Shown here in pieces: positions 1-64,000 of a stretch of DNA of 64,000 nucleotides. Position numbers and translations under genes: made by a program. Numbering within the stretch: the first letter of the stretch is position 1; every line of letters begins with the position of its first letter. The DNA is from a virus. The notes under the pieces were generated by a model. It worked only from the letters and a program-made list of their open reading frames with translations. It searched no databases and had not been told where the DNA came from. Location: positions 26,317 through 90,316 of the IMG/VR virus record IMGVR_UViG_3300025131_000014, one strand, 5' to 3'.

Positions 1-3000
1 AAACTTTTCCATACTATTTACATAGAAATCATAGAATTCTTTTAGCTCTGGAACTTTCATTACTTCTTCAAACTCTTTGTTCCAATGTTTGGCTGCAGGT
101 ACTGATGGAACATAGCGACTAGCAAAATTGTATTTAAGGACAGCCCCACTTGGAATTTTTCCTCCTGATGTAAGGCTATTAAAAAGTTCATTATAGATAA
201 AAGGACTGTTTTGAACATCCCATTTATCTCTAGCTGCTTCATATGCTCTTAGATCAAAATTACCGTCTTTATCTACAGATATTACTTTTAAATCTTCTAT
301 TATTTCTGTTCTATTTTCAACAAACTTATTGAAAAGAGTTTTTTGTTCTGTTAATAGAGCATCTATCATTTCAGTAGCTACTTCTCTTCTTTCTTCATTT
401 CCATCTACAAGCTTTTCTATAAGCTGTTCTCTATATTCTTTTCTTTGCTGAGCTGTAGTTGGTGCTTGTTCAATTCCTAAGTCTGTTTTTCGTGGATCAT
501 ATATTTCTTTACCATCTATAAGCATACCAATATCGATAGCTACAATATTTTCTTTTTGCCATAGCATATGCTTTTTATAAGCAGCATTAGAAGGTCCTAC
601 TCCTTTTACACTATTGATATGATTTCTTTTTTCCCATAATTTTTGAAAATAAGAACGGTTGATTCTACTAAGTAAATTTCCTGTAAGTTCTCCATTTTCA
701 TCTTTTTGGGCAAGCTTGTCAAATTTTTCTTTTATATTGCCTGGTCCTATATTAAGTTTTTCAATTGCTACGTTTATATCTTTAACATGACCTTCAAATT
801 CATTACTAGCTTTTATAATAGCCTGTTGTAACCATTTATCTACAATTCTTACTATTGGAACTTGAGAAGAGAAAGCACCTCTTGTTTGAGCTGCAAATGC
901 TCCTGTATCAAACTGAGGTCCAAATATATCTTTCATGGCTAAGTCTAATCCTGCAGATGAATTAACCATTTTTCCTATTATTTCTCTAGCACCATGTGTC
1001 CATCTTGTTTCTAAATCTTGAAGTTGACTAGCAATATCTCCAAAGTTATATCCATGAAATTGTGTTTCTCTGGTTACTCTGTTCATAACCCCTTTCCAGG
1101 ATTTAATTATTTTAATTACTGAGTCAAGTTCAGAAAGATTTCCTCCTTTATGCAAAACTTTATCTGCCCAGTCTAGCTGTTCTTTTGCTATTTTAAGTGT
1201 TTCAACTGAAGTTTGTTCTCGTAAAAGATCATCTCTTTGTTCTTTTATTTTAGCTATTCTTGCTTCTAAAGGAGCAACTGGATCTTCTCCTTTGTTTTCT
1301 AAAGAACTTGCTCTAGTAATACTTCTTTCAAGATTTTTTATTTGATTGTTAAGCGAATTAATAATGATCTGTGTAGCTGAGTCAAGTTCTCTTTTCTTTT
1401 TTCTTTGTTTTTGCGGCATCGCATCAGTACTGTAATCGCCTTCAGGTCTTTCATCAGTTACTACTATAATGTAACCTCTGTTTGAATCTGGAAATACTTT
1501 AGCAGTTACACCAGGATTTTCAGCTTCGATCTGTTCAGCTCGGCTATTTGCTGTTGTAATAAGAGTAAATAGTTTCTTTCCTCCGTGTCTATTAAGTAAG
1601 CCATAGCCTTTTTCTATATTATATAAAGAAAGATTTCTTATAGGAACTTCTTTTGCTTTAGGTTTTTGAGCATAGAATACTTCACCTTTTTTAGTAGCTA
1701 TTCCTATTTTTCCTGTTACTACAATAGGAGTTGCAAGTTTATTAACAGTTCCTTCTTTTATAGCTTTCTTTATAAGTTCATTAGAATACTTAGGACCTAC
1801 TCCTTCAATTGTTGATACAGTAATATGAGGATGTTTAACTTTAGATTGTGGATTTTCTATAATAAGTGCCTGACCTTTTTCATCTTCTACAGTTGCTATT
1901 ACAGTTAAAGGTATTTCTTGTGTATAAGGTAATGAGTTTATAAGATCTTGATCGGGCATAAATTGAATTGTAGAATGATGCATATGAACATTCTTATGTT
2001 TTGCTGGAAAAGTTTCTAAGAGAGTCTTATGTACTTTTTTAGAAATAAAGACAGCAGCATAAAGAGCATCTTTTTTAAGTTCTCCTAATGATATAGGTGC
2101 TTCTTTTTTAGGCATATCATCCTTTCCCCAAGCTGCATCTAAGAAATCATCTCCCATCATATTTCCATCGATACCTGCATCTGAAATAGGATCATCTGCT
2201 TTGAGTTCTTTAAAAGGTAATATACCTTGATCTAAATTTTTATATGTAACGTTTTTATTTAGTTCTTTAGTTGCCCATTGCTCTAAAGTTATAGGGTTTT
2301 TTATAGTCTCTCCTGCTTCTCTTTCTCTGTCTAGATATTCTGCCAATACTGCATCCATATAGTCAAAAGCATCACTTACTGCTCCTACTTCAGGCCATTC
2401 CAGTATATCTACTATCTGTTTATTAACAGGTGTTTTATTTGCACGTCCTAGTGAGCTAAAAGTTCTCATATATGTATACATACCCTCACCGTAAAACTCA
2501 TCAATATGTGTTAGCAGAGCCTCCCATTCTGTTGGCCATTTTTCTTTAGGTTCTTTATATATAGGTAATGCACTTATAATATTACCTACATTCAATTGGA
2601 ATTTGTTTTTGTTTTCTGCTGCTATTAGTACATACTCTGTTTTTAGAGTAATTTTTTCGCCATACTTGTCTGTTACTTCTATTTCTTTAGGAAGTCTTTC
2701 TTCTATTCTTTGTCCTTCTGCATTTGTATAAGTTTTGTTAAGTAATGTATCTTTTGGAGTAGGATCATAAACAGAATCCCATTCTTCTGCTCTTTTAGTC
2801 ATATCCAAATATTTATTCAATCTGGATATTGGTTTTTCTATATCTTCTGAGGATTTATATTTTGGAGCCAATTCTGTATAATGAATCCAACTCCCACTTG
2901 GTATATAAGCATTTTGGAAATATTCGCCAGGAATAAATTTACCATCATATTCAGTACCTTTTGTTTTAAGATATTCTTCCAATTTCTTGTTGTCTGAATC

Positions 3001-6000
3001 AAATTCTTCTTTAAACTTCTTGGCTATTAAGGCATCAATTATAATTCTCCCAACACTAAGGTCTGGTTGTCCTCCAAACTCTTCAACTATCATTTGAGAT
3101 GCGCCAGGTGCTGCACGACCAACTCCTTCATCCCATGTCCCTCTATGTTCTATTATTTCCCCTTGTGCCTCATTATTAAATTTAGCAGCTATAAGAGATT
3201 CAATAGACATATCTTTATATTCTTTTAATTTCCCTTTTACATAATCTCCTATAACACGTTCATATTGTACTAAATCTTTATCTTTTTCATATTTATATTC
3301 CTTAATGGTATATTTACCTTTTTTAATCTTAATCTCTTTTTTAGATACTATTTCATCCCATGCTTCGAATTTTAACTGTTTGATTATTTCTTCATCTGTT
3401 ATCTCAATTATTTTACCTTTATCTGCAACTCTTTTACTAGTGCCTGATTTGCTTCTTGTAGCATAATCCAATGCTGTGTCTAAATAAGGAGTCAAAGAAA
3501 CCCCTGTTGTTTTGCCTCCAAAATTATCTTGTGCAAAAATTGTTAAGTCTCCGTTCTTATCTATTTTATATTGAGATTCAAGAGATACGCCCCTATATAC
3601 CTTTTTCTGTTTCTGAGCAATTTCTTTAGGATTCTGATTATATCTTACTTGTTTTTCTTCTTCAGTAATCGCAGGCACTTCTTCAATATCCCCTTTTTTT
3701 ATGTTTTCTGTTTTTTTGACTTTAACACCTTTAACCCCACTACTTTGTTGTGTTGGTTGAGTGGATTCTAATTCTTGTTGAGCTAATATTAAACCTTCCA
3801 AGAATGCTTGGTCTATTAATTGATTTGTGTTATGAGTAAAGCTCTCATACTGCATTAACTTTTTAGCAGCTTCTGAATTAGAGTTTTGTTTAAAAGACTC
3901 AACTACAAGTTGTTTCATTAAACCTAAACTATCTGTTTTTTTCATTTGTGCAACAGTACCTTTACCTCTTATTTTTTTCCCATATCCTCCAATCCCAACA
4001 TATTTGTTATAAGTAGCTTGATCAAAAGTACCAGACTTATTAGATTGATAAGCATGTTCTACACTGCCGTATTCTCTACCTTTCCAAGTAAACTCTCTTG
4101 GAGCTAGATTAGATAAAATTTTGGTAGAATATTCAGACTCAGCTTGTCCCCAGTATACATTAATAGTTCCTTTCTTTTCAACCTCACTAGTTTGTTGTGC
4201 TGGTCCAATATTTAATTTACCAGTATTAAACCATTCTTTACTAAATATAATATTAGAAGGAATAGGTCCAGCAGCATTAAACATATCAATCATTTCTAAT
4301 CCTGTGTAGCCATTTAAAGATGCTTTAGTAGTATTTCTGTACGCTACTTTAAATTGTTTATTAGGATTAGCTCTGGCAGTCTCATATAAAGATTTAATAG
4401 ATTCTGTAATTTGTTGAGGAGAAATAGATTTAAGACCTTTATTTTCTTTTACTCTTAAATCTTTCGTAGGTAAAGCATAAGCATTTCCTTGTAATCCTTC
4501 TCCTTGTCCATACTTAGCACCAAATTTATCTTTAGCTTTTTTAGCTGCCCCTGCACCATGCCTACCTTCTGGATTACTTCCAAATACAAATATTGTATTT
4601 TCTTCAGGAGTTATATCGCCCTCATAATATTGAGCGACCTCTTCTTTTACCTCTATATCACTGTCTTCTGGTACTATTGTAGGGTCATTAAATCCATATT
4701 CTTTATTAAGTCTATCAGCTATAGCTCTTTGGAACTCAATCATTCTTTCTTTAAACTCTTTTTCTCCTCCTTGATATCCAGTGTCTCTTAAAATGTTATT
4801 ATATGCCTCAAGTTCTTCTAGAGTAAGTGGAATAGCGTCATAAAACTTTCCTGTTCTTCCTGTACCTCCCACAGCTCCAACACCTCCGTCTCTTTCAGCT
4901 TGGCCATATCGCTCAATTCTTGCTTTTCCGTGTAGTCCTGATCGTAAATTTATTTTTAATTGGTAAGTATTATCCCAAATATTCTTTATAGTCTTTTCAG
5001 GATACGTACCTAAGTAAAGATCAGGAGTTACAACACGATCAACAAATTCACTATCTTCTACAATATCGGCTGCATCCTTATAAAATTCTTTTTGGGCTCC
5101 TACTAAGTTAAGTGTTTGATTAAGAGCAGCTTCATAAAGACTTTTATCTTCAAATGTTTCAGCTAAAGGATTATCCTTTTTTAAGGATCCAACTAAGTCA
5201 GCAAGTAAGCTTAATAGTTTTTCCCATATATTTTTACCTTCTTCATATCCTTTAGGTATTTTATGGGATAACATAAATGTTCTTAATCCTTTAGAGGCTG
5301 AAATTCCTGCTGTAAATTCATTTACTGGATGATTAATAGAAACAAGAGGGTATATATATGTTGATTCTGCCCATGTTAATGTTTGATTATTAATAGATTT
5401 TTCTTTAACTCTTATAAAGTCTGCTTCAGTAACTCCGTCTTTACCAAATAGCTGGGCCAATGTAACAACTTCTTCTGTTGTATCCTCACCTTGTAAAACT
5501 CGTGTATCTGGTGATGCTGCTATTAGAGCGTCTTTAGTATGTGTAGCTAATTTAATAAGTTGATTAACAATTTTCTTTGTTTCTGGTGAGGCAATGCCTT
5601 TCCTGACTTGATTTATAGCTGCTAAAGTTAAGAAGTGTGTTAATTCATGTATAATAATAGTTTCTTCTAAATATCTTTGATTTTCAGGAGCAAGTTCACT
5701 TGTCCATCCTGTATCTTCTCTTTTAAAACTAACCTCTGCTAGTGTGTATTCTCCTTGGTCATTAAAGCTGCTTCGAAACACTCCGCTTGATATTGGACCT
5801 TTTGTTCCATTAATCTTAATAGTTACTTTAATATTTTGAGGAAGTGTTTCTATAACTTCTTTATAAGCAGTGGCCATTTTTTTATGATAGTCACTATTAG
5901 AGTTAAATCTAATATCCTCTAACATTTCAATAATTTGTTCTTTTTGATTTTTTATACCTTTGGTTACTTCTGTAATTGAGGGGTCTTCTGACGGGTCTTT

Positions 6001-9000
6001 GCCTAAATTATCTCCTACTAACTTTAATCCACTATTGAAAGTATTGGGTGGAGGTATAGTGTTTTCTCCAGAAAGTTCTACTATTTCTTCTGGAAGATTT
6101 TCTGTATTAAGACTTATTGCTATAGGATCGTTAGGATTGTACTCACTTTCTTGTCTGGTTCCTAATGTGCTTATTCTTCTATATACAGTATATCCTAGAG
6201 TACCTTCTTCTTTTTCTTCTCCCATTTTTTCATAAAGTTCCCATCTGTTGGTCTCGTTATTTCTAAAAGAAAGAAAGTGAGCATAAAACTTTCCTGGGCC
6301 TAAATTACCTAATCCTTCAATTGTTGTTATAAATTTTTCATTTTCTGTAGGAATTTCTCCATCAATACTTTGTCCTGCAGTAGTACCTTTAAGTTTTATA
6401 TACTCTTTTCCTTTTATTTGATTTTTTTTATCAAATGAACTGATTTTTGTAGTTCGGTAAGGTTTATGCTGAAAGTACTGTCTGGTAAAATTAGTAGGAT
6501 TTTTATAATAGAAAGGATTTGTTAATGGTTGTCCTAATATAAAAGTATCAAGAAGTGCAACATTAGAAGCTACACTTCTTATTGCTTCAGGATAACCAAG
6601 GTCCATCATTACAGGATATGGAATTAGTCTAAAGAAGTTTCTTGGACTTTGTGTGCCTCCTGTTGCATATGTATATTTTATAAGGTCATAGGCTAGCTTT
6701 TTTAAAGAAACGGTAGCTTCAGCACCATCTGTATAAGGGACTTTTTGATCAGTTTGAGACCATGCAAAGAATTCTCTTACCAGATCAGGCTCCTCTATTT
6801 TTTCATTTCCACTTGCCATATATTCAAGACGGGAGGGTGTATTTCCGATATCTTCTGATAAACGAGGGTAAAGTCTTTTTAATAGTTTACTTCTTTTCCC
6901 CCATTCTGTTTGTTGAAGAGCTTTTACTCTTCTGGCTAATGAATTTCTGGCTAAAACTATTGTCGTTTTGCCTTCTTCTTCTTTTCTTTCTTTTACTTCA
7001 TCATATAAAAGTCTTTTTCTAAGGTCTTCAAGAGATTCATCAGGAAAGAGCTGGTCAAATACTAGGGAATTTAGGTATTGTTTTAGATCTGTAAATATTT
7101 CTGCTTTTCTATCAATATTCATAGAAGCTATTCCTCCTAATTCTCCTATACTATTAGTAGCTTGCATGAAAACAGGAGATTCATAGGGATATAATTCTTT
7201 AAATAATTGAGTAGCAAGTACTTCTCCATACATTGCAGATGCTCCTATTAGTCCATTAGGATTGAAAATAAACACATCACCATTTGGCTGTTGATTTAGT
7301 TCTCCTATTATCTGTTCAGTTCCTTTTAGATAGGTTATCCCTTCTCCATCCATAACATCAACTAGTTTTTGTTTTAGCTCTAATGCATTTAACATTGTTT
7401 TTCCTGGATGTCTTAAAGGTTGGTTAGTATTAGTTACATTTTGGGCGGCTGAAATATCTTCTCCCATTGTTTGGATTACATTTAATGCTTCTAGTATCTT
7501 TAATTGGTCGTTCCAATAGTTATCTCCTTTATTTTCAGGAGCTGTACCAATCATTTCTTTCATTTCTTTTAAACTAAAAGTATCATCAAGATAGTCTTGA
7601 GGATAAAGTTTATCTGTGTCTTCTGTTATTTGACCATTTTTTTTGATCATTTCTTTTACTTCATTAAATGCTTCTTCACTAGCTTTTACCCTGCCCATTA
7701 TTATATCTTCTGTAACTTTACTTATTTTAGTAGTGTAAGCTTTTACCCACATATGAACTGCCTCTTGATTTGCAAAAGTTCCCACATATCTTTCATCAAA
7801 GCCTTGAGAAATCATGGCTAAAGCTATTCCAAATGTAGAACCGCTCATATTTAGCTTATGAAGATCCTGATCATTACCATTATCCATACTGGCAGACTGG
7901 AATCCTGATGATACATCATTTTTTGTACCTTTTCTAGATACTAGTTTGACATCGGATACTTTATTTCCTTCATATATTTCTTTACCATCATCAGATTTAA
8001 ACTTTATTTGAAGTGGTACTAAAAGTTTTCTTTTGGAATTTTCAGGATCTGTTATTACTTGCTTAAATTGTGTATCTACTGTTTGAGCTAATGCAAGATA
8101 AGTATTGAATAAAGAGAAAACACCCATTCCAGTTTGTCCGTCTTTGTTAATAAAGAAGAAGTCTCTTTGAGCTTTTGGTGTAATAAAGTTAGGTAAAGCT
8201 TCATTTTTATTTTTGAGGGCTTCAAGTTCTAATCCTATTTCTCCTATTCTTATTTTTCCTTCATCTAATGGGGTTAATCCTTTTATTACTGCTTCAGGAG
8301 TTGACATTACTTCATTATAGATCTCTATTACCTGATTTTGAAGGCCTTTCATAGATTCTCGTAGTTCTGCTTCTAACTCATCAATATTTTTAATTGCCTC
8401 ATCTATTGTTTTTCCTTCTTCTTCAGCTTTCTTTCTCTTTTCTTCTTTCTTAATTAAGAGATCTTCAGCATGTTCTTTTGAAGCATATTTAACGATTCTA
8501 CCGTCTTTAGTGACCCATGTCCAGTATTTATAGGTCCTTAGTTTATCTACATCAAAGTCAGATCCCATTTGAGTTACTATCTCATCAGGTACTATTGCAA
8601 GATCTCCCATATATTCAGGTAAGAATCCCACTATTTCGAAGCCTGCCATACTACTATGACCTTGAAAAGGTATTCTAAATCCAAATAGATCAAGAACATC
8701 ACCACTAACTTTATCGCTATCAAATACTACTTTACCGTTTTCATCTTTTTTAGTATAGTCACTTATTCTTAATATTTTTCCATTCCCATCTTTAACGGTC
8801 CATGGTACTAATATTTGTGCTTTTTGGACTTTATTGTCTTTAGTTAGCATATAATTTAGTCCATCTTCTGGATTATATCCTGGAGTCCATACAATATCAG
8901 ATTTATGAGAATTAGAAAGTTCATTAAACCCTCTAACTCCTTTAAAACCTACATTTGATCCTTGTATATAAGCATTTCCAGGTAAAGTAGATTTAAGTAT

Positions 9001-12000
9001 TTTATTCTTTATAAGAGAAAGAACTAAAGGTTCCATTCTAAAAGATGACATATGAAATCCTAATGGTAATTCAAATTGTGTATAACCATCAGTTAATCCT
9101 AATGCCATAAGATCATTAAGAGGATACCCTCTATCCATTGCCTCTTCTACTAGTATTTTCCTAAGTTTTCGTAAATCTGTTATTTGAATTGTTTCTACTT
9201 CTTTCCATACATCAGGTTCAACTTCTATTTCCTTTTTTACCTTTACAGCTTTTACTGATGTTAGAAATTCATTATATTTTTTCTCTAAGATTTTTATTTG
9301 GACTTCGCCAAATTTAGTTCGTAAGTAATCAAAGTCAGTACCATTTTTAGATTTTCCAAAAAGGTTTTCAAATAGCATTTTTTGTCCTTGAGTAGCCTCT
9401 CTTATAACTTCTTTAGCTCCCTTATATGGATTTTCTTGTTGTATTTTATAACCAGATCGATCTAGACTTAGAACATTTTTAAATTTTAAATCAGAGAGCA
9501 TATTGCCTTCTTTATCAAATATTGTTTCTACACCTTGGGCTCCTGTTTTTACACCACTTACATATATTAATGCATCACCACCAGCATCTTCTAACCCTAA
9601 TAAAACATTTTCTATTTCTAACCCTTCAACTACTTGAGGAACTAAAGGAAAAGCAGATGTTTTTAAGTACATAGTAATAGCTGCTCTTGTAGTTTGTTCC
9701 ATTTTAAAACCTGTGTATACAGGTTTAAGAGGTTGTAAAATAACATCTTTCATCTCCATATCAGTGTACTTGGATTTTTCAAGTTCACCTCTTGCTTGGG
9801 TTTCTGCTGTTTTGTCTCCTGCTTTTTTAGCGGCTATAATTTTTTTAAGAGCCGCTAATTGCTTTTCATACTTGTCAGTAAGTACTTGAAAGTCTGTATC
9901 AGATATTTTACCATAAGCCATCAAATCTGTCAGATATTCTCCCATTGTTGTTAGCATCTGAGCATCTGTTGATTCAAATCCAGTATTAGCTCCATAAGCT
10001 TTTCCAAGTTTTTTTGACATTGCTGTCATTTGAGCAAGATTTTTACTTGCTACGTCTCTATCATTTGCTATTACTATATTAAAATGATTAGCTCTTCTGT
10101 GGTGTACTGAACTATTAATAATAGCTGGATTATGCCAATATCCTTTTGTTCCGCTTGCTCTTACTTCACTTAATCTTTTATTAAGATTGGCAAATGTATT
10201 GATAAGAGTATCTTGGAATGTTCCTTTCTTAGCTTTCTTATAATAAAAAGCAGGATCACCACTCATTACTTGGAACATTTCTTTATGAGCAAACATATAA
10301 TTAACTACATAATCAGCTGCTGCTGCTTTTATCTTACGTCTATTAATTGTATCAACAGTAAATCCTGGAGTATTTGTGTTTCCTCCAAGTGTTTCTCTGT
10401 TATTAAGGCTATTCATATATTTCTCACTAAAACCTGTCATCTCCCATATATATGTGATTTGTCCATTTTTTTCTTTAGAAGTTCTTTTGAACATACCCAT
10501 TGTTTGCCAGTCTTTTACTTGTTCATTTATTGCAGCAATAATATTTCTTGCTATAACACTTTTTATACTAGCTTTTTGTTCTTCTCCTAAAGGGATTATT
10601 ATATTTCCTTCGCCATCCCAAATAGAAGTGGTTATATCACTTTGATTTTCTTCTAATTGTTCTTTATTAAGAAAAGGAAACATTATAAATTTATCTCCTC
10701 CATCTTTATAACTGTTAACTTTATTTCTTTCTTTTTCAGAAAGTGTTTGGAAAGACTTTATTCTTAGCATTTCTGCTTCATATATGTCATAAAGTGCATC
10801 TAAAGCTTCTTCTTCAAGTCCTGCAATTTCTTCTACGTCTTTAACTTCATTCCAGGCTATTTTAACTTGTTTTCTTAATGCATGGATTATAGGAATAACA
10901 GTATGTTCTGATGGGGTCATATATAGATACTTGGCTCTTGTTTGATTTCCATGATTTTGAAATAAACCTATTTTGTATATCTCCATTTCTTTTGGAGTCA
11001 TCTGTTCGAGGGCCGCAGCAGTACCTCTTCTTATACCGTGAGATATCCCATCTGCTATTTCTACTCTGAATGTATTTCTTAAAGACTGTCCATTTATATA
11101 TCTACCTTGTCTTTTATTGTATATATCTGTAATTATCTGTTTTTCTTGTTCATTAAGCCCTGGTGGAAGCATATCAGGAGTTATTTTTTCTCCTAATGTT
11201 AACCTATTAAAAGCTCCTAGCCATTCTGAATTCCATTGAAAAGCCATTTTAGATAAAGTATTAACATATTGTGCAGCTCTTTCAATTTCTTGAGGTTGAG
11301 ATTCTTTTTCTTTAGGCTCATAAGAATCTGCTAAAAGAAGAACTTTTGCTTGTTCTGTAAATTTAGACAGATCAGAATATTTATATAGAAGCTGATTAGT
11401 AACATCTCGTGTTCCTGTACCCATACTGACACCTCCTATTTTAACATCTGCTTTTGCTAATGCACGGATCCTTGCAATCTGTCCTTCTGTAAGATCTCTA
11501 AATGGATTTTTAGACTCAAAACTTATAACAGGTTCTACATTTTTTTTAGCAATCCAATGACTTACTAATTTTACTTTATCTCCTTTTACTTCTTTAACAG
11601 TATATTCTTGTCCTTTATAAAGAACAAGACTTCCTCTTATAACAGTTGGTTTAACAAGTAAAGTTTCAAATAAGTGTTTTATAAATCTTCCTTGTCCTCC
11701 TGAATGTAATAGTGCTGTAGGGCTATCAATGGTTCCACCTATTTGGTTTAATCGCCCTAAAGTAGTTTTAGGACTCATCACTAATTTTAAAGCTGTTTTT
11801 GCACTAAGTTCTATACCAAGTAATTGTAAAATTTCTTGTGTTTTAGCAGCTACTTCAATTTGAGCTTTTTGGGCATCATATTCTTCTCCTTTCTTTTGTC
11901 GTAAACTTTGAAGAGCCTCATTAGACAGTCTTACATATTCATCATAAATAGCTTTAGCTTTATCTTTTGATATGTATGCTTTTCCTCCTATTAGATCTAT

Positions 12001-15000
12001 TAGACCATTTTCTTCCATATTAGAAAGAAGGTTTTGTTGCCATTTCTCTACTAAAAGATTTACATCGTTTTGTGTGTCTCCACTAAAAGTTAAGATCTTT
12101 GATCCCTTATTTGATCCATCTACATTTCTATTAGGAGTAAATTGTGCTACTACCCTAGTTACTTCTGCTTTTGAAGGGAAAGCTATTACAAATTGAGATT
12201 TTAGTTGATTGGGATTTTTAACATTTTTATCTTTATCTAGATGCATTAAATAATTAACAAGTGCTCCTATTTGAGCATTACCTGTATCTAATGCATATTC
12301 TTTTAGTACTCTTACTATACTATTGAAATCTTCAGGAGTTCCTACTAATATGTTTAATAGGTTATTATAAAGATCTTCATAATTTACAAAAGTATCTAGT
12401 CCTAGATAATTCTTTTCTTTTATATACTTAACCTTACCATTTACTTTTTCTACACCTGTAATTTTAGAGAGTCTTGATAAGATAAGCCTAATTTGCCAAG
12501 GAGCGGTCTTTTTGGAATCTGTACGAAGTTTTGCTTTTGAACTGTAGTTTTCTGTAATTCCGTCCTCTATATAGGTTTCATCTTTTTCCTCTTGGACCCC
12601 TTCTTCTAAATCATAGAGATACTCAACAACTCCACTGTCTTGTATTTTTATTCCAATTCTTCCAAGCTTTTCATTTACTACCTTTTGTATTGCATCAAAA
12701 TTATTAATCAAAGCTCTAAACTTTTTAGCTCTTTCTTGATTTGCTTCTATATCTGTTGCACCTGCAACATTTTTAATGAGTTTACTTTGAAATCGGTTTA
12801 TAATATTTCTTATTCTTATTTCTTTTCGTTTTTTAGTTTCACCAGGTCTTTCTTTTGCTGCTTCTAGTTCTTGTTTCATCCCTTCAAGGCTGAAGGTTTT
12901 TCCATTTTTAAGGCCTTTAACTATTTTTTTATAAAGTCCTTCATCTTCTTTAAGTCTTTGTAAAGCATAATCATATAACTGACTTGCTTTAATGTTTTTG
13001 TTACTATTAGCTAAAGTGTCGTAATGATTTAGTACATAAGCATATACACTATCTGATCCTGCAATAAGTTCATCACCTGTAAGGTCTTTATTTTTTATTC
13101 CTGGTAATAGTTTTTCTATAAGTTCATCTAGTTTTTTTGTAGGTTCTTGCTTTGCAGGCATTTCGTCTACATTTTCTAGACTATCTCCCCAAATATCAAG
13201 TGGAGTAATATCATCATTACCTTCTATTCCATCAAGTATACCTCCATCGCCACTTTCTTGACCATAGTCATCTTCATCTTCTTCTTCTTCTTCTTCTTTT
13301 GTTTTTTCTAGATCTTCCATGAAGTCTGGTTGTGGCCCAAATAGTTCATTAAGAATATCCTCTTCTACTCCGAGTTCGTCACTTCTTTCTTGATTAGTTT
13401 CTTGTTCTACTACTCCTATTTGTTGATATTCTACAGTTGGTTGATCAAAATAGATCCATTCTTTTGTTCCATCAGATAAGGTTACTTCTTCTCCACGGAA
13501 TTTAGATAAAAGGTTCTTTTTTACAAAGGTTTCATATCCTGTGGTTTCATTATTATTACTTGCTTTTCCTTCTATTGAATCTATAACATACTCTCCATTC
13601 TCTTTTTGAGTTAATATAGGAACGGTAATATTTTTATCTTCTCCTAATTTCTTATAGTTAACAGCAAATTGACTGTTATTTAAAGCTTCTACTAGCTTAT
13701 CTTTCTTTTCATGAAAGTGTTCAAGGCTTAAAAAATTCATTGGTTTTGCCCATACATCTTTAATAGTAAACCTAACAGTTAATAAATTTCCTTCATTATC
13801 TGTTCTTATATGAAATTGTCCATAGCCTGTTTTAGCTCTTTCTCCTCTTTCTGCATTTCCATCTTCTGTTGTAAATGCGTGATCAACTACATATAACTGA
13901 ACAAACTCTTTTAAAGCATCAGGACTATTAAGAATATCAATTTGTGTCATTGCTTTTATGCCTTTGACTATTTTTTCATTTTCTTCTCCAATATTTTCAG
14001 CTCCCATATGTCCTGCCAACATGAAAATTTCTATTGCTTTGGCAATAGTATTAGCATAAGCTGTTCCATCTACTGCAACTTTTCCTTTAGTTATAAGATT
14101 TTGTATTTCATTAAGTTGTGGAGCCCGTACATAAGCTGCAAAGCTTTGCTTGTCTTGTGGTGTGGGAAGAACAATATATACTGCTCCGTTAGCTAAATCT
14201 TTTCCATTTTTTACATATTCTAAAGAATTCTGTTCAAAGGGAGATTCTCCTCTCATTAATATTCCATTAACTGATACACCTAGTTTAGCACTTGGTCCTA
14301 CTACATCTCCTAATTGGGTTTCTTTATATCTACCTGTATGCTCATCTTTTTTATTAAAGATCAGATGTCCTATTCCTTTCTTACGTATTTCAATTTCAAC
14401 TCCTTCCTTTTTTTCAAAGGCATCGAAAGCAGCATTTCTAAAGTCTTGTAATCTTTTAGTTTGTATGGCCCAATTATCTATATCTAGTTTACGTCCAGTC
14501 CAATTAACTACTCTTCTAAATACAAAGTTTGCTAAGGGCACTCCATTGGAGTCAACTTCTACTTTTAGTTTTCCGTCTTTGAGTGTATATGCAGTACCTG
14601 CATCATGGATATACGCAACAGGTTCTCCATTCTTGTTTTTTATAACAAGAGGAGTTCTCATTCTTATTTCTTCTTCTGTAGGATTTTCTTTTGCTTTCCA
14701 CTCACCAAAGGTCATTTCTTCTCTTTGGCCTTTATCATTTATTATAGTACTGGTAATTGGGACTGAATCTGCTGCGGGATCTACTTCTACTGTAAAAGTA
14801 TCTCCTACTTGAAATCTTGTATGTGATTCAATATCATTATGAAGCGTACTACTCTTCTGATCTCCTGTAGATACTGTTCTAATCGTTCTAACATCCCCAT
14901 TATCGTCTACTACTTCTTTAAACTCTCTAGCAAGATAAGCCATAGAAAGAGAACTTACTTTTAAGGTTCCTGTTTGTTCTTGTCCTGTTTCTGCTTTTGT

Positions 15001-17826
15001 TAATTGATTTATCTCTTCACTTTCATTAAGGTTATTTGTTTCATGATTATCTATATCTTCTTTTGTCAGATTACCATCTCCAGTACTTCCTTTCTCAGCA
15101 TCTTTATAGTCTGTTTTTTCTTTAGGTGTAAATTTAGGGGTAACATTTGGATTATCTTTAGGATCTGGAGTATTGTCAGCGGCTGCTTTATTAGTTTTTT
15201 GGACTTTATTAGCTGTATCTTTAGCTGTTTGAGCTCCTTCTTTTTTTGCTGATTCAAGTTTTTCTTTTCTTTGTTTTTCCAGGTATTTTTCCATGGCACC
15301 AGGAACAGTCATTTCATCATATTCTTTTTGAAGTACTTCTATTCCTAATTTCTGTGCTTTAACTAAAGCTTTACCATGTACTATCCCTGTATATTCTTCC
15401 CCTGTAAGTTGAGCAAATTCTTTAAAGCCTTTCATTGCATCAAGAAGTTGTTTACTTTCTCCTTTTTCCCATCCTTCAGTTTTAGACTGGAAAATCTTAT
15501 AGAGTTTATGAACAGCTCCAAGAGATTCAGGATCTAACTCTTTTAATAGAGCATCAGCTTCAACTGGATCTTTTTCAGCTTCTAGTATTTTTGCGGCATA
15601 ATTTTTAAATACATCCATTATTACACCAGCATGCTTTTCAGCATTTTCAGTACCTTTATCTATCTTATCTTGGATGTGTTTAAGAGTTTTAGCTCCTGAT
15701 TCATTTATACGAAGTCCATGTTTTATTCTAACATCTTTTCTAGCTTTTCCTCCATCTTTACGATATGTAGAACCATCTTCAGATCTAGTTTCTTCATGAG
15801 CTGTTAAATCTTTTCGTAACTCAACAAGAGCTTCTTCATTAGAATCCCATTCTGTAAAAACATCCATTAATTCAGAAGAAGTTCCTTCATATCCAGCATT
15901 ATCTAGTCTTTCGCGAAGTTCATGCTCAAACTTAGTTATCTGTTCTTCTATGTCTACTATACTATCTTTAGAACTTCGTATTTGTACTTTTTTCCCAAAA
16001 ACTAAATGAGCATAGCTCATTGTTTCTTGATCTCCCATCCAGTATCTATCTATTGCCTGGTCATAGTCTCCTTGAAGAGTCTTTAAGTCATTTATTTTTT
16101 GTCTGGCTACCTTTTTATAATAAAGCGGGGAATCTTTATTTGTTTCCATTCCTTCTCTTCCTGCATCTGTTTCTCCATCTTCTCCTACATTTGTATCATC
16201 TATACCTTCTATAGCTTCTAGCATAGTAAGATAAACATCAGGAGTTCCATTTTGAAATGCTGAAAAGACTGCTATATTAGAAAGTGCTTGCTGTGCTTTG
16301 GTTATTTTATCCTGATTTCCTTCTGCTACGCCTTCTTCAAGATTAGTATATACTGTACTCAGCTCTTCTCCTTTCTCAATAAGTTGTCCCAATTCTTTTT
16401 GATATGCTTCAGCGATCAGTTCATTTTTAGACTTTAAAGGTTCTAGTCCTTGTTTAGCTCTTTTTATATTCTTATATGTGTGTGCTACATTATCTATTCC
16501 TCCTAAAACCATTGTATTACCCACTCCCCCTAAAAAGCCTAAAGTCATAGCTAAGGTTCCTTCGGGAGATGTAAATGCTTCTGCTATTCTATCTCCAAAT
16601 CCAGTATCTTTTTCCCATGCTTGTAAAGTTCCTAAGTTTTTTCTTCCTGTAAATTCTCCTTCTTTTTGAGATATTTCATTTACTAACTCCTCAGCTGACT
16701 CAAATCCTCCTTCTTTTACAAGTCTTCCCATTTGTTTCCAACCTCCTTGCTTTAGAACTTTAGGTTCAAGTTTTAATCTTTTATACCAGTCTGTAAATGT
16801 TTCTTTGGTTCCGTTATCTAATGTTTTTAAATTAAACTGTTTAAACATCCCACCTTTCATTGCTTTAGTGGATTTAAAAAGTGCTCCTACTGCTGTATAG
16901 TTCAAAGCAGTATTAAACATGTTCATTCTTACTGTAGTAGCAGCAGCATTAGACGCTTCTTTTTGAGCTGTTTCTTTGTCTTTGCCAATTTGAATTCCTT
17001 CCTTATATACAGTGTCATATACATTTACACCTACCATTATTCCTTCTGTATAGGCTAAACTAGCTGCTGTCATTAATTGGGCACCTTGATCGAGTCTTCT
17101 TCCCACAAGACCTGCATTTGCTGCAGCTTTAACTCCAAGTTTTCCTTTAGATACAGCACTAGCTAGATGTTTTGCTCCTGCTTTTAAGCCTGTGCCTACC
17201 CCAAAACCTGTTATACCAAACTCTACAATACTTTCTACAAGTCCTCCAAAGTTATTTATCCACCATGCAGAGTCTGAAGGATCCCACACTTGACTTGGGG
17301 AAGTTCTATATATTGGATCCCAAGCTTTCATTCCTTCGCTTCCTTTTCTCATTGACTCTGATAACCAGTTATCGTAATCTGTGTCGATAATATTCATCAT
17401 TCCTAGGTAGTTCTGATAATCTCCTATATAACCTACTGTTTCAAGAAGCCCCATAGCTATATTAGGGAGTAATTGATAAGTAAACTTTCCTAGTTGTGCT
17501 CCACCGCTTTGCCTTTCTGCCCTTAATCTATTAACTGCTGCTACATCTGGATTTCTAAGGTCTGTTCTAATTGTAGTCATGTAATCTTCATAACTTTCAA
17601 AGTTATCAAGACCTACCATCTTTAAAGTTGTGAGATCATGTCCTTCTGCAGGAGCAGGCAGACCTTTTCTTTTATCATCTCCTATTTGTTTTACTTCACT
17701 AAGAATTGAAGATAGGTTAGACTTTCTTGGACTTTCTGGGGGATTAACTGTTTTTACATTTCCCTGCTTTGGAGTTTCACTTGATAGTCCTGTTTGGACA
17801 TCAATTATTTCTGCGAGTTTAGCCAT
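1..17826 (-). CDS. Giant virion RNA polymerase polyprotein (C-terminus beyond window)
   Basis: A single frame opens at ATG 17826 and stays free of stops to base 1, giving at least 5942 residues. Visible order: Gly/Ala-rich hydrophobic stretches near residues 190-220 and 420-445, which may aid membrane passage; an acidic run near 1506-1521; QMGSDFDVDK with DFDVD at 3090-3094, matching the metal-binding loop of crAss-like virion RNA polymerases (phage phi14:2 gp66); HELTH at 4060-4064 with a likely third zinc ligand E4170; a macro-like phage domain (FGSNPEGRHG, about 4405-4525); NADAR (VEHAYQ at 4589-4594, about 4550-4670); ADP-ribosyltransferase-like (VYRGVS at 4743, then GVSLTP); 2H-like (HST at 5284, HIT at 5334); coiled coil from about 5480. 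Known for the family: the polymerase is packaged, enters with the DNA and transcribes early genes. Its place after three internal virion genes fits ejection. Joint delivery of the other domains is inference. Confidence 0.95.
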   Translation of the reverse strand, partial: MAKLAEIIDVQTGLSSETPKQGNVKTVNPPESPRKSNLSSILSEVKQIGDDKRKGLPAPAEGHDLTTLKMVGLDNFESYEDYMTTIRTDLRNPDVAAVNRLRAERQSGGAQLGKFTYQLLPNIAMGLLETVGYIGDYQNYLGMMNIIDTDYDNWLSESMRKGSEGMKAWDPIYRTSPSQVWDPSDSAWWINNFGGLVESIVEFGITGFGVGTGLKAGAKHLASAVSKGKLGVKAAANAGLVGRRLDQGAQLMTAASLAYTEGIMVGVNVYDTVYKEGIQIGKDKETAQKEASNAAATTVRMNMFNTALNYTAVGALFKSTKAMKGGMFKQFNLKTLDNGTKETFTDWYKRLKLEPKVLKQGGWKQMGRLVKEGGFESAEELVNEISQKEGEFTGRKNLGTLQAWEKDTGFGDRIAEAFTSPEGTLAMTLGFLGGVGNTMVLGGIDNVAHTYKNIKRAKQGLEPLKSKNELIAEAYQKELGQLIEKGEELSTVYTNLEEGVAEGNQDKITKAQQALSNIAVFSAFQNGTPDVYLTMLEAIEGIDDTNVGEDGETDAGREGMETNKDSPLYYKKVARQKINDLKTLQGDYDQAIDRYWMGDQETMSYAHLVFGKKVQIRSSKDSIVDIEEQITKFEHELRERLDNAGYEGTSSELMDVFTEWDSNEEALVELRKDLTAHEETRSEDGSTYRKDGGKARKDVRIKHGLRINESGAKTLKHIQDKIDKGTENAEKHAGVIMDVFKNYAAKILEAEKDPVEADALLKELDPESLGAVHKLYKIFQSKTEGWEKGESKQLLDAMKGFKEFAQLTGEEYTGIVHGKALVKAQKLGIEVLQKEYDEMTVPGAMEKYLEKQRKEKLESAKKEGAQTAKDTANKVQKTNKAAADNTPDPKDNPNVTPKFTPKEKTDYKDAEKGSTGDGNLTKEDIDNHETNNLNESEEINQLTKAETGQEQTGTLKVSSLSMAYLAREFKEVVDDNGDVRTIRTVSTGDQKSSTLHNDIESHTRFQVGDTFTVEVDPAADSVPITSTIINDKGQREEMTFGEWKAKENPTEEEIRMRTPLVIKNKNGEPVAYIHDAGTAYTLKDGKLKVEVDSNGVPLANFVFRRVVNWTGRKLDIDNWAIQTKRLQDFRNAAFDAFEKKEGVEIEIRKKGIGHLIFNKKDEHTGRYKETQLGDVVGPSAKLGVSVNGILMRGESPFEQNSLEYVKNGKDLANGAVYIVLPTPQDKQSFAAYVRAPQLNEIQNLITKGKVAVDGTAYANTIAKAIEIFMLAGHMGAENIGEENEKIVKGIKAMTQIDILNSPDALKEFVQLYVVDHAFTTEDGNAERGERAKTGYGQFHIRTDNEGNLLTVRFTIKDVWAKPMNFLSLEHFHEKKDKLVEALNNSQFAVNYKKLGEDKNITVPILTQKENGEYVIDSIEGKASNNNETTGYETFVKKNLLSKFRGEEVTLSDGTKEWIYFDQPTVEYQQIGVVEQETNQERSDELGVEEDILNELFGPQPDFMEDLEKTKEEEEEEDEDDYGQESGDGGILDGIEGNDDITPLDIWGDSLENVDEMPAKQEPTKKLDELIEKLLPGIKNKDLTGDELIAGSDSVYAYVLNHYDTLANSNKNIKASQLYDYALQRLKEDEGLYKKIVKGLKNGKTFSLEGMKQELEAAKERPGETKKRKEIRIRNIINRFQSKLIKNVAGATDIEANQERAKKFRALINNFDAIQKVVNEKLGRIGIKIQDSGVVEYLYDLEEGVQEEKDETYIEDGITENYSSKAKLRTDSKKTAPWQIRLILSRLSKITGVEKVNGKVKYIKEKNYLGLDTFVNYEDLYNNLLNILVGTPEDFNSIVRVLKEYALDTGNAQIGALVNYLMHLDKDKNVKNPNQLKSQFVIAFPSKAEVTRVVAQFTPNRNVDGSNKGSKILTFSGDTQNDVNLLVEKWQQNLLSNMEENGLIDLIGGKAYISKDKAKAIYDEYVRLSNEALQSLRQKKGEEYDAQKAQIEVAAKTQEILQLLGIELSAKTALKLVMSPKTTLGRLNQIGGTIDSPTALLHSGGQGRFIKHLFETLLVKPTVIRGSLVLYKGQEYTVKEVKGDKVKLVSHWIAKKNVEPVISFESKNPFRDLTEGQIARIRALAKADVKIGGVSMGTGTRDVTNQLLYKYSDLSKFTEQAKVLLLADSYEPKEKESQPQEIERAAQYVNTLSKMAFQWNSEWLGAFNRLTLGEKITPDMLPPGLNEQEKQIITDIYNKRQGRYINGQSLRNTFRVEIADGISHGIRRGTAAALEQMTPKEMEIYKIGLFQNHGNQTRAKYLYMTPSEHTVIPIIHALRKQVKIAWNEVKDVEEIAGLEEEALDALYDIYEAEMLRIKSFQTLSEKERNKVNSYKDGGDKFIMFPFLNKEQLEENQSDITTSIWDGEGNIIIPLGEEQKASIKSVIARNIIAAINEQVKDWQTMGMFKRTSKEKNGQITYIWEMTGFSEKYMNSLNNRETLGGNTNTPGFTVDTINRRKIKAAAADYVVNYMFAHKEMFQVMSGDPAFYYKKAKKGTFQDTLINTFANLNKRLSEVRASGTKGYWHNPAIINSSVHHRRANHFNIVIANDRDVASKNLAQMTAMSKKLGKAYGANTGFESTDAQMLTTMGEYLTDLMAYGKISDTDFQVLTDKYEKQLAALKKIIAAKKAGDKTAETQARGELEKSKYTDMEMKDVILQPLKPVYTGFKMEQTTRAAITMYLKTSAFPLVPQVVEGLEIENVLLGLEDAGGDALIYVSGVKTGAQGVETIFDKEGNMLSDLKFKNVLSLDRSGYKIQQENPYKGAKEVIREATQGQKMLFENLFGKSKNGTDFDYLRTKFGEVQIKILEKKYNEFLTSVKAVKVKKEIEVEPDVWKEVETIQITDLRKLRKILVEEAMDRGYPLNDLMALGLTDGYTQFELPLGFHMSSFRMEPLVLSLIKNKILKSTLPGNAYIQGSNVGFKGVRGFNELSNSHKSDIVWTPGYNPEDGLNYMLTKDNKVQKAQILVPWTVKDGNGKILRISDYTKKDENGKVVFDSDKVSGDVLDLFGFRIPFQGHSSMAGFEIVGFLPEYMGDLAIVPDEIVTQMGSDFDVDKLRTYKYWTWVTKDGRIVKYASKEHAEDLLIKKEEKRKKAEEEGKTIDEAIKNIDELEAELRESMKGLQNQVIEIYNEVMSTPEAVIKGLTPLDEGKIRIGEIGLELEALKNKNEALPNFITPKAQRDFFFINKDGQTGMGVFSLFNTYLALAQTVDTQFKQVITDPENSKRKLLVPLQIKFKSDDGKEIYEGNKVSDVKLVSRKGTKNDVSSGFQSASMDNGNDQDLHKLNMSGSTFGIALAMISQGFDERYVGTFANQEAVHMWVKAYTTKISKVTEDIIMGRVKASEEAFNEVKEMIKKNGQITEDTDKLYPQDYLDDTFSLKEMKEMIGTAPENKGDNYWNDQLKILEALNVIQTMGEDISAAQNVTNTNQPLRHPGKTMLNALELKQKLVDVMDGEGITYLKGTEQIIGELNQQPNGDVFIFNPNGLIGASAMYGEVLATQLFKELYPYESPVFMQATNSIGELGGIASMNIDRKAEIFTDLKQYLNSLVFDQLFPDESLEDLRKRLLYDEVKERKEEEGKTTIVLARNSLARRVKALQQTEWGKRSKLLKRLYPRLSEDIGNTPSRLEYMASGNEKIEEPDLVREFFAWSQTDQKVPYTDGAEATVSLKKLAYDLIKYTYATGGTQSPRNFFRLIPYPVMMDLGYPEAIRSVASNVALLDTFILGQPLTNPFYYKNPTNFTRQYFQHKPYRTTKISSFDKKNQIKGKEYIKLKGTTAGQSIDGEIPTENEKFITTIEGLGNLGPGKFYAHFLSFRNNETNRWELYEKMGEEKEEGTLGYTVYRRISTLGTRQESEYNPNDPIAISLNTENLPEEIVELSGENTIPPPNTFNSGLKLVGDNLGKDPSEDPSITEVTKGIKNQKEQIIEMLEDIRFNSNSDYHKKMATAYKEVIETLPQNIKVTIKINGTKGPISSGVFRSSFNDQGEYTLAEVSFKREDTGWTSELAPENQRYLEETIIIHELTHFLTLAAINQVRKGIASPETKKIVNQLIKLATHTKDALIAASPDTRVLQGEDTTEEVVTLAQLFGKDGVTEADFIRVKEKSINNQTLTWAESTYIYPLVSINHPVNEFTAGISASKGLRTFMLSHKIPKGYEEGKNIWEKLLSLLADLVGSLKKDNPLAETFEDKSLYEAALNQTLNLVGAQKEFYKDAADIVEDSEFVDRVVTPDLYLGTYPEKTIKNIWDNTYQLKINLRSGLHGKARIERYGQAERDGGVGAVGGTGRTGKFYDAIPLTLEELEAYNNILRDTGYQGGEKEFKERMIEFQRAIADRLNKEYGFNDPTIVPEDSDIEVKEEVAQYYEGDITPEENTIFVFGSNPEGRHGAGAAKKAKDKFGAKYGQGEGLQGNAYALPTKDLRVKENKGLKSISPQQITESIKSLYETARANPNKQFKVAYRNTTKASLNGYTGLEMIDMFNAAGPIPSNIIFSKEWFNTGKLNIGPAQQTSEVEKKGTINVYWGQAESEYSTKILSNLAPREFTWKGREYGSVEHAYQSNKSGTFDQATYNKYVGIGGYGKKIRGKGTVAQMKKTDSLGLMKQLVVESFKQNSNSEAAKKLMQYESFTHNTNQLIDQAFLEGLILAQQELESTQPTQQSSGVKGVKVKKTENIKKGDIEEVPAITEEEKQVRYNQNPKEIAQKQKKVYRGVSLESQYKIDKNGDLTIFAQDNFGGKTTGVSLTPYLDTALDYATRSKSGTSKRVADKGKIIEITDEEIIKQLKFEAWDEIVSKKEIKIKKGKYTIKEYKYEKDKDLVQYERVIGDYVKGKLKEYKDMSIESLIAAKFNNEAQGEIIEHRGTWDEGVGRAAPGASQMIVEEFGGQPDLSVGRIIIDALIAKKFKEEFDSDNKKLEEYLKTKGTEYDGKFIPGEYFQNAYIPSGSWIHYTELAPKYKSSEDIEKPISRLNKYLDMTKRAEEWDSVYDPTPKDTLLNKTYTNAEGQRIEERLPKEIEVTDKYGEKITLKTEYVLIAAENKNKFQLNVGNIISALPIYKEPKEKWPTEWEALLTHIDEFYGEGMYTYMRTFSSLGRANKTPVNKQIVDILEWPEVGAVSDAFDYMDAVLAEYLDREREAGETIKNPITLEQWATKELNKNVTYKNLDQGILPFKELKADDPISDAGIDGNMMGDDFLDAAWGKDDMPKKEAPISLGELKKDALYAAVFISKKVHKTLLETFPAKHKNVHMHHSTIQFMPDQDLINSLPYTQEIPLTVIATVEDEKGQALIIENPQSKVKHPHITVSTIEGVGPKYSNELIKKAIKEGTVNKLATPIVVTGKIGIATKKGEVFYAQKPKAKEVPIRNLSLYNIEKGYGLLNRHGGKKLFTLITTANSRAEQIEAENPGVTAKVFPDSNRGYIIVVTDERPEGDYSTDAMPQKQRKKKRELDSATQIIINSLNNQIKNLERSITRASSLENKGEDPVAPLEARIAKIKEQRDDLLREQTSVETLKIAKEQLDWADKVLHKGGNLSELDSVIKIIKSWKGVMNRVTRETQFHGYNFGDIASQLQDLETRWTHGAREIIGKMVNSSAGLDLAMKDIFGPQFDTGAFAAQTRGAFSSQVPIVRIVDKWLQQAIIKASNEFEGHVKDINVAIEKLNIGPGNIKEKFDKLAQKDENGELTGNLLSRINRSYFQKLWEKRNHINSVKGVGPSNAAYKKHMLWQKENIVAIDIGMLIDGKEIYDPRKTDLGIEQAPTTAQQRKEYREQLIEKLVDGNEERREVATEMIDALLTEQKTLFNKFVENRTEIIEDLKVISVDKDGNFDLRAYEAARDKWDVQNSPFIYNELFNSLTSGGKIPSGAVLKYNFASRYVPSVPAAKHWNKEFEEVMKVPELKEFYDFYVNSMEKF

Positions 17827-17835
17827 TTAGTTCTA

Positions 17836-20160
17836 TTATTGTATTTTTATAAAGCGATCACTAATAGGATCATATCCTGTTCCTGTTTGAGCTGCTCTTT
17901 GCTCTTTCCACATTAACCAAGCTATTTTAGTTAATCCATCTGCATCTAAATCATCTTCTTGGGTTTCATCTGTTATCAGTTGTCCTTCTGGAGTAACTGT
18001 TGTTAGTTTTACAGGTTCCCAGTTACCTGGAGAAGCTTCATGCAATAATGTATAGTGGATCTTTCTGTTAGGTGCTATTGCATGTAGTCTTAATTTTTGT
18101 TCATACCCTGGAACAGTATTTACAATTCCTTCATTTCCTGCACTTTTTATTCTTGCCACTACACTTGGAGTTTGTAGTAGTCCTGTTGCTTCTAAGTTTT
18201 TCTTTATGGGATTAGCAGCAACTCTTTCTCCAAGTCTTATTTGTGATGAATTTTTATTCATTTGTCCAGCAGTTATTACTGATTCTGAAAGTAATCTGGA
18301 TTCTTCATCTGTTTCAGCAAGATATTCAAAAGGTTTGCTTATTACTTCTTTTCCATCTTTATCATAAGCACTTATCCACATTACAGGATTACCATTTGCA
18401 CTTGCTCCATCTGTAAAGTCTACTCTTATCTTACTTCGATCAACCTTAGTACCTCCATCGGTTTTAGCTTCTAAGAAATCTCCTAATGTTTCTCCCCCTT
18501 CCAATGATTTGAATATAGTTGCACTACTTTGTGCATTATCTTGAATCAAGTCTCTCATTCTTCCTAGTTTAGAGGCAGATGAAGGATTTATAATTGTTAC
18601 ATTAGAAGCAAGTCCTTCTTCTTCCATTGCAAAATCTCCAAAGTCTGAAACTACTTCATCATATAGCATTTGCATTTGGAAACGAGCATCTGCGTGTCCA
18701 AATTGTCCTTCTCCTGTGCCTTCTCCAGGATATACTTGTTTTCTTCCCCATGGAGTTGCAATTCCTCCTGTAGGATTTCTAAAGCCTAAAAAGTCAGTAA
18801 CTGTGTCCCATACAGATCCTGCGGCACTTGAAGGATCGATTTTAAATTTATTTTGAACTATTGCCTCTTCTAAATCTCTAGCATTATTGATCTGTATTAC
18901 TTGTTTCTTTCCATTTTCATCTTCAAAAGTCATTTGTCCATCATTTCCTATCCATTTATCAACTTTAAGATCAGCATACTTATCATACCAGTAATCAGGA
19001 TTTTTAGCTCTTTGGGCTTCACTTACTCCCTGTAAAAATTGGTCAGTTTGTTGTAATTGTTGTATTAGTCCTTCATACTCATTATAGAGTTCTCTTGCTC
19101 CTATATTATCTTGATTATCTCTTTTCCATTTTGCGATATCAGCACTCTTATTATCTAAATCAAGTCCCGCTTCTTTTAACTTGTTTTTTGTTTGTCTTAA
19201 TAGAAGGTCATTTGATCTTCTTGTATTAAAAGCTGTTGATACATCTGTTCCTGATATTTTATGTATGGGTGAAGTAGCCATAGTCATCTCACCTGCTCCT
19301 TTTATTCTTTCTGCATAATCTGGATCTGCACCTACATTTCCTATTTCTCTATCATTTCTTGTAAAAGGAGCTGCAATATCCTGAGATCTTCCTACTACAT
19401 ATTCTTCAAATGTGTCAAGACTTTCAGGCATTTCTTTTCCTGCTCGAGCATGTTGATCTTTTGCAACTAAGTACTCATCTTCAAGTGCAGCTCTTGCCAT
19501 TGAAGACATTCCTGAATACATTGCGTCTCTTACTCTTGCAAGACTTGTATCAGTTTTCTTTATAGTATATCTGTATTTACCGTCTTCTTGTATTTCTCCT
19601 GTTCTTATATAAGGTTTTATTTTATCTCCTATATCTCTTAGTTCTTTTTGATAGTCATAATAGCCTGATACTCCTGACCAGGTAGCATCTCTATCATATT
19701 CACCTTTTTTATTATAATCTCTTATACTATGATCGAAGAAATAGCTTTGTTCAGGAGTAATTTTTCCATTCTTTTTCTTCATTTCTTTAAGCTCTTTCAA
19801 TGCTGATTGGTATTGTCCATATCTTTGAGTAATGGCTTGTACGTCTTCGTCTCTTGCAAATCCAGTTATATAATTATTGATATCGTTAATAGCATCTCCT
19901 TTAGTAAGATCTTCTTGGGACATTGTTTGGACAAATTTATTAAATTCTTCCATTTTTTCTGCTCTTAACTTTTCATCTGGTCCAGCTCCAGGAGTAGCTT
20001 GGAACATTTCATCCATTTTTGCTTCAGAATCTCTTAAGGTCTTTATAGATTGTGCTTGTCGTTGCTCTTTCATTTGCATAGCCTGAAAAAGCTCCTGGAA
20101 AGGGAGCTTGTAACTATAGTCAATGATAGGTGCTACTGGATGTCTGTAATATCTTCCCAT
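17836..20160 (-). CDS. Internal virion (cargo/ejection) protein, 774 aa
   Basis: The protein is hydrophilic and rich in charged helices. It has no signal peptide or membrane segment and no enzymatic motif I recognise. Its N-terminus begins MGRYYRHPVAPI, and residues 30-200 look mostly helical. The start codon shares one base with the stop of the upstream 637-residue gene, and the giant polymerase gene starts 9 bases after its stop, so the three are probably translated as one unit. In crAss-like phages the genes beside the virion polymerase encode cargo proteins stored in the capsid or tail and ejected with DNA. That role is inferred here from position, size and composition. Confidence 0.7.
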   Translation of the reverse strand: MGRYYRHPVAPIIDYSYKLPFQELFQAMQMKEQRQAQSIKTLRDSEAKMDEMFQATPGAGPDEKLRAEKMEEFNKFVQTMSQEDLTKGDAINDINNYITGFARDEDVQAITQRYGQYQSALKELKEMKKKNGKITPEQSYFFDHSIRDYNKKGEYDRDATWSGVSGYYDYQKELRDIGDKIKPYIRTGEIQEDGKYRYTIKKTDTSLARVRDAMYSGMSSMARAALEDEYLVAKDQHARAGKEMPESLDTFEEYVVGRSQDIAAPFTRNDREIGNVGADPDYAERIKGAGEMTMATSPIHKISGTDVSTAFNTRRSNDLLLRQTKNKLKEAGLDLDNKSADIAKWKRDNQDNIGARELYNEYEGLIQQLQQTDQFLQGVSEAQRAKNPDYWYDKYADLKVDKWIGNDGQMTFEDENGKKQVIQINNARDLEEAIVQNKFKIDPSSAAGSVWDTVTDFLGFRNPTGGIATPWGRKQVYPGEGTGEGQFGHADARFQMQMLYDEVVSDFGDFAMEEEGLASNVTIINPSSASKLGRMRDLIQDNAQSSATIFKSLEGGETLGDFLEAKTDGGTKVDRSKIRVDFTDGASANGNPVMWISAYDKDGKEVISKPFEYLAETDEESRLLSESVITAGQMNKNSSQIRLGERVAANPIKKNLEATGLLQTPSVVARIKSAGNEGIVNTVPGYEQKLRLHAIAPNRKIHYTLLHEASPGNWEPVKLTTVTPEGQLITDETQEDDLDADGLTKIAWLMWKEQRAAQTGTGYDPISDRFIKIQ

Positions 20161-22073
20161 TATGGTCCTGTTTTCTTTTTTGCTTCTTTTTCCTTTTTCT
20201 TTTTATAAGCTTCCCATTTACTTTCAAGAAATAGATTCATTGTTCCTTCGTCATTTTCTAGGAACTTAAAGTAAGAACCCATATCTCTAAGAGCAGCTAA
20301 TTGTTGGTCTCTGAATTTTTTCATATTAGCTCCTTGGGAAATACTAGCTCCATAGTTAGTTAAATTTTGACCCTCTTGGGCAAGACCTGTAAGATAAGAA
20401 TCTTTATCTCTTTGATACCAATCTTGAACTTGCATTGCTCCTTGAGCATCTGCCATATCTCCTCTTAAAGCTAATTGAGCTTGTTTTCCTTTTATATCCC
20501 CATAGAGTCTTTCCCACATGTTTCTATTTTTGATTAAGCCCTCATCAGTTAGTCTTTGGGCTCCTAGAGAAGCTGCATATCTTTGTGCCCAAGAGTTTGA
20601 AGTGTCTCTAGCTACTTTTCGTGCTAAGTTCCCTTGTGCTTTAATCTGTGCAGCTGTTTGTTCTATGCCTGATCTAGAAGTTTTTAGTTGCTCTCTTAAG
20701 TGTTCATCTGCTCTGTTTCCTATTCCTGAGAAAGCATTAGTGGCATTTTGTGGTTTATTAGACAGGGCGGCAGCTATTCCGCCAAGTCTACCTGCGGCTC
20801 CTGTCGCCAAACCAATTTTTTCTCCTGAAGTCATTTTTGAGTTTACATCTTGTAAACCTCCAAATATATTTTCATCGTCTTCTGGAATTTCTTCGTCTGT
20901 AATTACTTCTTCTTCTCCTCCTTCATCTATAACTTCTTCAGCAATTTCTTCTTCTCCTTCTTCAGGAAGTGCTATTTCTTCTTCTATAGCTTCTTCTTGG
21001 ATTGCTGGCCAATTATCAGATTGCCCTTGTTCATCCCATAGAGTAAAATTGTCTTTGTCTATGAGTGCTATAGCTTTTTCATGTTGTTTACCATATTTTT
21101 TATCATATCCGCCTCCTGCTTTTATTATCTTATCTAGTTGAGGATGTTGTTTTATATAGTTATAGAGTTCATTCCATTCTATCTTTTTTCCTGCTAGAGC
21201 CATTTCATTATTTGCAGCTTTTAGGTAATTTAATAGAAACTGAGATGCGTCATCACCAGAGTTATTCCATATTTCTTCTGCTTTCCTACCTGAAGCATCA
21301 TTTGTAAACTTTATATCTCCTGATGCTACATCAAATTTTTCTATCCCTTTCATTGTTTTAATAATAGGGTTTCCTCCTTTATCTTTCTCATAAGACAAAA
21401 CAGGTTCTACCCATGTTCCTGTACTTGGAACAATTGTTCCGTCAGGCATTAATCTAAATGAAGTTACATCTTTATTATATCCTGGTTTTTTCTTGCCGCT
21501 CTTCTCTACTATATTTAGTGGAACATTTCTTCGACCTCTTGCTCTTTCAGCATCTGTAAATCCTCTATTATCAATAGGAGCTTCGGTATTAGTCTGATTA
21601 TTACTTCCTGGAAAATTGAGGAGTGGAGACAATAAGATGGGATTTGGATCATAAGTTCCTCCTTGATTAGTCTGCTCTGGATCTGGCTGTCCTGAAAAAT
21701 CTGTATAATTTTGATTTAATACTGGAGGAAGCATATTGTTCTGAAAAGTACTATCTGGATCTCCTACTGGATTAGACTGTTGGTACGTTTTTATTAAACT
21801 TCTAGCAATAGCTCCTTTTCCATAATTCTTTTTGTACATATCCATTTGTCTGGAAGATAGTTTTTTAACCTTTCCTCCCATTCTGTACTCTCCTTTCTTA
21901 TTGATCTTTCGTTTGCTCTTTACAACTTCATGTAATTCAGCAGGTTCTGTAATATCGCGCATAGCATTTCTGGTCTTAATGTTCATTTTAAGAGCTTCTT
22001 TAGCTATCTTGAGTTTTTCAAGATCTCTTATGAGTGTTTGAACCTTTGTTCCCATTCTTGATTTACTATCCAT
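20160..22073 (-). CDS. Internal virion protein with acidic centre, 637 aa
   Basis: The N-terminal part is basic and contains a GGKVKKL segment similar to linkers in the 45-52 kb polyprotein. A very acidic stretch of Glu runs follows around residues 370-410. A short Gly/Ala-rich hydrophobic patch (near 425-445) comes next, then a long helical, Gln/Ala-rich C-terminal half ending in a Lys-rich tail. This basic-acidic-helical build resembles podovirus internal proteins, but I see no catalytic motif. It overlaps each neighbour by one base, which implies coupled translation with two other virion cargo candidates. A structural or ejection role is inference from context. Confidence 0.65.
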   Translation of the reverse strand: MDSKSRMGTKVQTLIRDLEKLKIAKEALKMNIKTRNAMRDITEPAELHEVVKSKRKINKKGEYRMGGKVKKLSSRQMDMYKKNYGKGAIARSLIKTYQQSNPVGDPDSTFQNNMLPPVLNQNYTDFSGQPDPEQTNQGGTYDPNPILLSPLLNFPGSNNQTNTEAPIDNRGFTDAERARGRRNVPLNIVEKSGKKKPGYNKDVTSFRLMPDGTIVPSTGTWVEPVLSYEKDKGGNPIIKTMKGIEKFDVASGDIKFTNDASGRKAEEIWNNSGDDASQFLLNYLKAANNEMALAGKKIEWNELYNYIKQHPQLDKIIKAGGGYDKKYGKQHEKAIALIDKDNFTLWDEQGQSDNWPAIQEEAIEEEIALPEEGEEEIAEEVIDEGGEEEVITDEEIPEDDENIFGGLQDVNSKMTSGEKIGLATGAAGRLGGIAAALSNKPQNATNAFSGIGNRADEHLREQLKTSRSGIEQTAAQIKAQGNLARKVARDTSNSWAQRYAASLGAQRLTDEGLIKNRNMWERLYGDIKGKQAQLALRGDMADAQGAMQVQDWYQRDKDSYLTGLAQEGQNLTNYGASISQGANMKKFRDQQLAALRDMGSYFKFLENDEGTMNLFLESKWEAYKKKKEKEAKKKTGP

Positions 22074-23983
22074 TATGTTAAAGCTTTTTTAATTTCTTTT
22101 AAATATTCAGGATTCATTTCTCCTAGTACCTCTAACTCTTTTGCAATTTTATCATATTCTTTCTGTATTCTTGCATAAATGTCGGCATCTTTATCTCCTT
22201 CATGGTTATTGAAGGCGAATGTTTCCATTCCTCCTACTCCTACAGTTGTTTCTAGAAACTCTTTATCATCGAACTCTGCTTTTTCTGGTCCTTTTAAAGT
22301 AGGGACTGTTTCCATAGTACCCCCTTCTTCATGTGTAGGTCCGTTTACTTGATAAACACCAGGTTCTGTTATTTCTCTATTGGGGCCTAGTTGTTGAGCA
22401 AATTGGTTTTCTTTTTGTCTCTTTTTATTAGGAATGTATCCTTGGGATATATTATTTAAAGCATTAGTATATTCATCTTCTATATTACCACCTGCTTCAT
22501 ATCCTTGAGGACATGTCATACATTGACCATCTTCTCCTATTAAATGTCCTCTATGGTGACTTACATTACCTCCTTTATTAAAATTTTCAGGTTGTTCTTG
22601 TATTAAGGAATCGCTTAAAATAGGTTCAGTAGTTGTAATACTATCTTCTTCAAGTACTCTAGAGTTCATATCAATATTAGGAGCTGAAACGAACATGTTA
22701 GAATTTGGTGATTCTCCCATACTTATTTGTCTTAAGTATTCCATCATTTTTGCCTTAGTATCATCTTGAGTCACATTATCGCTGCGCTGATATTGTCCTG
22801 GGGTCCATTTTACTCCAATGCTTGGTCTTACTTGTGGTGTACTTGCTCCTCCTTGGCCTATATATCCTCCTGTCCCTACACCTGCATTTAATTGAAGATT
22901 AGGATTTGGATTATAGGTAGCTTTTGCTCCTCCACCATAATTTACTCCAGATACTCCTTGAGGACCAAAAGAAGGACTTCCTCCTCCTCCTATATTCATT
23001 CCAAATTTACCTGAATTTACACTTGCTCCACCTCCTATATTTGCTCCATAGGGATTTCCCATAGGTGTACGACTTACTTCCATTCCTCCTCCTCCTGAAG
23101 AGGATAGGCTTTGTGAAAAACCTCTTATTTTGCTTCGTAGATCTTGATTTGCTTTTATTATCTCTGACTTGTAGTTAGATAGGGCTAATATTTTTCCACT
23201 GTTTTCATATTTACCTTCTTGGCCCATAAGAGTTGGTGAATCCATACCTGGAAAAGGATTTTCAGCAAAAGCATTGTATGTAAGAACATCGCCTTGATTT
23301 GAATTAGCATCTCTTGTTTGTTGATTCTGTTGTTGTTCTTGTGCAAATTGATTCTCTTGTTGTGCTAGAAAGTTCTGTCCTCCTCCTATATTTGATTGTG
23401 CCCATGCTACATTTCCTTCCTTAGATTCTTTTTTGGCTTTAAAGAAACTGCTTAATCCTCCTACAATTGCTCCTCCAACTGCTCCTATTCCTGCGGCAGG
23501 TACTGAAAAAACTCCTCCTCCTACTACTGCTCCTAAAGCAGCTCCTGTAGCAGCTCCTTTACCCGCTCCAGCTAAAGTTTTACCTCCTACATTTCCTTTA
23601 CTTAATTTTCCTCGTTTTCCTTGTTCTGGTGATACGTTTACAATTCCTTCTCCTACTAGCTCTGCTGCTTTACCTGCTGCAGCATAAGGATTTACTCCTG
23701 TTCCTTCAGCAGCAGCTCCAGCTTCTAAATTTGAAATATTTTGAGCAGTCATTTCTGTATCTACAGCTCCTGCAGCATCATAAGCTATACCAGAAGGTAC
23801 TGAATATCCACCTCCTCCTGATACACTAGTATCTAAAGTTTCAGGTGGTGTTATAGGATTTCCTGTTGTTCCCCACGGATTACCTACATTCTGAGAGTGT
23901 TGATATTTCTTCTTCATCATAGCTCGATAAAGAAGCGATTCATTTAGACCAGTTTTAGTTATTTTTTTCTTCCTTTTTGCCAT
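22073..23983 (-). CDS. Glycine-rich internal virion protein with membrane-active segment
   Basis: 636 residues starting with a Lys-rich stretch (MAKRKKKITK). Around residues 140-180 lies a glycine-zipper-like hydrophobic region with GAALGAVVGGG and GAVGGAIVGGL, typical of proteins that insert into membranes. The middle (about 290-400) is Gly/Ser/Asn-rich and repetitive. A CMTCP motif sits near residue 490, and the C-terminal part is acidic. The gene follows the large tail gene and precedes two more cargo candidates. I infer an ejected protein that could help form the channel for DNA and polymerase, but no homologue is certain from sequence alone. Confidence 0.65.
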   Translation of the reverse strand: MAKRKKKITKTGLNESLLYRAMMKKKYQHSQNVGNPWGTTGNPITPPETLDTSVSGGGGYSVPSGIAYDAAGAVDTEMTAQNISNLEAGAAAEGTGVNPYAAAGKAAELVGEGIVNVSPEQGKRGKLSKGNVGGKTLAGAGKGAATGAALGAVVGGGVFSVPAAGIGAVGGAIVGGLSSFFKAKKESKEGNVAWAQSNIGGGQNFLAQQENQFAQEQQQNQQTRDANSNQGDVLTYNAFAENPFPGMDSPTLMGQEGKYENSGKILALSNYKSEIIKANQDLRSKIRGFSQSLSSSGGGGMEVSRTPMGNPYGANIGGGASVNSGKFGMNIGGGGSPSFGPQGVSGVNYGGGAKATYNPNPNLQLNAGVGTGGYIGQGGASTPQVRPSIGVKWTPGQYQRSDNVTQDDTKAKMMEYLRQISMGESPNSNMFVSAPNIDMNSRVLEEDSITTTEPILSDSLIQEQPENFNKGGNVSHHRGHLIGEDGQCMTCPQGYEAGGNIEDEYTNALNNISQGYIPNKKRQKENQFAQQLGPNREITEPGVYQVNGPTHEEGGTMETVPTLKGPEKAEFDDKEFLETTVGVGGMETFAFNNHEGDKDADIYARIQKEYDKIAKELEVLGEMNPEYLKEIKKALT

Positions 23984-24000
23984 AGCACATATATATAGAC

Positions 24001-27000
24001 TTATCTTGGGCTGATCGTAGTAGTAGGGTATATGTAGTTTGTTACAAGTTTATAATTTTGTAAATCTATACCCTCTTCTCCGAAGTTACCGAAAAAGAGC
24101 CTGATTGTCAAATATTTATCTCTGAATCTCTGTTGTTCAAGTGGTGTTAATAACGGACTTCCTGTTATAGGGTCCACAAAAGCTGGAGGATTTATAACTT
24201 TGTCTATGTATCCTCCTAGTACTGTTCCAAATAATGGATCTAAATTTTTATCTAATTGATTCTTTGAAAAGATTGGAATTGTTCTATTCTGTAAAAGGTC
24301 ACGAAAACCATCAAATGCCCAACTTCTTTCATCTCTTGATAAAGTAATCTCTCCTACTCTATTAATAACAGAGTTTTGTTGCATAGTTATTTGGTCTCTA
24401 TTCTTATTAGTTAGATTAAGCATATTGGTACACTGATGCTCATTATAAAGAAGTGCTTTATTAAATGTTACTTCTCTTAGATCAAAGCTTTGATTTTTTG
24501 TACCGTCATAGTCTGTTGCCTCACTTAAGAAATGATAATTGTCATATACCATTGTTTGTAGAGGATTCTTAACATTAACAAGTTCTATTACATGTGGGAA
24601 TTCATTGCCATAGAAAGTATGATAAGGAGCTTCATTATGTTTATAAATTTTAGTGCTTTCAGCTGTATCATTTTTCCACATTGAGTAGAATTGATTCTTT
24701 CCTATTATATAGATAAGAGGTCTATATGAATGAAATGACACCCATTTGCTATTAAGGCCTGAATAACTTATAGTCCATGACTTATCTTCAAACCATACAG
24801 GATTAAGTTCTGGTAACCCAAGATCTGTTGCTAATCCTGCAGCAGTTACATGTCTCCATCTTAGTGTTGGATAAATGTCTATTAGTTGTATTTGATCTGC
24901 TCCTCCTATACCTTCTATCCAGTTTTTAACTAATATAGCTCCAGCTTCTGTAAAAGTATAATCTCTCTTCGTGAGAATATATCTGGAATGTCTAGTATCA
25001 TAAGCTGCTGTATAACCTATTCCAACATAGCTAGTTGGAGCATCTTCATAAGGGAAATCTCCTTCATAACCTAAAGATTTTAATTGGGCTGAAAGTTCAT
25101 ATCTCATATTATTTTCAAACCAATTCCTCATTCCTATATTATAGATAGGAGTTAAACCTTCAGAACCTAAAAGAAATACTTTTTGGGCCCTTTCGTCTAC
25201 TACAAATACTCCTAATTCAGTTTTTAAACTTGCCCATTGTGATACAGATCCGCCGTATCCAACTTGTGTATTTCCCATTTTTTGAGGAGGAAGACTTAAG
25301 AAATCTCCTGTTCCTACATATAAAATGGTAGTATCAGTTTTAAGAGTTTGTTGAGATGTCTGAAGAATCCAAGAAGCTTCTTCTGTAGTTGTATAAAGTC
25401 TATTTCCTTGAGTAAAGAGTCTTGTTATAGATCCTGATTCCCCAGGAATATCTTTATAATTATTAGCTAAAAAGCTTCTATAATGATCAGCCCTTTCTTC
25501 TTGAAATGATTTTTGTGAATATGCTATTCTAGTACTAAAGTTAAAATAACATGTATTACAATTTGTATATGGGGCTATAAATGTTCCTACATATTTATAT
25601 GCTTGGCTTAAAGGAAAGTATTTTTTTAAAACATTCTGTGCCCCAAAGTCAGGATTATAACTATAGTAGTTAGTACAAAGCGGTAAACATCCAGCTCTAA
25701 ATGGAGTTTTACTTAAAGATCCAGCAAAAGTAAGACCTGTAAAAGGTTCACAACCTAAATAAGCTCCTTGATAGTCTCCTCCTTGAGATCCAAATCCATG
25801 ACCCCTTTCAATTCCATAACTAGTTGGTCCATATGGAGCATATCTTTTATCAGCTGCATCATCTGGAGCATCTCTTAATGTAGGATTATAGTCACATTCT
25901 ACATAATGTTGTATTCCTCTTACACTTTTATATGTGTGAAGCTTATGATTAGCTGTTCCTCCTCCTTCTATTGAACATGCTCCTCCATAAAATGTTTTTC
26001 TAAATACAAATTGATCTACAAATGAATCTCCTCCAAATATTTTTATAGAGTTTTGATTTCCTTCTGTAAAGTTTCCTGTCCATATTTCTGCATCTGTTTC
26101 TACATAAATAATATCATCTATAGGACCATATTGATTTAGGTTAGTTCTTTTCAGTGACACATAATAAGCAGTTGTTGTTCTGTTCTCATTAGCACGATCA
26201 ACGGTATTATGTACAGAAGAATCACAGGGTGTTCTTTTAAAGCCATTTCCTGAAGGATGATCAAGTCCAAACCAATTATTAAATACATAGGGAATTCCAC
26301 ATATATTTTTTTTACTATTAGCTATAGTGTCATCATCTACAAATCTAGTCTTTCCTTGAAATATATATGTTTCTTGTTGTCGTGTATTTCTAAAATCAAA
26401 TTTTCCAAGTCCTTGAGTTACACCAGTATCTGCAGGAACAAATCCTCCACTATCTGATACGGGAAAGTTATAAAAAGGAAAACTTGTAAATCTCCAAAAC
26501 CAGTTTATATCTCCATAAGTATATGGAAGAACTACACTGGGATCAGGGTCCATTGAAACCTGACTTTGATATATTGATTGTTCTATATTAAAAGGAGGGG
26601 TTCCATAATGATTATAACTAGTTCCTGTAGATTCATAAGCTGCATGTCTTTCATCTGGTGGATCATCGCCTTCTTTTACTACTTCAGATGCGGGATATGT
26701 TCCATATAAAGGTTCAGTAGCAAAGATTATCTTTTCTATTTTAATATGATCAAATAATTGATTTTTATCTTTAGCTCCATCTACCTTAGATTTGAAGCCA
26801 TGAAAAGACATGTGTCCAAAATTGTCATAAGGTTCAAAATTTGCCAGAGCAACCCCTAATCCAATTAGGATACTTTGTCTTGTAGCATAAGGACTTCCTG
26901 TTTTTCGGCAACCATAATTTGTATATCCTCCACTTGTAGTTGTACAATCTTGATTACATTGCCAACAGTTATATCCGCCACTCCCTATGGGACCAGAACC

Positions 27001-29490
27001 ACCACTATCAGAAGTGACTGCTATTCCTGGTCTACATATGCAGTTATTAGGATCATTGCCTTCACATTTAAAACAATTAGCTCTCCCTGGCGCTGGAGCT
27101 TCATCAGTTCCCGCTTCAGCTGCTGCTCCGTATCCTATATATGAGGTTTTATCATAACATCCATCTCCACCCATAGCTGGATAAGTTTCTAGATGAGCGG
27201 CCCATCCTTTAGGACCTACAGGTGTAATTCCATATCCTTGTGGATCACTCCCATCTCCTACTGGTTTTGTAGCACTTTCTCCTTCCTTTTCAACTTGATA
27301 ATAGTTATAAGTAGGAGTTTGCACAAATTGGGTACAGTCACTACAATTAAAACAGTCTCCATTTTTATTAAATTCATCTTCTGGAGATGAAAATGCAAGA
27401 TAGTTCCAATACATTAAACCTTTATCTACTACTGTTTTATTTTCATCAGTTCTATGTGCTTTAACTATTTTAAAGCCTTGTACTAAATCTTCCATAGATG
27501 CAGGACATACTATATTCTCTACATTGATGCCAACATGTGATATAAGTTGGGTTCCATTACCAACTGCAGCACCTGCATTACTAAGAGATTCTACACAAGG
27601 AACTCCTGGAGCAGGACCTCCATCATCGTTGTCACTTATAGGATATCTGAAATCAGGAGAGTAGAAGTGGGGTTCTAAGGTAGTATCAGGCATTCTATGA
27701 TGTCTGACTTTGTCCATTATAAATGGATCACCTTCTCCTCCTGTTCCTGTATAAGGATAAATAGGTTTACCGTCACATCCTATTGTGGGAGGATATTCAT
27801 AGTCTTTAGCTTCCCAATATCCCATTTGTCCTTTAGTGGATAGATCTTGGGTTCCTGAATTATAGGAAAAATCTTCTCTTAAAGCTGTATTGTATATTTG
27901 CCATCTTTCAGGAGCTGTATCTTCTAGGTGTAATCCATTATAGCCTGTTGTTCCATCACAAGGACTATCAAAATCTGTTGTATACCCAAAGGAATCCCAA
28001 CCATTTACTGCAGGAGTTGTAGGTAGTATACCTCTATGTGTTTCTGTGTATCGGGATAAAGCAGGACTTGAAAAGGTCATTCCTACTTCATAGTTTGTAG
28101 CAGCAGGACTATTTGGATCACCATCTGTTGGCATATCATCTAAAGCTAATCCATTAGCAACTCTTGCTTTTTTGTCTTTAGCTCTTCCTGGTATATGGTA
28201 TACAGGAGATTCTGTTCCATCTTTTAAGATCCATATTATACCTAGCGCATATACTTCATCACGCATATAGGTTCTTTTGGAAAAGTAGTTCTCTCCGCTC
28301 GGCGCTGAACAATCTTTAAATGTACTATGAGCTTCATCTCCTTTTTGAGCACTTGTATGATAAGTTACACCTATATTACTTGCAGCTCTTTGAAGTTCTT
28401 CATGATCAATGTAAGGAGAAGTAAGATTTCCCAGAACAAGTCTTTGGTCTATTTGCTCTATAGTTTTAGCTGTATCATAAGGTACTCTTGGAATAACCAG
28501 ATCATTAAGATCTACTGGAATAGAACTACTTATTTTTCCTCTGAGGGTATATTCTATTGAAACTCCTTCTATTGGAAGAGAATCCATAATATATGCGTCA
28601 GAAACTTCTCCATTTCCACTTACTGTTCTGATCATAGCAATATCAAGATATTCAAAACTTTGATCAAGATTATTTATAGTATACTCTATAGATTTTGTAG
28701 TTAGTTGGTGATCTTCATTATATCCCCCACTTATTTTTGTAGCTCGTTCAGGAATTCCTATTGGCCCATATGTATCAGCTGTAATAGGAATTGGATTAGA
28801 AATAGCACACCAATTAGTAGGATTTAAATCGACATCTAAATATCTTAGTGCTAATTGATACATTCCTAAAGACATGTCAAATCCTCCAGTATCGTGTATT
28901 TGTATAAAGTCAACTACAGGTACTTGATAGTCAGGAATTAGTTTAAATTGAACACAATCCCATATATTAGTAGCAGAACTACTATAAGATTGTCCAGGTA
29001 TAAGATATTGGTCTAGACTACTTATGTTTATCTCTCTTATTGGATTAAAGTTATCAGTAAAGTAAAGAACATGTTCACATCCATTTCTTATTCTATGTGT
29101 AGCTTCAATAGGGTGTCCTGCATTAAATTCCAGACAGTCGGATCTTAGAATATCTTCATAATCACATCCATTAGTTATTTTTCCTATTATTCCTGTAGCA
29201 GCGAGACCTGCGGCATTGATCGGTGCTAGGAATACTATTATTTCATCATCTGAGATATAGATGCTTCCTATAACAGTATAATTTTCAAGAACTTCTATAC
29301 ACTCTTTATTACCTAATTCATTAATAATAAATCCTAGGTTACCATCTTTGGATTCATTGACTGCGTTTAGTGCAAAACGATATGTTCCAGGTGGTTGTGC
29401 ATGCGCACTAGTATCTGTATGAAGACCTTGTTGAGGTTGTGATATCTCAACTTGGTGTAAACCATCTCCTGTTTTTTTCTTTTCTACCAT
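24001..29490 (-). CDS. Large tail nozzle/muzzle-like protein, 1829 aa
   Basis: The N-terminus (GTYRFALNAVNE, then NLGFIINELGNKE) and the repeated short beta-strand segments, such as VLYFTDNFNPIREI near residue 150, resemble the beta-propeller-bearing nozzle proteins of short-tailed phages and the muzzle of crAss-like tails. Many CxxC pairs occur in the middle (CFNCSDC, CFKCEGN, CWQCNQDC, roughly residues 720-850), which may bind metal or form disulfides. The start overlaps the preceding neck gene by 7 bases. It is the largest gene of the neck-tail block and sits next to the internal cargo genes, as expected for the tail tip. The exact structural assignment is inference. Confidence 0.65.
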   Translation of the reverse strand: MVEKKKTGDGLHQVEISQPQQGLHTDTSAHAQPPGTYRFALNAVNESKDGNLGFIINELGNKECIEVLENYTVIGSIYISDDEIIVFLAPINAAGLAATGIIGKITNGCDYEDILRSDCLEFNAGHPIEATHRIRNGCEHVLYFTDNFNPIREINISSLDQYLIPGQSYSSSATNIWDCVQFKLIPDYQVPVVDFIQIHDTGGFDMSLGMYQLALRYLDVDLNPTNWCAISNPIPITADTYGPIGIPERATKISGGYNEDHQLTTKSIEYTINNLDQSFEYLDIAMIRTVSGNGEVSDAYIMDSLPIEGVSIEYTLRGKISSSIPVDLNDLVIPRVPYDTAKTIEQIDQRLVLGNLTSPYIDHEELQRAASNIGVTYHTSAQKGDEAHSTFKDCSAPSGENYFSKRTYMRDEVYALGIIWILKDGTESPVYHIPGRAKDKKARVANGLALDDMPTDGDPNSPAATNYEVGMTFSSPALSRYTETHRGILPTTPAVNGWDSFGYTTDFDSPCDGTTGYNGLHLEDTAPERWQIYNTALREDFSYNSGTQDLSTKGQMGYWEAKDYEYPPTIGCDGKPIYPYTGTGGEGDPFIMDKVRHHRMPDTTLEPHFYSPDFRYPISDNDDGGPAPGVPCVESLSNAGAAVGNGTQLISHVGINVENIVCPASMEDLVQGFKIVKAHRTDENKTVVDKGLMYWNYLAFSSPEDEFNKNGDCFNCSDCTQFVQTPTYNYYQVEKEGESATKPVGDGSDPQGYGITPVGPKGWAAHLETYPAMGGDGCYDKTSYIGYGAAAEAGTDEAPAPGRANCFKCEGNDPNNCICRPGIAVTSDSGGSGPIGSGGYNCWQCNQDCTTTSGGYTNYGCRKTGSPYATRQSILIGLGVALANFEPYDNFGHMSFHGFKSKVDGAKDKNQLFDHIKIEKIIFATEPLYGTYPASEVVKEGDDPPDERHAAYESTGTSYNHYGTPPFNIEQSIYQSQVSMDPDPSVVLPYTYGDINWFWRFTSFPFYNFPVSDSGGFVPADTGVTQGLGKFDFRNTRQQETYIFQGKTRFVDDDTIANSKKNICGIPYVFNNWFGLDHPSGNGFKRTPCDSSVHNTVDRANENRTTTAYYVSLKRTNLNQYGPIDDIIYVETDAEIWTGNFTEGNQNSIKIFGGDSFVDQFVFRKTFYGGACSIEGGGTANHKLHTYKSVRGIQHYVECDYNPTLRDAPDDAADKRYAPYGPTSYGIERGHGFGSQGGDYQGAYLGCEPFTGLTFAGSLSKTPFRAGCLPLCTNYYSYNPDFGAQNVLKKYFPLSQAYKYVGTFIAPYTNCNTCYFNFSTRIAYSQKSFQEERADHYRSFLANNYKDIPGESGSITRLFTQGNRLYTTTEEASWILQTSQQTLKTDTTILYVGTGDFLSLPPQKMGNTQVGYGGSVSQWASLKTELGVFVVDERAQKVFLLGSEGLTPIYNIGMRNWFENNMRYELSAQLKSLGYEGDFPYEDAPTSYVGIGYTAAYDTRHSRYILTKRDYTFTEAGAILVKNWIEGIGGADQIQLIDIYPTLRWRHVTAAGLATDLGLPELNPVWFEDKSWTISYSGLNSKWVSFHSYRPLIYIIGKNQFYSMWKNDTAESTKIYKHNEAPYHTFYGNEFPHVIELVNVKNPLQTMVYDNYHFLSEATDYDGTKNQSFDLREVTFNKALLYNEHQCTNMLNLTNKNRDQITMQQNSVINRVGEITLSRDERSWAFDGFRDLLQNRTIPIFSKNQLDKNLDPLFGTVLGGYIDKVINPPAFVDPITGSPLLTPLEQQRFRDKYLTIRLFFGNFGEEGIDLQNYKLVTNYIYPTTTISPR

Positions 29491-30452
29491 CTTACTCTAC
29501 GTCTTGTTTGATAGAAAGAAAGATGCTCAGGACTAGATAGGTTTCCAAAGAATCCATAGTATCTTTTTTCTTGGGGAATAAGTCTTTTCCATGAATCTTT
29601 CAGATTTTCCATCTCATCTATTGTACTTGGCATAAGCATTGTATTTCGTGCTTGTCTACAGTACCAATGCCAATCTTGTTCTAATTTAGCATAGATGTTG
29701 GGATTTAGAGCTCCTTGAAGAAATTCAGAATATTTTATTTTATATACAAGATATTTTTTTATTGCCTCTACATAGTGCACTGTATCTGGTATCATTGGCC
29801 ATCCATTATCATCTAAAGGCTGTCTTATAAATGCTATACAGATATGTCCTTCTTTAAAGTTAGTTTTGAGATAAGGATGATCTATTTTATATGTTAATTT
29901 AGAGGCTGATTTTAAATTAGCACAGCCGTCACAATGCATATCAGCATCTCTGAAACTTCCTGTTGCTAGTCTTATTGGAACCCATTCATTATGATATGCA
30001 GGTGTTGTTAAAAAAGGATTTCCATAATATTCTGTCCAAAGTTCTGCTAATGCTATAGTGCTCTTGTCGGTACAAGCTCCATCTGCAAAAACGAGACCTG
30101 ATTCATCACAAGGTACAGCTGGAGGACATTCACATGGATCATCAGGATGTTCTGCACAATCAGGAGGATTTCCAAACTTATCAACATATATAGGACAGCC
30201 TTTAGGTGCTCCCTCACTTATCTTTAGTCCTATCTGGAGAATCTTATGTAATCCACAAGGTATCAACACTTTGTGTTGTTCTACTACAAGGTTTTCCACA
30301 GCTTCTTCATATTGTGGATAAGCGCCTATAAATTCTAAAGCTTCAGCTGCCCATTCTATAAGATCAGCTTCACTAAGTTCCATAGCTGGCTTAAGATCTC
30401 TATAAAGACCTGAGAATACTCTACCTAAACTTATAAGTTGTGTACTTGCCAT
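29484..30452 (-). CDS. Neck/tail connector protein, 322 aa
   Basis: A soluble mixed alpha/beta protein (MASTQLISLGRVF at the start) with an internal Cys/Pro-rich insert around residues 100-125 (CAEHPDDPCECPP) and paired cysteines near 175. The C-terminus is rich in Tyr, Arg and Trp. It lies between two other small structural genes and the large tail gene, overlapping both neighbours by one and seven bases. Proteins of this size and position in crAss-like phages build the portal-tail rings. I assign it to the neck or tail by context, with no single diagnostic motif. Confidence 0.55.
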   Translation of the reverse strand: MASTQLISLGRVFSGLYRDLKPAMELSEADLIEWAAEALEFIGAYPQYEEAVENLVVEQHKVLIPCGLHKILQIGLKISEGAPKGCPIYVDKFGNPPDCAEHPDDPCECPPAVPCDESGLVFADGACTDKSTIALAELWTEYYGNPFLTTPAYHNEWVPIRLATGSFRDADMHCDGCANLKSASKLTYKIDHPYLKTNFKEGHICIAFIRQPLDDNGWPMIPDTVHYVEAIKKYLVYKIKYSEFLQGALNPNIYAKLEQDWHWYCRQARNTMLMPSTIDEMENLKDSWKRLIPQEKRYYGFFGNLSSPEHLSFYQTRRRVRW

Positions 30453-30889
30453 TATTCAAAAAATTCAACTTTGTCTTCTTTTAATAGTTTTGCTAATATT
30501 CTTTTATTTGTCCTATTAGGTTTAAAAGAATATACTGATTTGTTTTTAAAGATAGCATTTGCTTTAGACCAATACCATTTATAATAATATCCGTCTGTAT
30601 GCATATTAAGATGGTATATCTTCTTATTATGCTTCTTCGTTTGCTCCCAATCTACTCTCATTGAGTTATTACGAGTAGGAAATTTCTTTATTTTAATTAA
30701 TCCTAATCTTCCTGGAACATTAAACTCATCAGCTTTTTCAATGATACTATCACTTAATTTCTGGTTGAAAGATATACATATATTCCTATAATCAAGTTTA
30801 GATAAAGCAAATCCTGAATTTTCAGGATATTCTTTTCTATACTCTTTATAAGAATCAACTAATGTATATGACTTTCTATTTTTTCTCAT
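30452..30889 (-). CDS. Conserved basic phage protein in the neck/tail block, 145 aa
   Basis: A small, strongly basic protein rich in Lys, Tyr and Asn, with no membrane segment or cysteine cluster. The N-terminus (MRKNRKSYTLVDSYKEYRKE) looks helical; the rest alternates short strands with Lys-rich loops. Start and stop overlap the neighbouring genes by 4 and 1 bases, so it belongs to the neck/tail operon. I do not recognise a function. DNA contact inside the neck is possible given the charge, but this is a guess. Confidence 0.55.
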   Translation of the reverse strand: MRKNRKSYTLVDSYKEYRKEYPENSGFALSKLDYRNICISFNQKLSDSIIEKADEFNVPGRLGLIKIKKFPTRNNSMRVDWEQTKKHNKKIYHLNMHTDGYYYKWYWSKANAIFKNKSVYSFKPNRTNKRILAKLLKEDKVEFFE

Positions 30890-31617
30890 TGTGGCTGTCT
30901 TTGTGGTTGTGGAGAAGCTAGTACTTTATCTGAAGCATTGTTAGTAGTATCTTCAGGAATAGCTTTAAATAACTGAACAAGTTCTTGAGCAGACATTTGT
31001 ACTATTGCATCCACTAAGTTACTATCTATCGGAAATTCAAGATCTGGTGGATAAGGACAGCAATCTGTTTCTTTACAAGCACAACTACATGTTGCATTAT
31101 AGGGTAAAAGTTCAACATCAACAGGATCTTCAAATATTCCTGAAATAGTTACCCATTCTAGGAGCTTATTATGAGTTATCCATAAATACTCATCTCTAAT
31201 GAAATAGTCAGCTACTTCAGATGTATACTTATCACCACTTTTATAACGTTTTCTTATCCAATTAGTCTTTCCAAATAATGTTGATCCATCCACTGTGGTT
31301 ATTGATGAAATAGCAGATCCAAATACTGTTTGAAGAGGTTTTGGTATTTTACAAAGTGATTTTAGCATCTTACAACCTTGTGGAACTACACATGGGCACT
31401 CATTGGGAGGCACAAGTGCAAGTTTCATACATTCTATAGTTTGTATGTTCCAATCGGACATTCTTCTCTTCTTATCTGCTTCTCTTCTAAGAAGTAGATT
31501 TCGAGAAGACTTTAACTTAGAATAGATATGTCGTGTTGAAAGTCTTGAGTCATTACTAGCGGGTCCTTTATTATATAAAGAACGTACTCTTGAAATAAGA
31601 TCATTGACCGTCATCAT
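30886..31617 (-). CDS. Neck/tail stabilisation-like protein, 243 aa
   Basis: It begins with a helical, basic region (MTVNDLISRVRSLYNKGP, then STRHIYSKLKSSRNLLL) of a type I associate with crAss-like neck or tail-stabilising proteins. Two cysteine clusters follow: CPCVVPQGC near residue 75, and CSCACKETDCC near 177-187. The second is dense enough to suggest metal binding or disulfide stapling. The C-terminus is Gln/Pro-rich. An ATGATG at the start offers two adjacent start codons. It overlaps both neighbours. Structural role by context; exact ring or stabiliser identity not settled. Confidence 0.55.
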   Translation of the reverse strand: MMTVNDLISRVRSLYNKGPASNDSRLSTRHIYSKLKSSRNLLLRREADKKRRMSDWNIQTIECMKLALVPPNECPCVVPQGCKMLKSLCKIPKPLQTVFGSAISSITTVDGSTLFGKTNWIRKRYKSGDKYTSEVADYFIRDEYLWITHNKLLEWVTISGIFEDPVDVELLPYNATCSCACKETDCCPYPPDLEFPIDSNLVDAIVQMSAQELVQLFKAIPEDTTNNASDKVLASPQPQRQPQ

Positions 31618-31858
31618 CGTCTCCTACTTGAGTTGTAAAGCTTCTTTTCACATATTCTGCCATTACTTCTTTATCGAACTCTTCATCACAATCAGCACAT
31701 TCCTGATCATAGTCAAGCATGTCAATACGGGTAGGACTTTTCTTTTTCTTCTCCGTACTTACTTCACCTGACCAGGGATCTCCAAATTGTTCTGCGTCTC
31801 GATATATCTTACATGGCCAACAGTGAAAAGGATTATTTCCATGTTCACATTTTTCCAT
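31601..31858 (-). CDS. Small Cys/His protein, possible zinc binder, 85 aa
   Basis: The N-terminus contains CEHGNNPFHCWPC, a Cys/His spacing suited to one zinc site, with a second pair (CADC) near residue 55. The C-terminus is acidic (DDDDGQ). It overlaps the next gene by 17 bases. No known family is clear. It may be a structural accessory or an assembly factor of the tail block. Confidence 0.5.
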   Translation of the reverse strand: MEKCEHGNNPFHCWPCKIYRDAEQFGDPWSGEVSTEKKKKSPTRIDMLDYDQECADCDEEFDKEVMAEYVKRSFTTQVGDDDDGQ

Positions 31859-31868
31859 AGTAAATTAG

Positions 31869-32186
31869 TTATACGGGAGTAACAATTTCTAAAGGACCTT
31901 TCCATTCACTATCATCACAATCGTAATAATATAATCCTGGAGCTTCATCTGTTGTACTCGTGTTATAAACTGTTTGTCCACAACATCCTTCACCAGGACC
32001 TCCTTGGTCTTTGTCTCCGCCTGAATATGCTGAATTTTCCCAATCCCATGCTTGGGCTTGTAAAGCTTCACAACAGCAGAAAACCTGATGCTCTAATTGA
32101 GCAATTCTTTTTTCCAGACTAGCGATTCCGCTTTTGTAAAACTTAGGTGACTCACCTGATTTTACTCTTTTATCTAATACACTCAT
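31869..32186 (-). CDS. Small virion-associated protein with coiled coil, 105 aa
   Basis: Residues 18-45 form a probable coiled coil (ASLEKRIAQLEHQVF) that runs into a CCC cluster. The C-terminal half is Gly/Asp-rich (GGPGEGCCG) and ends in a short beta region. The build, a trimerising helix followed by a small head, resembles short fibre or fibre-anchor proteins, which fits the neighbouring fibre genes. No homologue recognised. Confidence 0.45.
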   Translation of the reverse strand: MSVLDKRVKSGESPKFYKSGIASLEKRIAQLEHQVFCCCEALQAQAWDWENSAYSGGDKDQGGPGEGCCGQTVYNTSTTDEAPGLYYYDCDDSEWKGPLEIVTPV

Positions 32187-32225
32187 TTTTATTCAATTTT
32201 AGTTAATAATTAATATTTTGTCTTT

Positions 32226-32780
32226 TTATACTGGCCATTCTAATATTTCATACCATAGATATATATCTAAGGTTAAATCTGTTGCACCTCCTGGAGTTGG
32301 ATCTCCTCCAACTATGAGTGCTTCTAAATTACAATCATCAGCTACTTGATTAGCATTTCCTAGAAAAGGAGATGATTGTGAAGTACTAGAAATAGTTCTA
32401 GTTATACTTGCAGATATAAAGTTTCTCCATGCATAATAAGGAGTATCTACTGAAGCTCCTCCCAATTGAAATGCTAAGTCATCAAATGCTGGATTTGGTG
32501 CATATCCTGCTGTTGGTACAGTACAAGTTACAATAGCTTTTTGTGGCATTATTATTCTCCCACCTCCTGGATTTGGTACCAGTTCTACTGGTGAAGTATT
32601 TAAAGTGTCTATGTCTAGTTTAGGTATTTTTATATTTACAAATCCTTGTTCAACCAAAAGTGCTGGAGTTAAACAACATAAGCGTCTATATATTCTATTC
32701 AGCTTATTGTATAGAGTTTGTTTAGAACTCCATGACTCTACTCTCTGTACATTTGTTTTAGGGTTGTTTGTCCATCCCAT
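32226..32780 (-). CDS. Fibre-associated beta protein, 184 aa
   Basis: A helical N-terminal segment (YNKLNRIYRRLCCL, residues 24-37) is followed by an all-beta domain with many Pro, Gly, Ser and Thr residues, ending LWYEILEWPV. The shape, short coiled stalk plus jelly-roll-like head, suits a fibre tip or capsid decoration. It lies directly downstream of a collagen-like mini-protein and the YadA-like fibre. Function by context only. Confidence 0.5.
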   Translation of the reverse strand: MGWTNNPKTNVQRVESWSSKQTLYNKLNRIYRRLCCLTPALLVEQGFVNIKIPKLDIDTLNTSPVELVPNPGGGRIIMPQKAIVTCTVPTAGYAPNPAFDDLAFQLGGASVDTPYYAWRNFISASITRTISSTSQSSPFLGNANQVADDCNLEALIVGGDPTPGGATDLTLDIYLWYEILEWPV

Positions 32781-32784
32781 GATC

Positions 32785-33021
32785 TTATGCTTTAGCTAGT
32801 TCTTTTACTTTTTTTATACCATTTTCTTTAACTCGTACACCTGCTTCACCTGGTTCTCCTTTGGGCCCATTAGGTCCTGGAACAGTAAAAGCTTGTTCAA
32901 ATTTATCTTGAAAGTATACTACTGTTTTAGCGATATTCATACCTTCAGTCTTTAAAGAAATGTTCAATAATGCTAAAAGATTGATTGCTTCGTCTTGTGT
33001 GAATTCAATTTTCTTTTTCAT
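32785..33021 (-). CDS. Mini-protein with short collagen-like repeat, 78 aa
   Basis: About 48 helical residues precede a short Gly-X-Y run (GPNGPKGEPGEAG), then a Lys-rich tail. The same kind of collagen triplets occurs in the two larger fibre proteins at 35.7-38.4 kb. The repeat could let it trimerise alone or join a fibre. The gene is 5 bases from its downstream neighbour. Confidence 0.55.
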   Translation of the reverse strand: MKKKIEFTQDEAINLLALLNISLKTEGMNIAKTVVYFQDKFEQAFTVPGPNGPKGEPGEAGVRVKENGIKKVKELAKA

Positions 33022-33046
33022 TTTTTTTGTTTTTGTTTATTTATAA

Positions 33047-34453
33047 TTAAGTTAATGTTCCTACTGTACCCTGACGAGTATTTCCGCTTATAGGGTCTTT
33101 ATATTTTGCTATTAATGTAAAAGTTGGGTCTGTTCCTGTTGCATAAAAAGTTAAATCGCCAGGTTGAAAATCAATATCTGCAGGTTCAGATTGCGGTACT
33201 TTTTGATAAGTTTGGGCCTCATCTGCTGGTGTTGGTCCGCCTGGACCCGCTTTACCTCTTGCTCTGAAAGAATCATTAATACTTGTGTAATAGCTTTCTC
33301 CTGCTACTCCAGTAGTTCCTGTTGTAGGAGAATCAATAGATGCTCCTATAAGAACAGAATCTGTAACTCCTGTTGTGGCAGCTGTATTATTGTTTGCTAC
33401 ATTAAAACCAATCATTACAGAAGCTTGAAAAGCAACTGGGCCTAAATTTCCTCCACTTCCTACATGATGTCCTACCATAACAGAACGTTCTCCTGCCTGT
33501 CCTCCTGTTGCTTGAGTTAAGACTTCATGTCCTATTAGTACATTTTCACCAGATTGAGTAACAACTCCTCTATTGATATTACTTCCAATAGCAATTGTAT
33601 CATTTACAGCAGTGGCTGCTTGTAAAGCTTTATCTCCCATTATTATAGCACCTGTTCCACTAACATTTAATAAATCAGGTACACAACTTGATCCCATTGC
33701 AATTAAACCTCCTTGAAGTCCAACAGATCCTCCTGAACTTAATATATCTTTTCCTATTAATATGGCAGGATTTCCTTCTAGTAGAGTACCTCCTGTTTGA
33801 AGTATTTCATTGCCTATTGCTATATTATGTTCGCCGCCTAAATCTAATCCTTTCATTACTTCAGTACCTATTGCAATATTAAAATCAGTTGGGTAACTAG
33901 GAGATACAATAATATTTCCTAAGTTTTCCATAGCTGATACACCTATGGCAATATTATTGCTAATTGTTCTTGCTACAGTTCCTGCTCTATGTAACGCATT
34001 TATTCCCATAGCTATATTTTTATCCATAGCACTGGCAGTTGTTCCTTCGCCTACTCCCCATCCTACAAATGTATTTTGCTCTCCTTCAAGTGTTCTTCCT
34101 GTATCTTGTCCGATAAGAGTATTATAAGCGTTTGTGATAGAAGCAGGATTAGCTGCAATATCCATTGCATTACTTCCTAATACAACATTGCCTACTCCTG
34201 TTACTCCTTGTAAACTATCATTTCCTATAATAATATTATTTGATCCTACAGGTTGTGTTGTTACAGTTTTGCTCCATATTTGAGTTAAATCAGGTGTAGA
34301 AAGGTTTGTTGAGAGTATTCCTCCTCCTGTTTCTTCATCACAGCAGTTTTCTTCTATACAACAGATACGTTGTTCTATTTCCTCAAATGCAGTAACTATT
34401 GCACTTTTAGGATAAAAAGGATCTTGTAGCCCTATTTTACTAGCTAAATCCAT
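33047..34453 (-). CDS. YadA-head-like fibre protein, 468 aa
   Basis: A short N-terminal helix with cysteines (ICCIEENCC near residues 30-38) probably anchors or trimerises the protein. Residues 70-350 hold about a dozen degenerate repeats of the type (N)xAIGxxxL, for example NNIIIGNDSL, NNIAIGVSAM and HNIAIGNEIL. This repeat is the signature of left-handed beta-roll heads in trimeric autotransporter adhesins such as YadA, and phages also use it in fibres. The C-terminal 100 residues form a separate beta domain. It probably acts as a receptor-binding or surface fibre. Its start overlaps the spanin gene by 10 bases. Confidence 0.7.
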   Translation of the reverse strand: MDLASKIGLQDPFYPKSAIVTAFEEIEQRICCIEENCCDEETGGGILSTNLSTPDLTQIWSKTVTTQPVGSNNIIIGNDSLQGVTGVGNVVLGSNAMDIAANPASITNAYNTLIGQDTGRTLEGEQNTFVGWGVGEGTTASAMDKNIAMGINALHRAGTVARTISNNIAIGVSAMENLGNIIVSPSYPTDFNIAIGTEVMKGLDLGGEHNIAIGNEILQTGGTLLEGNPAILIGKDILSSGGSVGLQGGLIAMGSSCVPDLLNVSGTGAIIMGDKALQAATAVNDTIAIGSNINRGVVTQSGENVLIGHEVLTQATGGQAGERSVMVGHHVGSGGNLGPVAFQASVMIGFNVANNNTAATTGVTDSVLIGASIDSPTTGTTGVAGESYYTSINDSFRARGKAGPGGPTPADEAQTYQKVPQSEPADIDFQPGDLTFYATGTDPTFTLIAKYKDPISGNTRQGTVGTLT

Positions 34454-34932
34454 GGTATAAATGTTTTAATTTGCTTTCTCAATGCTATTATTATAAATAG
34501 GGCAAGGAAGAATGTCAACCATCCCCAAAATCTTCGTGCTAGTCTTTTAATAATCATAATAGTACTCATATCTCTGATCACTATCTTGTCTATTATTATA
34601 TTTTTTTCTATAAAGATAGTATCTTCTTCGCACTTTCCCTCAATATATATAAGGCTATCTTTTTTATAGTACTTGATCGTTAGTCTATCTTTAGTTATTG
34701 TTATAGTATCAGTTAACTCCTTATCTATAAAGGAAGTATCTGTTTTTACTTCAGTACTTAAGAGAGTATCTCTATATACTACTGTGTCTTTTTTTAAGAG
34801 CTGAGGATACTTTTGTGTAAGCTTAAATATCTTTCGTTCTGCTCTTTCTAATTTAGTGCTATGGATACAAGATACTAAAAAACATGCTATACTTATTAAT
34901 ATAAAACTGTTTTTAAGCGTCTTTCTTACCAT
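34444..34932 (-). CDS. Unimolecular spanin candidate (lipoprotein plus C-terminal TM), 162 aa
   Basis: Residues 1-22 form a lipoprotein signal with lipobox FLVSC, lipidated Cys at position 22. The middle is a charged, Thr/Asp/Lys-rich beta segment. Residues about 136-151 (WGWLTFFLALFIIIAL) form one membrane helix near the C-terminus, followed by a short basic tail. A protein tethered to the outer membrane by lipid and to the inner membrane by a C-terminal helix is the definition of a u-spanin (phage T1 gp11 type), which fuses the two membranes in the last step of lysis. It overlaps a holin-like gene by 20 bases, which supports the call. Confidence 0.7.
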   Translation of the reverse strand: MVRKTLKNSFILISIACFLVSCIHSTKLERAERKIFKLTQKYPQLLKKDTVVYRDTLLSTEVKTDTSFIDKELTDTITITKDRLTIKYYKKDSLIYIEGKCEEDTIFIEKNIIIDKIVIRDMSTIMIIKRLARRFWGWLTFFLALFIIIALRKQIKTFIPWI

Positions 34933-35152
34933 TGCTTGTGAACTTTTCTGCTGCAGTTACTCCTAACCCAACACATACTAAGTACATCATTCCATTAAAA
35001 ACAAATTCCTGAAGAGGGATTTCAAAAAAGATATTTGCTAAAAAAGCTATTGCTAATAATGAAAAGGCCATTAATGTAATAAACCTTTTACTTGATTGTT
35101 GTCCATCTACATCACTGAGTATGCTGTTAAAAAATGTTTTTATACTTGTCAT
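34913..35152 (-). CDS. Holin-like two-TM protein, 79 aa
   Basis: The small protein has an amphipathic N-terminus and two hydrophobic helices (ITLMAFSLLAIAFLANIFF, about residues 25-43, and MMYLVCVGLGVTAA, about 55-69), then a charged tail ending KKDA. Size, two helices and charged tail fit a holin. The genes on either side encode a coiled-coil protein with a C-terminal membrane helix and a spanin candidate, together forming a lysis cassette. Holins diverge fast, so the call rests on topology and context. Confidence 0.6.
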   Translation of the reverse strand: MTSIKTFFNSILSDVDGQQSSKRFITLMAFSLLAIAFLANIFFEIPLQEFVFNGMMYLVCVGLGVTAAEKFTSNGKKDA

Positions 35153-35153
35153 G

Positions 35154-35456
35154 TTATTCTCCTTTAATTATACATTTGATAGCCCATCCTACTACAGCTG
35201 TTATAACTCCTCCTACAGCTGTTAGGGCTTTGTTTATCTTTGATTGCCAAACCTTTATTTCTCTTATATCACCTGCAATACCTGTATCTGCATCATGTAT
35301 CTTAGTATGGATCTCTTGAATCATTGCTTCGGTAGCAGCATGTGAATCTTCAAGTCTTTCTATTTTATCCTTCATTAAAGGAAGACTTGACTGGATATCT
35401 AGTAATTTATCCATTATTTTGTCATGATTTGTCTTTTTTGTAGGCATTAGCAGCAA
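35154..35456 (-). CDS. XhlA-like coiled-coil membrane protein (lysis accessory), 100 aa
   Basis: Residues 10-75 form a charged coiled coil (MDKLLDIQSSLPLMKDKIER). Residues about 77-94 form a single membrane helix (ALTAVGGVITAVVGWAIK). This pattern matches XhlA/hemolysin-type small phage proteins that act beside holins. It lies one base from the holin-like gene. The start could also be the internal Met at residue 4. Confidence 0.55.
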   Translation of the reverse strand: MLLMPTKKTNHDKIMDKLLDIQSSLPLMKDKIERLEDSHAATEAMIQEIHTKIHDADTGIAGDIREIKVWQSKINKALTAVGGVITAVVGWAIKCIIKGE

Positions 35457-35701
35457 TCTTTTAAAAGTTCATATAGTTTATCAATTATTAAGCATGTCTC
35501 TTCGTGAGTTATGCATTTATCATTTAAGTTTATTCCACAAAGTATATCTACTAATACAGCTGCTAGAATAAGGTCATCTTTGATCTCATCTTCACAAGCA
35601 TTACCAATAGAAGCTCTATCAGAATAATACTCCATAAGTTTAGCCAATTGGCACCCGAAGTAACCTTGAGCATTTGTTAGATATGTTTGTGTAAGTATCA
35701 T
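35447..35701 (-). CDS. Small helical Cys-containing protein, 84 aa
   Basis: A soluble, mainly helical protein with cysteines spread through it and a CC pair at the end. Sequences such as CEDEIKDDLILAAVLVDILCG look like packed helices. It overlaps the upstream fibre gene by 4 bases and the lysis accessory gene by 10. No family recognised. It may be a fibre chaperone or virion component, judged only from position. Confidence 0.45.
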   Translation of the reverse strand: MILTQTYLTNAQGYFGCQLAKLMEYYSDRASIGNACEDEIKDDLILAAVLVDILCGINLNDKCITHEETCLIIDKLYELLKDCC

Positions 35702-36843
35702 AATTTTATCATAAATGCTAGTGTAAAATATTCTGGTCTATTTTCGTGTCCAACAGAAGCTGGTGTACTATCAATTGTAACTGTTCCTGAAGCACCAGTT
35801 AAATCTACAGCTGCTGTTCCTGTTAATGTATGTGAGTGACCTGGAAGATGAACTACAGGAGCTCCTTCGGGTGGATCTACTGTAGGAGGATATTGTATTT
35901 GGGAGCCTTCTTCATAAGTATAAATTATTTTATCAGGCTGATCACTTGTACCTCCTGGATTATGAGGATTGGTACCATAATCAAGTGGGCCAGCTAAACC
36001 TCCACTAATAACATTAAATCCTTCATAATAACCTGATCCTGCATTAGTTCCTTGTACTCCATGTTTGTGCATTCCATCTCTAGCAGTTTGAGCAGCACTT
36101 AGATCTACTGTAGCTCCTGCTGCATCTAAACTAAGACTTGCAGTATGTGTATGTGCTCCTACTTCTGCTGTAGATAATGCTACAGTTGTGGCACCTCCTG
36201 TATCTCCAATAGCATTATAGTCTGGATTATTGAGACTATCTGGAGAAGAGTAAACTGCTATGAATTTTGATTCTATTGCAGGTACTACTAAAGGAGCTCC
36301 GTTTCTGTCTGTAGTTGAACCAATACTATTCATACATAAGCACCATCCTTCTACGTCTGTTCCTGGTATTCCTTTTCCTAGTAAAGTAGGATCTGCTACT
36401 ACTTCAGGATCTGTAGATTTATAAAAGTTATTAGCTGATCCTGAATACATTTGAATATATCCTATTCCATGAGCTTTATTTGCATAAGCTAGACTATAGC
36501 TTGAACTACTTGGCATTGCTTGTAGCATTATTACCCAAGCAGCTCCATCATATATATAAACTGTATTAGTAGTTGTATTATAATATGCATCATTTTCTAC
36601 AGGACTTCCAGGATCAGTTGCAGAGTCTCCTCTCCAGTTAATCGATATTCCATCAGCTCCAGCAGGACCAGTCGGTCCTATTGGACCTATAGGACCATCT
36701 GCTCCCGTATCCCCTTTGGGTCCAGTTGGCCCCGTTAGTCCAAGTGGTCCAGGTAGACTAGTAGGTAAGACTATATCGCCACATGAACAAGTGTTACATG
36801 CATCATTTGTGTCTCCTGTTAATACTCCTATTATATCTGCCAT
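35698..36843 (-). CDS. Collagen-like tail/head fibre with collar-type C-terminus, 381 aa
   Basis: Residues 1-28 ([18 protein letters not shown]) nearly repeat the N-terminus of the upstream fibre gene, so both probably dock on the same site. A collagen-like run of Gly-X-Y triplets follows (residues 33-66). The C-terminal domain carries paired His motifs (AHTHT near 230 and HSHTL near 337) and ends ENRPEYFTLAFMIKL. That layout is typical of short tail-fibre/collar tip domains, where His residues bind metal ions along the trimer axis. Confidence 0.75.
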   Translation of the reverse strand: MADIIGVLTGDTNDACNTCSCGDIVLPTSLPGPLGLTGPTGPKGDTGADGPIGPIGPTGPAGADGISINWRGDSATDPGSPVENDAYYNTTTNTVYIYDGAAWVIMLQAMPSSSSYSLAYANKAHGIGYIQMYSGSANNFYKSTDPEVVADPTLLGKGIPGTDVEGWCLCMNSIGSTTDRNGAPLVVPAIESKFIAVYSSPDSLNNPDYNAIGDTGGATTVALSTAEVGAHTHTASLSLDAAGATVDLSAAQTARDGMHKHGVQGTNAGSGYYEGFNVISGGLAGPLDYGTNPHNPGGTSDQPDKIIYTYEEGSQIQYPPTVDPPEGAPVVHLPGHSHTLTGTAAVDLTGASGTVTIDSTPASVGHENRPEYFTLAFMIKL

Positions 36844-36856
36844 TCTTTATTCATTT

Positions 36857-38371
36857 TTATGGTGGTGATGAATCACAAGTCATCAAACACCAGTCGTTAT
36901 TTATACCAATAGTTTTAATTTTTACATAAACACTTCCTGATCCATCTGTCATTATATCACCAGGATTACCAAAGTGATCTGTAACTCTAGGATCAATTGC
37001 CGCTACTGTACTTACTGGTCCATACATAGTTGGATAAGGATTCCAATCACCTAAAACTGTAGTATTAGGACCTGTTTGGTTTATAGTTAGTGACCCATCA
37101 TAAGATATAGCTGCATATCCTACAGTACCAAAAGATGGATGAGTTCCATTTACATTTATCCTCATTGCTTTTTTGTAATCAGTCCAATGAAGAGGAGTTG
37201 GTGCTTCATTTTCATTTGTTACTCCAGTTACTGCCCAATTATTACATATTATTTGTAAACCACACTGCCCAGTTTGTGCTCCTGTTTTGTAAAATATTCC
37301 AAGAGGAGCATAGTCTTTCGCTGCGATGTCTGATTTTGTGAGAATCCATATATTAGAAAGTACAATTCTTGACCAAGCATACATACTTGTTACTTGTATA
37401 GGAGCTCCTAAATTTACACCAGTAGTTCCTTCTGCTTCATAATAATCATGTAATTCTTCTCCTACTATCCCTACAAATTCACAATCCATAAGTAGTAGTC
37501 TGGAACAAATAATAGAATTTATTTCAATTGCTACTTGTGAATCTTCATTTGCTGTACCAAATTCTCTAGTTCCAGTAAAAAGACAGTTAACAAATGTGGC
37601 TCTTTTAGAACCTGCACCTATTATTAATCTATATCGAGTTACTCCATTATACAGCTTAAAGCGATTTCCTCCCCCATATATTTCTATTCCTTCACCAAAG
37701 TTTAGATCTAAATCTGCATCTAAATCTATTGAAGCTCCTAGTTTTACTATACCTGCTTGTGCACCATTAGGATTTATTCCACCTACATTATTAAAGTAAT
37801 CAAAGGCATCTTTTACTTCTTGTAGGGTTATAGCATATATTACTACAGGTTGAATCATAGCAGGAACTCCTGGTTTCCATTGAGATACACCTGCATCATA
37901 TACAAGCATATCATCATCAACTAGACCTGCTACATCTACATCAGCTAAAGATGAAGGAGTTGGTGTGTGGTTTCCTAAGTATAAAGTCTCAGGAACCCAA
38001 TTAACTCCATCCCATACTAATACTTGTCCGTTAATTGCTCCTCCTGAATCTACATTTTCAAGTTCTTCTATGTTACCCGCTATGGGAGTCCATGCAAGTC
38101 CATTCCATTTTAATCTATCTCCTACATCATTACCTCCTGGCACTGGTCCTGGAGGTCCTTCAGGTCCTTCGGGTCCCTCTGGACCCTCGGGTCCTTCTGG
38201 GCCTTCTGGGCCTTCTGGTCCTTCAATACCTTGAGGACCAGTAGGTCCTGTTGGTCCTGTTCCTCCTTCTGGGCCTTCTGGTCCTGTTGGTAATATTAAA
38301 TTCCCACAAGAACATGTATTACAAGCATCATTCTTATCTCCTGTAAGTACTCCTGTTATTTTTGTAGCCAT
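36857..38371 (-). CDS. Collagen-like fibre protein with beta-solenoid body, 504 aa
   Basis: The N-terminus ([18 protein letters not shown]) matches the next fibre gene. Residues 32-77 hold a collagen-like tract with seven consecutive GPE triplets. From about residue 170 the sequence shows repeated short strands ([16 protein letters not shown]) like pectate-lyase-type beta-helices of phage spikes. I see no catalytic residues for a depolymerase. It is probably a surface fibre or spike with anchor, flexible stalk and beta-helical body. Confidence 0.7.
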
Positions 38372-38372
38372 T

Positions 38373-39374
38373 TTAGCAGTTTTTACAATCTTTACAGCCT
38401 AATTCATCAAGTAATGCGTTCAATGTTTTAAGTCCTTTAGTAATAGCATCTTCATTTCCACATATACCTGCGAGTTGAAGAGCTTTATATATTGCGTAAG
38501 CTTCGAGGAATTTTTCTTTAAATTCTTCATTACACTCATCACATTCCTTTAAAAGTTTGGCAGCCAATGCTTTTAATTTACAACAAGCCTGACATAGGCT
38601 AAGTTCACAAAAGTCTGTTTTGTAGTCACAGTAATCATCATTAATTACTTCTATTTCCCAACAATGTATTCCGTCAGTAAATTGTTCATCAAATGTAAGA
38701 GTTACTCCTGTTGTAAATATGTCGCCTACATAAGCACTTATATCATATTTAACTCCGTCTACTGTCAAGAATAGTCCTGAAGTAACCACTACTGAGGGAT
38801 CCCAACCTTCAGCTGTTAGTTTTAAAAAGACATCTTTGCATCCTTCTTTAATATCTAGTTCTGCTGTTATACTAAAATCAACACAAGCCAGACATACTAT
38901 ACAGCTAGCATCTACTACTTGCCAATCTTCTGTCCAACATGTAGGAACTGCGGGTGAAACACTTATTGCGGTTACTTCATAACATTTGTCTGCTTCTGTT
39001 GTACAACCTGGAGTTGTAATAAGACTATTCATTATGATAATATCACTTACAGCAGGTATTGAGGCTCCTATAAAACCAACAATTGTAGTTCCTATTCCTC
39101 CACAAGGAGTTAGTTCAAGCCAATTTCTTGGTCCACAGGAAGAGCATAATAGTGAAGATCCATCAATGGTCAAAGAATACGTAGTCGAGCACGTTCCTTT
39201 TTCTTCAACATACCAGCACATTTGGTCTGGCATATTCGGACCAATTCCTGAATCAGGGGTAATATTTGATAATCTTAGAGTATTACCTACTTCTGCTGCC
39301 AAAAGAGGATCTGTAGATTCAAAACTATAATATGGATTGACTCCTCCACAAGTTGTTAATGTATAACACGCCAT
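38373..39374 (-). CDS. Cysteine-rich virion protein, 333 aa
   Basis: By my count there are 26 cysteines in 333 residues, many in pairs (CLAC, CQACC, CDEC, CKDC). The first 260 residues look like small beta domains, and the last 75 form a helical bundle ending CKDCKNC. The gene is first after the terminator at 39.4 kb and starts the fibre block. Disulfide stabilisation outside the cell is a likely reason for the cysteines. A decoration, fibre-base or adhesion role fits the context. No family recognised. Confidence 0.55.
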
Positions 39375-39393
39375 TTTTTTCTTTATTTATATT

Positions 39394-39436
39394 AAAAAAG
39401 GGTTCCACTTTACTTTGCATAAAGGGAACCCTTTTA
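39394..39436 (-). terminator. Strong intrinsic terminator between head and fibre blocks
   Basis: Positions 39396-39406 and 39425-39435 form a perfect 11-bp stem. Read on the minus strand the hairpin is followed directly by a T-run (39399-39394). The reverse direction also has a short T-run, so it may work both ways. It ends the transcript that carries the capsid genes and separates it from the fibre block. Confidence 0.8.
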
Positions 39437-39555
39437 GAGAGAGAAATCGTAAGCCCTACTATTTCACTAATATATATGTCTACTCCAAAACATTCCCATA
39501 AAATCCATACATTGTAAGCAAGAGTTTTTAACCCCTGCCTCAATATACGAAATTT

Positions 39556-40722
39556 TTATGCAATTGCTTGACCTGTTGGAGTCGTTGCTAACCACGCATT
39601 TAATATCCCTACTATTGTAGTTGCTGCATATGGGGCTGTTGCTCCAACTGCTGCTGCTGCGCCACCGCCAGCTTCGTAAGGTATAATTGCTTTCTTCGGT
39701 GATGCTACATCTGTTGCAGTTATCGCTGAAGCGTGACAATCTTTATACTCAATTGTAAGTTGATCATACACATTGGCTGCAAGAGCATAGAAATTATTTC
39801 CTAAAGTCTTTTGATCCAAAGGAAATGGAATTCTATAAGGACTTGTTTGCCATCCGTCAGCATACAACTCTTTTGCAATCACATCTGGTCCTAAACCTTC
39901 ACCGAATGTATAATCAACTGCAGGTAATACAGCAGGTACTGGATTCGCAAGAATCAATAAGGCTAAAGCAGTAGTGATGTCTGAATCTGGAGTGAAAACT
40001 ACTCCATTACAATCAAAACCACAATCTAATCCTACATAAAACTGAAGAGGTGAATTGTTTTCAACATATGTTGGATTCAATCCCTGAACTCCTTCGTTTT
40101 CAAATGTGCCTGTTAGTGTGATATAACCATCACCAACTCCAGCTGCACTTTCAGCTTGATAAACTGCAGTTACTAATTGATCTGGATCTTCATTGATCGC
40201 ATCAGTGATTCCTTGGCCAACTTCATCAAAGTCACCGTCAGGACATTCACAAGATGGTCCACAACAAGATGATACAAAATTATAGGTTTTAAGAAGACTT
40301 TGATATCCATAAGTTTGATAAACTCTAGGAGACTCATATCTGATCTTTAAACAATATTCTGTTTCACACTCAGCTGCCCAACCTGCAATAATAGTTGTTT
40401 TAGATGTTTGTGCTTGTGTAGGAACATTATTAGTTCTTCCCATACATTTACCATCAAGGATTTGTGTTCTAATACCTTTTATTGCTCCTGTAGGATCAGC
40501 TGCTAATACTCCAACAAATATTCTTGGGTTTGTTGAAAACGTTGCTGCTGCTGTTATAGGTGAACCATCTTCATCAAAAACTCCAATATCACCTACTATA
40601 GCTGGAACTGCTCCAATTGTAGTTAGGGTTGTTGGGTCTCCGAAGTTTCCACCTGCAATAATAACAGCATTACCTGCAGTATTATCATTAAGTGGGGTTA
40701 CTGTAAATACTCGACTTTCCAT
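39556..40722 (-). CDS. Structural protein after the capsid genes, 388 aa
   Basis: A soluble protein dominated by beta-strand and Gly/Ala/Thr-rich segments. It has a cysteine cluster (SSCCGPSCECPD near residues 150-161) and ends in an Ala/Gly-rich region and a short tail. No signal peptide or membrane segment. It is the last gene before the strong terminator, in one unit with the capsid and connector genes. It could be an auxiliary capsid or head-fibre protein; context does not decide which. Confidence 0.55.
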   Translation of the reverse strand: MESRVFTVTPLNDNTAGNAVIIAGGNFGDPTTLTTIGAVPAIVGDIGVFDEDGSPITAAATFSTNPRIFVGVLAADPTGAIKGIRTQILDGKCMGRTNNVPTQAQTSKTTIIAGWAAECETEYCLKIRYESPRVYQTYGYQSLLKTYNFVSSCCGPSCECPDGDFDEVGQGITDAINEDPDQLVTAVYQAESAAGVGDGYITLTGTFENEGVQGLNPTYVENNSPLQFYVGLDCGFDCNGVVFTPDSDITTALALLILANPVPAVLPAVDYTFGEGLGPDVIAKELYADGWQTSPYRIPFPLDQKTLGNNFYALAANVYDQLTIEYKDCHASAITATDVASPKKAIIPYEAGGGAAAAVGATAPYAATTIVGILNAWLATTPTGQAIA

Positions 40723-40751
40723 TTTTTTAAATTTTAGTTGTTAATAATATA

Positions 40752-41561
40752 TTATTCATTCATACTCGTTTTTATAGCTTTTAGCTGATACATCGGGTGA
40801 TCAATGTCTCCCGAAACTATAGCAACAGCTAAATCTACTACTTCCTTATGCGTATGCTGAGGCAATTCACAATTTTGAACTGCTGCAGCTGGTGTACCAT
40901 CAGCATAGTTATATCCAATAGGCACTCCTAAACTGTTAACTACTCCGTCAGCATAAGATATTCTTAGAGGATGTCTCAGATACTCAACGAAAACGCTGTC
41001 TACTGAGAAAGTCCCATCTGAATACAGATAGATAGCTCCCTGTCTATCTGACGTTGGGTCATCTGGATTATCTCCAAATACCAACGGTACCTCTTCCCAC
41101 TCGAAGGACGGTTTATAAAATGGATCATACAGTACAGTATCGAGATCATCGTGCTGTACTTGTATTCCCCATAGTTTTTTCGTCCCACTTTGGCATGATG
41201 TCTTTGTGCCTTGGCAAGTAATTCTTACCAAAAACATGTAGTCATATGCCAATGCCGACAAATCTGCCCGATAAGTACCTACATCCGAAGTTGTAGATAC
41301 TACCGTGGTAGGTATTGTCGTAGCAGTTGGAGTTGCTGGATCTTCTTTAACAACCAAAGTCTTGAGATCATCAATCCTTTTCTGTGTTTCTTCAAATCCT
41401 TCTCGTTTTATATTCGTAACACCATAACGTTGCTTGATGAATACTGTCTGAGCTTCATTTAAATACCAATCGACTTCTGGGACCAACAAATTACTGTAGT
41501 CCTGGGTGTCAATTTTATTTAGCTTTAGCTTCAGTTCGTAATGCATTTCTTGCACCGTCAT
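40752..41561 (-). CDS. Head-tail connector/ring protein, 269 aa
   Basis: The helical N-terminus (residues 1-70, MTVQEMHYELKLKLNK and WYLNEAQTVFIKQRYG) followed by a beta region with YRADLSALAYDYMFLVRITC is typical of adaptor proteins that sit below the portal. It overlaps the upstream gene by 47 bases unless translation starts at Met6 (32-base overlap). It is placed two genes after the major capsid gene, where crAss-like phages carry a connector. Confidence 0.6.
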   Translation of the reverse strand: MTVQEMHYELKLKLNKIDTQDYSNLLVPEVDWYLNEAQTVFIKQRYGVTNIKREGFEETQKRIDDLKTLVVKEDPATPTATTIPTTVVSTTSDVGTYRADLSALAYDYMFLVRITCQGTKTSCQSGTKKLWGIQVQHDDLDTVLYDPFYKPSFEWEEVPLVFGDNPDDPTSDRQGAIYLYSDGTFSVDSVFVEYLRHPLRISYADGVVNSLGVPIGYNYADGTPAAAVQNCELPQHTHKEVVDLAVAIVSGDIDHPMYQLKAIKTSMNE

Positions 41562-42360
41562 AAGTTCTACTTTCTAAGTCACTCTTTAACTTAATTAATA
41601 ATTCTTGATTCTTCGGATTCTTTAAATTCTGTACTGTATCCTCGTAATCAAAACCAATTTGGCTGTCATTATATAAATAAGCAGCTTGTCTCCTTCGGAA
41701 TATTCCTGTTCGTTCCAGATCGAAAAGTAAAGATCTAATTGCGATCTCGTCATTCTTCATTGAAACTGTTTTTAGGAATGCTTGAGGATCGTCTTCTAAA
41801 ATATCATATAATTTGGTATAAGTGAAGTCAGCTGTATTGTTGTCTCCTACTTTTCCAAATATTTTTAAAAGATCCATCCTTTTTCCAGGTGATAACTTAT
41901 TAAACTCAATGACTGCTTTAGCTTTTATCTCAACTTTCTTAGCTTCAGATTCAATTTCCTGTTGCTCATCAAATATAAGGTACTTAGCTTCAGGCCAATG
42001 TCCTTCTTCAAGTTCTTTTTGAGAGTTTGCTACATATTTGCAAGCTCTAAGTACGCTGATCCTAACTTCATCGAGAGCATTATTAATATCAAATACCATG
42101 GTTTTATCATGCATTTTGACTTTGAAATGCGTCCAATATTCGTTACTGTTCGAAGGTTGAAGGTTTGCACCTAAAATTGCTCCTAACCTCTTCGCATCCT
42201 CCTCGTCTAAGCCAGTAGCTAGGTGACCTAGCTTACTGCTATAGACAGGTTGAATTGTATCATAAGTATCAGCAAACTTTGTTCTTCCTTGAAGATGTAA
42301 GTTATGCCATCTTTCCTTAAGTATTGGTTTTACGTATACTAAATGCTTAGTCTTTTTCAT
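41515..42360 (-). CDS. Conserved head-block protein, 281 aa
   Basis: A highly charged, mainly helical protein (MKKTKHLVYVKPILKERWH at the start; EIESEAKKVEIKAKAVIEF in the centre) with no membrane segment and no catalytic motif. It lies immediately after the major capsid gene. I do not recognise its function; assembly factor or minor head protein are both possible. Confidence 0.5.
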   Translation of the reverse strand: MKKTKHLVYVKPILKERWHNLHLQGRTKFADTYDTIQPVYSSKLGHLATGLDEEDAKRLGAILGANLQPSNSNEYWTHFKVKMHDKTMVFDINNALDEVRISVLRACKYVANSQKELEEGHWPEAKYLIFDEQQEIESEAKKVEIKAKAVIEFNKLSPGKRMDLLKIFGKVGDNNTADFTYTKLYDILEDDPQAFLKTVSMKNDEIAIRSLLFDLERTGIFRRRQAAYLYNDSQIGFDYEDTVQNLKNPKNQELLIKLKSDLESRTYDGARNALRTEAKAK

Positions 42361-42385
42361 ACTATTATTTTTATACGGTTAATAA

Positions 42386-43831
42386 TTAGTCTGTTCCTAA
42401 AATAAGTTCTCCACAACGAGTTACATCATCAATTTGGACTCCGCACTGATCATGAACTATCATTGTATAACTATCTTTGGAATTACTCATTAATCCTCCT
42501 TTGTTAGCACCATAAGGTGTTTGAAGACCTGAAACATAACCCAATTTATATCCAGATTTTTTGTGGACATATTTGATGTTGCTGTCTCCTGCTCCTCTAC
42601 CGCCGAAGTCTAAGAAGGTAAACCTCATAGATTCAACTGGAACTTGTAAATTAGGATCCATTTGATGATTAATTTCCCTATCGTCATAAATTGGATTGTG
42701 ACGAAGAGTAAGTGTGATTCCATTAGGTCCCACATACTTAACAAACTGACCACCGAATTGAAGATTATTTCCTGAAACTCCTGTTCCAGCACCTTTAATG
42801 AAGTTAGTGTCAACTGTCAAGAAAGGAGAAGATGCATTTACCATGGCTTGGTGGAATGCTAACATTCCATATTCACCAGTGTAAGCTACAATGTTCCTGT
42901 TTGACATTTCAACTCTTCCAAAGAAGATGTCAAGTAAGAACTCACGAATCAACTTTTCAGTTAATGTATTATATACATGTCTGTGAGAATCTCTTAGAAG
43001 ATCTTGGATACCAGGACCAGTTCTTGCAGCTCTACCGTTTGCTCCACGTACTGTATTTGCTCTGGTGTTATACCATAAACTTCTTTCAATCTCTTTATAC
43101 CATTGGATCCAGTATTCTGCTTCAGCATATTTAACCCATTTGAAATCTTTATAGGTTTTACCATCAGCATCCATAAGTGCTACTACTAATGCTTGGTTAG
43201 CTGCGTCTCCTGTAACTGAATACTCTTTTCTAAGAGTAGAAAGTTGAGAACGTAGTTTCATAGGCATTGCGTAAGTAGTGGAACCTGATTGGTCACCGCC
43301 TTCTTCGTATACTGAGAATAATTTACTGAATGGTTTACCAGGTGCTAGTCCTGCTGCTGGAAAAGATAGAGTAGTATCATCTGTTAACAAACGTACTACA
43401 TATATATATCCGTCTCCGTCAGCTACTGGAGATTGTTGTACACGTAATTTGAAGTCTTTTCCGACATCACCTACGATAACATCACCAGGTTTAAACCAAT
43501 CTTCGTCCAATTTTAGATTAAAGTCAATTAATCCTAGTCCAGGATGTGTGATACCACCAGTGGCGTCTCCTAAACTAATCAAAGGACGAGATGATGCTCC
43601 CATCAATTCCCATTCCCAATCAAATGATTCTATTTCTGAAGTTCTACCTGCTCCTTTGGTCATCGCAATAATTGGATTATCAGACAACCTAGAAGCTGTA
43701 AAAACTCTAGTTAACACTTGATCAAATTTATGAGGCTCGGCTAGAAACGCAGCACCTAAGTGATTTACTTCGGTGAAGTTCGCATGCCAAGGCCTTGTTA
43801 ATACTGTTAATGAATTTCTTGCTCGGCTCAT
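42386..43831 (-). CDS. Major capsid protein (HK97-fold expected)
   Basis: 481 residues, the usual size for crAss-like major capsid proteins. The N-terminal arm (MSRARNSLTVLTRPWHANF), a helical region near residues 265-300 (GIQDLLRDSHRHVYNTLTEK) and the beta-rich C-terminal half match the pattern I know for this family. An acidic gene with scaffold-like composition sits directly upstream and connector genes sit downstream, the standard head order. The HK97 fold is inferred from family knowledge. Confidence 0.8.
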   Translation of the reverse strand: MSRARNSLTVLTRPWHANFTEVNHLGAAFLAEPHKFDQVLTRVFTASRLSDNPIIAMTKGAGRTSEIESFDWEWELMGASSRPLISLGDATGGITHPGLGLIDFNLKLDEDWFKPGDVIVGDVGKDFKLRVQQSPVADGDGYIYVVRLLTDDTTLSFPAAGLAPGKPFSKLFSVYEEGGDQSGSTTYAMPMKLRSQLSTLRKEYSVTGDAANQALVVALMDADGKTYKDFKWVKYAEAEYWIQWYKEIERSLWYNTRANTVRGANGRAARTGPGIQDLLRDSHRHVYNTLTEKLIREFLLDIFFGRVEMSNRNIVAYTGEYGMLAFHQAMVNASSPFLTVDTNFIKGAGTGVSGNNLQFGGQFVKYVGPNGITLTLRHNPIYDDREINHQMDPNLQVPVESMRFTFLDFGGRGAGDSNIKYVHKKSGYKLGYVSGLQTPYGANKGGLMSNSKDSYTMIVHDQCGVQIDDVTRCGELILGTD

Positions 43832-43866
43832 TTTATTAAATTTTAAGTTATTAAATAATTAATCTA

Positions 43867-45060
43867 TCATATTGACCACTCAGCTCCTTTACCAGTTGCC
43901 ATATTTGGTCTTTTATCACCTCCAAATAATCCTGGAGTATCTGTTAGTTCTTTTTTGCTTTGAAGACTCTTCTTGAACTTCTTGCTAAAATTACTTACAG
44001 CTTTCTTTTTTAATCCTTCAAGATCATAATTAGTCATTCGAAGGTAAGCTTTCAAAATAAAATCATCTATATCTTGTGATGAATGCATTTCGTCTGCTTG
44101 AAACTGAGTTACATATTGGTGCGTTCCGTCTTCATTATCTACTTTAACATTCGGCACTGTCATATAATCTACCAGTTGTTTTTTATTTTTTGTAGTAATA
44201 GGAAATCCTTTTACTGCTTCAGAGTCATTTATTTTAGAAGAGATATTCTCTATTACTTCTCTTCTTTGTATCTCTTTAGCTTCTTTTTCTTGATTTCTTC
44301 TCAATTCAAGTTGGTCTTTCTGTTGATTATAGTATTTCAATAATCTGTCTTTAGCTTTATTTGCTTGTCTTTCAAGAACCCCATTGTCTTCATACATATC
44401 AAGAGCTTCAGTTATATCTTCTTGGGAATCTCCACGAAGTCTCATGAATTCCTTTAAAACATATTTCTGATTTGTTCCGTTTTCTCCTCTAACTTCCATT
44501 TGGGAAATGTCAGGAGTTGAAAATGTTTCGAGAAAAGTATTAACTTGTCCTCCATCCATCAAGTGTCTTAACAGTGCTTTACCATCTTCAGGAAGAGATT
44601 TTTGAAAATAATCTATCTCATCTTGTACTCTTTTTTCAACTGTACCATTCACGGCACTTAGAAGTCCTTTTTCTGTAGGCTCAAAGTCATCATCTATTTC
44701 AATGATATCTTGTTTGGCCAATTCTTCTGCGAAAAGAGTAAGAGGATCACCTTCTTCAGTTTCTTCTTCCTTTACTTGTTCTCCAATAGCTTCTTCGTTA
44801 AACTCTACTTCTGGAGTCTCTTTTTTTGGTTCTTCTTTTGCTTCAACAAGGGTCTCTATATCTACCTCTGTATCAGCTTTTACTTCTTCAGCTTCTTCTT
44901 TCTTTTCTACTATAGGTTCTTCTATTTTTAAATTCCCTAGTATAGGATCAGCATCTCCTGTAGTTAAACCGAAAGATTCATCAAAGCTTACTTCATCAAT
45001 ATCCCATATAGCATCTAAGGGTTTTTGATCTTCTGTTGGTTGTTCATTTGTCTCACTCAT
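43867..45060 (-). CDS. Acidic scaffold-like protein, 397 aa
   Basis: Residues 1-120 are very rich in Glu and Asp (for example VEKKEEAEEVKADTEVDIET). The remainder is helical and charged, with a basic C-terminal region (FSKKFKKSLQSKKEL). There are no membrane or catalytic motifs. A Glu-rich helical protein directly before the major capsid gene is the usual position and composition of a scaffold. A structural head protein remains possible. Confidence 0.6.
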   Translation of the reverse strand: MSETNEQPTEDQKPLDAIWDIDEVSFDESFGLTTGDADPILGNLKIEEPIVEKKEEAEEVKADTEVDIETLVEAKEEPKKETPEVEFNEEAIGEQVKEEETEEGDPLTLFAEELAKQDIIEIDDDFEPTEKGLLSAVNGTVEKRVQDEIDYFQKSLPEDGKALLRHLMDGGQVNTFLETFSTPDISQMEVRGENGTNQKYVLKEFMRLRGDSQEDITEALDMYEDNGVLERQANKAKDRLLKYYNQQKDQLELRRNQEKEAKEIQRREVIENISSKINDSEAVKGFPITTKNKKQLVDYMTVPNVKVDNEDGTHQYVTQFQADEMHSSQDIDDFILKAYLRMTNYDLEGLKKKAVSNFSKKFKKSLQSKKELTDTPGLFGGDKRPNMATGKGAEWSI

Positions 45061-45074
45061 AATTTCTCTATTTA

Positions 45075-45082
45075 CAAATATA
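45075..45082 (-). promoter_or_regulatory. Possible Bacteroidota-type -7 element upstream of the scaffold/capsid unit
   Basis: The minus strand reads TATATTTG, matching TAnnTTTG, the -7 consensus of Bacteroidota housekeeping promoters. It lies 14 bases from the start codon of the scaffold-like gene, in a 105-base AT-rich gap. I do not find a clear TTTG or TTG element at the -33 position, so this is only a candidate. If real, late head genes would be read by host polymerase. Confidence 0.35.
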
Positions 45083-45165
45083 ATAAAATCTATTTTAGTT
45101 TCGTAATATTTCTTGTTATGCTAATGCTCTTTTATTTCGTTTCTTATAGCGGAATGTAAATATAC

Positions 45166-48100
45166 TTATTTATTTAGAAGATTAAAATAATAGTTAAGTC
45201 TATTAATATCTCTGCTGCTTAATCCTTTTTGTTCTTGTTTCCTTATAGGTCCTCCTTTAGCATGGTCTATATTAGGATCACTCATATCAAAGGTTCCTCT
45301 ATTGCCTATGGTTGATTTAAGTCTATTATCATAAGGAGATACAACTGCATATATATCTTCATATTTAGTGTCCTTAGTTACTGGAATTCTATTTTTATAT
45401 GTTACTTTATTCATACCTGGAACCTCATTTGCATATAAACTATATTTATTATTCCCCCACATAGTAAATATATCTCTGGGAGTAGTCTCATCCATCATAT
45501 CGTCAAATGAATGAGCAATTCTTTTATCAAAAAAAGGTTCAGGTATAGCATATACTCCTTCTCCATACCTGTTCGCTCCTGTTCCAGATAAATTTTTAGA
45601 TTCATCAAAAAAATCAAACTTCTTTTTAGACTGATGAATTACAGGAATAACCTTACCATCTTCTCTTAGTACTTTTGAAAAAGCCAAATTAAAGTTTTTA
45701 CTTTTCTGTTGTACAAATTGTTCAGGAGTTCCTTTGAATTTAGAACCATCAGCATTCTTCATCCATGTACCTCTTTTCTTAGTAATAGCTTCTATATAAT
45801 TATATTCCTTTAATAATTTACCTTCATTGAGTGTTGGTGTTTCTGGATGCCATTTTCCCCAGTCTATGTCTGAAACAAAATCATCCGTTTTATTTAATAA
45901 AGAATTGTATGCTTTTTTTACTCCCTTAGCTCCTGCTTTCAAGGCTGCTCCCCCTACAAAAGGTATTGCTAATCCTGCTGCAGACCATGCTGCATCTTCA
46001 TAATTTCTTTTCTTAAGGTAAAGAGCCGCATTAGTTGCATCGGCAGCCTCTCCAACAACTGGAAGAAAAGATGCCTGATATAAAGCATCATGAATTGTAG
46101 GTATATTTGTATAGTCATCTTTTTGTGTTTCTCCTGCATATTGATCTCTAAATCCTGGGATATATGTATTATCTTGTCTAGCGTAATTAATTTGTGGAGG
46201 ATCTACATCTCCGCTTTGTTGATATCTCCTAACTTCTCCTCCTCTATTTTTTATATGTTTAAATCTTGTTTGTCTTAACCCTTCAAATTCTCGAGCTGCT
46301 TCTCTCGCACTACCTTTTATCCCAACTCCAGGCAGAAGTTTAGAAAGCTCTTTACCTGATAATTTTGATATATCTTCTTTATCTAAAATTTTCAATGCTT
46401 TATTAAGCATTTCAGTGCTTTTGTCATCTAGTCCTACAGGCTCAACTCTTCCTTTTTTTAATTGATGTAAATACTGTTTTATTCCGCTTAAAGTATGTGC
46501 TTTATCAGAGTATATACCTTTTCCTTGTCTTTTCATTGATTCGAGTACAGCTTTTTGAAAAGTACCTGCAACCCCTGTACCTTCTAAAGGAAGAACAGAT
46601 CCTTTTTCGCCTATATGTTTTATAAATAACTTTTGAGCTCTTATTTCTTCTACACTTTTTCCTAATTGCTTGGCAAGTAACTTATACATTTCGTCTTTAG
46701 ATTGTCCTTTTACACCTGCTTTATTATATGGAGCAATAGTTTCCCAAAGTGGATGTTGTTTATGCCTACCTTGTAGTTGGGTAAAAGGAAAGTGTCCTTT
46801 TCTTTTATACCCTACAAAATTTCCCTCAGAGGTCACATGTGGAGAATATGAATGGTCTCCTATATCATGCCATATTTTTGTTTTAGGATTTTGTAGTTGC
46901 ATATATAATTTATTAGCAGGAGCACCTAATCTTCGACTGTTTGTTAATTCATCTGCATTTTGAAAAGGATTTCTTCCATTTACTCTTTCTCCTTTATTAA
47001 TTAAATTCCTTGCTTGTCCTGCTGTTAATAGGTTATCAGCTTCATCAAAAAGTTGCATCCCTTCTCCCATTGCTCTGTTTACATCTTTTATTGATCTTAT
47101 AGGAGCAGGAGATGCAGATACTCTTAGGTTAAATGGTGTCTTGTTTATATTTCGTATTGCATCTGTTTTAAGTAAATCATTTATTTCTTTGGCATTTTGA
47201 CTAATTCCTGGAACATTAGTTAGAGTATTAAAGTCAGGGAGAGACTCACTACCCAAAGCAGCTATAGATTCATCAATGTCTCTACCACCTCGGGTTATAT
47301 AGTTTTGTCCTGGATTATTTCCAAATATATCTTCTGATAGCTGAGCTAAAAGTTCTCTCTCTGCATCACTAGGTGCTCCAAACATATCGTCAGCATCGGC
47401 TGCACTCGATCCCAACCCAGGTGTATAAGAGCTCTCCCTCGCTTGCCATTGTTCCCAAATTTCGTCTTCTAAAGCGTTGCCTTGCTCTTTTGCTATATTG
47501 AAATCATCAATCTCAGCATCTGTTTTTCCTATAGGAATTCCATCAGAATCCATATCTAAATAAGGGTCATAGGGTTTTGTCTGAGGATTTAGAGCATTAG
47601 CTTTGAATTCTGCATCTAGCTCTGCTTGTGTACCTTTTATACGTTCTCTCTGTATAGCATTATAATCTGTTTGATGGGTTGGATCAGCGTCTCTTCCATG
47701 AGGAAGATTACGATGACGAGAGCTATCTTTTATAAAACCAGCTGCCATTTCTTCTCTTAAAGTACGAAGACCAAGTTTTCTCTCCTTTACCACTCTCTTA
47801 ACATCTCTATATAGAGGATTAGTTTCAGGTACTCCCATAGCTATTATGCGTTCCATTCGTTCTTCTGCATTTCTTAGAGACTGTTCAGCAGTACTTATTT
47901 CAGTCAGAAAATCTCTTCTTGGTACATTGCTTGGGCCAGTTACATCTCCTGTAATATTCTTAACATGTGCTTGATTTTGAAGTTGTCCAGCTAGTTTTCG
48001 TCCTTGTGTACTATTCATTAAGCTTTCTGCTCCTTGTTTTGCATACTTTATACTTTTATCTGCTAGCTTACCTGCATCTATTCCAGGTATAGGATTAAGC

Positions 48101-51100
48101 ATTTCTGCTGCAAATCGTGCAGGGCCTGTATTTGCTCCTAGTCCTCCTAATGTTCCTCCTAGCAAAGGAGCTCCTAGTGCAGTTACATAAGGCCAATAAC
48201 TATCTTGATCTCGTGCTTGTTTAGGAGCACCTGCAAGTGCATCTGCCATAGGACCTATAAATGCAGAACCTGGATTAATCCAATTATCTATAAAACTATT
48301 TGGATCATTGGGAAATGCTCTGAATTTACCCGTTATATCTGTTTTAGCCATGTTATCTCTTGACCAATTATCAGGGTTAAATACCCCAAATCCTTGATTC
48401 ATAGGGTTTTCTTCTGCAGCTTGAGTAGTAGTTTTTCTTCTTGCTAATTCTGCAACGTTTTCTCTGCCCCATTGAGCAAAACGTTTATCTGAAGAACTCA
48501 TTCTATCTGCTTCTACTGTAAAAGGAGGAAGAGAATATTTTTGTTCATAAGTATCGTCTCCTACATATCTTGTTTGACCATCTGGAGCAGTCTTGCCAGC
48601 TTCTTGAACCCATTGCTGGTTTATAGGTGGCTCAATATCTCCACTACTTTGATATCTTTTAATCTTTCCTCCTCTTTCAAATGATTTTTCTTCACTGATT
48701 ATTGAAGTTTCTTCATCTCCTATCTGAAGTTTTTTAATAGCACTAACAACTTTATTAGCAAATCTTCCTCTTGTTGCTCCTCCTTGAGCATCTCCAGACG
48801 CTAAAGTATTGTCTCCACTTTGCCAATAGTAATCCAGTTTTTGTGCTTTTGTTAGATTAGGATTATTTCCTATGGTTGTCTTTTTTATTACAGTTCTACC
48901 ATCTTCTTCTCTTACAATATATACTGGTTTTGTTTTTCCTGGATTTAACTTAAAGTATGTTTCATTTAATTTTTCTTGTAAGTTTTCTCTTTTTTCTTTA
49001 GCACTTGTAACTAAATTACCAAATTTTAAATGTGTAGGTATTCTGCTCCAATGACTGGAATAATTGTATTCCCATCTATCTAGATACGCATCAGTACTTA
49101 TTCTTTCTCCCTTTATTCCAGGTGCTCCTTCTACAAGGAAACCTTTATTTCCCCAATTGCCTTGACCACCTCTTATGTATCCTTTTAATTCTTGTTCTAG
49201 ATCAGGTTCCCAAAAAGTTCTTGTTCCTCCACTTAATCCTTTTTGAAATGCTTTTTCTGCTCTTTTTGAAGCTTCAGAAAGGTATAGCATTGTGAGAGCA
49301 GCAGATGCTCCAGGGTCTTGAATATCAAGGTCTTTTCCGTTATGTGTTAGTCTCCATTCTTTATTTAGTTTTTGATAAGCGCTATGAAGTACTTCATCCT
49401 TAATTTCTCCTCCTTTAGCTATTTTACCACTTTGCATCCTATCTCCTTCTTCATGTACTCCCATGATATTACTCATCTTCAATTGAGTAAATCCTTGACT
49501 TTCTCCATATTGATCAAAAATAGGTTGTGATAATATTCCTCCTCCTCCTTCAGTTTCGTTTATACCTAAAGCAACTGCAATATTAGCGAGTTCATTATAC
49601 TCATTATCTTTCATTTTTAAGGTATGAGTAAGTAATGCTTTTTCTTCGCCAAGGTGACCAACAAAAGCTTCTGTACTGTCTATATCTATATCTACAATTC
49701 TTCCTAAGTCTCCATTTGCAAGTGAATCACTTAGTTGTTCAACATAGCCAGTATCATAACTTGTTTTTAAATCTTGAGCAAGTCCTTTTTTACTTAGGTT
49801 AGCAAAAGTAGCATTTTGGGCTCCTTTTGGTACTGTAATTCCTACAAGATCATAATTATCTGTATTATATACTACTTCATTAAAATCTCTATAGGGCATA
49901 GTTTGTTGGAAAATTCTATCTTCTTCATTTCCATCTTCGTCAATAATATTAGGTCTAGTAATTTGATCATGCATAAAATGATCATATAGTATAGGAATTC
50001 CATCTTCAGTAAATCCTGCTACTACCATACTATGACCTGCTCTTCCCATTCCTGGAATCATTTTTGCATTAAAATTATCATCACTATTTATATTCTCATT
50101 ATGTCCAAATCCTAGTACTGTTCCAACAGGCATATTGGCAAATAGTTTTTTTACTTTTTTTGGATATCTCCATGAACCATCAGTATTTCTTTGAAGTGTA
50201 TTATCTACATTTGCATTATATATGTTTTTTCCTCCTTGAGTTACAAGTGCTCCATGTATTTGCCAGCTATCTGCTGAAACTCCTTTATAAGGTACATTTA
50301 TTTTAAGCTTTCCAGTTTCTCTGTCTAGCGAAAAATTATCTGGCCCAATACCTGTATATTCATAATCTTTAAATAATGCTACTGCATCTTTAGTTGCCTC
50401 ATTTGTAAGTTCGTCCCATTCTTTTTCAAATAGTTTCTCACGTTCCCTTTCTGCTTTCCATATTTTATTTTCTTGCGCTTTTCCCTTTTTATAAAATTCT
50501 TTTTCCTCGTTTGTATAAAGATTTTCTCCATCTAAACCTTTTTCGTTAAGAAATGTATAAGGATCCGTTCCATATCCTGGAGAATTTTTGTTGACCTTTG
50601 TGTACATCTCCTCCCTAGCTTGCTCCCAAACTTCAAATGCAGTTGCATTTTCTATAGTATCAGGAGGAGGTGGATTTTCTTGCATCCATTTGCGCATTAT
50701 CTCCCTTTTAGTATCATAATACCTCTGTTGTATATCATTAATAGTAGGAATTCCTTGTTCTTTTGGTTCAGTTATATAATCGTTTTTCCAAATAGCATAT
50801 TTTTTATCGTACTCTACTTCAGCAAGTCGATTTTGTTCACTTAGCGCTAATACTTTTTCTTTAAGTATTGAATCATAGTTATAATTTTTAAATCTTGCTT
50901 CTAGTTGATCTTGTTTAGCAGAGTATAGTCCTTCTTTTAAACCATAAGAATTTTTTAATCCTATGTTAGGATTGTTTCTTACTAGTCTATCATATGCTTT
51001 AAAAGAACTTTCTAAACATGCTCCGTCTGGACACATTTCTGTACGTAACTCTTCATCACCTGCATAATCCATATAGAATTTTTCAAGATCAGTCACAACA

Positions 51101-52176
51101 GGATCATTAAAATTTAACTGGTCTTTTAGTCTTTCATTGTCTTTAAAAAAAGATTCTCTTTCGGCTTTATTTAAGTATTTCCATTTTCCTGATAAAGCAT
51201 TAAAGTTTAGATAGTGCTTTATATCCTCTGTTTTGTCTTTATCTGTTTCACTCATTCTCTCTCTCCAGTCCCTCCTACGACCTGGTTTGCCTCTAAAATT
51301 ATATTTGTTTACTAATTCTTCAAGTTCTAAAGCTGAAAAATCACCAAATCTCATTTCCTGTTTTCTTTTCTCTACTTCTTCATCAGTTAGTGGAAAATTT
51401 GGTAAATCTGTAGGTATTGGACCACCAGTAGTAGTTATATTTTGTTTTAGGGCTATAATATTGGGATTAGTAGCTAGATTTAGATTATCTGATTGACTTC
51501 TGGTAATTGGAGCTTGTCCATATCCTGATCCATATAGTGAGCTATCAGGAGGATCAACATCTCCTACAACATCAGATTGTTGATATTTAGGTACTCCTCC
51601 TCCTGCAATGAATCCAAAGTATCTTTTTTGTTTTTGAGTTAGCCTTTTTCCATATACTTTACCGTGCCTTAAGATCTTTTTTGCTTTTTGAGATGAAACG
51701 GGTCCTCCTCTTTTATACTCATCAGGGTATACTTCTATCATATCAAGTAAATTGCCTTGATATACAGGATACTCTCCACTACCTTGCTGGTCAAAATATT
51801 CCTGAGTTCTTTCAGCATGTAGATCTGTATCTTTAGAATGAACAAATCGTTTACCATCCCATTTCCCTCCATATATATTACTTCCTCCTTTTTGAAATGA
51901 ATATTGAGACTCTTCAGAAAAAGTTGGATGTCCAGGCACTTTAAATTTATCTGTGAAGTGATCTCCTTGCTCTAGGATCTCTGTTGGATTTTCTTGCCAG
52001 TATCCACGATAATCGTAGTAATGTAATGGGTCATCAGGATTAGGAGCAATCTGTAAAGTATTTGCAGTATTACTATACCATACTTTAAATTTTGCTTCAT
52101 CTATTGGTGATAGCTCTGTTTTAAAAGAAAGTTCTTCAGGATTTTCCTGCCTTATCTGTGGTTTTGTATGAATCAC
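45166..52176 (-). CDS. Virion-associated polyprotein with peptidase-, transglycosylase- and ADP-ribosyltransferase-like domains, 2336 aa
   Basis: The start overlaps the portal gene stop by 4 bases. Visible features in order: a GGGVPKYQQSD linker near residue 195; MCPDGAC with candidate nucleophile Cys387 and GRAGHSMVV with His715, a pattern of papain/C39-like peptidases though the spacing is long; GINETEGGGG with candidate acid Glu874 or Glu876 and SQGFTQLK about 20 residues on, resembling lytic transglycosylases; a second linker (GGKIKRYQSSGD) near 1170; a third (GGEVRRYQQSGD) near 1980; and VIHQSKKKFDFFDESK then GTGANRYGEGVYAIPE (about 2175-2225), close to the ADP-ribosyltransferase domain of phage polyvalent proteins. 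The transglycosylase could open peptidoglycan at entry. Packaging in the virion is inferred from its place between portal and capsid genes. Confidence 0.75.
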   Translation of the reverse strand: MIHTKPQIRQENPEELSFKTELSPIDEAKFKVWYSNTANTLQIAPNPDDPLHYYDYRGYWQENPTEILEQGDHFTDKFKVPGHPTFSEESQYSFQKGGSNIYGGKWDGKRFVHSKDTDLHAERTQEYFDQQGSGEYPVYQGNLLDMIEVYPDEYKRGGPVSSQKAKKILRHGKVYGKRLTQKQKRYFGFIAGGGVPKYQQSDVVGDVDPPDSSLYGSGYGQAPITRSQSDNLNLATNPNIIALKQNITTTGGPIPTDLPNFPLTDEEVEKRKQEMRFGDFSALELEELVNKYNFRGKPGRRRDWRERMSETDKDKTEDIKHYLNFNALSGKWKYLNKAERESFFKDNERLKDQLNFNDPVVTDLEKFYMDYAGDEELRTEMCPDGACLESSFKAYDRLVRNNPNIGLKNSYGLKEGLYSAKQDQLEARFKNYNYDSILKEKVLALSEQNRLAEVEYDKKYAIWKNDYITEPKEQGIPTINDIQQRYYDTKREIMRKWMQENPPPPDTIENATAFEVWEQAREEMYTKVNKNSPGYGTDPYTFLNEKGLDGENLYTNEEKEFYKKGKAQENKIWKAEREREKLFEKEWDELTNEATKDAVALFKDYEYTGIGPDNFSLDRETGKLKINVPYKGVSADSWQIHGALVTQGGKNIYNANVDNTLQRNTDGSWRYPKKVKKLFANMPVGTVLGFGHNENINSDDNFNAKMIPGMGRAGHSMVVAGFTEDGIPILYDHFMHDQITRPNIIDEDGNEEDRIFQQTMPYRDFNEVVYNTDNYDLVGITVPKGAQNATFANLSKKGLAQDLKTSYDTGYVEQLSDSLANGDLGRIVDIDIDSTEAFVGHLGEEKALLTHTLKMKDNEYNELANIAVALGINETEGGGGILSQPIFDQYGESQGFTQLKMSNIMGVHEEGDRMQSGKIAKGGEIKDEVLHSAYQKLNKEWRLTHNGKDLDIQDPGASAALTMLYLSEASKRAEKAFQKGLSGGTRTFWEPDLEQELKGYIRGGQGNWGNKGFLVEGAPGIKGERISTDAYLDRWEYNYSSHWSRIPTHLKFGNLVTSAKEKRENLQEKLNETYFKLNPGKTKPVYIVREEDGRTVIKKTTIGNNPNLTKAQKLDYYWQSGDNTLASGDAQGGATRGRFANKVVSAIKKLQIGDEETSIISEEKSFERGGKIKRYQSSGDIEPPINQQWVQEAGKTAPDGQTRYVGDDTYEQKYSLPPFTVEADRMSSSDKRFAQWGRENVAELARRKTTTQAAEENPMNQGFGVFNPDNWSRDNMAKTDITGKFRAFPNDPNSFIDNWINPGSAFIGPMADALAGAPKQARDQDSYWPYVTALGAPLLGGTLGGLGANTGPARFAAEMLNPIPGIDAGKLADKSIKYAKQGAESLMNSTQGRKLAGQLQNQAHVKNITGDVTGPSNVPRRDFLTEISTAEQSLRNAEERMERIIAMGVPETNPLYRDVKRVVKERKLGLRTLREEMAAGFIKDSSRHRNLPHGRDADPTHQTDYNAIQRERIKGTQAELDAEFKANALNPQTKPYDPYLDMDSDGIPIGKTDAEIDDFNIAKEQGNALEDEIWEQWQARESSYTPGLGSSAADADDMFGAPSDAERELLAQLSEDIFGNNPGQNYITRGGRDIDESIAALGSESLPDFNTLTNVPGISQNAKEINDLLKTDAIRNINKTPFNLRVSASPAPIRSIKDVNRAMGEGMQLFDEADNLLTAGQARNLINKGERVNGRNPFQNADELTNSRRLGAPANKLYMQLQNPKTKIWHDIGDHSYSPHVTSEGNFVGYKRKGHFPFTQLQGRHKQHPLWETIAPYNKAGVKGQSKDEMYKLLAKQLGKSVEEIRAQKLFIKHIGEKGSVLPLEGTGVAGTFQKAVLESMKRQGKGIYSDKAHTLSGIKQYLHQLKKGRVEPVGLDDKSTEMLNKALKILDKEDISKLSGKELSKLLPGVGIKGSAREAAREFEGLRQTRFKHIKNRGGEVRRYQQSGDVDPPQINYARQDNTYIPGFRDQYAGETQKDDYTNIPTIHDALYQASFLPVVGEAADATNAALYLKKRNYEDAAWSAAGLAIPFVGGAALKAGAKGVKKAYNSLLNKTDDFVSDIDWGKWHPETPTLNEGKLLKEYNYIEAITKKRGTWMKNADGSKFKGTPEQFVQQKSKNFNLAFSKVLREDGKVIPVIHQSKKKFDFFDESKNLSGTGANRYGEGVYAIPEPFFDKRIAHSFDDMMDETTPRDIFTMWGNNKYSLYANEVPGMNKVTYKNRIPVTKDTKYEDIYAVVSPYDNRLKSTIGNRGTFDMSDPNIDHAKGGPIRKQEQKGLSSRDINRLNYYFNLLNK

Positions 52177-54566
52177 TTTTTATCTTTTTTCTTACTTGCT
52201 TTTACTTTTTCTCTTTCGATTTTTTCTTTACTCGCTATCTCTTTTTCTTTGACTGCAAGTTTTCTTTCTTCTATAGCCGCTTTTTGTGTATTCACTTGTT
52301 TTTCAGTTTCAAGTCTCTGGACTTCAAGATCATCTGGGACTTGATTATTGTTAGCATCGTTGTCTTCTTTAGCAGCTACTTGCATTTCAGCAATTGTAAG
52401 TTTAGTCTGATTTGTAGTATCCACTTTATATTTCTCAAATTCTTGCTCGTCCTGATCTTGAGATAATTGTTTATCTTGCATTTTTTGCTGAGCCTCAAGC
52501 TGTTCGCGTTGTTGTTGAAGTGCTTGTTCTTTTTTCTTTTCTTCAGCTGCTTCCAGAAGTATTTTAATCTCTTCTGGAGATTCAGTTGTGAGCATTTTAA
52601 CAATATCTGAAAGATCTGCCTGTTGATTTTGAAGAGCAGCATGTGTCAATTGTTTTAGAATATCCATAGTTTCCTGATCCCTTGCAGAATCTGATAGGAA
52701 TATACCATAACTTGCTTCTGAGAATTTCTCATCTAAAACGATTGTACTGATTGACATATCATCTAGAACATACTGTATCTTTCTAGGTTCATTTGAATAG
52801 GCAAGTTTAGCTGCTTCAAGTAAACCTGTAAGCACTTCTCTTTTTAAACTGTTATGTGAATGAAACCATTCTTCGGTTATGTGACTTGACTGCACAACTG
52901 CTTGTCTTGCATTCGTAGCTAATTCTGTTGCGCCTATTTGTCCTTCTCTTTGTTTGGTCACACCTGCGACATCGCCCGCACGATTTTCTAGGTATTCAAG
53001 CATTTGAACTTTTTGTTGAATAGTTTGTCCCATTGACAAATCTAAAGTCTGCCATTGATTGAAAGAATTCTGCTGTCCTCGTTTTCCTTCTTCTTGAGGA
53101 TTTACCCAAGCAATTCCCATAGCATCAAAGTAATATAACCACTTATTCATATCTAGTCCCATTGAGCTTGGAACTTGGTTAATATCTGCTAAAAATTTCT
53201 TACCTTTGTCTGAAGCGATATCGAGCTCAAGTCGATACATCATAATGTTATAAAGATATTGATAAGGTTTAATCCTATCAATCATAGATACTGATTCTGC
53301 ATTCAGGTTGTTGTATGAGAGCCCATAGAAACCTAATTTACAAGTTGTCATATCGTCAATGTCACGATGTTGATTTGGTTTGGGCCTCATATTAACATAT
53401 ATCTCATTTCCGATTTTTGATCCTTCCCATATTTCTGGAACCCATTGCCACTCTATACTTATATCTCCTTTTTGTTCATCTTTTCTATACTTATCATTTA
53501 CTATAGTTTCCTGTATTTCTCCTTGAAGATCCATATATTTTAGAAAGCCTATCTTTCTTAAAGACCTCCATTCAACATGTACTACTCTTATATACTTATG
53601 TGAGTCTCCTGTTGTATTAAAATCAAAGTCAATATAGTTATCAAAAATATCATTATTTATAGCTCCCTCCCAAGATAGTGGATCAGCATTAGGATCAGAT
53701 ACATTGTCATCATACATCTCTCCAATCTGCTTAGATGTAAGATATTCACCGAATGTATCGATTACAGAACCAGGGGTCATCCTCATTTCATACTTTGCCC
53801 ATTGCCCATCTTGGATATATTCAATATCAGGATCTTTATCGTATTGAAAATAAAGAGGATTTACTACATTCATCTTTGGTTCTCCATTTACGATACCAAC
53901 CCAATATATTTCTTCTCCAGCTATAAGCGCATGTCTCCATCCTTTATTAAACTTATCTCTTACTGTTTCTTTCTTCATTAAGAAATTAAGTAGGTTTTGT
54001 CCTGTTATTTCTTGATTTGACCTAAACTCTCTTTTCATATATGTTTCAATATCAGAAGGAGTCATCTCTTGTGTTATTTGTTCGACAGCTTGCTGTTGTT
54101 CTTCTGCAGGCATACCTGCTATTTGCATAGACTCTTTTTTAATTTCTTTTTGTATGGCATACTGTATTCTTTCCATCATATACCTTTTCAGCATTTTTTC
54201 TTTTTCTTTCTCTCTGACTGAAACAGCTTCTGGATTAACAGTTGTAACACGAAAGTTAAAGGGTCTCTTTATTTCTTCGCCGAATAATACTCTTAGTTTG
54301 GGACTTGTTATGTCGTAATTTCTCATTTGTGCAGGAAGATCTCCCATATCCTGTCCATAGGGTTTCATTACATATTCAAAATCATCTGGATTAAGTTGAC
54401 CATTAAAAAGATCATAATTAAGCTTTTTACGTATTCGGTCATCACTTCCATTAAAGCTTGTAAATCTATATGCATCTAAAGCATCTATTACATTTTTAGC
54501 CCATTGTTTATCTTTACGATTCTTGGCGGCATCTGTTAGTTTTTGTTGCGGAAAATAGTGTCCCAT
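52173..54566 (-). CDS. Portal protein, 797 aa
   Basis: The protein is highly charged and helical, with the N-terminal pattern known for crAss-like portals (RKKLNYDLFNGQLNPDDFEY near 48; SPKLRVLFGEEIKRPFNF near 90). The C-terminal 150 residues are a Gln/Glu/Lys coiled coil (about 660-797) that would form a barrel or tail extension. It lies directly after the terminase large subunit (6-base gap), the normal packaging order. The dodecameric ring is the DNA gate of the head. Confidence 0.85.
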   Translation of the reverse strand: MGHYFPQQKLTDAAKNRKDKQWAKNVIDALDAYRFTSFNGSDDRIRKKLNYDLFNGQLNPDDFEYVMKPYGQDMGDLPAQMRNYDITSPKLRVLFGEEIKRPFNFRVTTVNPEAVSVREKEKEKMLKRYMMERIQYAIQKEIKKESMQIAGMPAEEQQQAVEQITQEMTPSDIETYMKREFRSNQEITGQNLLNFLMKKETVRDKFNKGWRHALIAGEEIYWVGIVNGEPKMNVVNPLYFQYDKDPDIEYIQDGQWAKYEMRMTPGSVIDTFGEYLTSKQIGEMYDDNVSDPNADPLSWEGAINNDIFDNYIDFDFNTTGDSHKYIRVVHVEWRSLRKIGFLKYMDLQGEIQETIVNDKYRKDEQKGDISIEWQWVPEIWEGSKIGNEIYVNMRPKPNQHRDIDDMTTCKLGFYGLSYNNLNAESVSMIDRIKPYQYLYNIMMYRLELDIASDKGKKFLADINQVPSSMGLDMNKWLYYFDAMGIAWVNPQEEGKRGQQNSFNQWQTLDLSMGQTIQQKVQMLEYLENRAGDVAGVTKQREGQIGATELATNARQAVVQSSHITEEWFHSHNSLKREVLTGLLEAAKLAYSNEPRKIQYVLDDMSISTIVLDEKFSEASYGIFLSDSARDQETMDILKQLTHAALQNQQADLSDIVKMLTTESPEEIKILLEAAEEKKKEQALQQQREQLEAQQKMQDKQLSQDQDEQEFEKYKVDTTNQTKLTIAEMQVAAKEDNDANNNQVPDDLEVQRLETEKQVNTQKAAIEERKLAVKEKEIASKEKIEREKVKASKKKDKK

Positions 54567-54572
54567 AGTTAT

Positions 54573-56624
54573 TTATTTTGCATACATTTTTTTCATATTA
54601 TCTAATAAGAAGTCTACTACTATATTTGTTGGTGCTTCTTGATCTATTTCTTTCTCAAAATCTTCTTCGACCATAAACATTAATTGCATAAATCCCATGA
54701 CCCTGTCAAAGTTTCCCTGTCTTGAATAGTTTATTAGCTCTTCTACAAGAGCAATTGATGGAATTAGATCCATATTATATATTATTTCATCATCTGAATT
54801 AACTCCTCTTTCTGTCCATAGCCAACGCAAGATATATTTTTCTCCTGCATCTTTCATTCTGTCATTCATATGACAGCCTTTCATTCTTGCTACAGTACTG
54901 TTCTTAATTACTTTAGAGATCACATTATCAGGTTGATCTGCTAGAAAATGTAGTTTGCCTCTTCTTTTGAAATAAGAAAGAACTTCACCTCGATCATTTT
55001 CAAACATAATCTTTGCATCTCCGTAGTATTGCGAAAGCATTTCAAGGTTCTTATGATATATCTCTATATTCTCGGGCCTTCCTACATATTCAGCTACAAT
55101 CTCATCATAACCAAAATCAAATTTATTAAAAGATTTATAAACAAAGGCAGCATTTAAAGACTTTCCTCCAGCCTTATCGAAAGCTACAGGGTCAAGTCCA
55201 ATCTTATAAAGACCATGAGGGATAGTAGAAGGAGGATGTTGGTAAACAATTACACATCCTTGTTGAGGGTCATTTGGTTTGTGCGGGTATTTTGTAATGG
55301 GGTGGAGTTTGTTCTCCATATCCATTTCGAATTTAACAGGATGATCTGTATTATCGCTTCTTACAAATGTTCCTGGGTCTCCTAATTTTTTATATTTATT
55401 ATCTGACTTAAGTCTATTAAGTACTCGATAAAGCTCAACTACTGGAAAGACTGCACCTTCAGGTCTAAGGAATGCTTCTTTCGGTGTTTTTGGATGCTGG
55501 GTTATGAAAAGATTATAAGCTACAGGCTCTACTGCTTTTTTTTCTTCTCTTTCCAGATCTACATCATTAGTTGCTTCTGCACGTAAATGATTCCCTGCTT
55601 TGTCTACAAAAGGAGGTCTATACCATTGTTCATCTACAAACCATCCACACTCTCCAACAGTATTCTCATCATATATATTTTCGTAAGCTCTTAGTCCGTA
55701 AAACGATGGGTTATAAAACATTTCTTCGAAGTCAAAGTTAGTGCCGTTCTTTGAGTTACCGCCTGTACCATAAATGATCGGTATACCTACCATTATATTA
55801 CCATCTTTGAAAAGCGGATAGGATCTTTGATATGCTTGAAGTAATCCAGGCCAGTCTCCTGCTTCTTCAAAAAGCATGCGTTCTGCAGTTCGTCCTACTG
55901 ATTTTTGCGGGCTGTCTTTAAAAGAAAGTGCTAAGATCTCAGATTTATAACCTTTTTGTACTTGGATCCCATCTCTATTCTTTTCTATATATCCGCTCTT
56001 TATGGTTTCCTGCCTGTCGGTCAAGAAGCCTTTAGCCCAATCTGTATTATCATTAATGAAGTTGATCATTGATTTGGCCATCTCCATTGTATTAGACCAG
56101 AATGTCTTTTCAAATGCAGCTAGTATTGATATAGAATACGGAAACCAATTGTAACGCCAAACCATGCCAAAGGCATTTTTATAGGAATAACCTTTACGCC
56201 GTGCTTTAACGACTATCATTCCTTCACCAGCTTTCTCTGCTTTATCCAGTTCATGATACCAGTAGTAATCCATATCCAAGAATCTTGGAAATGTTTCTAT
56301 TTTTCGTTGTCGTTTTCCTTGTCCGACTGTAGCCAAAATCCTACCATAATTAAGATAAGCGTAATGCTCACCCGTAACAGTAACTCCTCCCACTGTATAT
56401 CCATTCTTACATCTCTTTTCTTCTCGATCCCAAAACTCTATAAACTCTGTTGTACCTGGAGGAGCTAGAGTATAACATTTATGCTTAAGATAATGTTGAG
56501 CAGAAAGAGAAAAGTAGCTAGTATTGACAAACTTAAGATAATCAGTACCTGTATGACGTATTGGATTATCCTGTTCTTCAATATTAGTATGTTTAGTTGC
56601 TACTATTATCTTTTCATTTTTCAC
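54573..56624 (-). CDS. terL: Terminase large subunit (packaging ATPase and nuclease)
   Basis: 683 residues. The ATPase half carries a deviant Walker A (ARRKGYSYKN, residues 141-150), as in crAss-like TerL, and a Walker B with catalytic Glu (MLFEEAGD, 250-257). The nuclease half shows an Asp in YKIGLDPVAFD, a MFENDRGEV segment and a final acidic position in FDRVMGF near the C-terminus, consistent with an RNase H-fold nuclease. The protein pumps DNA into the head and cuts it. The portal gene follows; the endolysin gene is directly upstream. Confidence 0.92.
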   Translation of the reverse strand: MKNEKIIVATKHTNIEEQDNPIRHTGTDYLKFVNTSYFSLSAQHYLKHKCYTLAPPGTTEFIEFWDREEKRCKNGYTVGGVTVTGEHYAYLNYGRILATVGQGKRQRKIETFPRFLDMDYYWYHELDKAEKAGEGMIVVKARRKGYSYKNAFGMVWRYNWFPYSISILAAFEKTFWSNTMEMAKSMINFINDNTDWAKGFLTDRQETIKSGYIEKNRDGIQVQKGYKSEILALSFKDSPQKSVGRTAERMLFEEAGDWPGLLQAYQRSYPLFKDGNIMVGIPIIYGTGGNSKNGTNFDFEEMFYNPSFYGLRAYENIYDENTVGECGWFVDEQWYRPPFVDKAGNHLRAEATNDVDLEREEKKAVEPVAYNLFITQHPKTPKEAFLRPEGAVFPVVELYRVLNRLKSDNKYKKLGDPGTFVRSDNTDHPVKFEMDMENKLHPITKYPHKPNDPQQGCVIVYQHPPSTIPHGLYKIGLDPVAFDKAGGKSLNAAFVYKSFNKFDFGYDEIVAEYVGRPENIEIYHKNLEMLSQYYGDAKIMFENDRGEVLSYFKRRGKLHFLADQPDNVISKVIKNSTVARMKGCHMNDRMKDAGEKYILRWLWTERGVNSDDEIIYNMDLIPSIALVEELINYSRQGNFDRVMGFMQLMFMVEEDFEKEIDQEAPTNIVVDFLLDNMKKMYAK

Positions 56625-57347
56625 TTAACTTTTTTTACTTAAGTAGTATATTGCATCCATATGTGCATCTGCTATTCTATCTCTTATATCTTCATTCAAA
56701 AGCATTGCTGCTTCTGTACTATTTGTCATGAAAAAATTCTCAGTTAACACGGCAGGCATAGCTGTTTTCTTTAAAACATAAAAATCTGCTTCCTTATCAG
56801 GATCTTTATCTGTATGATCCTTACGCATTTTTTCTTCTGGAAATTCAGCTGCCATCATTCTATAAAATATAGTAGCTATTTGGTCTGATCGTGTTTCTCC
56901 TTTTGAAGTATAACAAGACCATCCATGAGCTTGATTCCAATTATTACCAAAAGCATTTGCGTGAACACTTAGATAAACTGCCCTTTTATCAACTTTATAA
57001 AAATCATTAGCACGTTTTACTCTTTCCTTTAAAGAAATATCTTCTTCTTCAGGAACAAGTACTATTGAGTCTATACCTGCTGCATTGCATGCACTATCAA
57101 TTCTTTGTACAACGGCCCTGTTAAATTCGCCTTCATACAGGACAGTGCCATCTTTAAATTTTGGAGATCTTTTTCCTGCAGTTTGATATTCTCCGTCAAT
57201 CATGCCGCCATGCCCAGGATCTAATAACCAAAGATATTTTGATTCATTTTTAGATTTATCTTCTATTTTAAGATCCATATCCATAACTATATATTTTCTT
57301 ATAAAAGTTCTGTAATGCCATATAAGTCTATTTATAATTGTTAGCAT
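56625..57347 (-). CDS. N-acetylmuramoyl-L-alanine amidase endolysin (Amidase_3), 240 aa
   Basis: The catalytic domain shows all expected residues: LLDPGHGG with zinc ligand His46, YEGEFN with ligand Glu74, LSVHANAF with ligand His129, and VLTENFF with catalytic Glu203. It cuts the amide bond between N-acetylmuramic acid and the peptide stem at the end of infection. There is no cell-wall binding domain. The first Met gives a 36-residue leader with a hydrophobic patch; Met22 or Met24 are alternative starts. It sits far from the holin and spanin candidates near 35 kb but on the same strand. Confidence 0.88.
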   Translation of the reverse strand: MLTIINRLIWHYRTFIRKYIVMDMDLKIEDKSKNESKYLWLLDPGHGGMIDGEYQTAGKRSPKFKDGTVLYEGEFNRAVVQRIDSACNAAGIDSIVLVPEEEDISLKERVKRANDFYKVDKRAVYLSVHANAFGNNWNQAHGWSCYTSKGETRSDQIATIFYRMMAAEFPEEKMRKDHTDKDPDKEADFYVLKKTAMPAVLTENFFMTNSTEAAMLLNEDIRDRIADAHMDAIYYLSKKS

Positions 57348-57358
57348 TTTGTTTTCTT

Positions 57359-57907
57359 CTACTCTGGGTCTTCTCTATTTCCTTTAAGTCTTCGGCCTCT
57401 GAGTGTTGCAGATTGTGCAACTTCTTTCTCAACCTGTTCTTTAACTTTATTCAGTGATTCTATAATTGGTCCTATAGATTTAAGTGCAGATGTTACATCT
57501 GACGGTTTATATATAGGCTTGTCATGTTTATCACGATCATGCAAGTTAATAGTTTCTAAGTAATTTGTCAAGTTACTTATTGTTTTTAATGAAGCTTTAA
57601 GTAGCCTCATAGACGGCGTTTGTTGCAGTTCTATATATTTAGCTATAGCCGCTGCTATTTCTTTATCGGGTTTGTAGTTAGGATCTTTCATAAAATCCTT
57701 AGCTACAATATTCTGTGTCAGATTAGGATCAGCACTTTGTATATAAGGTGACTTATAATCTGTAGTAAAGTATACGTAACTTAATTCCCGTATAGCTTTT
57801 TCTTTATCTTTTTTCTTGTCTCGGTCCCAGATAGCTTTGAATTCTGGAACTAGCAGTGCTTTCGTATGAACAATTACTCTTCTTTTTTGTAAGTCAAACA
57901 GATCCAT
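57359..57907 (-). CDS. Conserved helical protein upstream of packaging genes, 182 aa
   Basis: A basic, all-helical protein (IVHTKALLVPEFKAIWDRDK near residue 12; KPSDVTSALKSIGPIIESL near 132), ending in a charged tail. Its place two genes before the terminase large subunit makes a small terminase subunit an obvious candidate, but I see no diagnostic helix-turn-helix. It overlaps the upstream zinc-ribbon gene by 14 bases. Confidence 0.55.
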   Translation of the reverse strand: MDLFDLQKRRVIVHTKALLVPEFKAIWDRDKKKDKEKAIRELSYVYFTTDYKSPYIQSADPNLTQNIVAKDFMKDPNYKPDKEIAAAIAKYIELQQTPSMRLLKASLKTISNLTNYLETINLHDRDKHDKPIYKPSDVTSALKSIGPIIESLNKVKEQVEKEVAQSATLRGRRLKGNREDPE

Positions 57908-58298
57908 TTTCTTCTGTTTTTCCCCATTTACCTAATGGACATTCTTTATCCTTTACATATAATGCTGCAGGAAATGCACATCCACACTTTCCACATTTAT
58001 ATCCTGCTAAATCATAATCATCATTTCTGCCTACTTCTCTTTTGACTTGATTAAGCTCTATTTGTCCATTTCTCATTACTTTACTTGTAATGAACTTCCA
58101 AAATTGAGAAGATTTTAATTCAGGACATTTAGTACATATCTTTGCACGGTAATCTGCTATTGCTTGTATTTCAGGATTTTTATTTCCTTTAGCATAAATA
58201 GACCATCCTTCAATTATTTGAGCAGCAGTTTCTCCTGCTTTTTGAACACTAGCTACTACTTTCTTCGCTTTGCTCTTTTTTCCACAACCGCATCCCAT
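57894..58298 (-). CDS. Zinc-ribbon-like protein, 134 aa
   Basis: It begins MGCGCGKKSKAKK. The C-terminal half holds CTKCPE (near 55) and CGKCGCAFPA with a later CPLGKW, so four or more cysteines could form one or two zinc ribbons. This cysteine arrangement recurs in proteins of Bacteroidota phages, to my knowledge without an assigned role. A DNA or RNA contact function is possible. Confidence 0.55.
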   Translation of the reverse strand: MGCGCGKKSKAKKVVASVQKAGETAAQIIEGWSIYAKGNKNPEIQAIADYRAKICTKCPELKSSQFWKFITSKVMRNGQIELNQVKREVGRNDDYDLAGYKCGKCGCAFPAALYVKDKECPLGKWGKTEENGSV

Positions 58299-58304
58299 AA
58301 TGGT

Positions 58305-58454
58305 CTATCCATTTAAAGCAGGTCCTTTCAAACTACTTTTCTTAGGAGCTTTTCCTTTCTTTGATTTAGGAGCACTTGTACGTACAGTACTTCCTCCTTT
58401 AGGAAATCCTTGAGATCTATTCTTAATATATTTTAAAAATCTTACAAATGGCAT
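58305..58454 (-). CDS. Basic micro-protein, 49 aa
   Basis: ATG at 58454, TAG at 58305-58307. The protein starts MPFVRFLKYIKNRSQGF and is Lys/Arg/Ser-rich (APKSKKGKAPKKSS). It ends 6 bases before the zinc-ribbon gene and starts 15 bases after the small lipoprotein gene. The charge suggests nucleic-acid binding. No family recognised. Confidence 0.5.
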   Translation of the reverse strand: MPFVRFLKYIKNRSQGFPKGGSTVRTSAPKSKKGKAPKKSSLKGPALNG

Positions 58455-58469
58455 AATAATTAGTTTTAG

Positions 58470-58613
58470 TTAATAATCATTTTCTTCTTCTTTTGGAGGA
58501 GGCACAAAATCTTCTGACATTTGTATCCCATTCCAGTATACGCATCCTTGCCTATTACACGAAATTAAGTAGACGCATAATAATACCATGCAAAAGATAC
58601 AATATTTTTTCAT
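58470..58613 (-). CDS. Small lipoprotein, 47 aa
   Basis: ATG at 58613, TAA at 58470-58472. The protein has a Lys-Lys start, a hydrophobic segment and a lipobox (YLISC) with Cys19, then a 28-residue acidic tail with PPP. This is the form of an outer-membrane lipoprotein such as a small outer spanin or a superinfection-exclusion lipoprotein. Its start codon overlaps the stop of the upstream 55-residue gene as ATGA. Confidence 0.6.
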   Translation of the reverse strand: MKKYCIFCMVLLCVYLISCNRQGCVYWNGIQMSEDFVPPPKEEENDY

Positions 58614-58777
58614 ACAAATCTTTTAACTCTCTCATATTTCTTCATTATTTCTGCTTCCAGATGCTTTCTATTTATCTTTTCACATTCCTTTATATACTCT
58701 GGATTCCACTTTTTCTTAATTGGATCTCCAGGAGTATGAAACTTTTGTGCTAACTGTTTTATTTCTTCTGCTGTCAT
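58610..58777 (-). CDS. Charged micro-protein, 55 aa
   Basis: ATG at 58777, TGA at 58610-58612. The sequence is helical and Lys/Glu-rich (MTAEEIKQLAQKFHTPGDP, then KKYERVKRFV). Overlaps as ATGA with genes on both sides suggest translational coupling. No function recognised. Confidence 0.55.
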   Translation of the reverse strand: MTAEEIKQLAQKFHTPGDPIKKKWNPEYIKECEKINRKHLEAEIMKKYERVKRFV

Positions 58778-58842
58778 AATAATCTTATTGTACCTATGCT
58801 TGTTTCTACTGTTACTGTTTTTACTTCTTCCTCTTTACCCAC
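58774..58842 (-). CDS. Possible 22-aa peptide gene (GTG start)
   Basis: A GTG at 58842 opens a 22-codon frame ending in TGA at 58774-58776, which overlaps the next ATG as ATGA. It also overlaps the end of the 46-residue gene in another frame. The peptide is Glu/Lys/Thr-rich. The neat overlap is the only support, so this could be chance. Confidence 0.25.
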   Translation of the reverse strand: MGKEEEVKTVTVETSIGTIRLL

Positions 58843-58961
58843 TTATCTCTTATTTTTATCTGCATCTCGCATATTGCAATATTGATCTTGACATTCTGTC
58901 TATCGCTTTGAGTCATACATGGTGCTTTCTGTAATTTTTTAATTAATTTTTCCAAGTACAC
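58821..58961 (-). CDS. Basic micro-protein, 46 aa (GTG start)
   Basis: A GTG at 58961 shares its first base with the last base of the TAG stop of the upstream gene. The frame ends in TAA at 58821-58823. The peptide is helical and basic (YLEKLIKKLQKAPCM at the start, DKWVKRKK at the end). It fills a gap that would otherwise be non-coding and keeps the tight spacing of the operon. Confidence 0.45.
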   Translation of the reverse strand: MYLEKLIKKLQKAPCMTQSDRQNVKINIAICEMQIKIRDKWVKRKK

Positions 58962-59215
58962 TATTTCCCTTTTTTCAATTGAGGGTATTTTCTATGTACA
59001 CAAGCTTTTAGTTTTCCTGGGTTAGGTGCATTATGTGCCAACTTCAACGCAGACTTTGCTCTTTTCAATGTGTTTGTAGGAAAAGTACCAGCTGGTGCTC
59101 CTCCCGCTGGCCCGCAAAAAGATTTAACTCCTTTATATTTACCTGCATTAGAACCTCCTGGTTTCTTACGAGCTGTTTTTGTCTTTGCACTTACTTTTGA
59201 TTTCTTTTTAGCCAT
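58961..59215 (-). CDS. Lys-rich conserved crAss-like protein, 84 aa
   Basis: The N-terminal 20 residues are almost all Lys, Ala, Ser and Thr. A motif SFCGPAGGAPAGTFPTNT (residues 32-49) is followed by a helical ALKLAHNAPNP and KACVHRKYP. I know this motif pattern from Bacteroidota phage proteins, without an assigned role. The basic tail suggests DNA or RNA binding, perhaps in the virion. It overlaps the upstream gene by 8 bases. Confidence 0.6.
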   Translation of the reverse strand: MAKKKSKVSAKTKTARKKPGGSNAGKYKGVKSFCGPAGGAPAGTFPTNTLKRAKSALKLAHNAPNPGKLKACVHRKYPQLKKGK

Positions 59216-59510
59216 TACCTTTAGATTTAAATCCTATTATAATTTTTTCATTTACTATTCTCTGCTTTAGTTTCTTCAGTTTGTAGTAATCATCTTTAAC
59301 CACTAATGTTATAGGCCTTGTCTTATGATGTATTCTACATTGACCTTTCTTTATCCTTCCTTTATCATCAAAATGTTGTTCTATTTCTATAGTAGACAGA
59401 TCATCACATAGCCACCTTGTAATTATATTCTTTTTTACAAGCTGTTCCTTACCTTCTTTGTCCTCATCGTATAGGTTTGTTACCACCTTGAATTCGTGTG
59501 AAGTGTTCAT
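59208..59510 (-). CDS. Small conserved phage protein, 100 aa
   Basis: A mixed alpha/beta soluble protein (ITRWLCDDLSTIEIEQHFDD near 30) with a Lys-rich C-terminal half. It overlaps both neighbours, including 47 bases with the IHF-like gene, so a later start is possible. No motif identifies a function. Confidence 0.5.
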   Translation of the reverse strand: MNTSHEFKVVTNLYDEDKEGKEQLVKKNIITRWLCDDLSTIEIEQHFDDKGRIKKGQCRIHHKTRPITLVVKDDYYKLKKLKQRIVNEKIIIGFKSKGNG

Positions 59511-59832
59511 TCTTTTTTTTATATTCTAATTTCTCATTAACTTTCCTATTCCGTATCTCCCACAGTCTTGCCAGCTCTTCTTTAGCTGATTCGCTGTACA
59601 AGTTAGGATTTTTTCTGAAACTTTTTATAAGATTCCTTATTAAAGCAGTCAGTCTCTCTAGCTTTACTTCAAAGGTTCCAAGGCCATGAACCTTAATGGA
59701 ATTAAGATCATTATCTTCCATTCTTCTTTTAATAAATCCAAACTGATGCCTTATTGCACTTTCTACTTTTAGATAACTTATCCCTTTCTCCTTTGCAAGC
59801 TCTCTGGCAATATCCTCTATCTTCTTACTCAT
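59464..59832 (-). CDS. IHF/HU-like DNA-binding protein, 122 aa
   Basis: Residues 1-60 follow the HU/IHF N-terminal helix pair (MSKKIEDIARELAKEKGIS) and the strand VHGLGTFEVKLERL (about 48-61) matches the conserved GFGxFxVxxR turn of the family. The usual DNA-embracing arm region is replaced by a Lys/Arg-rich helical extension. IHF-like genes next to the packaging block are a hallmark of crAss-like genomes. Likely DNA bending or compaction. Confidence 0.7.
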   Translation of the reverse strand: MSKKIEDIARELAKEKGISYLKVESAIRHQFGFIKRRMEDNDLNSIKVHGLGTFEVKLERLTALIRNLIKSFRKNPNLYSESAKEELARLWEIRNRKVNEKLEYKKKNEHFTRIQGGNKPIR

Positions 59833-60193
59833 CCTCTAATTCGAATTTGAAAACAAGTTCAATATCCTTAGTATCTTTAGGGACTTCTATCCTCTTATTT
59901 ATTATCAGCTTACCTGTGTCCTCATCCTTTAAGAGTACACCTTTCTGTTTCATATACTTTATATAATTATCCAAGTTTGAGTAAGACTTAAACTTAAACT
60001 TATCCCGTATATACTTCCTACATTGTGTCCCGAATCTATCTTCTTCTATGAGATCTCCTTCTAGTTCCATGAAGGCCGATAGTATCTCTATTTCTTTTGA
60101 TGTCAGAGGTTCAGGAAGTATCACATTTATCAATTGAAGATATTTGCTATAGAACTTGTTCCTGGCTACTCTTTCTTTCTTTTCTCTCTTCAT
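59825..60193 (-). CDS. Basic helical protein, first gene of the minus-strand late unit, 122 aa
   Basis: A Lys/Arg-rich N-terminus (MKREKKERVARNKFYSKY) is followed by helices with a winged-helix-like feel (LTSKEIEILSAFMELEGDL, then SYSNLDNYIKYMKQKGVL and two short strands). That layout suits a DNA-binding regulator, but no certain family is visible. It overlaps the IHF-like gene by 8 bases and borders the divergent control region. Confidence 0.5.
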   Translation of the reverse strand: MKREKKERVARNKFYSKYLQLINVILPEPLTSKEIEILSAFMELEGDLIEEDRFGTQCRKYIRDKFKFKSYSNLDNYIKYMKQKGVLLKDEDTGKLIINKRIEVPKDTKDIELVFKFELEDE

Positions 60194-60522
60194 TATATTA
60201 ATGATAGGTTTCTGTAAACTTACTCACTTTAGAGCATAATACAAAATATTATAGAAACTTAATTATAGTTACATTCGTAGATAGATCACCTTATCCCCCC
60301 CGCATGTGATTTTGAATTCCCATTTAAAACTTCAGTAACTGAAGAACTCCATAAGTTTTTAATTAAGTAATATAATAGATGACCAGGCGTAGCAGCCCTA
60401 CTTCATTTAACCATCTTATTTTCATGGTAGGGTGTCCTAATCTCTCTCTTTAATCAGTATCGCAATATAAAAATAAATATTTTAAAAAAAAAATAATGTG
60501 AAAATATTCGAGTTCTTGAGGG
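60194..60522. promoter_or_regulatory. Divergent control region between minus and plus transcription units
   Basis: 329 bases without a gene. Contents: an AT-rich stretch beside the minus-strand start with TATAAT-like sequence, a run of seven C (about 60295-60301), a perfect 6-bp hairpin with a 3-base loop (CTTCAG-TAA-CTGAAG near 60332-60346), a pairable CCCTAC/GTAGGG set near 60395-60430, and a run of ten A (60484-60493). Promoters for both directions must lie here, but I find no full Bacteroidota consensus. Confidence 0.5.
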
Positions 60523-60621
60523 TCTCTATTGGAATCATCCCCAATGGTAAGAGAGCGGTCTAATCCCCGCGAGTCTGTACCATGAACCTAGGTTCGTGTA
60601 ATACAGGCGAGGCACTGCGCC
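60523..60621 (+). promoter_or_regulatory. Structured leader of the first plus-strand gene
   Basis: Consecutive stems lead to the ATG at 60647: TCTCT/AGAGA (523-527/550-554) with ATTGG/CCAAT inside; GCGG/CCGC (555-558/567-570); CATGAACC/GGTTCGTG (581-588/591-598) enclosed by CTGTA/TACAG; and GGCG/CGCC (606-609/618-621). One T-G pair fits a plus-strand RNA. It could act in translation control, protection of the 5' end, or processing. Confidence 0.6.
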
Positions 60622-60646
60622 AAGCAGATACTTAAATCCGAACGTT

Positions 60647-61099
60647 ATGAAAGATTTAATTCAGTTGGTTGCTATTCGCTTGTCGAATAATCCAACAAAA
60701 GCAGTCATTGATGCAGTAGACGGCATTGATGGCAAGCTGAATGAAACTTCCGACGGTCGTGGGTACTATCTTGCTGTCTTCAAAGATGCCAACAACCCTT
60801 TTGCTGAAATGCGTACACGCATGATTTCACAGCAATTGGACTCTGATGGCAATCCTTCGTGGAAAGCTGGAACACCTAGCATGATTGCAAAGTTCGTAGG
60901 GCGTACAATGCCTGGTTCTATTGTGACAGCTACGGTTGAACCCTATATGATTGGCAATAACGAACAGACCGTTTATACGACTGTTGTACTTGGTTCCGAA
61001 ACCACTGCACAGGCGTTCAAGCGTGCTGGCCACGTTCTTGCTGTCGATAGGACTGAAGTGCCCTTCACCGAAGAGGAGTTGCAGGATGCGAAAGAATAG
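60647..61099 (+). CDS. GC-rich plus-strand protein, possible OB-fold, 150 aa
   Basis: The only sizeable plus-strand gene in the window. It has noticeably more G and C and more C/G-ending codons than the late genes, so it may be highly expressed or of other origin. The protein has GRGYYLAVFKDANNPF (38-53), MISQQLDSDG and FVGRTMPGSIVTATVEPY, alternating strands that resemble an OB-fold. I recall similar small proteins in Bacteroidota phages without firm function. Position suggests an early gene, possibly a target of the ejected polymerase. The stop lies within a terminator stem. Confidence 0.65.
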   Translation: MKDLIQLVAIRLSNNPTKAVIDAVDGIDGKLNETSDGRGYYLAVFKDANNPFAEMRTRMISQQLDSDGNPSWKAGTPSMIAKFVGRTMPGSIVTATVEPYMIGNNEQTVYTTVVLGSETTAQAFKRAGHVLAVDRTEVPFTEEELQDAKE

Positions 61100-61120
61100 G
61101 CGAAAGCCTGTTCTTTTTTT
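61094..61120 (+). terminator. Intrinsic terminator overlapping the stop codon
   Basis: An 8-bp stem (61094-61101 with 61106-61113, one G-U pair) closes a GAAA tetraloop and is followed by seven T. The TAG stop at 61097-61099 lies inside the 5' arm, so the last ribosome position and hairpin formation compete. Confidence 0.85.
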
Positions 61121-62280
61121 CAAATAAGACGAAAATCATTGTGATTTCCCATCAAGAGCACGTCCTAGTGTTCAATCACATCATTTTAATAAGATTTAAG
61201 TATTATGTTATTATAACACATAGTTATATTATAGCATAACAAGACATTGTTCTTCCTTAACAGAGGACGAACGAAGAGTGCCGTGTATGCATAGTTATGG
61301 CTAACATTTAGTTAGTCAACAAAGCTATGATACATTTGAGTGCACAGTTATTGTGGTCTTTGACTTAACCGAAAGGTATGCAAGTAACCAAACTTGTAGT
61401 TTGTCAAAGTAAAGCAATGATATCTGTAATCCTATGTAAGTATCAGCGTGGTAATAAGCGCATGGTCTGCAGTCATGTTGGTGTGACGCATAGGTAAACA
61501 AAATATGATGTGTGTTGTTAGAGCCGACAAAAGTGCGTAAGTCTTTAGTTCCTCGCCAACAAGCCATTGACTGCTCCATAGGGAGGATAGGCGCGAGGAC
61601 ACACGACATCAATTTATGTATTGTCATGCTTTCATTAACCGCATGAATATCCAGTAAGTTACTGGCGATGACAACTATCAGTAAAGTTGTGTTTTTCTTT
61701 AAGGTTTGCAAACCTTGACAAGCTTGTGGGGCTACAAGATACTTCTAATTAATCCTGTTCCACGTCCAAAATCGCACCATGGTGTAAGTAGGACTATTAG
61801 GGATTAATATGTGCAGAAATGGCGGGAGCTATAAAAGTATTTAATTATAAGTTTACTTCGGTAAATGAGTAATTATCACAATGTTTTAATATATGACTTA
61901 GCGGTTATATTGAAGAGATATTGTGCTGTTAGTGCGGATGTAAAAATCAAGCAATTATAAATCTAGGACGGTAAACTAGATGGAAGTTATTCTTGCAAAT
62001 AACTTGGTGATGGTAAAGTATATCACCGAAGCGACCTATCTATAGCCTCCGAAAAGAGAGGTTTTCAACTATAGATACTATTCCTGTACTGTTGAAAAGT
62101 ACATACAACTATTCAGGTTGGGTAATGCACGGCTAGGTTAATTCGTGGAATACGTTGAGGAGATCTATATGTCATAAGGGTCTCGCTTTGCATTATTTTA
62201 AACTATAAAACTTTAACAAACCCATGTCAGGGCATAGACATGGTAACATCATCAACATTACCAGAGTGTTTTTTCTTTTT
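61121..62280 (+). ncRNA. Large structured RNA region (one or more ncRNAs)
   Basis: No convincing gene in 1.1 kb, but stem-loops follow each other without gaps. Examples: 61206-61241 (two nested 6-bp stems); CTTTGAC/GTCAAAG at 61358/61403 enclosing two hairpins, one with a GAAA loop; CCTATG/CATAGG at 61431/61489; a 10-bp stem 61506-61515/61601-61611 enclosing CCTCGC/GCGAGG; TTGTCAT/ATGACAA at 61621/61668; 61701-61716 palindrome; TTAATCC/GGATTAA at 61749/61801; a UUCG hairpin at 61851-61866; 8-bp 61984-62005; 9-bp 62037-62077; TAATGCA/TGCATTA at 62123/62189. Several G-T pairs and both tetraloop types fit only a plus-strand transcript. Function unknown. Confidence 0.7.
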
Positions 62281-62354
62281 CCATACCTGACGGTTGTAGT
62301 AAAATGAAAAAAAGATATATGTTTTCGGTTTTAACTCTGTAGAAGGAATCTCTA

Positions 62355-62395
62355 GGTGTAGTCTTCGGACTATATCTTTAGGTTTTTTAGTTTTC
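62355..62395 (+). terminator. UUCG-capped hairpin with T-run, probable terminator
   Basis: A 9-bp stem (62355-62363/62368-62376, two G-T pairs) closes a TTCG loop. A T-run (62383-62388) and further T-rich sequence follow. The G-T pairs become A-C mismatches on the other strand, so it acts on plus-strand RNA. It probably ends the structured RNA ahead of the 78-residue gene. A weaker hairpin with T-run lies at 62242-62280. Confidence 0.6.
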
Positions 62396-62425
62396 CTAAC
62401 GTTAACCATTTAAATTGTTTCAATT

Positions 62426-62662
62426 ATGCTATTTGAAGATAAAGTATATGAATCAATAACAACTTATTTAGCCCAATATGGATGGACACAAAGTAGCATG
62501 GGATCCTATTTTAAAAAGGCACCTGATGGAATGAGAAAAAAGATAAATATATCTGTTACTGCTAATAAATTAGGTGTATGGCTAGATGAAAAACATGGCG
62601 GATACTTCTCCTTATTTGATATGGAAGAGAATAAGTTATTGATTTATTTCATTAAACATTAA
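62426..62662 (+). CDS. Small protein embedded in the structured-RNA locus, 78 aa
   Basis: The only plausible gene between 61.1 and 64.0 kb. The protein has natural composition (MLFEDKVYESITTYLAQYGW, then INISVTANKLGVWLDEKHGG) with a helix followed by three or four strands, like small single-domain phage proteins. No signal peptide or membrane segment. It lies 30 bases after a terminator candidate and is followed by a strong hairpin. Function unknown; an RNA-binding partner of the flanking RNAs is conceivable. Confidence 0.6.
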   Translation: MLFEDKVYESITTYLAQYGWTQSSMGSYFKKAPDGMRKKINISVTANKLGVWLDEKHGGYFSLFDMEENKLLIYFIKH

Positions 62663-62669
62663 TATAATT

Positions 62670-62700
62670 ACTGCCAAACAAGAGTTTGGTAGTAGTTATT
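62670..62700 (+). terminator. Hairpin terminator after the 78-aa gene
   Basis: A 10-bp stem (62670-62679/62684-62693, one G-U) closes the 4-base loop AAGA, 7 bases after the stop codon. The following TTATTTT is a modest T-tract, so termination may be partial and the downstream RNAs may derive from the same transcript. Confidence 0.55.
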
Positions 62701-62923
62701 TTACTAACTTTGTTAGTCGTGGTTTGAGCCACGTTAAATAGTGCTTTAAGCTCAAAGCGTTACATAATTGTAGGGGCAATCGTCAGGAGTTGGCAGCGTA
62801 GACACTAATGTAGTGAATGCTGTAGGTATCCGAAATGTTTAACAAACATCCTTTGATTTGATGAAGTATAGTAATCAAAACATAAAATAGGACACATATT
62901 TAATGATGCGTAAGCATACATTA
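62701..62923 (+). ncRNA. Tandem hairpin array
   Basis: Stem-loops in close succession: ACTAAC-TTT-GTTAGT (62703-62717), CGTGG/CCACG (62718-62733), GCTTT/AAAGC (62743-62758), GCAGCGT/ATGCTGT (62793-62823, two G-T pairs) enclosing CACTA-ATG-TAGTG, ATGTTT-AAC-AAACAT (62835-62849), TTTGATT/AATCAAA (62852-62879), and TAATG-ATGC-GTAA-GCAT-A-CATTA (62901-62923), with a GNRA tetraloop. No open frame of note. Role unknown. Confidence 0.6.
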
Positions 62924-62926
62924 GAA

Positions 62927-63048
62927 TAAGGAACTGATAGCAAACATTTATTGACCTAAATGGGTATCGCATGGTGATGTATGCGCAGGAGTATTATACT
63001 CTGTTAGATTAAGTAAGTCATCATAAATGATAACAGAATCGTTCCTTA
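62927..63048 (+). ncRNA. Multi-helix RNA domain closed by an 8-bp stem
   Basis: TAAGGAAC (62927-62934) pairs with GTTCCTTA (63041-63048). Inside are four helices: CATTTA/TAAATG (62945/62957), CGCAT/ATGCG (62968/62981), GAGTA-TTA-TACTC (62989-63001) and CTGTTA/TAACAG (63001/63031). The domain is therefore a five-way junction of 122 bases, a layout expected of a folded ncRNA and not of random sequence. Confidence 0.65.
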
Positions 63049-63322
63049 AAAAAATAACAAGGTTGTTTGATAAAACTATTGTTGAATCACCACTGCCGAG
63101 AAAGATAGTAGGCACCAATTAGTAATATGTTATGTATTACCATATTCATTAGAGTCAGCTGCAACTGTTAATGAATTAATGATAGCACGAAATGCAAAAA
63201 TGGCGTTATCAGATTGGTTAAAAAGTGACGAGATGTACCAGGCTTCTAGAAAGCGGACAATAGGATGAGTCTTAATTATATATGAGAGGATAGTCTCAAA
63301 TGTAATTCCTTGTTTTTAAAAT
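63049..63322 (+). other. ORF-poor stretch with further stem-loops
   Basis: No gene. Hairpins include GTAATA/TATTAC (63122-63140), TTCATTA/TAATGAA (63145-63175) and TGATAGC/GTTATCA near 63180-63212 (one G-T). It looks like a continuation of the structured-RNA locus. Boundaries of individual RNAs cannot be set from sequence alone. Confidence 0.45.
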
Positions 63323-63391
63323 AGAGCCAAGCAAGACTGGAACAACACTGTTGTTGACTATTAATATGTCATCACAGTGCCAGGTGCTCTT
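63323..63391 (+). ncRNA. Twin RNA element, copy 1
   Basis: Helix P1 AGAGC/GCTCT (63323-63327/63386-63390), a 9-base junction CAAGCAAGA, helix P2 CTGG/CCAG (63337-63340/63380-63383), and the 2-base junction GT. Inside P2 lie hairpins AACAAC-ACT-GTTGTT (63341-63355) and GAC/GTC (63356/63368). The same P1 and junctions occur in copy 2 at 63482. Confidence 0.65.
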
Positions 63392-63481
63392 TAAACTAAG
63401 GAGGTTTAACTACTCACAACTGCAGTTGTAGAAGTAGAGTTGTAAGAGTAATTACTTATAGCTGTATCTCCAGATATAACG

Positions 63482-63568
63482 AGAGCCAAGCAAGACGTGC
63501 AATTTAAGGAACAGATGATGTAGTGGTTTTTTCCACGATTATTTATGACGTTCTGGCACGGTGCTCTT
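63482..63568 (+). ncRNA. Twin RNA element, copy 2
   Basis: P1 AGAGC/GCTCT (63482-63486/63563-63567), junction CAAGCAAGA and junction GT are identical to copy 1. P2 is CGTGC/GCACG (63496-63500/63556-63560), different bases but still fully paired. Internal helices are CAGA/TCTG (63512/63552) and GTGG/CCAC with a T6 loop (63523-63536). Conserved junctions with compensatory stem change are strong evidence of a selected RNA fold. Confidence 0.65.
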
Positions 63569-64000
63569 AAGACAAAAGACCTATAACCAATAGGCATCGT
63601 GTTATATATTATAGCACAATCATTAAATTAGCACAAGCAAAGTCGTTACGAAAGAATCTCGAGTTTGTTACCATCTCAAAACCCAACGGGCCAAAGGACT
63701 GATGTGTAAAGGAAAGTTAGTATTAAATGTATTGTACAAAGCATTTAATCATCCAAGATAAGAGCAGCAATGCCATGACTATCTGTAGCTATTATAAGAG
63801 CAATCTTTAGCGGTAACAAGTACTATGTCAAGATCACATCCAGGGAAACCGCAAGTCGTAACTATGAGAGTGAGTAAGCAGGCAACAAATGTTTTTTTGT
63901 TGGTCAGTGTTCTGAAAGGATACTGTAGGCTTTGCTGTGCTTCTTTTTGATATTAACAGAAAACAATCGCTTTGTAATCCTGTTAATATGTATACATTAA
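63569..64000 (+). other. Structured-RNA locus continuing to the window end
   Basis: No gene in 430 bases. Stem-loops seen: CCTAT/ATAGG (near 63579-63593), ATTAAATG/CATTTAAT (63722-63749), CAACAAA/TTTGTTG (63883-63902), and a perfect 10-bp ATATTAACAG/CTGTTAATAT (63950-63989) with an inner ACAA/TTGT. The locus does not end within the window. Confidence 0.5.

Follow-up and report, generated by a model that had tools for sequence, protein, structure and literature searches.

A putative polycistronic RNA island with Hatchet and Pistol ribozymes in a crAss-like phage

The structured region at positions 61121-62400 of the viral DNA analysed here is best explained, with a probability of roughly 0.7 as judged from the sequence, as part of a polycistronic RNA island in which self-cleaving ribozymes would cut one transcript into units. 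The region would form the first part of a noncoding RNA gene island of about 5 kb with which the rightward arm of a crAss-like phage begins. The island carries Hatchet and Pistol ribozyme motifs and conserved, covarying domains whose order is shuffled between phages; the record also has a GOLLD RNA on this strand, and Hatchet-bearing phages share a location upstream of the terminase, on the strand opposite to it.

Hatchets are known mostly from metagenomes, and no report of them in crAss-like phages was found in the literature, as covered by open-licence papers. The viral Hatchets found here have a constant location in crAss-like phages, in the vicinity of GOLLD, tmRNA, tRNA and RAGATH RNAs. 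That Hatchet and Pistol define the termini of ornate phage RNAs is a testable proposal, and X, M1, Y, alpha/beta and E are new conserved RNA families for work on structure and function.

Methods

The window is the whole stretch of 64,000 nucleotides analysed, corresponding to positions 26317-90316 of a virus record of 90,316 bases (G000). Relatives were collected via the terminase and DNA patterns. The Hatchet 3' core was searched for with exact patterns in one viral collection, yielding 22 viral contigs. Folding z-scores of individual segments were obtained for the plus and minus strands with 60 shuffles per segment, and shuffle and slide controls were applied to domains Y and M1.

Results and discussion

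Setting and noncoding character of the region

The large terminase subunit (TerL) is about 35% identical to those of crAss-like phages and of phages of Flavobacterium psychrophilum, with Crassvirales records among the matches, in agreement with the original prediction of a crAss-like phage. Genes run leftward up to 60193, beyond which the 150-aa ORF opens the rightward arm; a homologue of this ORF sits directly downstream of GOLLD in relatives. The absence of a convincing gene, also predicted, is borne out between the 150-aa and 78-aa ORFs, where no credible gene was found, and the latter is the single further plausible ORF from 61121 to the window end. Neither ORF had a match in Pfam or PHROG. 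Minus-strand ORFs over the region were rejected, the homologous blocks being rearranged in relatives. Another public contig corresponds to window positions 54647-62156 at 99.99% identity, and a direct DNA search of annotated phages returned no matches. A conserved intergenic motif, CTTATCCCCCCCGCATGTGATTTTGAATTCCC, is present between the divergent arms (60279-60335) and in five other records.

The plus strand of 61130-62129 folds at -279.7 kcal/mol against a mean of -239.3 kcal/mol for dinucleotide shuffles (z -5.55), as compared to a z of -2.59 for the minus strand, which upholds the prediction of a structured plus-strand region. Values for 61121-61278 are -4.6 (plus) and -1.6 (minus), and those for the domains are given in Table 1; as judged from the latter, M1 and Y are backed by covariation and not by energy. 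The long-range enclosing stems that had been described hold within domains (X, Hatchet P2/P3), with X, M1 and the Hatchet each having its own outer closing helix, but helices joining different domains in the single-sequence fold are unsupported in relatives. Nor does the region end at 62400 as proposed, since structure and conservation resume beyond the 78-aa ORF and extend up to 64000. The terminator placed at 61120 is a weak candidate, a short hairpin with a T-run that the terminator scan did not report. Rfam matches to mir-308 and snoR100 were rejected as chance.

Table 1. Features of the putative RNA island and their positions in the window
Feature	Position	Strand	Basis or remarks	Folding z (plus / minus)
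150-aa ORF	60647-61099	+	first gene of rightward arm; 45% identity to L044 protein	
Weak terminator candidate, short GAAA hairpin (4 bp) then T-run	61098-61120	+	sequence; absent from terminator scan output	
Domain X, CCTTAACAGAGGAC hairpin and multi-way junction	61202-61505	+	block 79% identical in G001	-2.7 / -0.7
Domain M1, about 107 nt, closing helix UGAUGUGUGU / ACACGACAUCA	61506-61611	+	84-89% in G012, L044	-1.2 / -1.7
Domain Y, hairpin with conserved UUUCNNNAACC loop and CCAGUAAGUUACUGG hairpin	61611-61697	+	4 sequences	-1.2 / -3.1
Hatchet self-cleaving ribozyme (predicted), long P4 insert	61695-61952	+	RF02678, 48.5 bits, E 4.4e-8	-2.3 / +0.2
Hatchet tail, conserved structured 3' extension	61953-62254	+	L058 homology; compensatory pairs	-2.8 / -2.2
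Terminator candidate, UUCG hairpin with U-run	62354-62377	+	terminator scan	
78-aa ORF	62426-62662	+	between Hatchet and Pistol ribozymes	
Pistol self-cleaving ribozyme (predicted)	62718-62779	+	RF02679, 49.3 bits against cut-off 34.5	
Domain Z	62882-63058	+	85% block in G001, there directly after Y	-3.3
Motif alpha, first copy (GAGCCAAGCAAGAC ... GGUGCUC)	63319-63396	+	also G001, G012, L103	
Domain F	63402-63469	+	G001 and L102	
Motif beta, second copy, longer, with alpha's frame	63479-63573	+	G001, L102 at 90-95%	
Domain E, about 430 nt	63572-63998	+	G001, record start, part of L103	

Hatchet ribozyme and its tail

The original prediction had proposed a check against all Rfam models. In the Rfam search, Pistol is the one RNA found in the window at gathering thresholds, while the Hatchet was seen at a relaxed threshold, 2.5 bits under the Rfam cut-off of 51 bits, which is a curator's score line and not a structural feature. 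The low score accompanies the long P4 insert, and the homologous block in L058 lies over the cut-off (56.1 bits). As in the Hatchet family, the conserved core (ACAA...UGUGGGGC and GUGCRGAYGUWAAAAUCA), the C-U dinucleotide at the base of P1 (C61697-U61698) and the P1-P4 layout are present. Core variants are shared with accepted Hatchets; the 3' core, GTGCGGATGTAAAAATCA, is identical in L094, an 82-bit Hatchet. The site of Hatchet cleavage has been located (PMC4604424, PMC6154101), and by homology the cut is predicted between C61697 and U61698, where the -1 base is C, the same as in tested Hatchets.

The window copy differs from other family members in its score and in the span from the 5' to the 3' core, which is 231 nt as against 187 nt in L058 and 74-163 nt in twelve other viral Hatchets, and also in carrying a conserved, structured tail of 300 nt. 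The Hatchet and tail (61699-62254) are 81% identical to L058, in which they are continuous, and the Hatchet block contains three two-sided changes. A viral scan with the tail DNA matched only L058 and a near-identical contig.

Domains X, M1 and Y

Stems maintained by compensatory changes, on which the original prediction depended, were found in X, M1, Y, E and the Hatchet block. Three pairs of domain X are changed on both sides, and its core motifs also occur in L044. In M1, which has 33 pairs, 99 of 99 cells are paired with three two-sided changes; in Y (the window, G001 twice and L107), all 48 pair cells are standard and four of the 12 pairs show two-sided changes. Slid controls showed no such changes for either domain. 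Since the compensatory evidence comes from only 2-4 sequences per domain, these covariation statistics are supportive and not final. Scans of bacterial and archaeal genomes for M1 found none, and none of X, M1, Y, Z, alpha, F, beta and E matched a family in Rfam.

Pistol ribozyme and downstream domains

The Pistol lies outside the coordinates of the original prediction. It is over the family cut-off, but the expected G-U at the cleavage site is replaced by G62774-G62775 in the cmscan alignment, with G for U 3' of the cut, which is predicted near 62774/62775. Further downstream, alpha and beta have a common outer frame (GAGCCAAGCAAGAC...GGUGCUC), and their inner stems are compensatory (CUGG/CCAG against CAGG/CCUG in alpha, GUGC/GCAC against AUGC/GCAU in beta). 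Matches to AGAGCCAAGCAAGAC at four other loci were dropped as chance, the 3' half, GGTGCTCTT, not being nearby.

Domain E shows seven two-sided changes, and a second variant of it occurs at record positions 19-453. The first 455 bases of the record are 89% alike to the last 447 of the window (63554-64000 against 1-455, L072), which may mean either that the genome is circular and its ends overlap, with differences between strains, or that domain E is present twice.

Association with GOLLD

The record carries GOLLD on the plus strand at 1859-2244 (206 bits), where it follows at a distance of about 2 kb when the record's ends are crossed. Whether these ends overlap or domain E is duplicated, GOLLD is downstream on the same strand. 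The region itself had been suggested to be possibly GOLLD or ROOL, which was not confirmed: the conserved 3' domain of GOLLD (RF02032) was not found in 61100-64000 at E <= 5, and the Rfam model of ROOL, a large phage noncoding RNA often located near tRNAs (PMC12286853), was unmatched at the same threshold. The region resembles GOLLD as large ornate noncoding RNA of the same phage, strand and island, and ROOL as large phage noncoding RNA, but it comprises several domains and not one RNA, with no sequence or structure match to GOLLD.

GOLLD was found over the cut-off in G000 and nine of the 36 further records searched, and also at loci L007 and L044. In G002, a Pistol is directly adjacent, by its 3' end, to the first GOLLD hairpin, and in L007 it ends about 50 nt before that hairpin; this placement agrees with ribozymes defining the termini of ornate RNAs through 5'-end processing.

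Genomic position of Hatchets among phages

The 22 contigs with the Hatchet 3' core include a near-copy of the window, L058 and twelve with full Hatchets over the cut-off; the other eight pattern matches were dropped as they lack the 5' core. A TerL homologue is present in ten of the twelve, the remaining two being fragments of 36 and 23 kb, and each of these ten has its Hatchet 7-15 kb upstream of the terminase, on the other strand. The window (5.1 kb) and L058 (5.0 kb) show the same arrangement. Among the ten is NC_055898 (phage cr115_1; Crassvirales, Suoliviridae), whose Hatchets surround a tRNA-Leu and precede a tmRNA where the rightward arm begins. RAGATH-9, RAGATH-20, permuted tmRNA and tRNAs are found at other Hatchet loci. 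The RAGATH RNAs (RF03146, RF03048) are structured RNAs of mostly unknown role that occur near the Hatchets of crAss-like phages, but none matches domains X to E. Ten other Crassvirales or related phages, isolates included, showed neither Hatchet nor GOLLD, with NC_055898 as the positive control for Hatchet; the arrangement is therefore not universal in the order.

Modularity and the proposed mechanism

Conservation across relatives comes in blocks, namely X, M1, Y, the Hatchet block with its tail, Z, alpha, F, beta and E. The window order is X-M1-Y-Hatchet-(ORF)-Pistol-Z-alpha-F-beta-E. G001 has X-(ORF)-F-M3-Y-Z-alpha-beta-(ORF)-E and a second Y but lacks both ribozymes; the island as such can therefore do without them. 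M1 occurs with alpha in G012 and was found in L044; Y occurs alone in L107; the Hatchet block with its tail is followed by M3 in L058; F and beta occur in L102, and alpha with part of E in L103.

These observations, together with the predicted ribozymes, suggest the following model, in which both transcription and actual cleavage are inferred from the sequence. A long plus-strand transcript would comprise the 150-aa ORF, X, M1, Y, the Hatchet with its tail, the 78-aa ORF, Pistol and later parts, namely Z, alpha, F, beta, E, small ORFs and GOLLD. Hatchet cleavage yields 5'-OH and 2',3'-cyclic phosphate ends, and a cut at 61697/61698 would release an X-M1-Y RNA with a 2',3'-cyclic phosphate end. 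The Pistol cut, about 1.08 kb further on, would create a new 5' end for a Z-to-E RNA. The ribozymes would thus be processing sites giving separate stable RNAs from one transcript, with the domains inherited and exchanged as cassettes. The released domains would act in trans, most likely on the host translation or RNA apparatus, on which the tmRNA and tRNA neighbours also act; these neighbours and the reported binding of GOLLD to the ribosome (PMC12286853) point to the translation apparatus as a possible target. A broader proposal is tentative and at present somewhat doubtful. It holds that crAss-like phages maintain a dedicated RNA-cassette island whose many folded RNAs (X, M1, Y, Z, alpha/beta, E, GOLLD, tmRNA) are unrelated to one another, are exchanged in the manner of genes, are freed by self-cleaving ribozymes and work jointly during infection, and that each would represent a new functional class of RNA.

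Counted against the island are the U-run hairpin at 62354-62377, which might terminate transcription ahead of the 78-aa ORF, the Hatchet score, the G for U in Pistol, the modest covariation, the lack of ribozymes in G001, and the ten phages without Hatchet or GOLLD.

The small ORFs interspersed among the domains, here and in G001, would also suit cis-acting leaders, with the structures and the Hatchet controlling the stability or translation of the adjoining mRNAs (150-aa and 78-aa ORFs). This explanation is unlikely, however, in view of the same domains lying beside different ORFs or none across phages, at distances from the start codon that are not fixed.

Slightly less probable still is a single uninterrupted giant ornate RNA of about 1.2 kb, a new GOLLD/ROOL-like class with the Hatchet built in, which develops the interpretation originally suggested. 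A contiguous, strongly folded plus strand and the GOLLD of the same phage are consistent with it, and the latter preserves the notion that this phage carries a giant ornate RNA. Nevertheless, domains that occur singly or reordered in relatives argue against one fixed RNA, which would keep its order; the Hatchet cut would split such a molecule at 61697, and the cross-domain helices find no counterpart in relatives.

The direct passage from Y into Z in G001, with Hatchet, ORF and Pistol all missing, could suggest a self-excising insert, released by the Hatchet on the left and Pistol on the right as a 1.08-kb piece with the 78-aa ORF. An RtcB-like ligase could join the flanks or close a circle; Pistol leaves the same kinds of end as Hatchet. 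However, G001 also lacks the stretch of about 119 nt that separates the Pistol cut from the homologous right flank. Excision would therefore leave a scar, and scarless ribozyme excision was rejected; as the Hatchet block of L058 also has a different setting, self-excision is improbable. A chance Hatchet match in ordinary AT-rich intergenic sequence or decayed genes, for which the score under the cut-off and the moderate single-domain z-scores might speak, is already contradicted by the conservation of noncoding blocks (about 75-95%) across diverged phages, by compensatory changes and by the continuous, above-threshold Hatchet block in L058, and can practically be set aside.

The polycistronic island thus remains the preferred reading.

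tmRNA-like domains and shared motifs in related islands

ARAGORN and Rfam found no tmRNA or tRNA in the window; the islands of relatives have them. A tRNA-like domain of about 83 nt, scored by Rfam as tmRNA and with no room for the mRNA part, occurs in L073, L044, L079, L102 and L103. It lies from 0 to more than 1 kb before GOLLD, and the idea that it always sets the GOLLD 5' end was rejected on account of this range. In L022, L053 and L078, GOLLD is followed on its own strand, after about 1.5-1.7 kb, by a full-length tmRNA match, with tag peptides read by ARAGORN in the first two. In five Hatchet-bearing phages, the terminase genes contain 5-13 in-frame TAG codons, which may be read as a sign of TAG recoding. 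The motif AACCCCT[CT]CTAT recurs in the islands of L079, L044, L058 and L081, with two copies each in L079 and L044. The hairpin CCTATAAC[AC]AATAGGCA (63580-63597; also L073, L079, L102 and L103) is found at varied island positions in five phage records.
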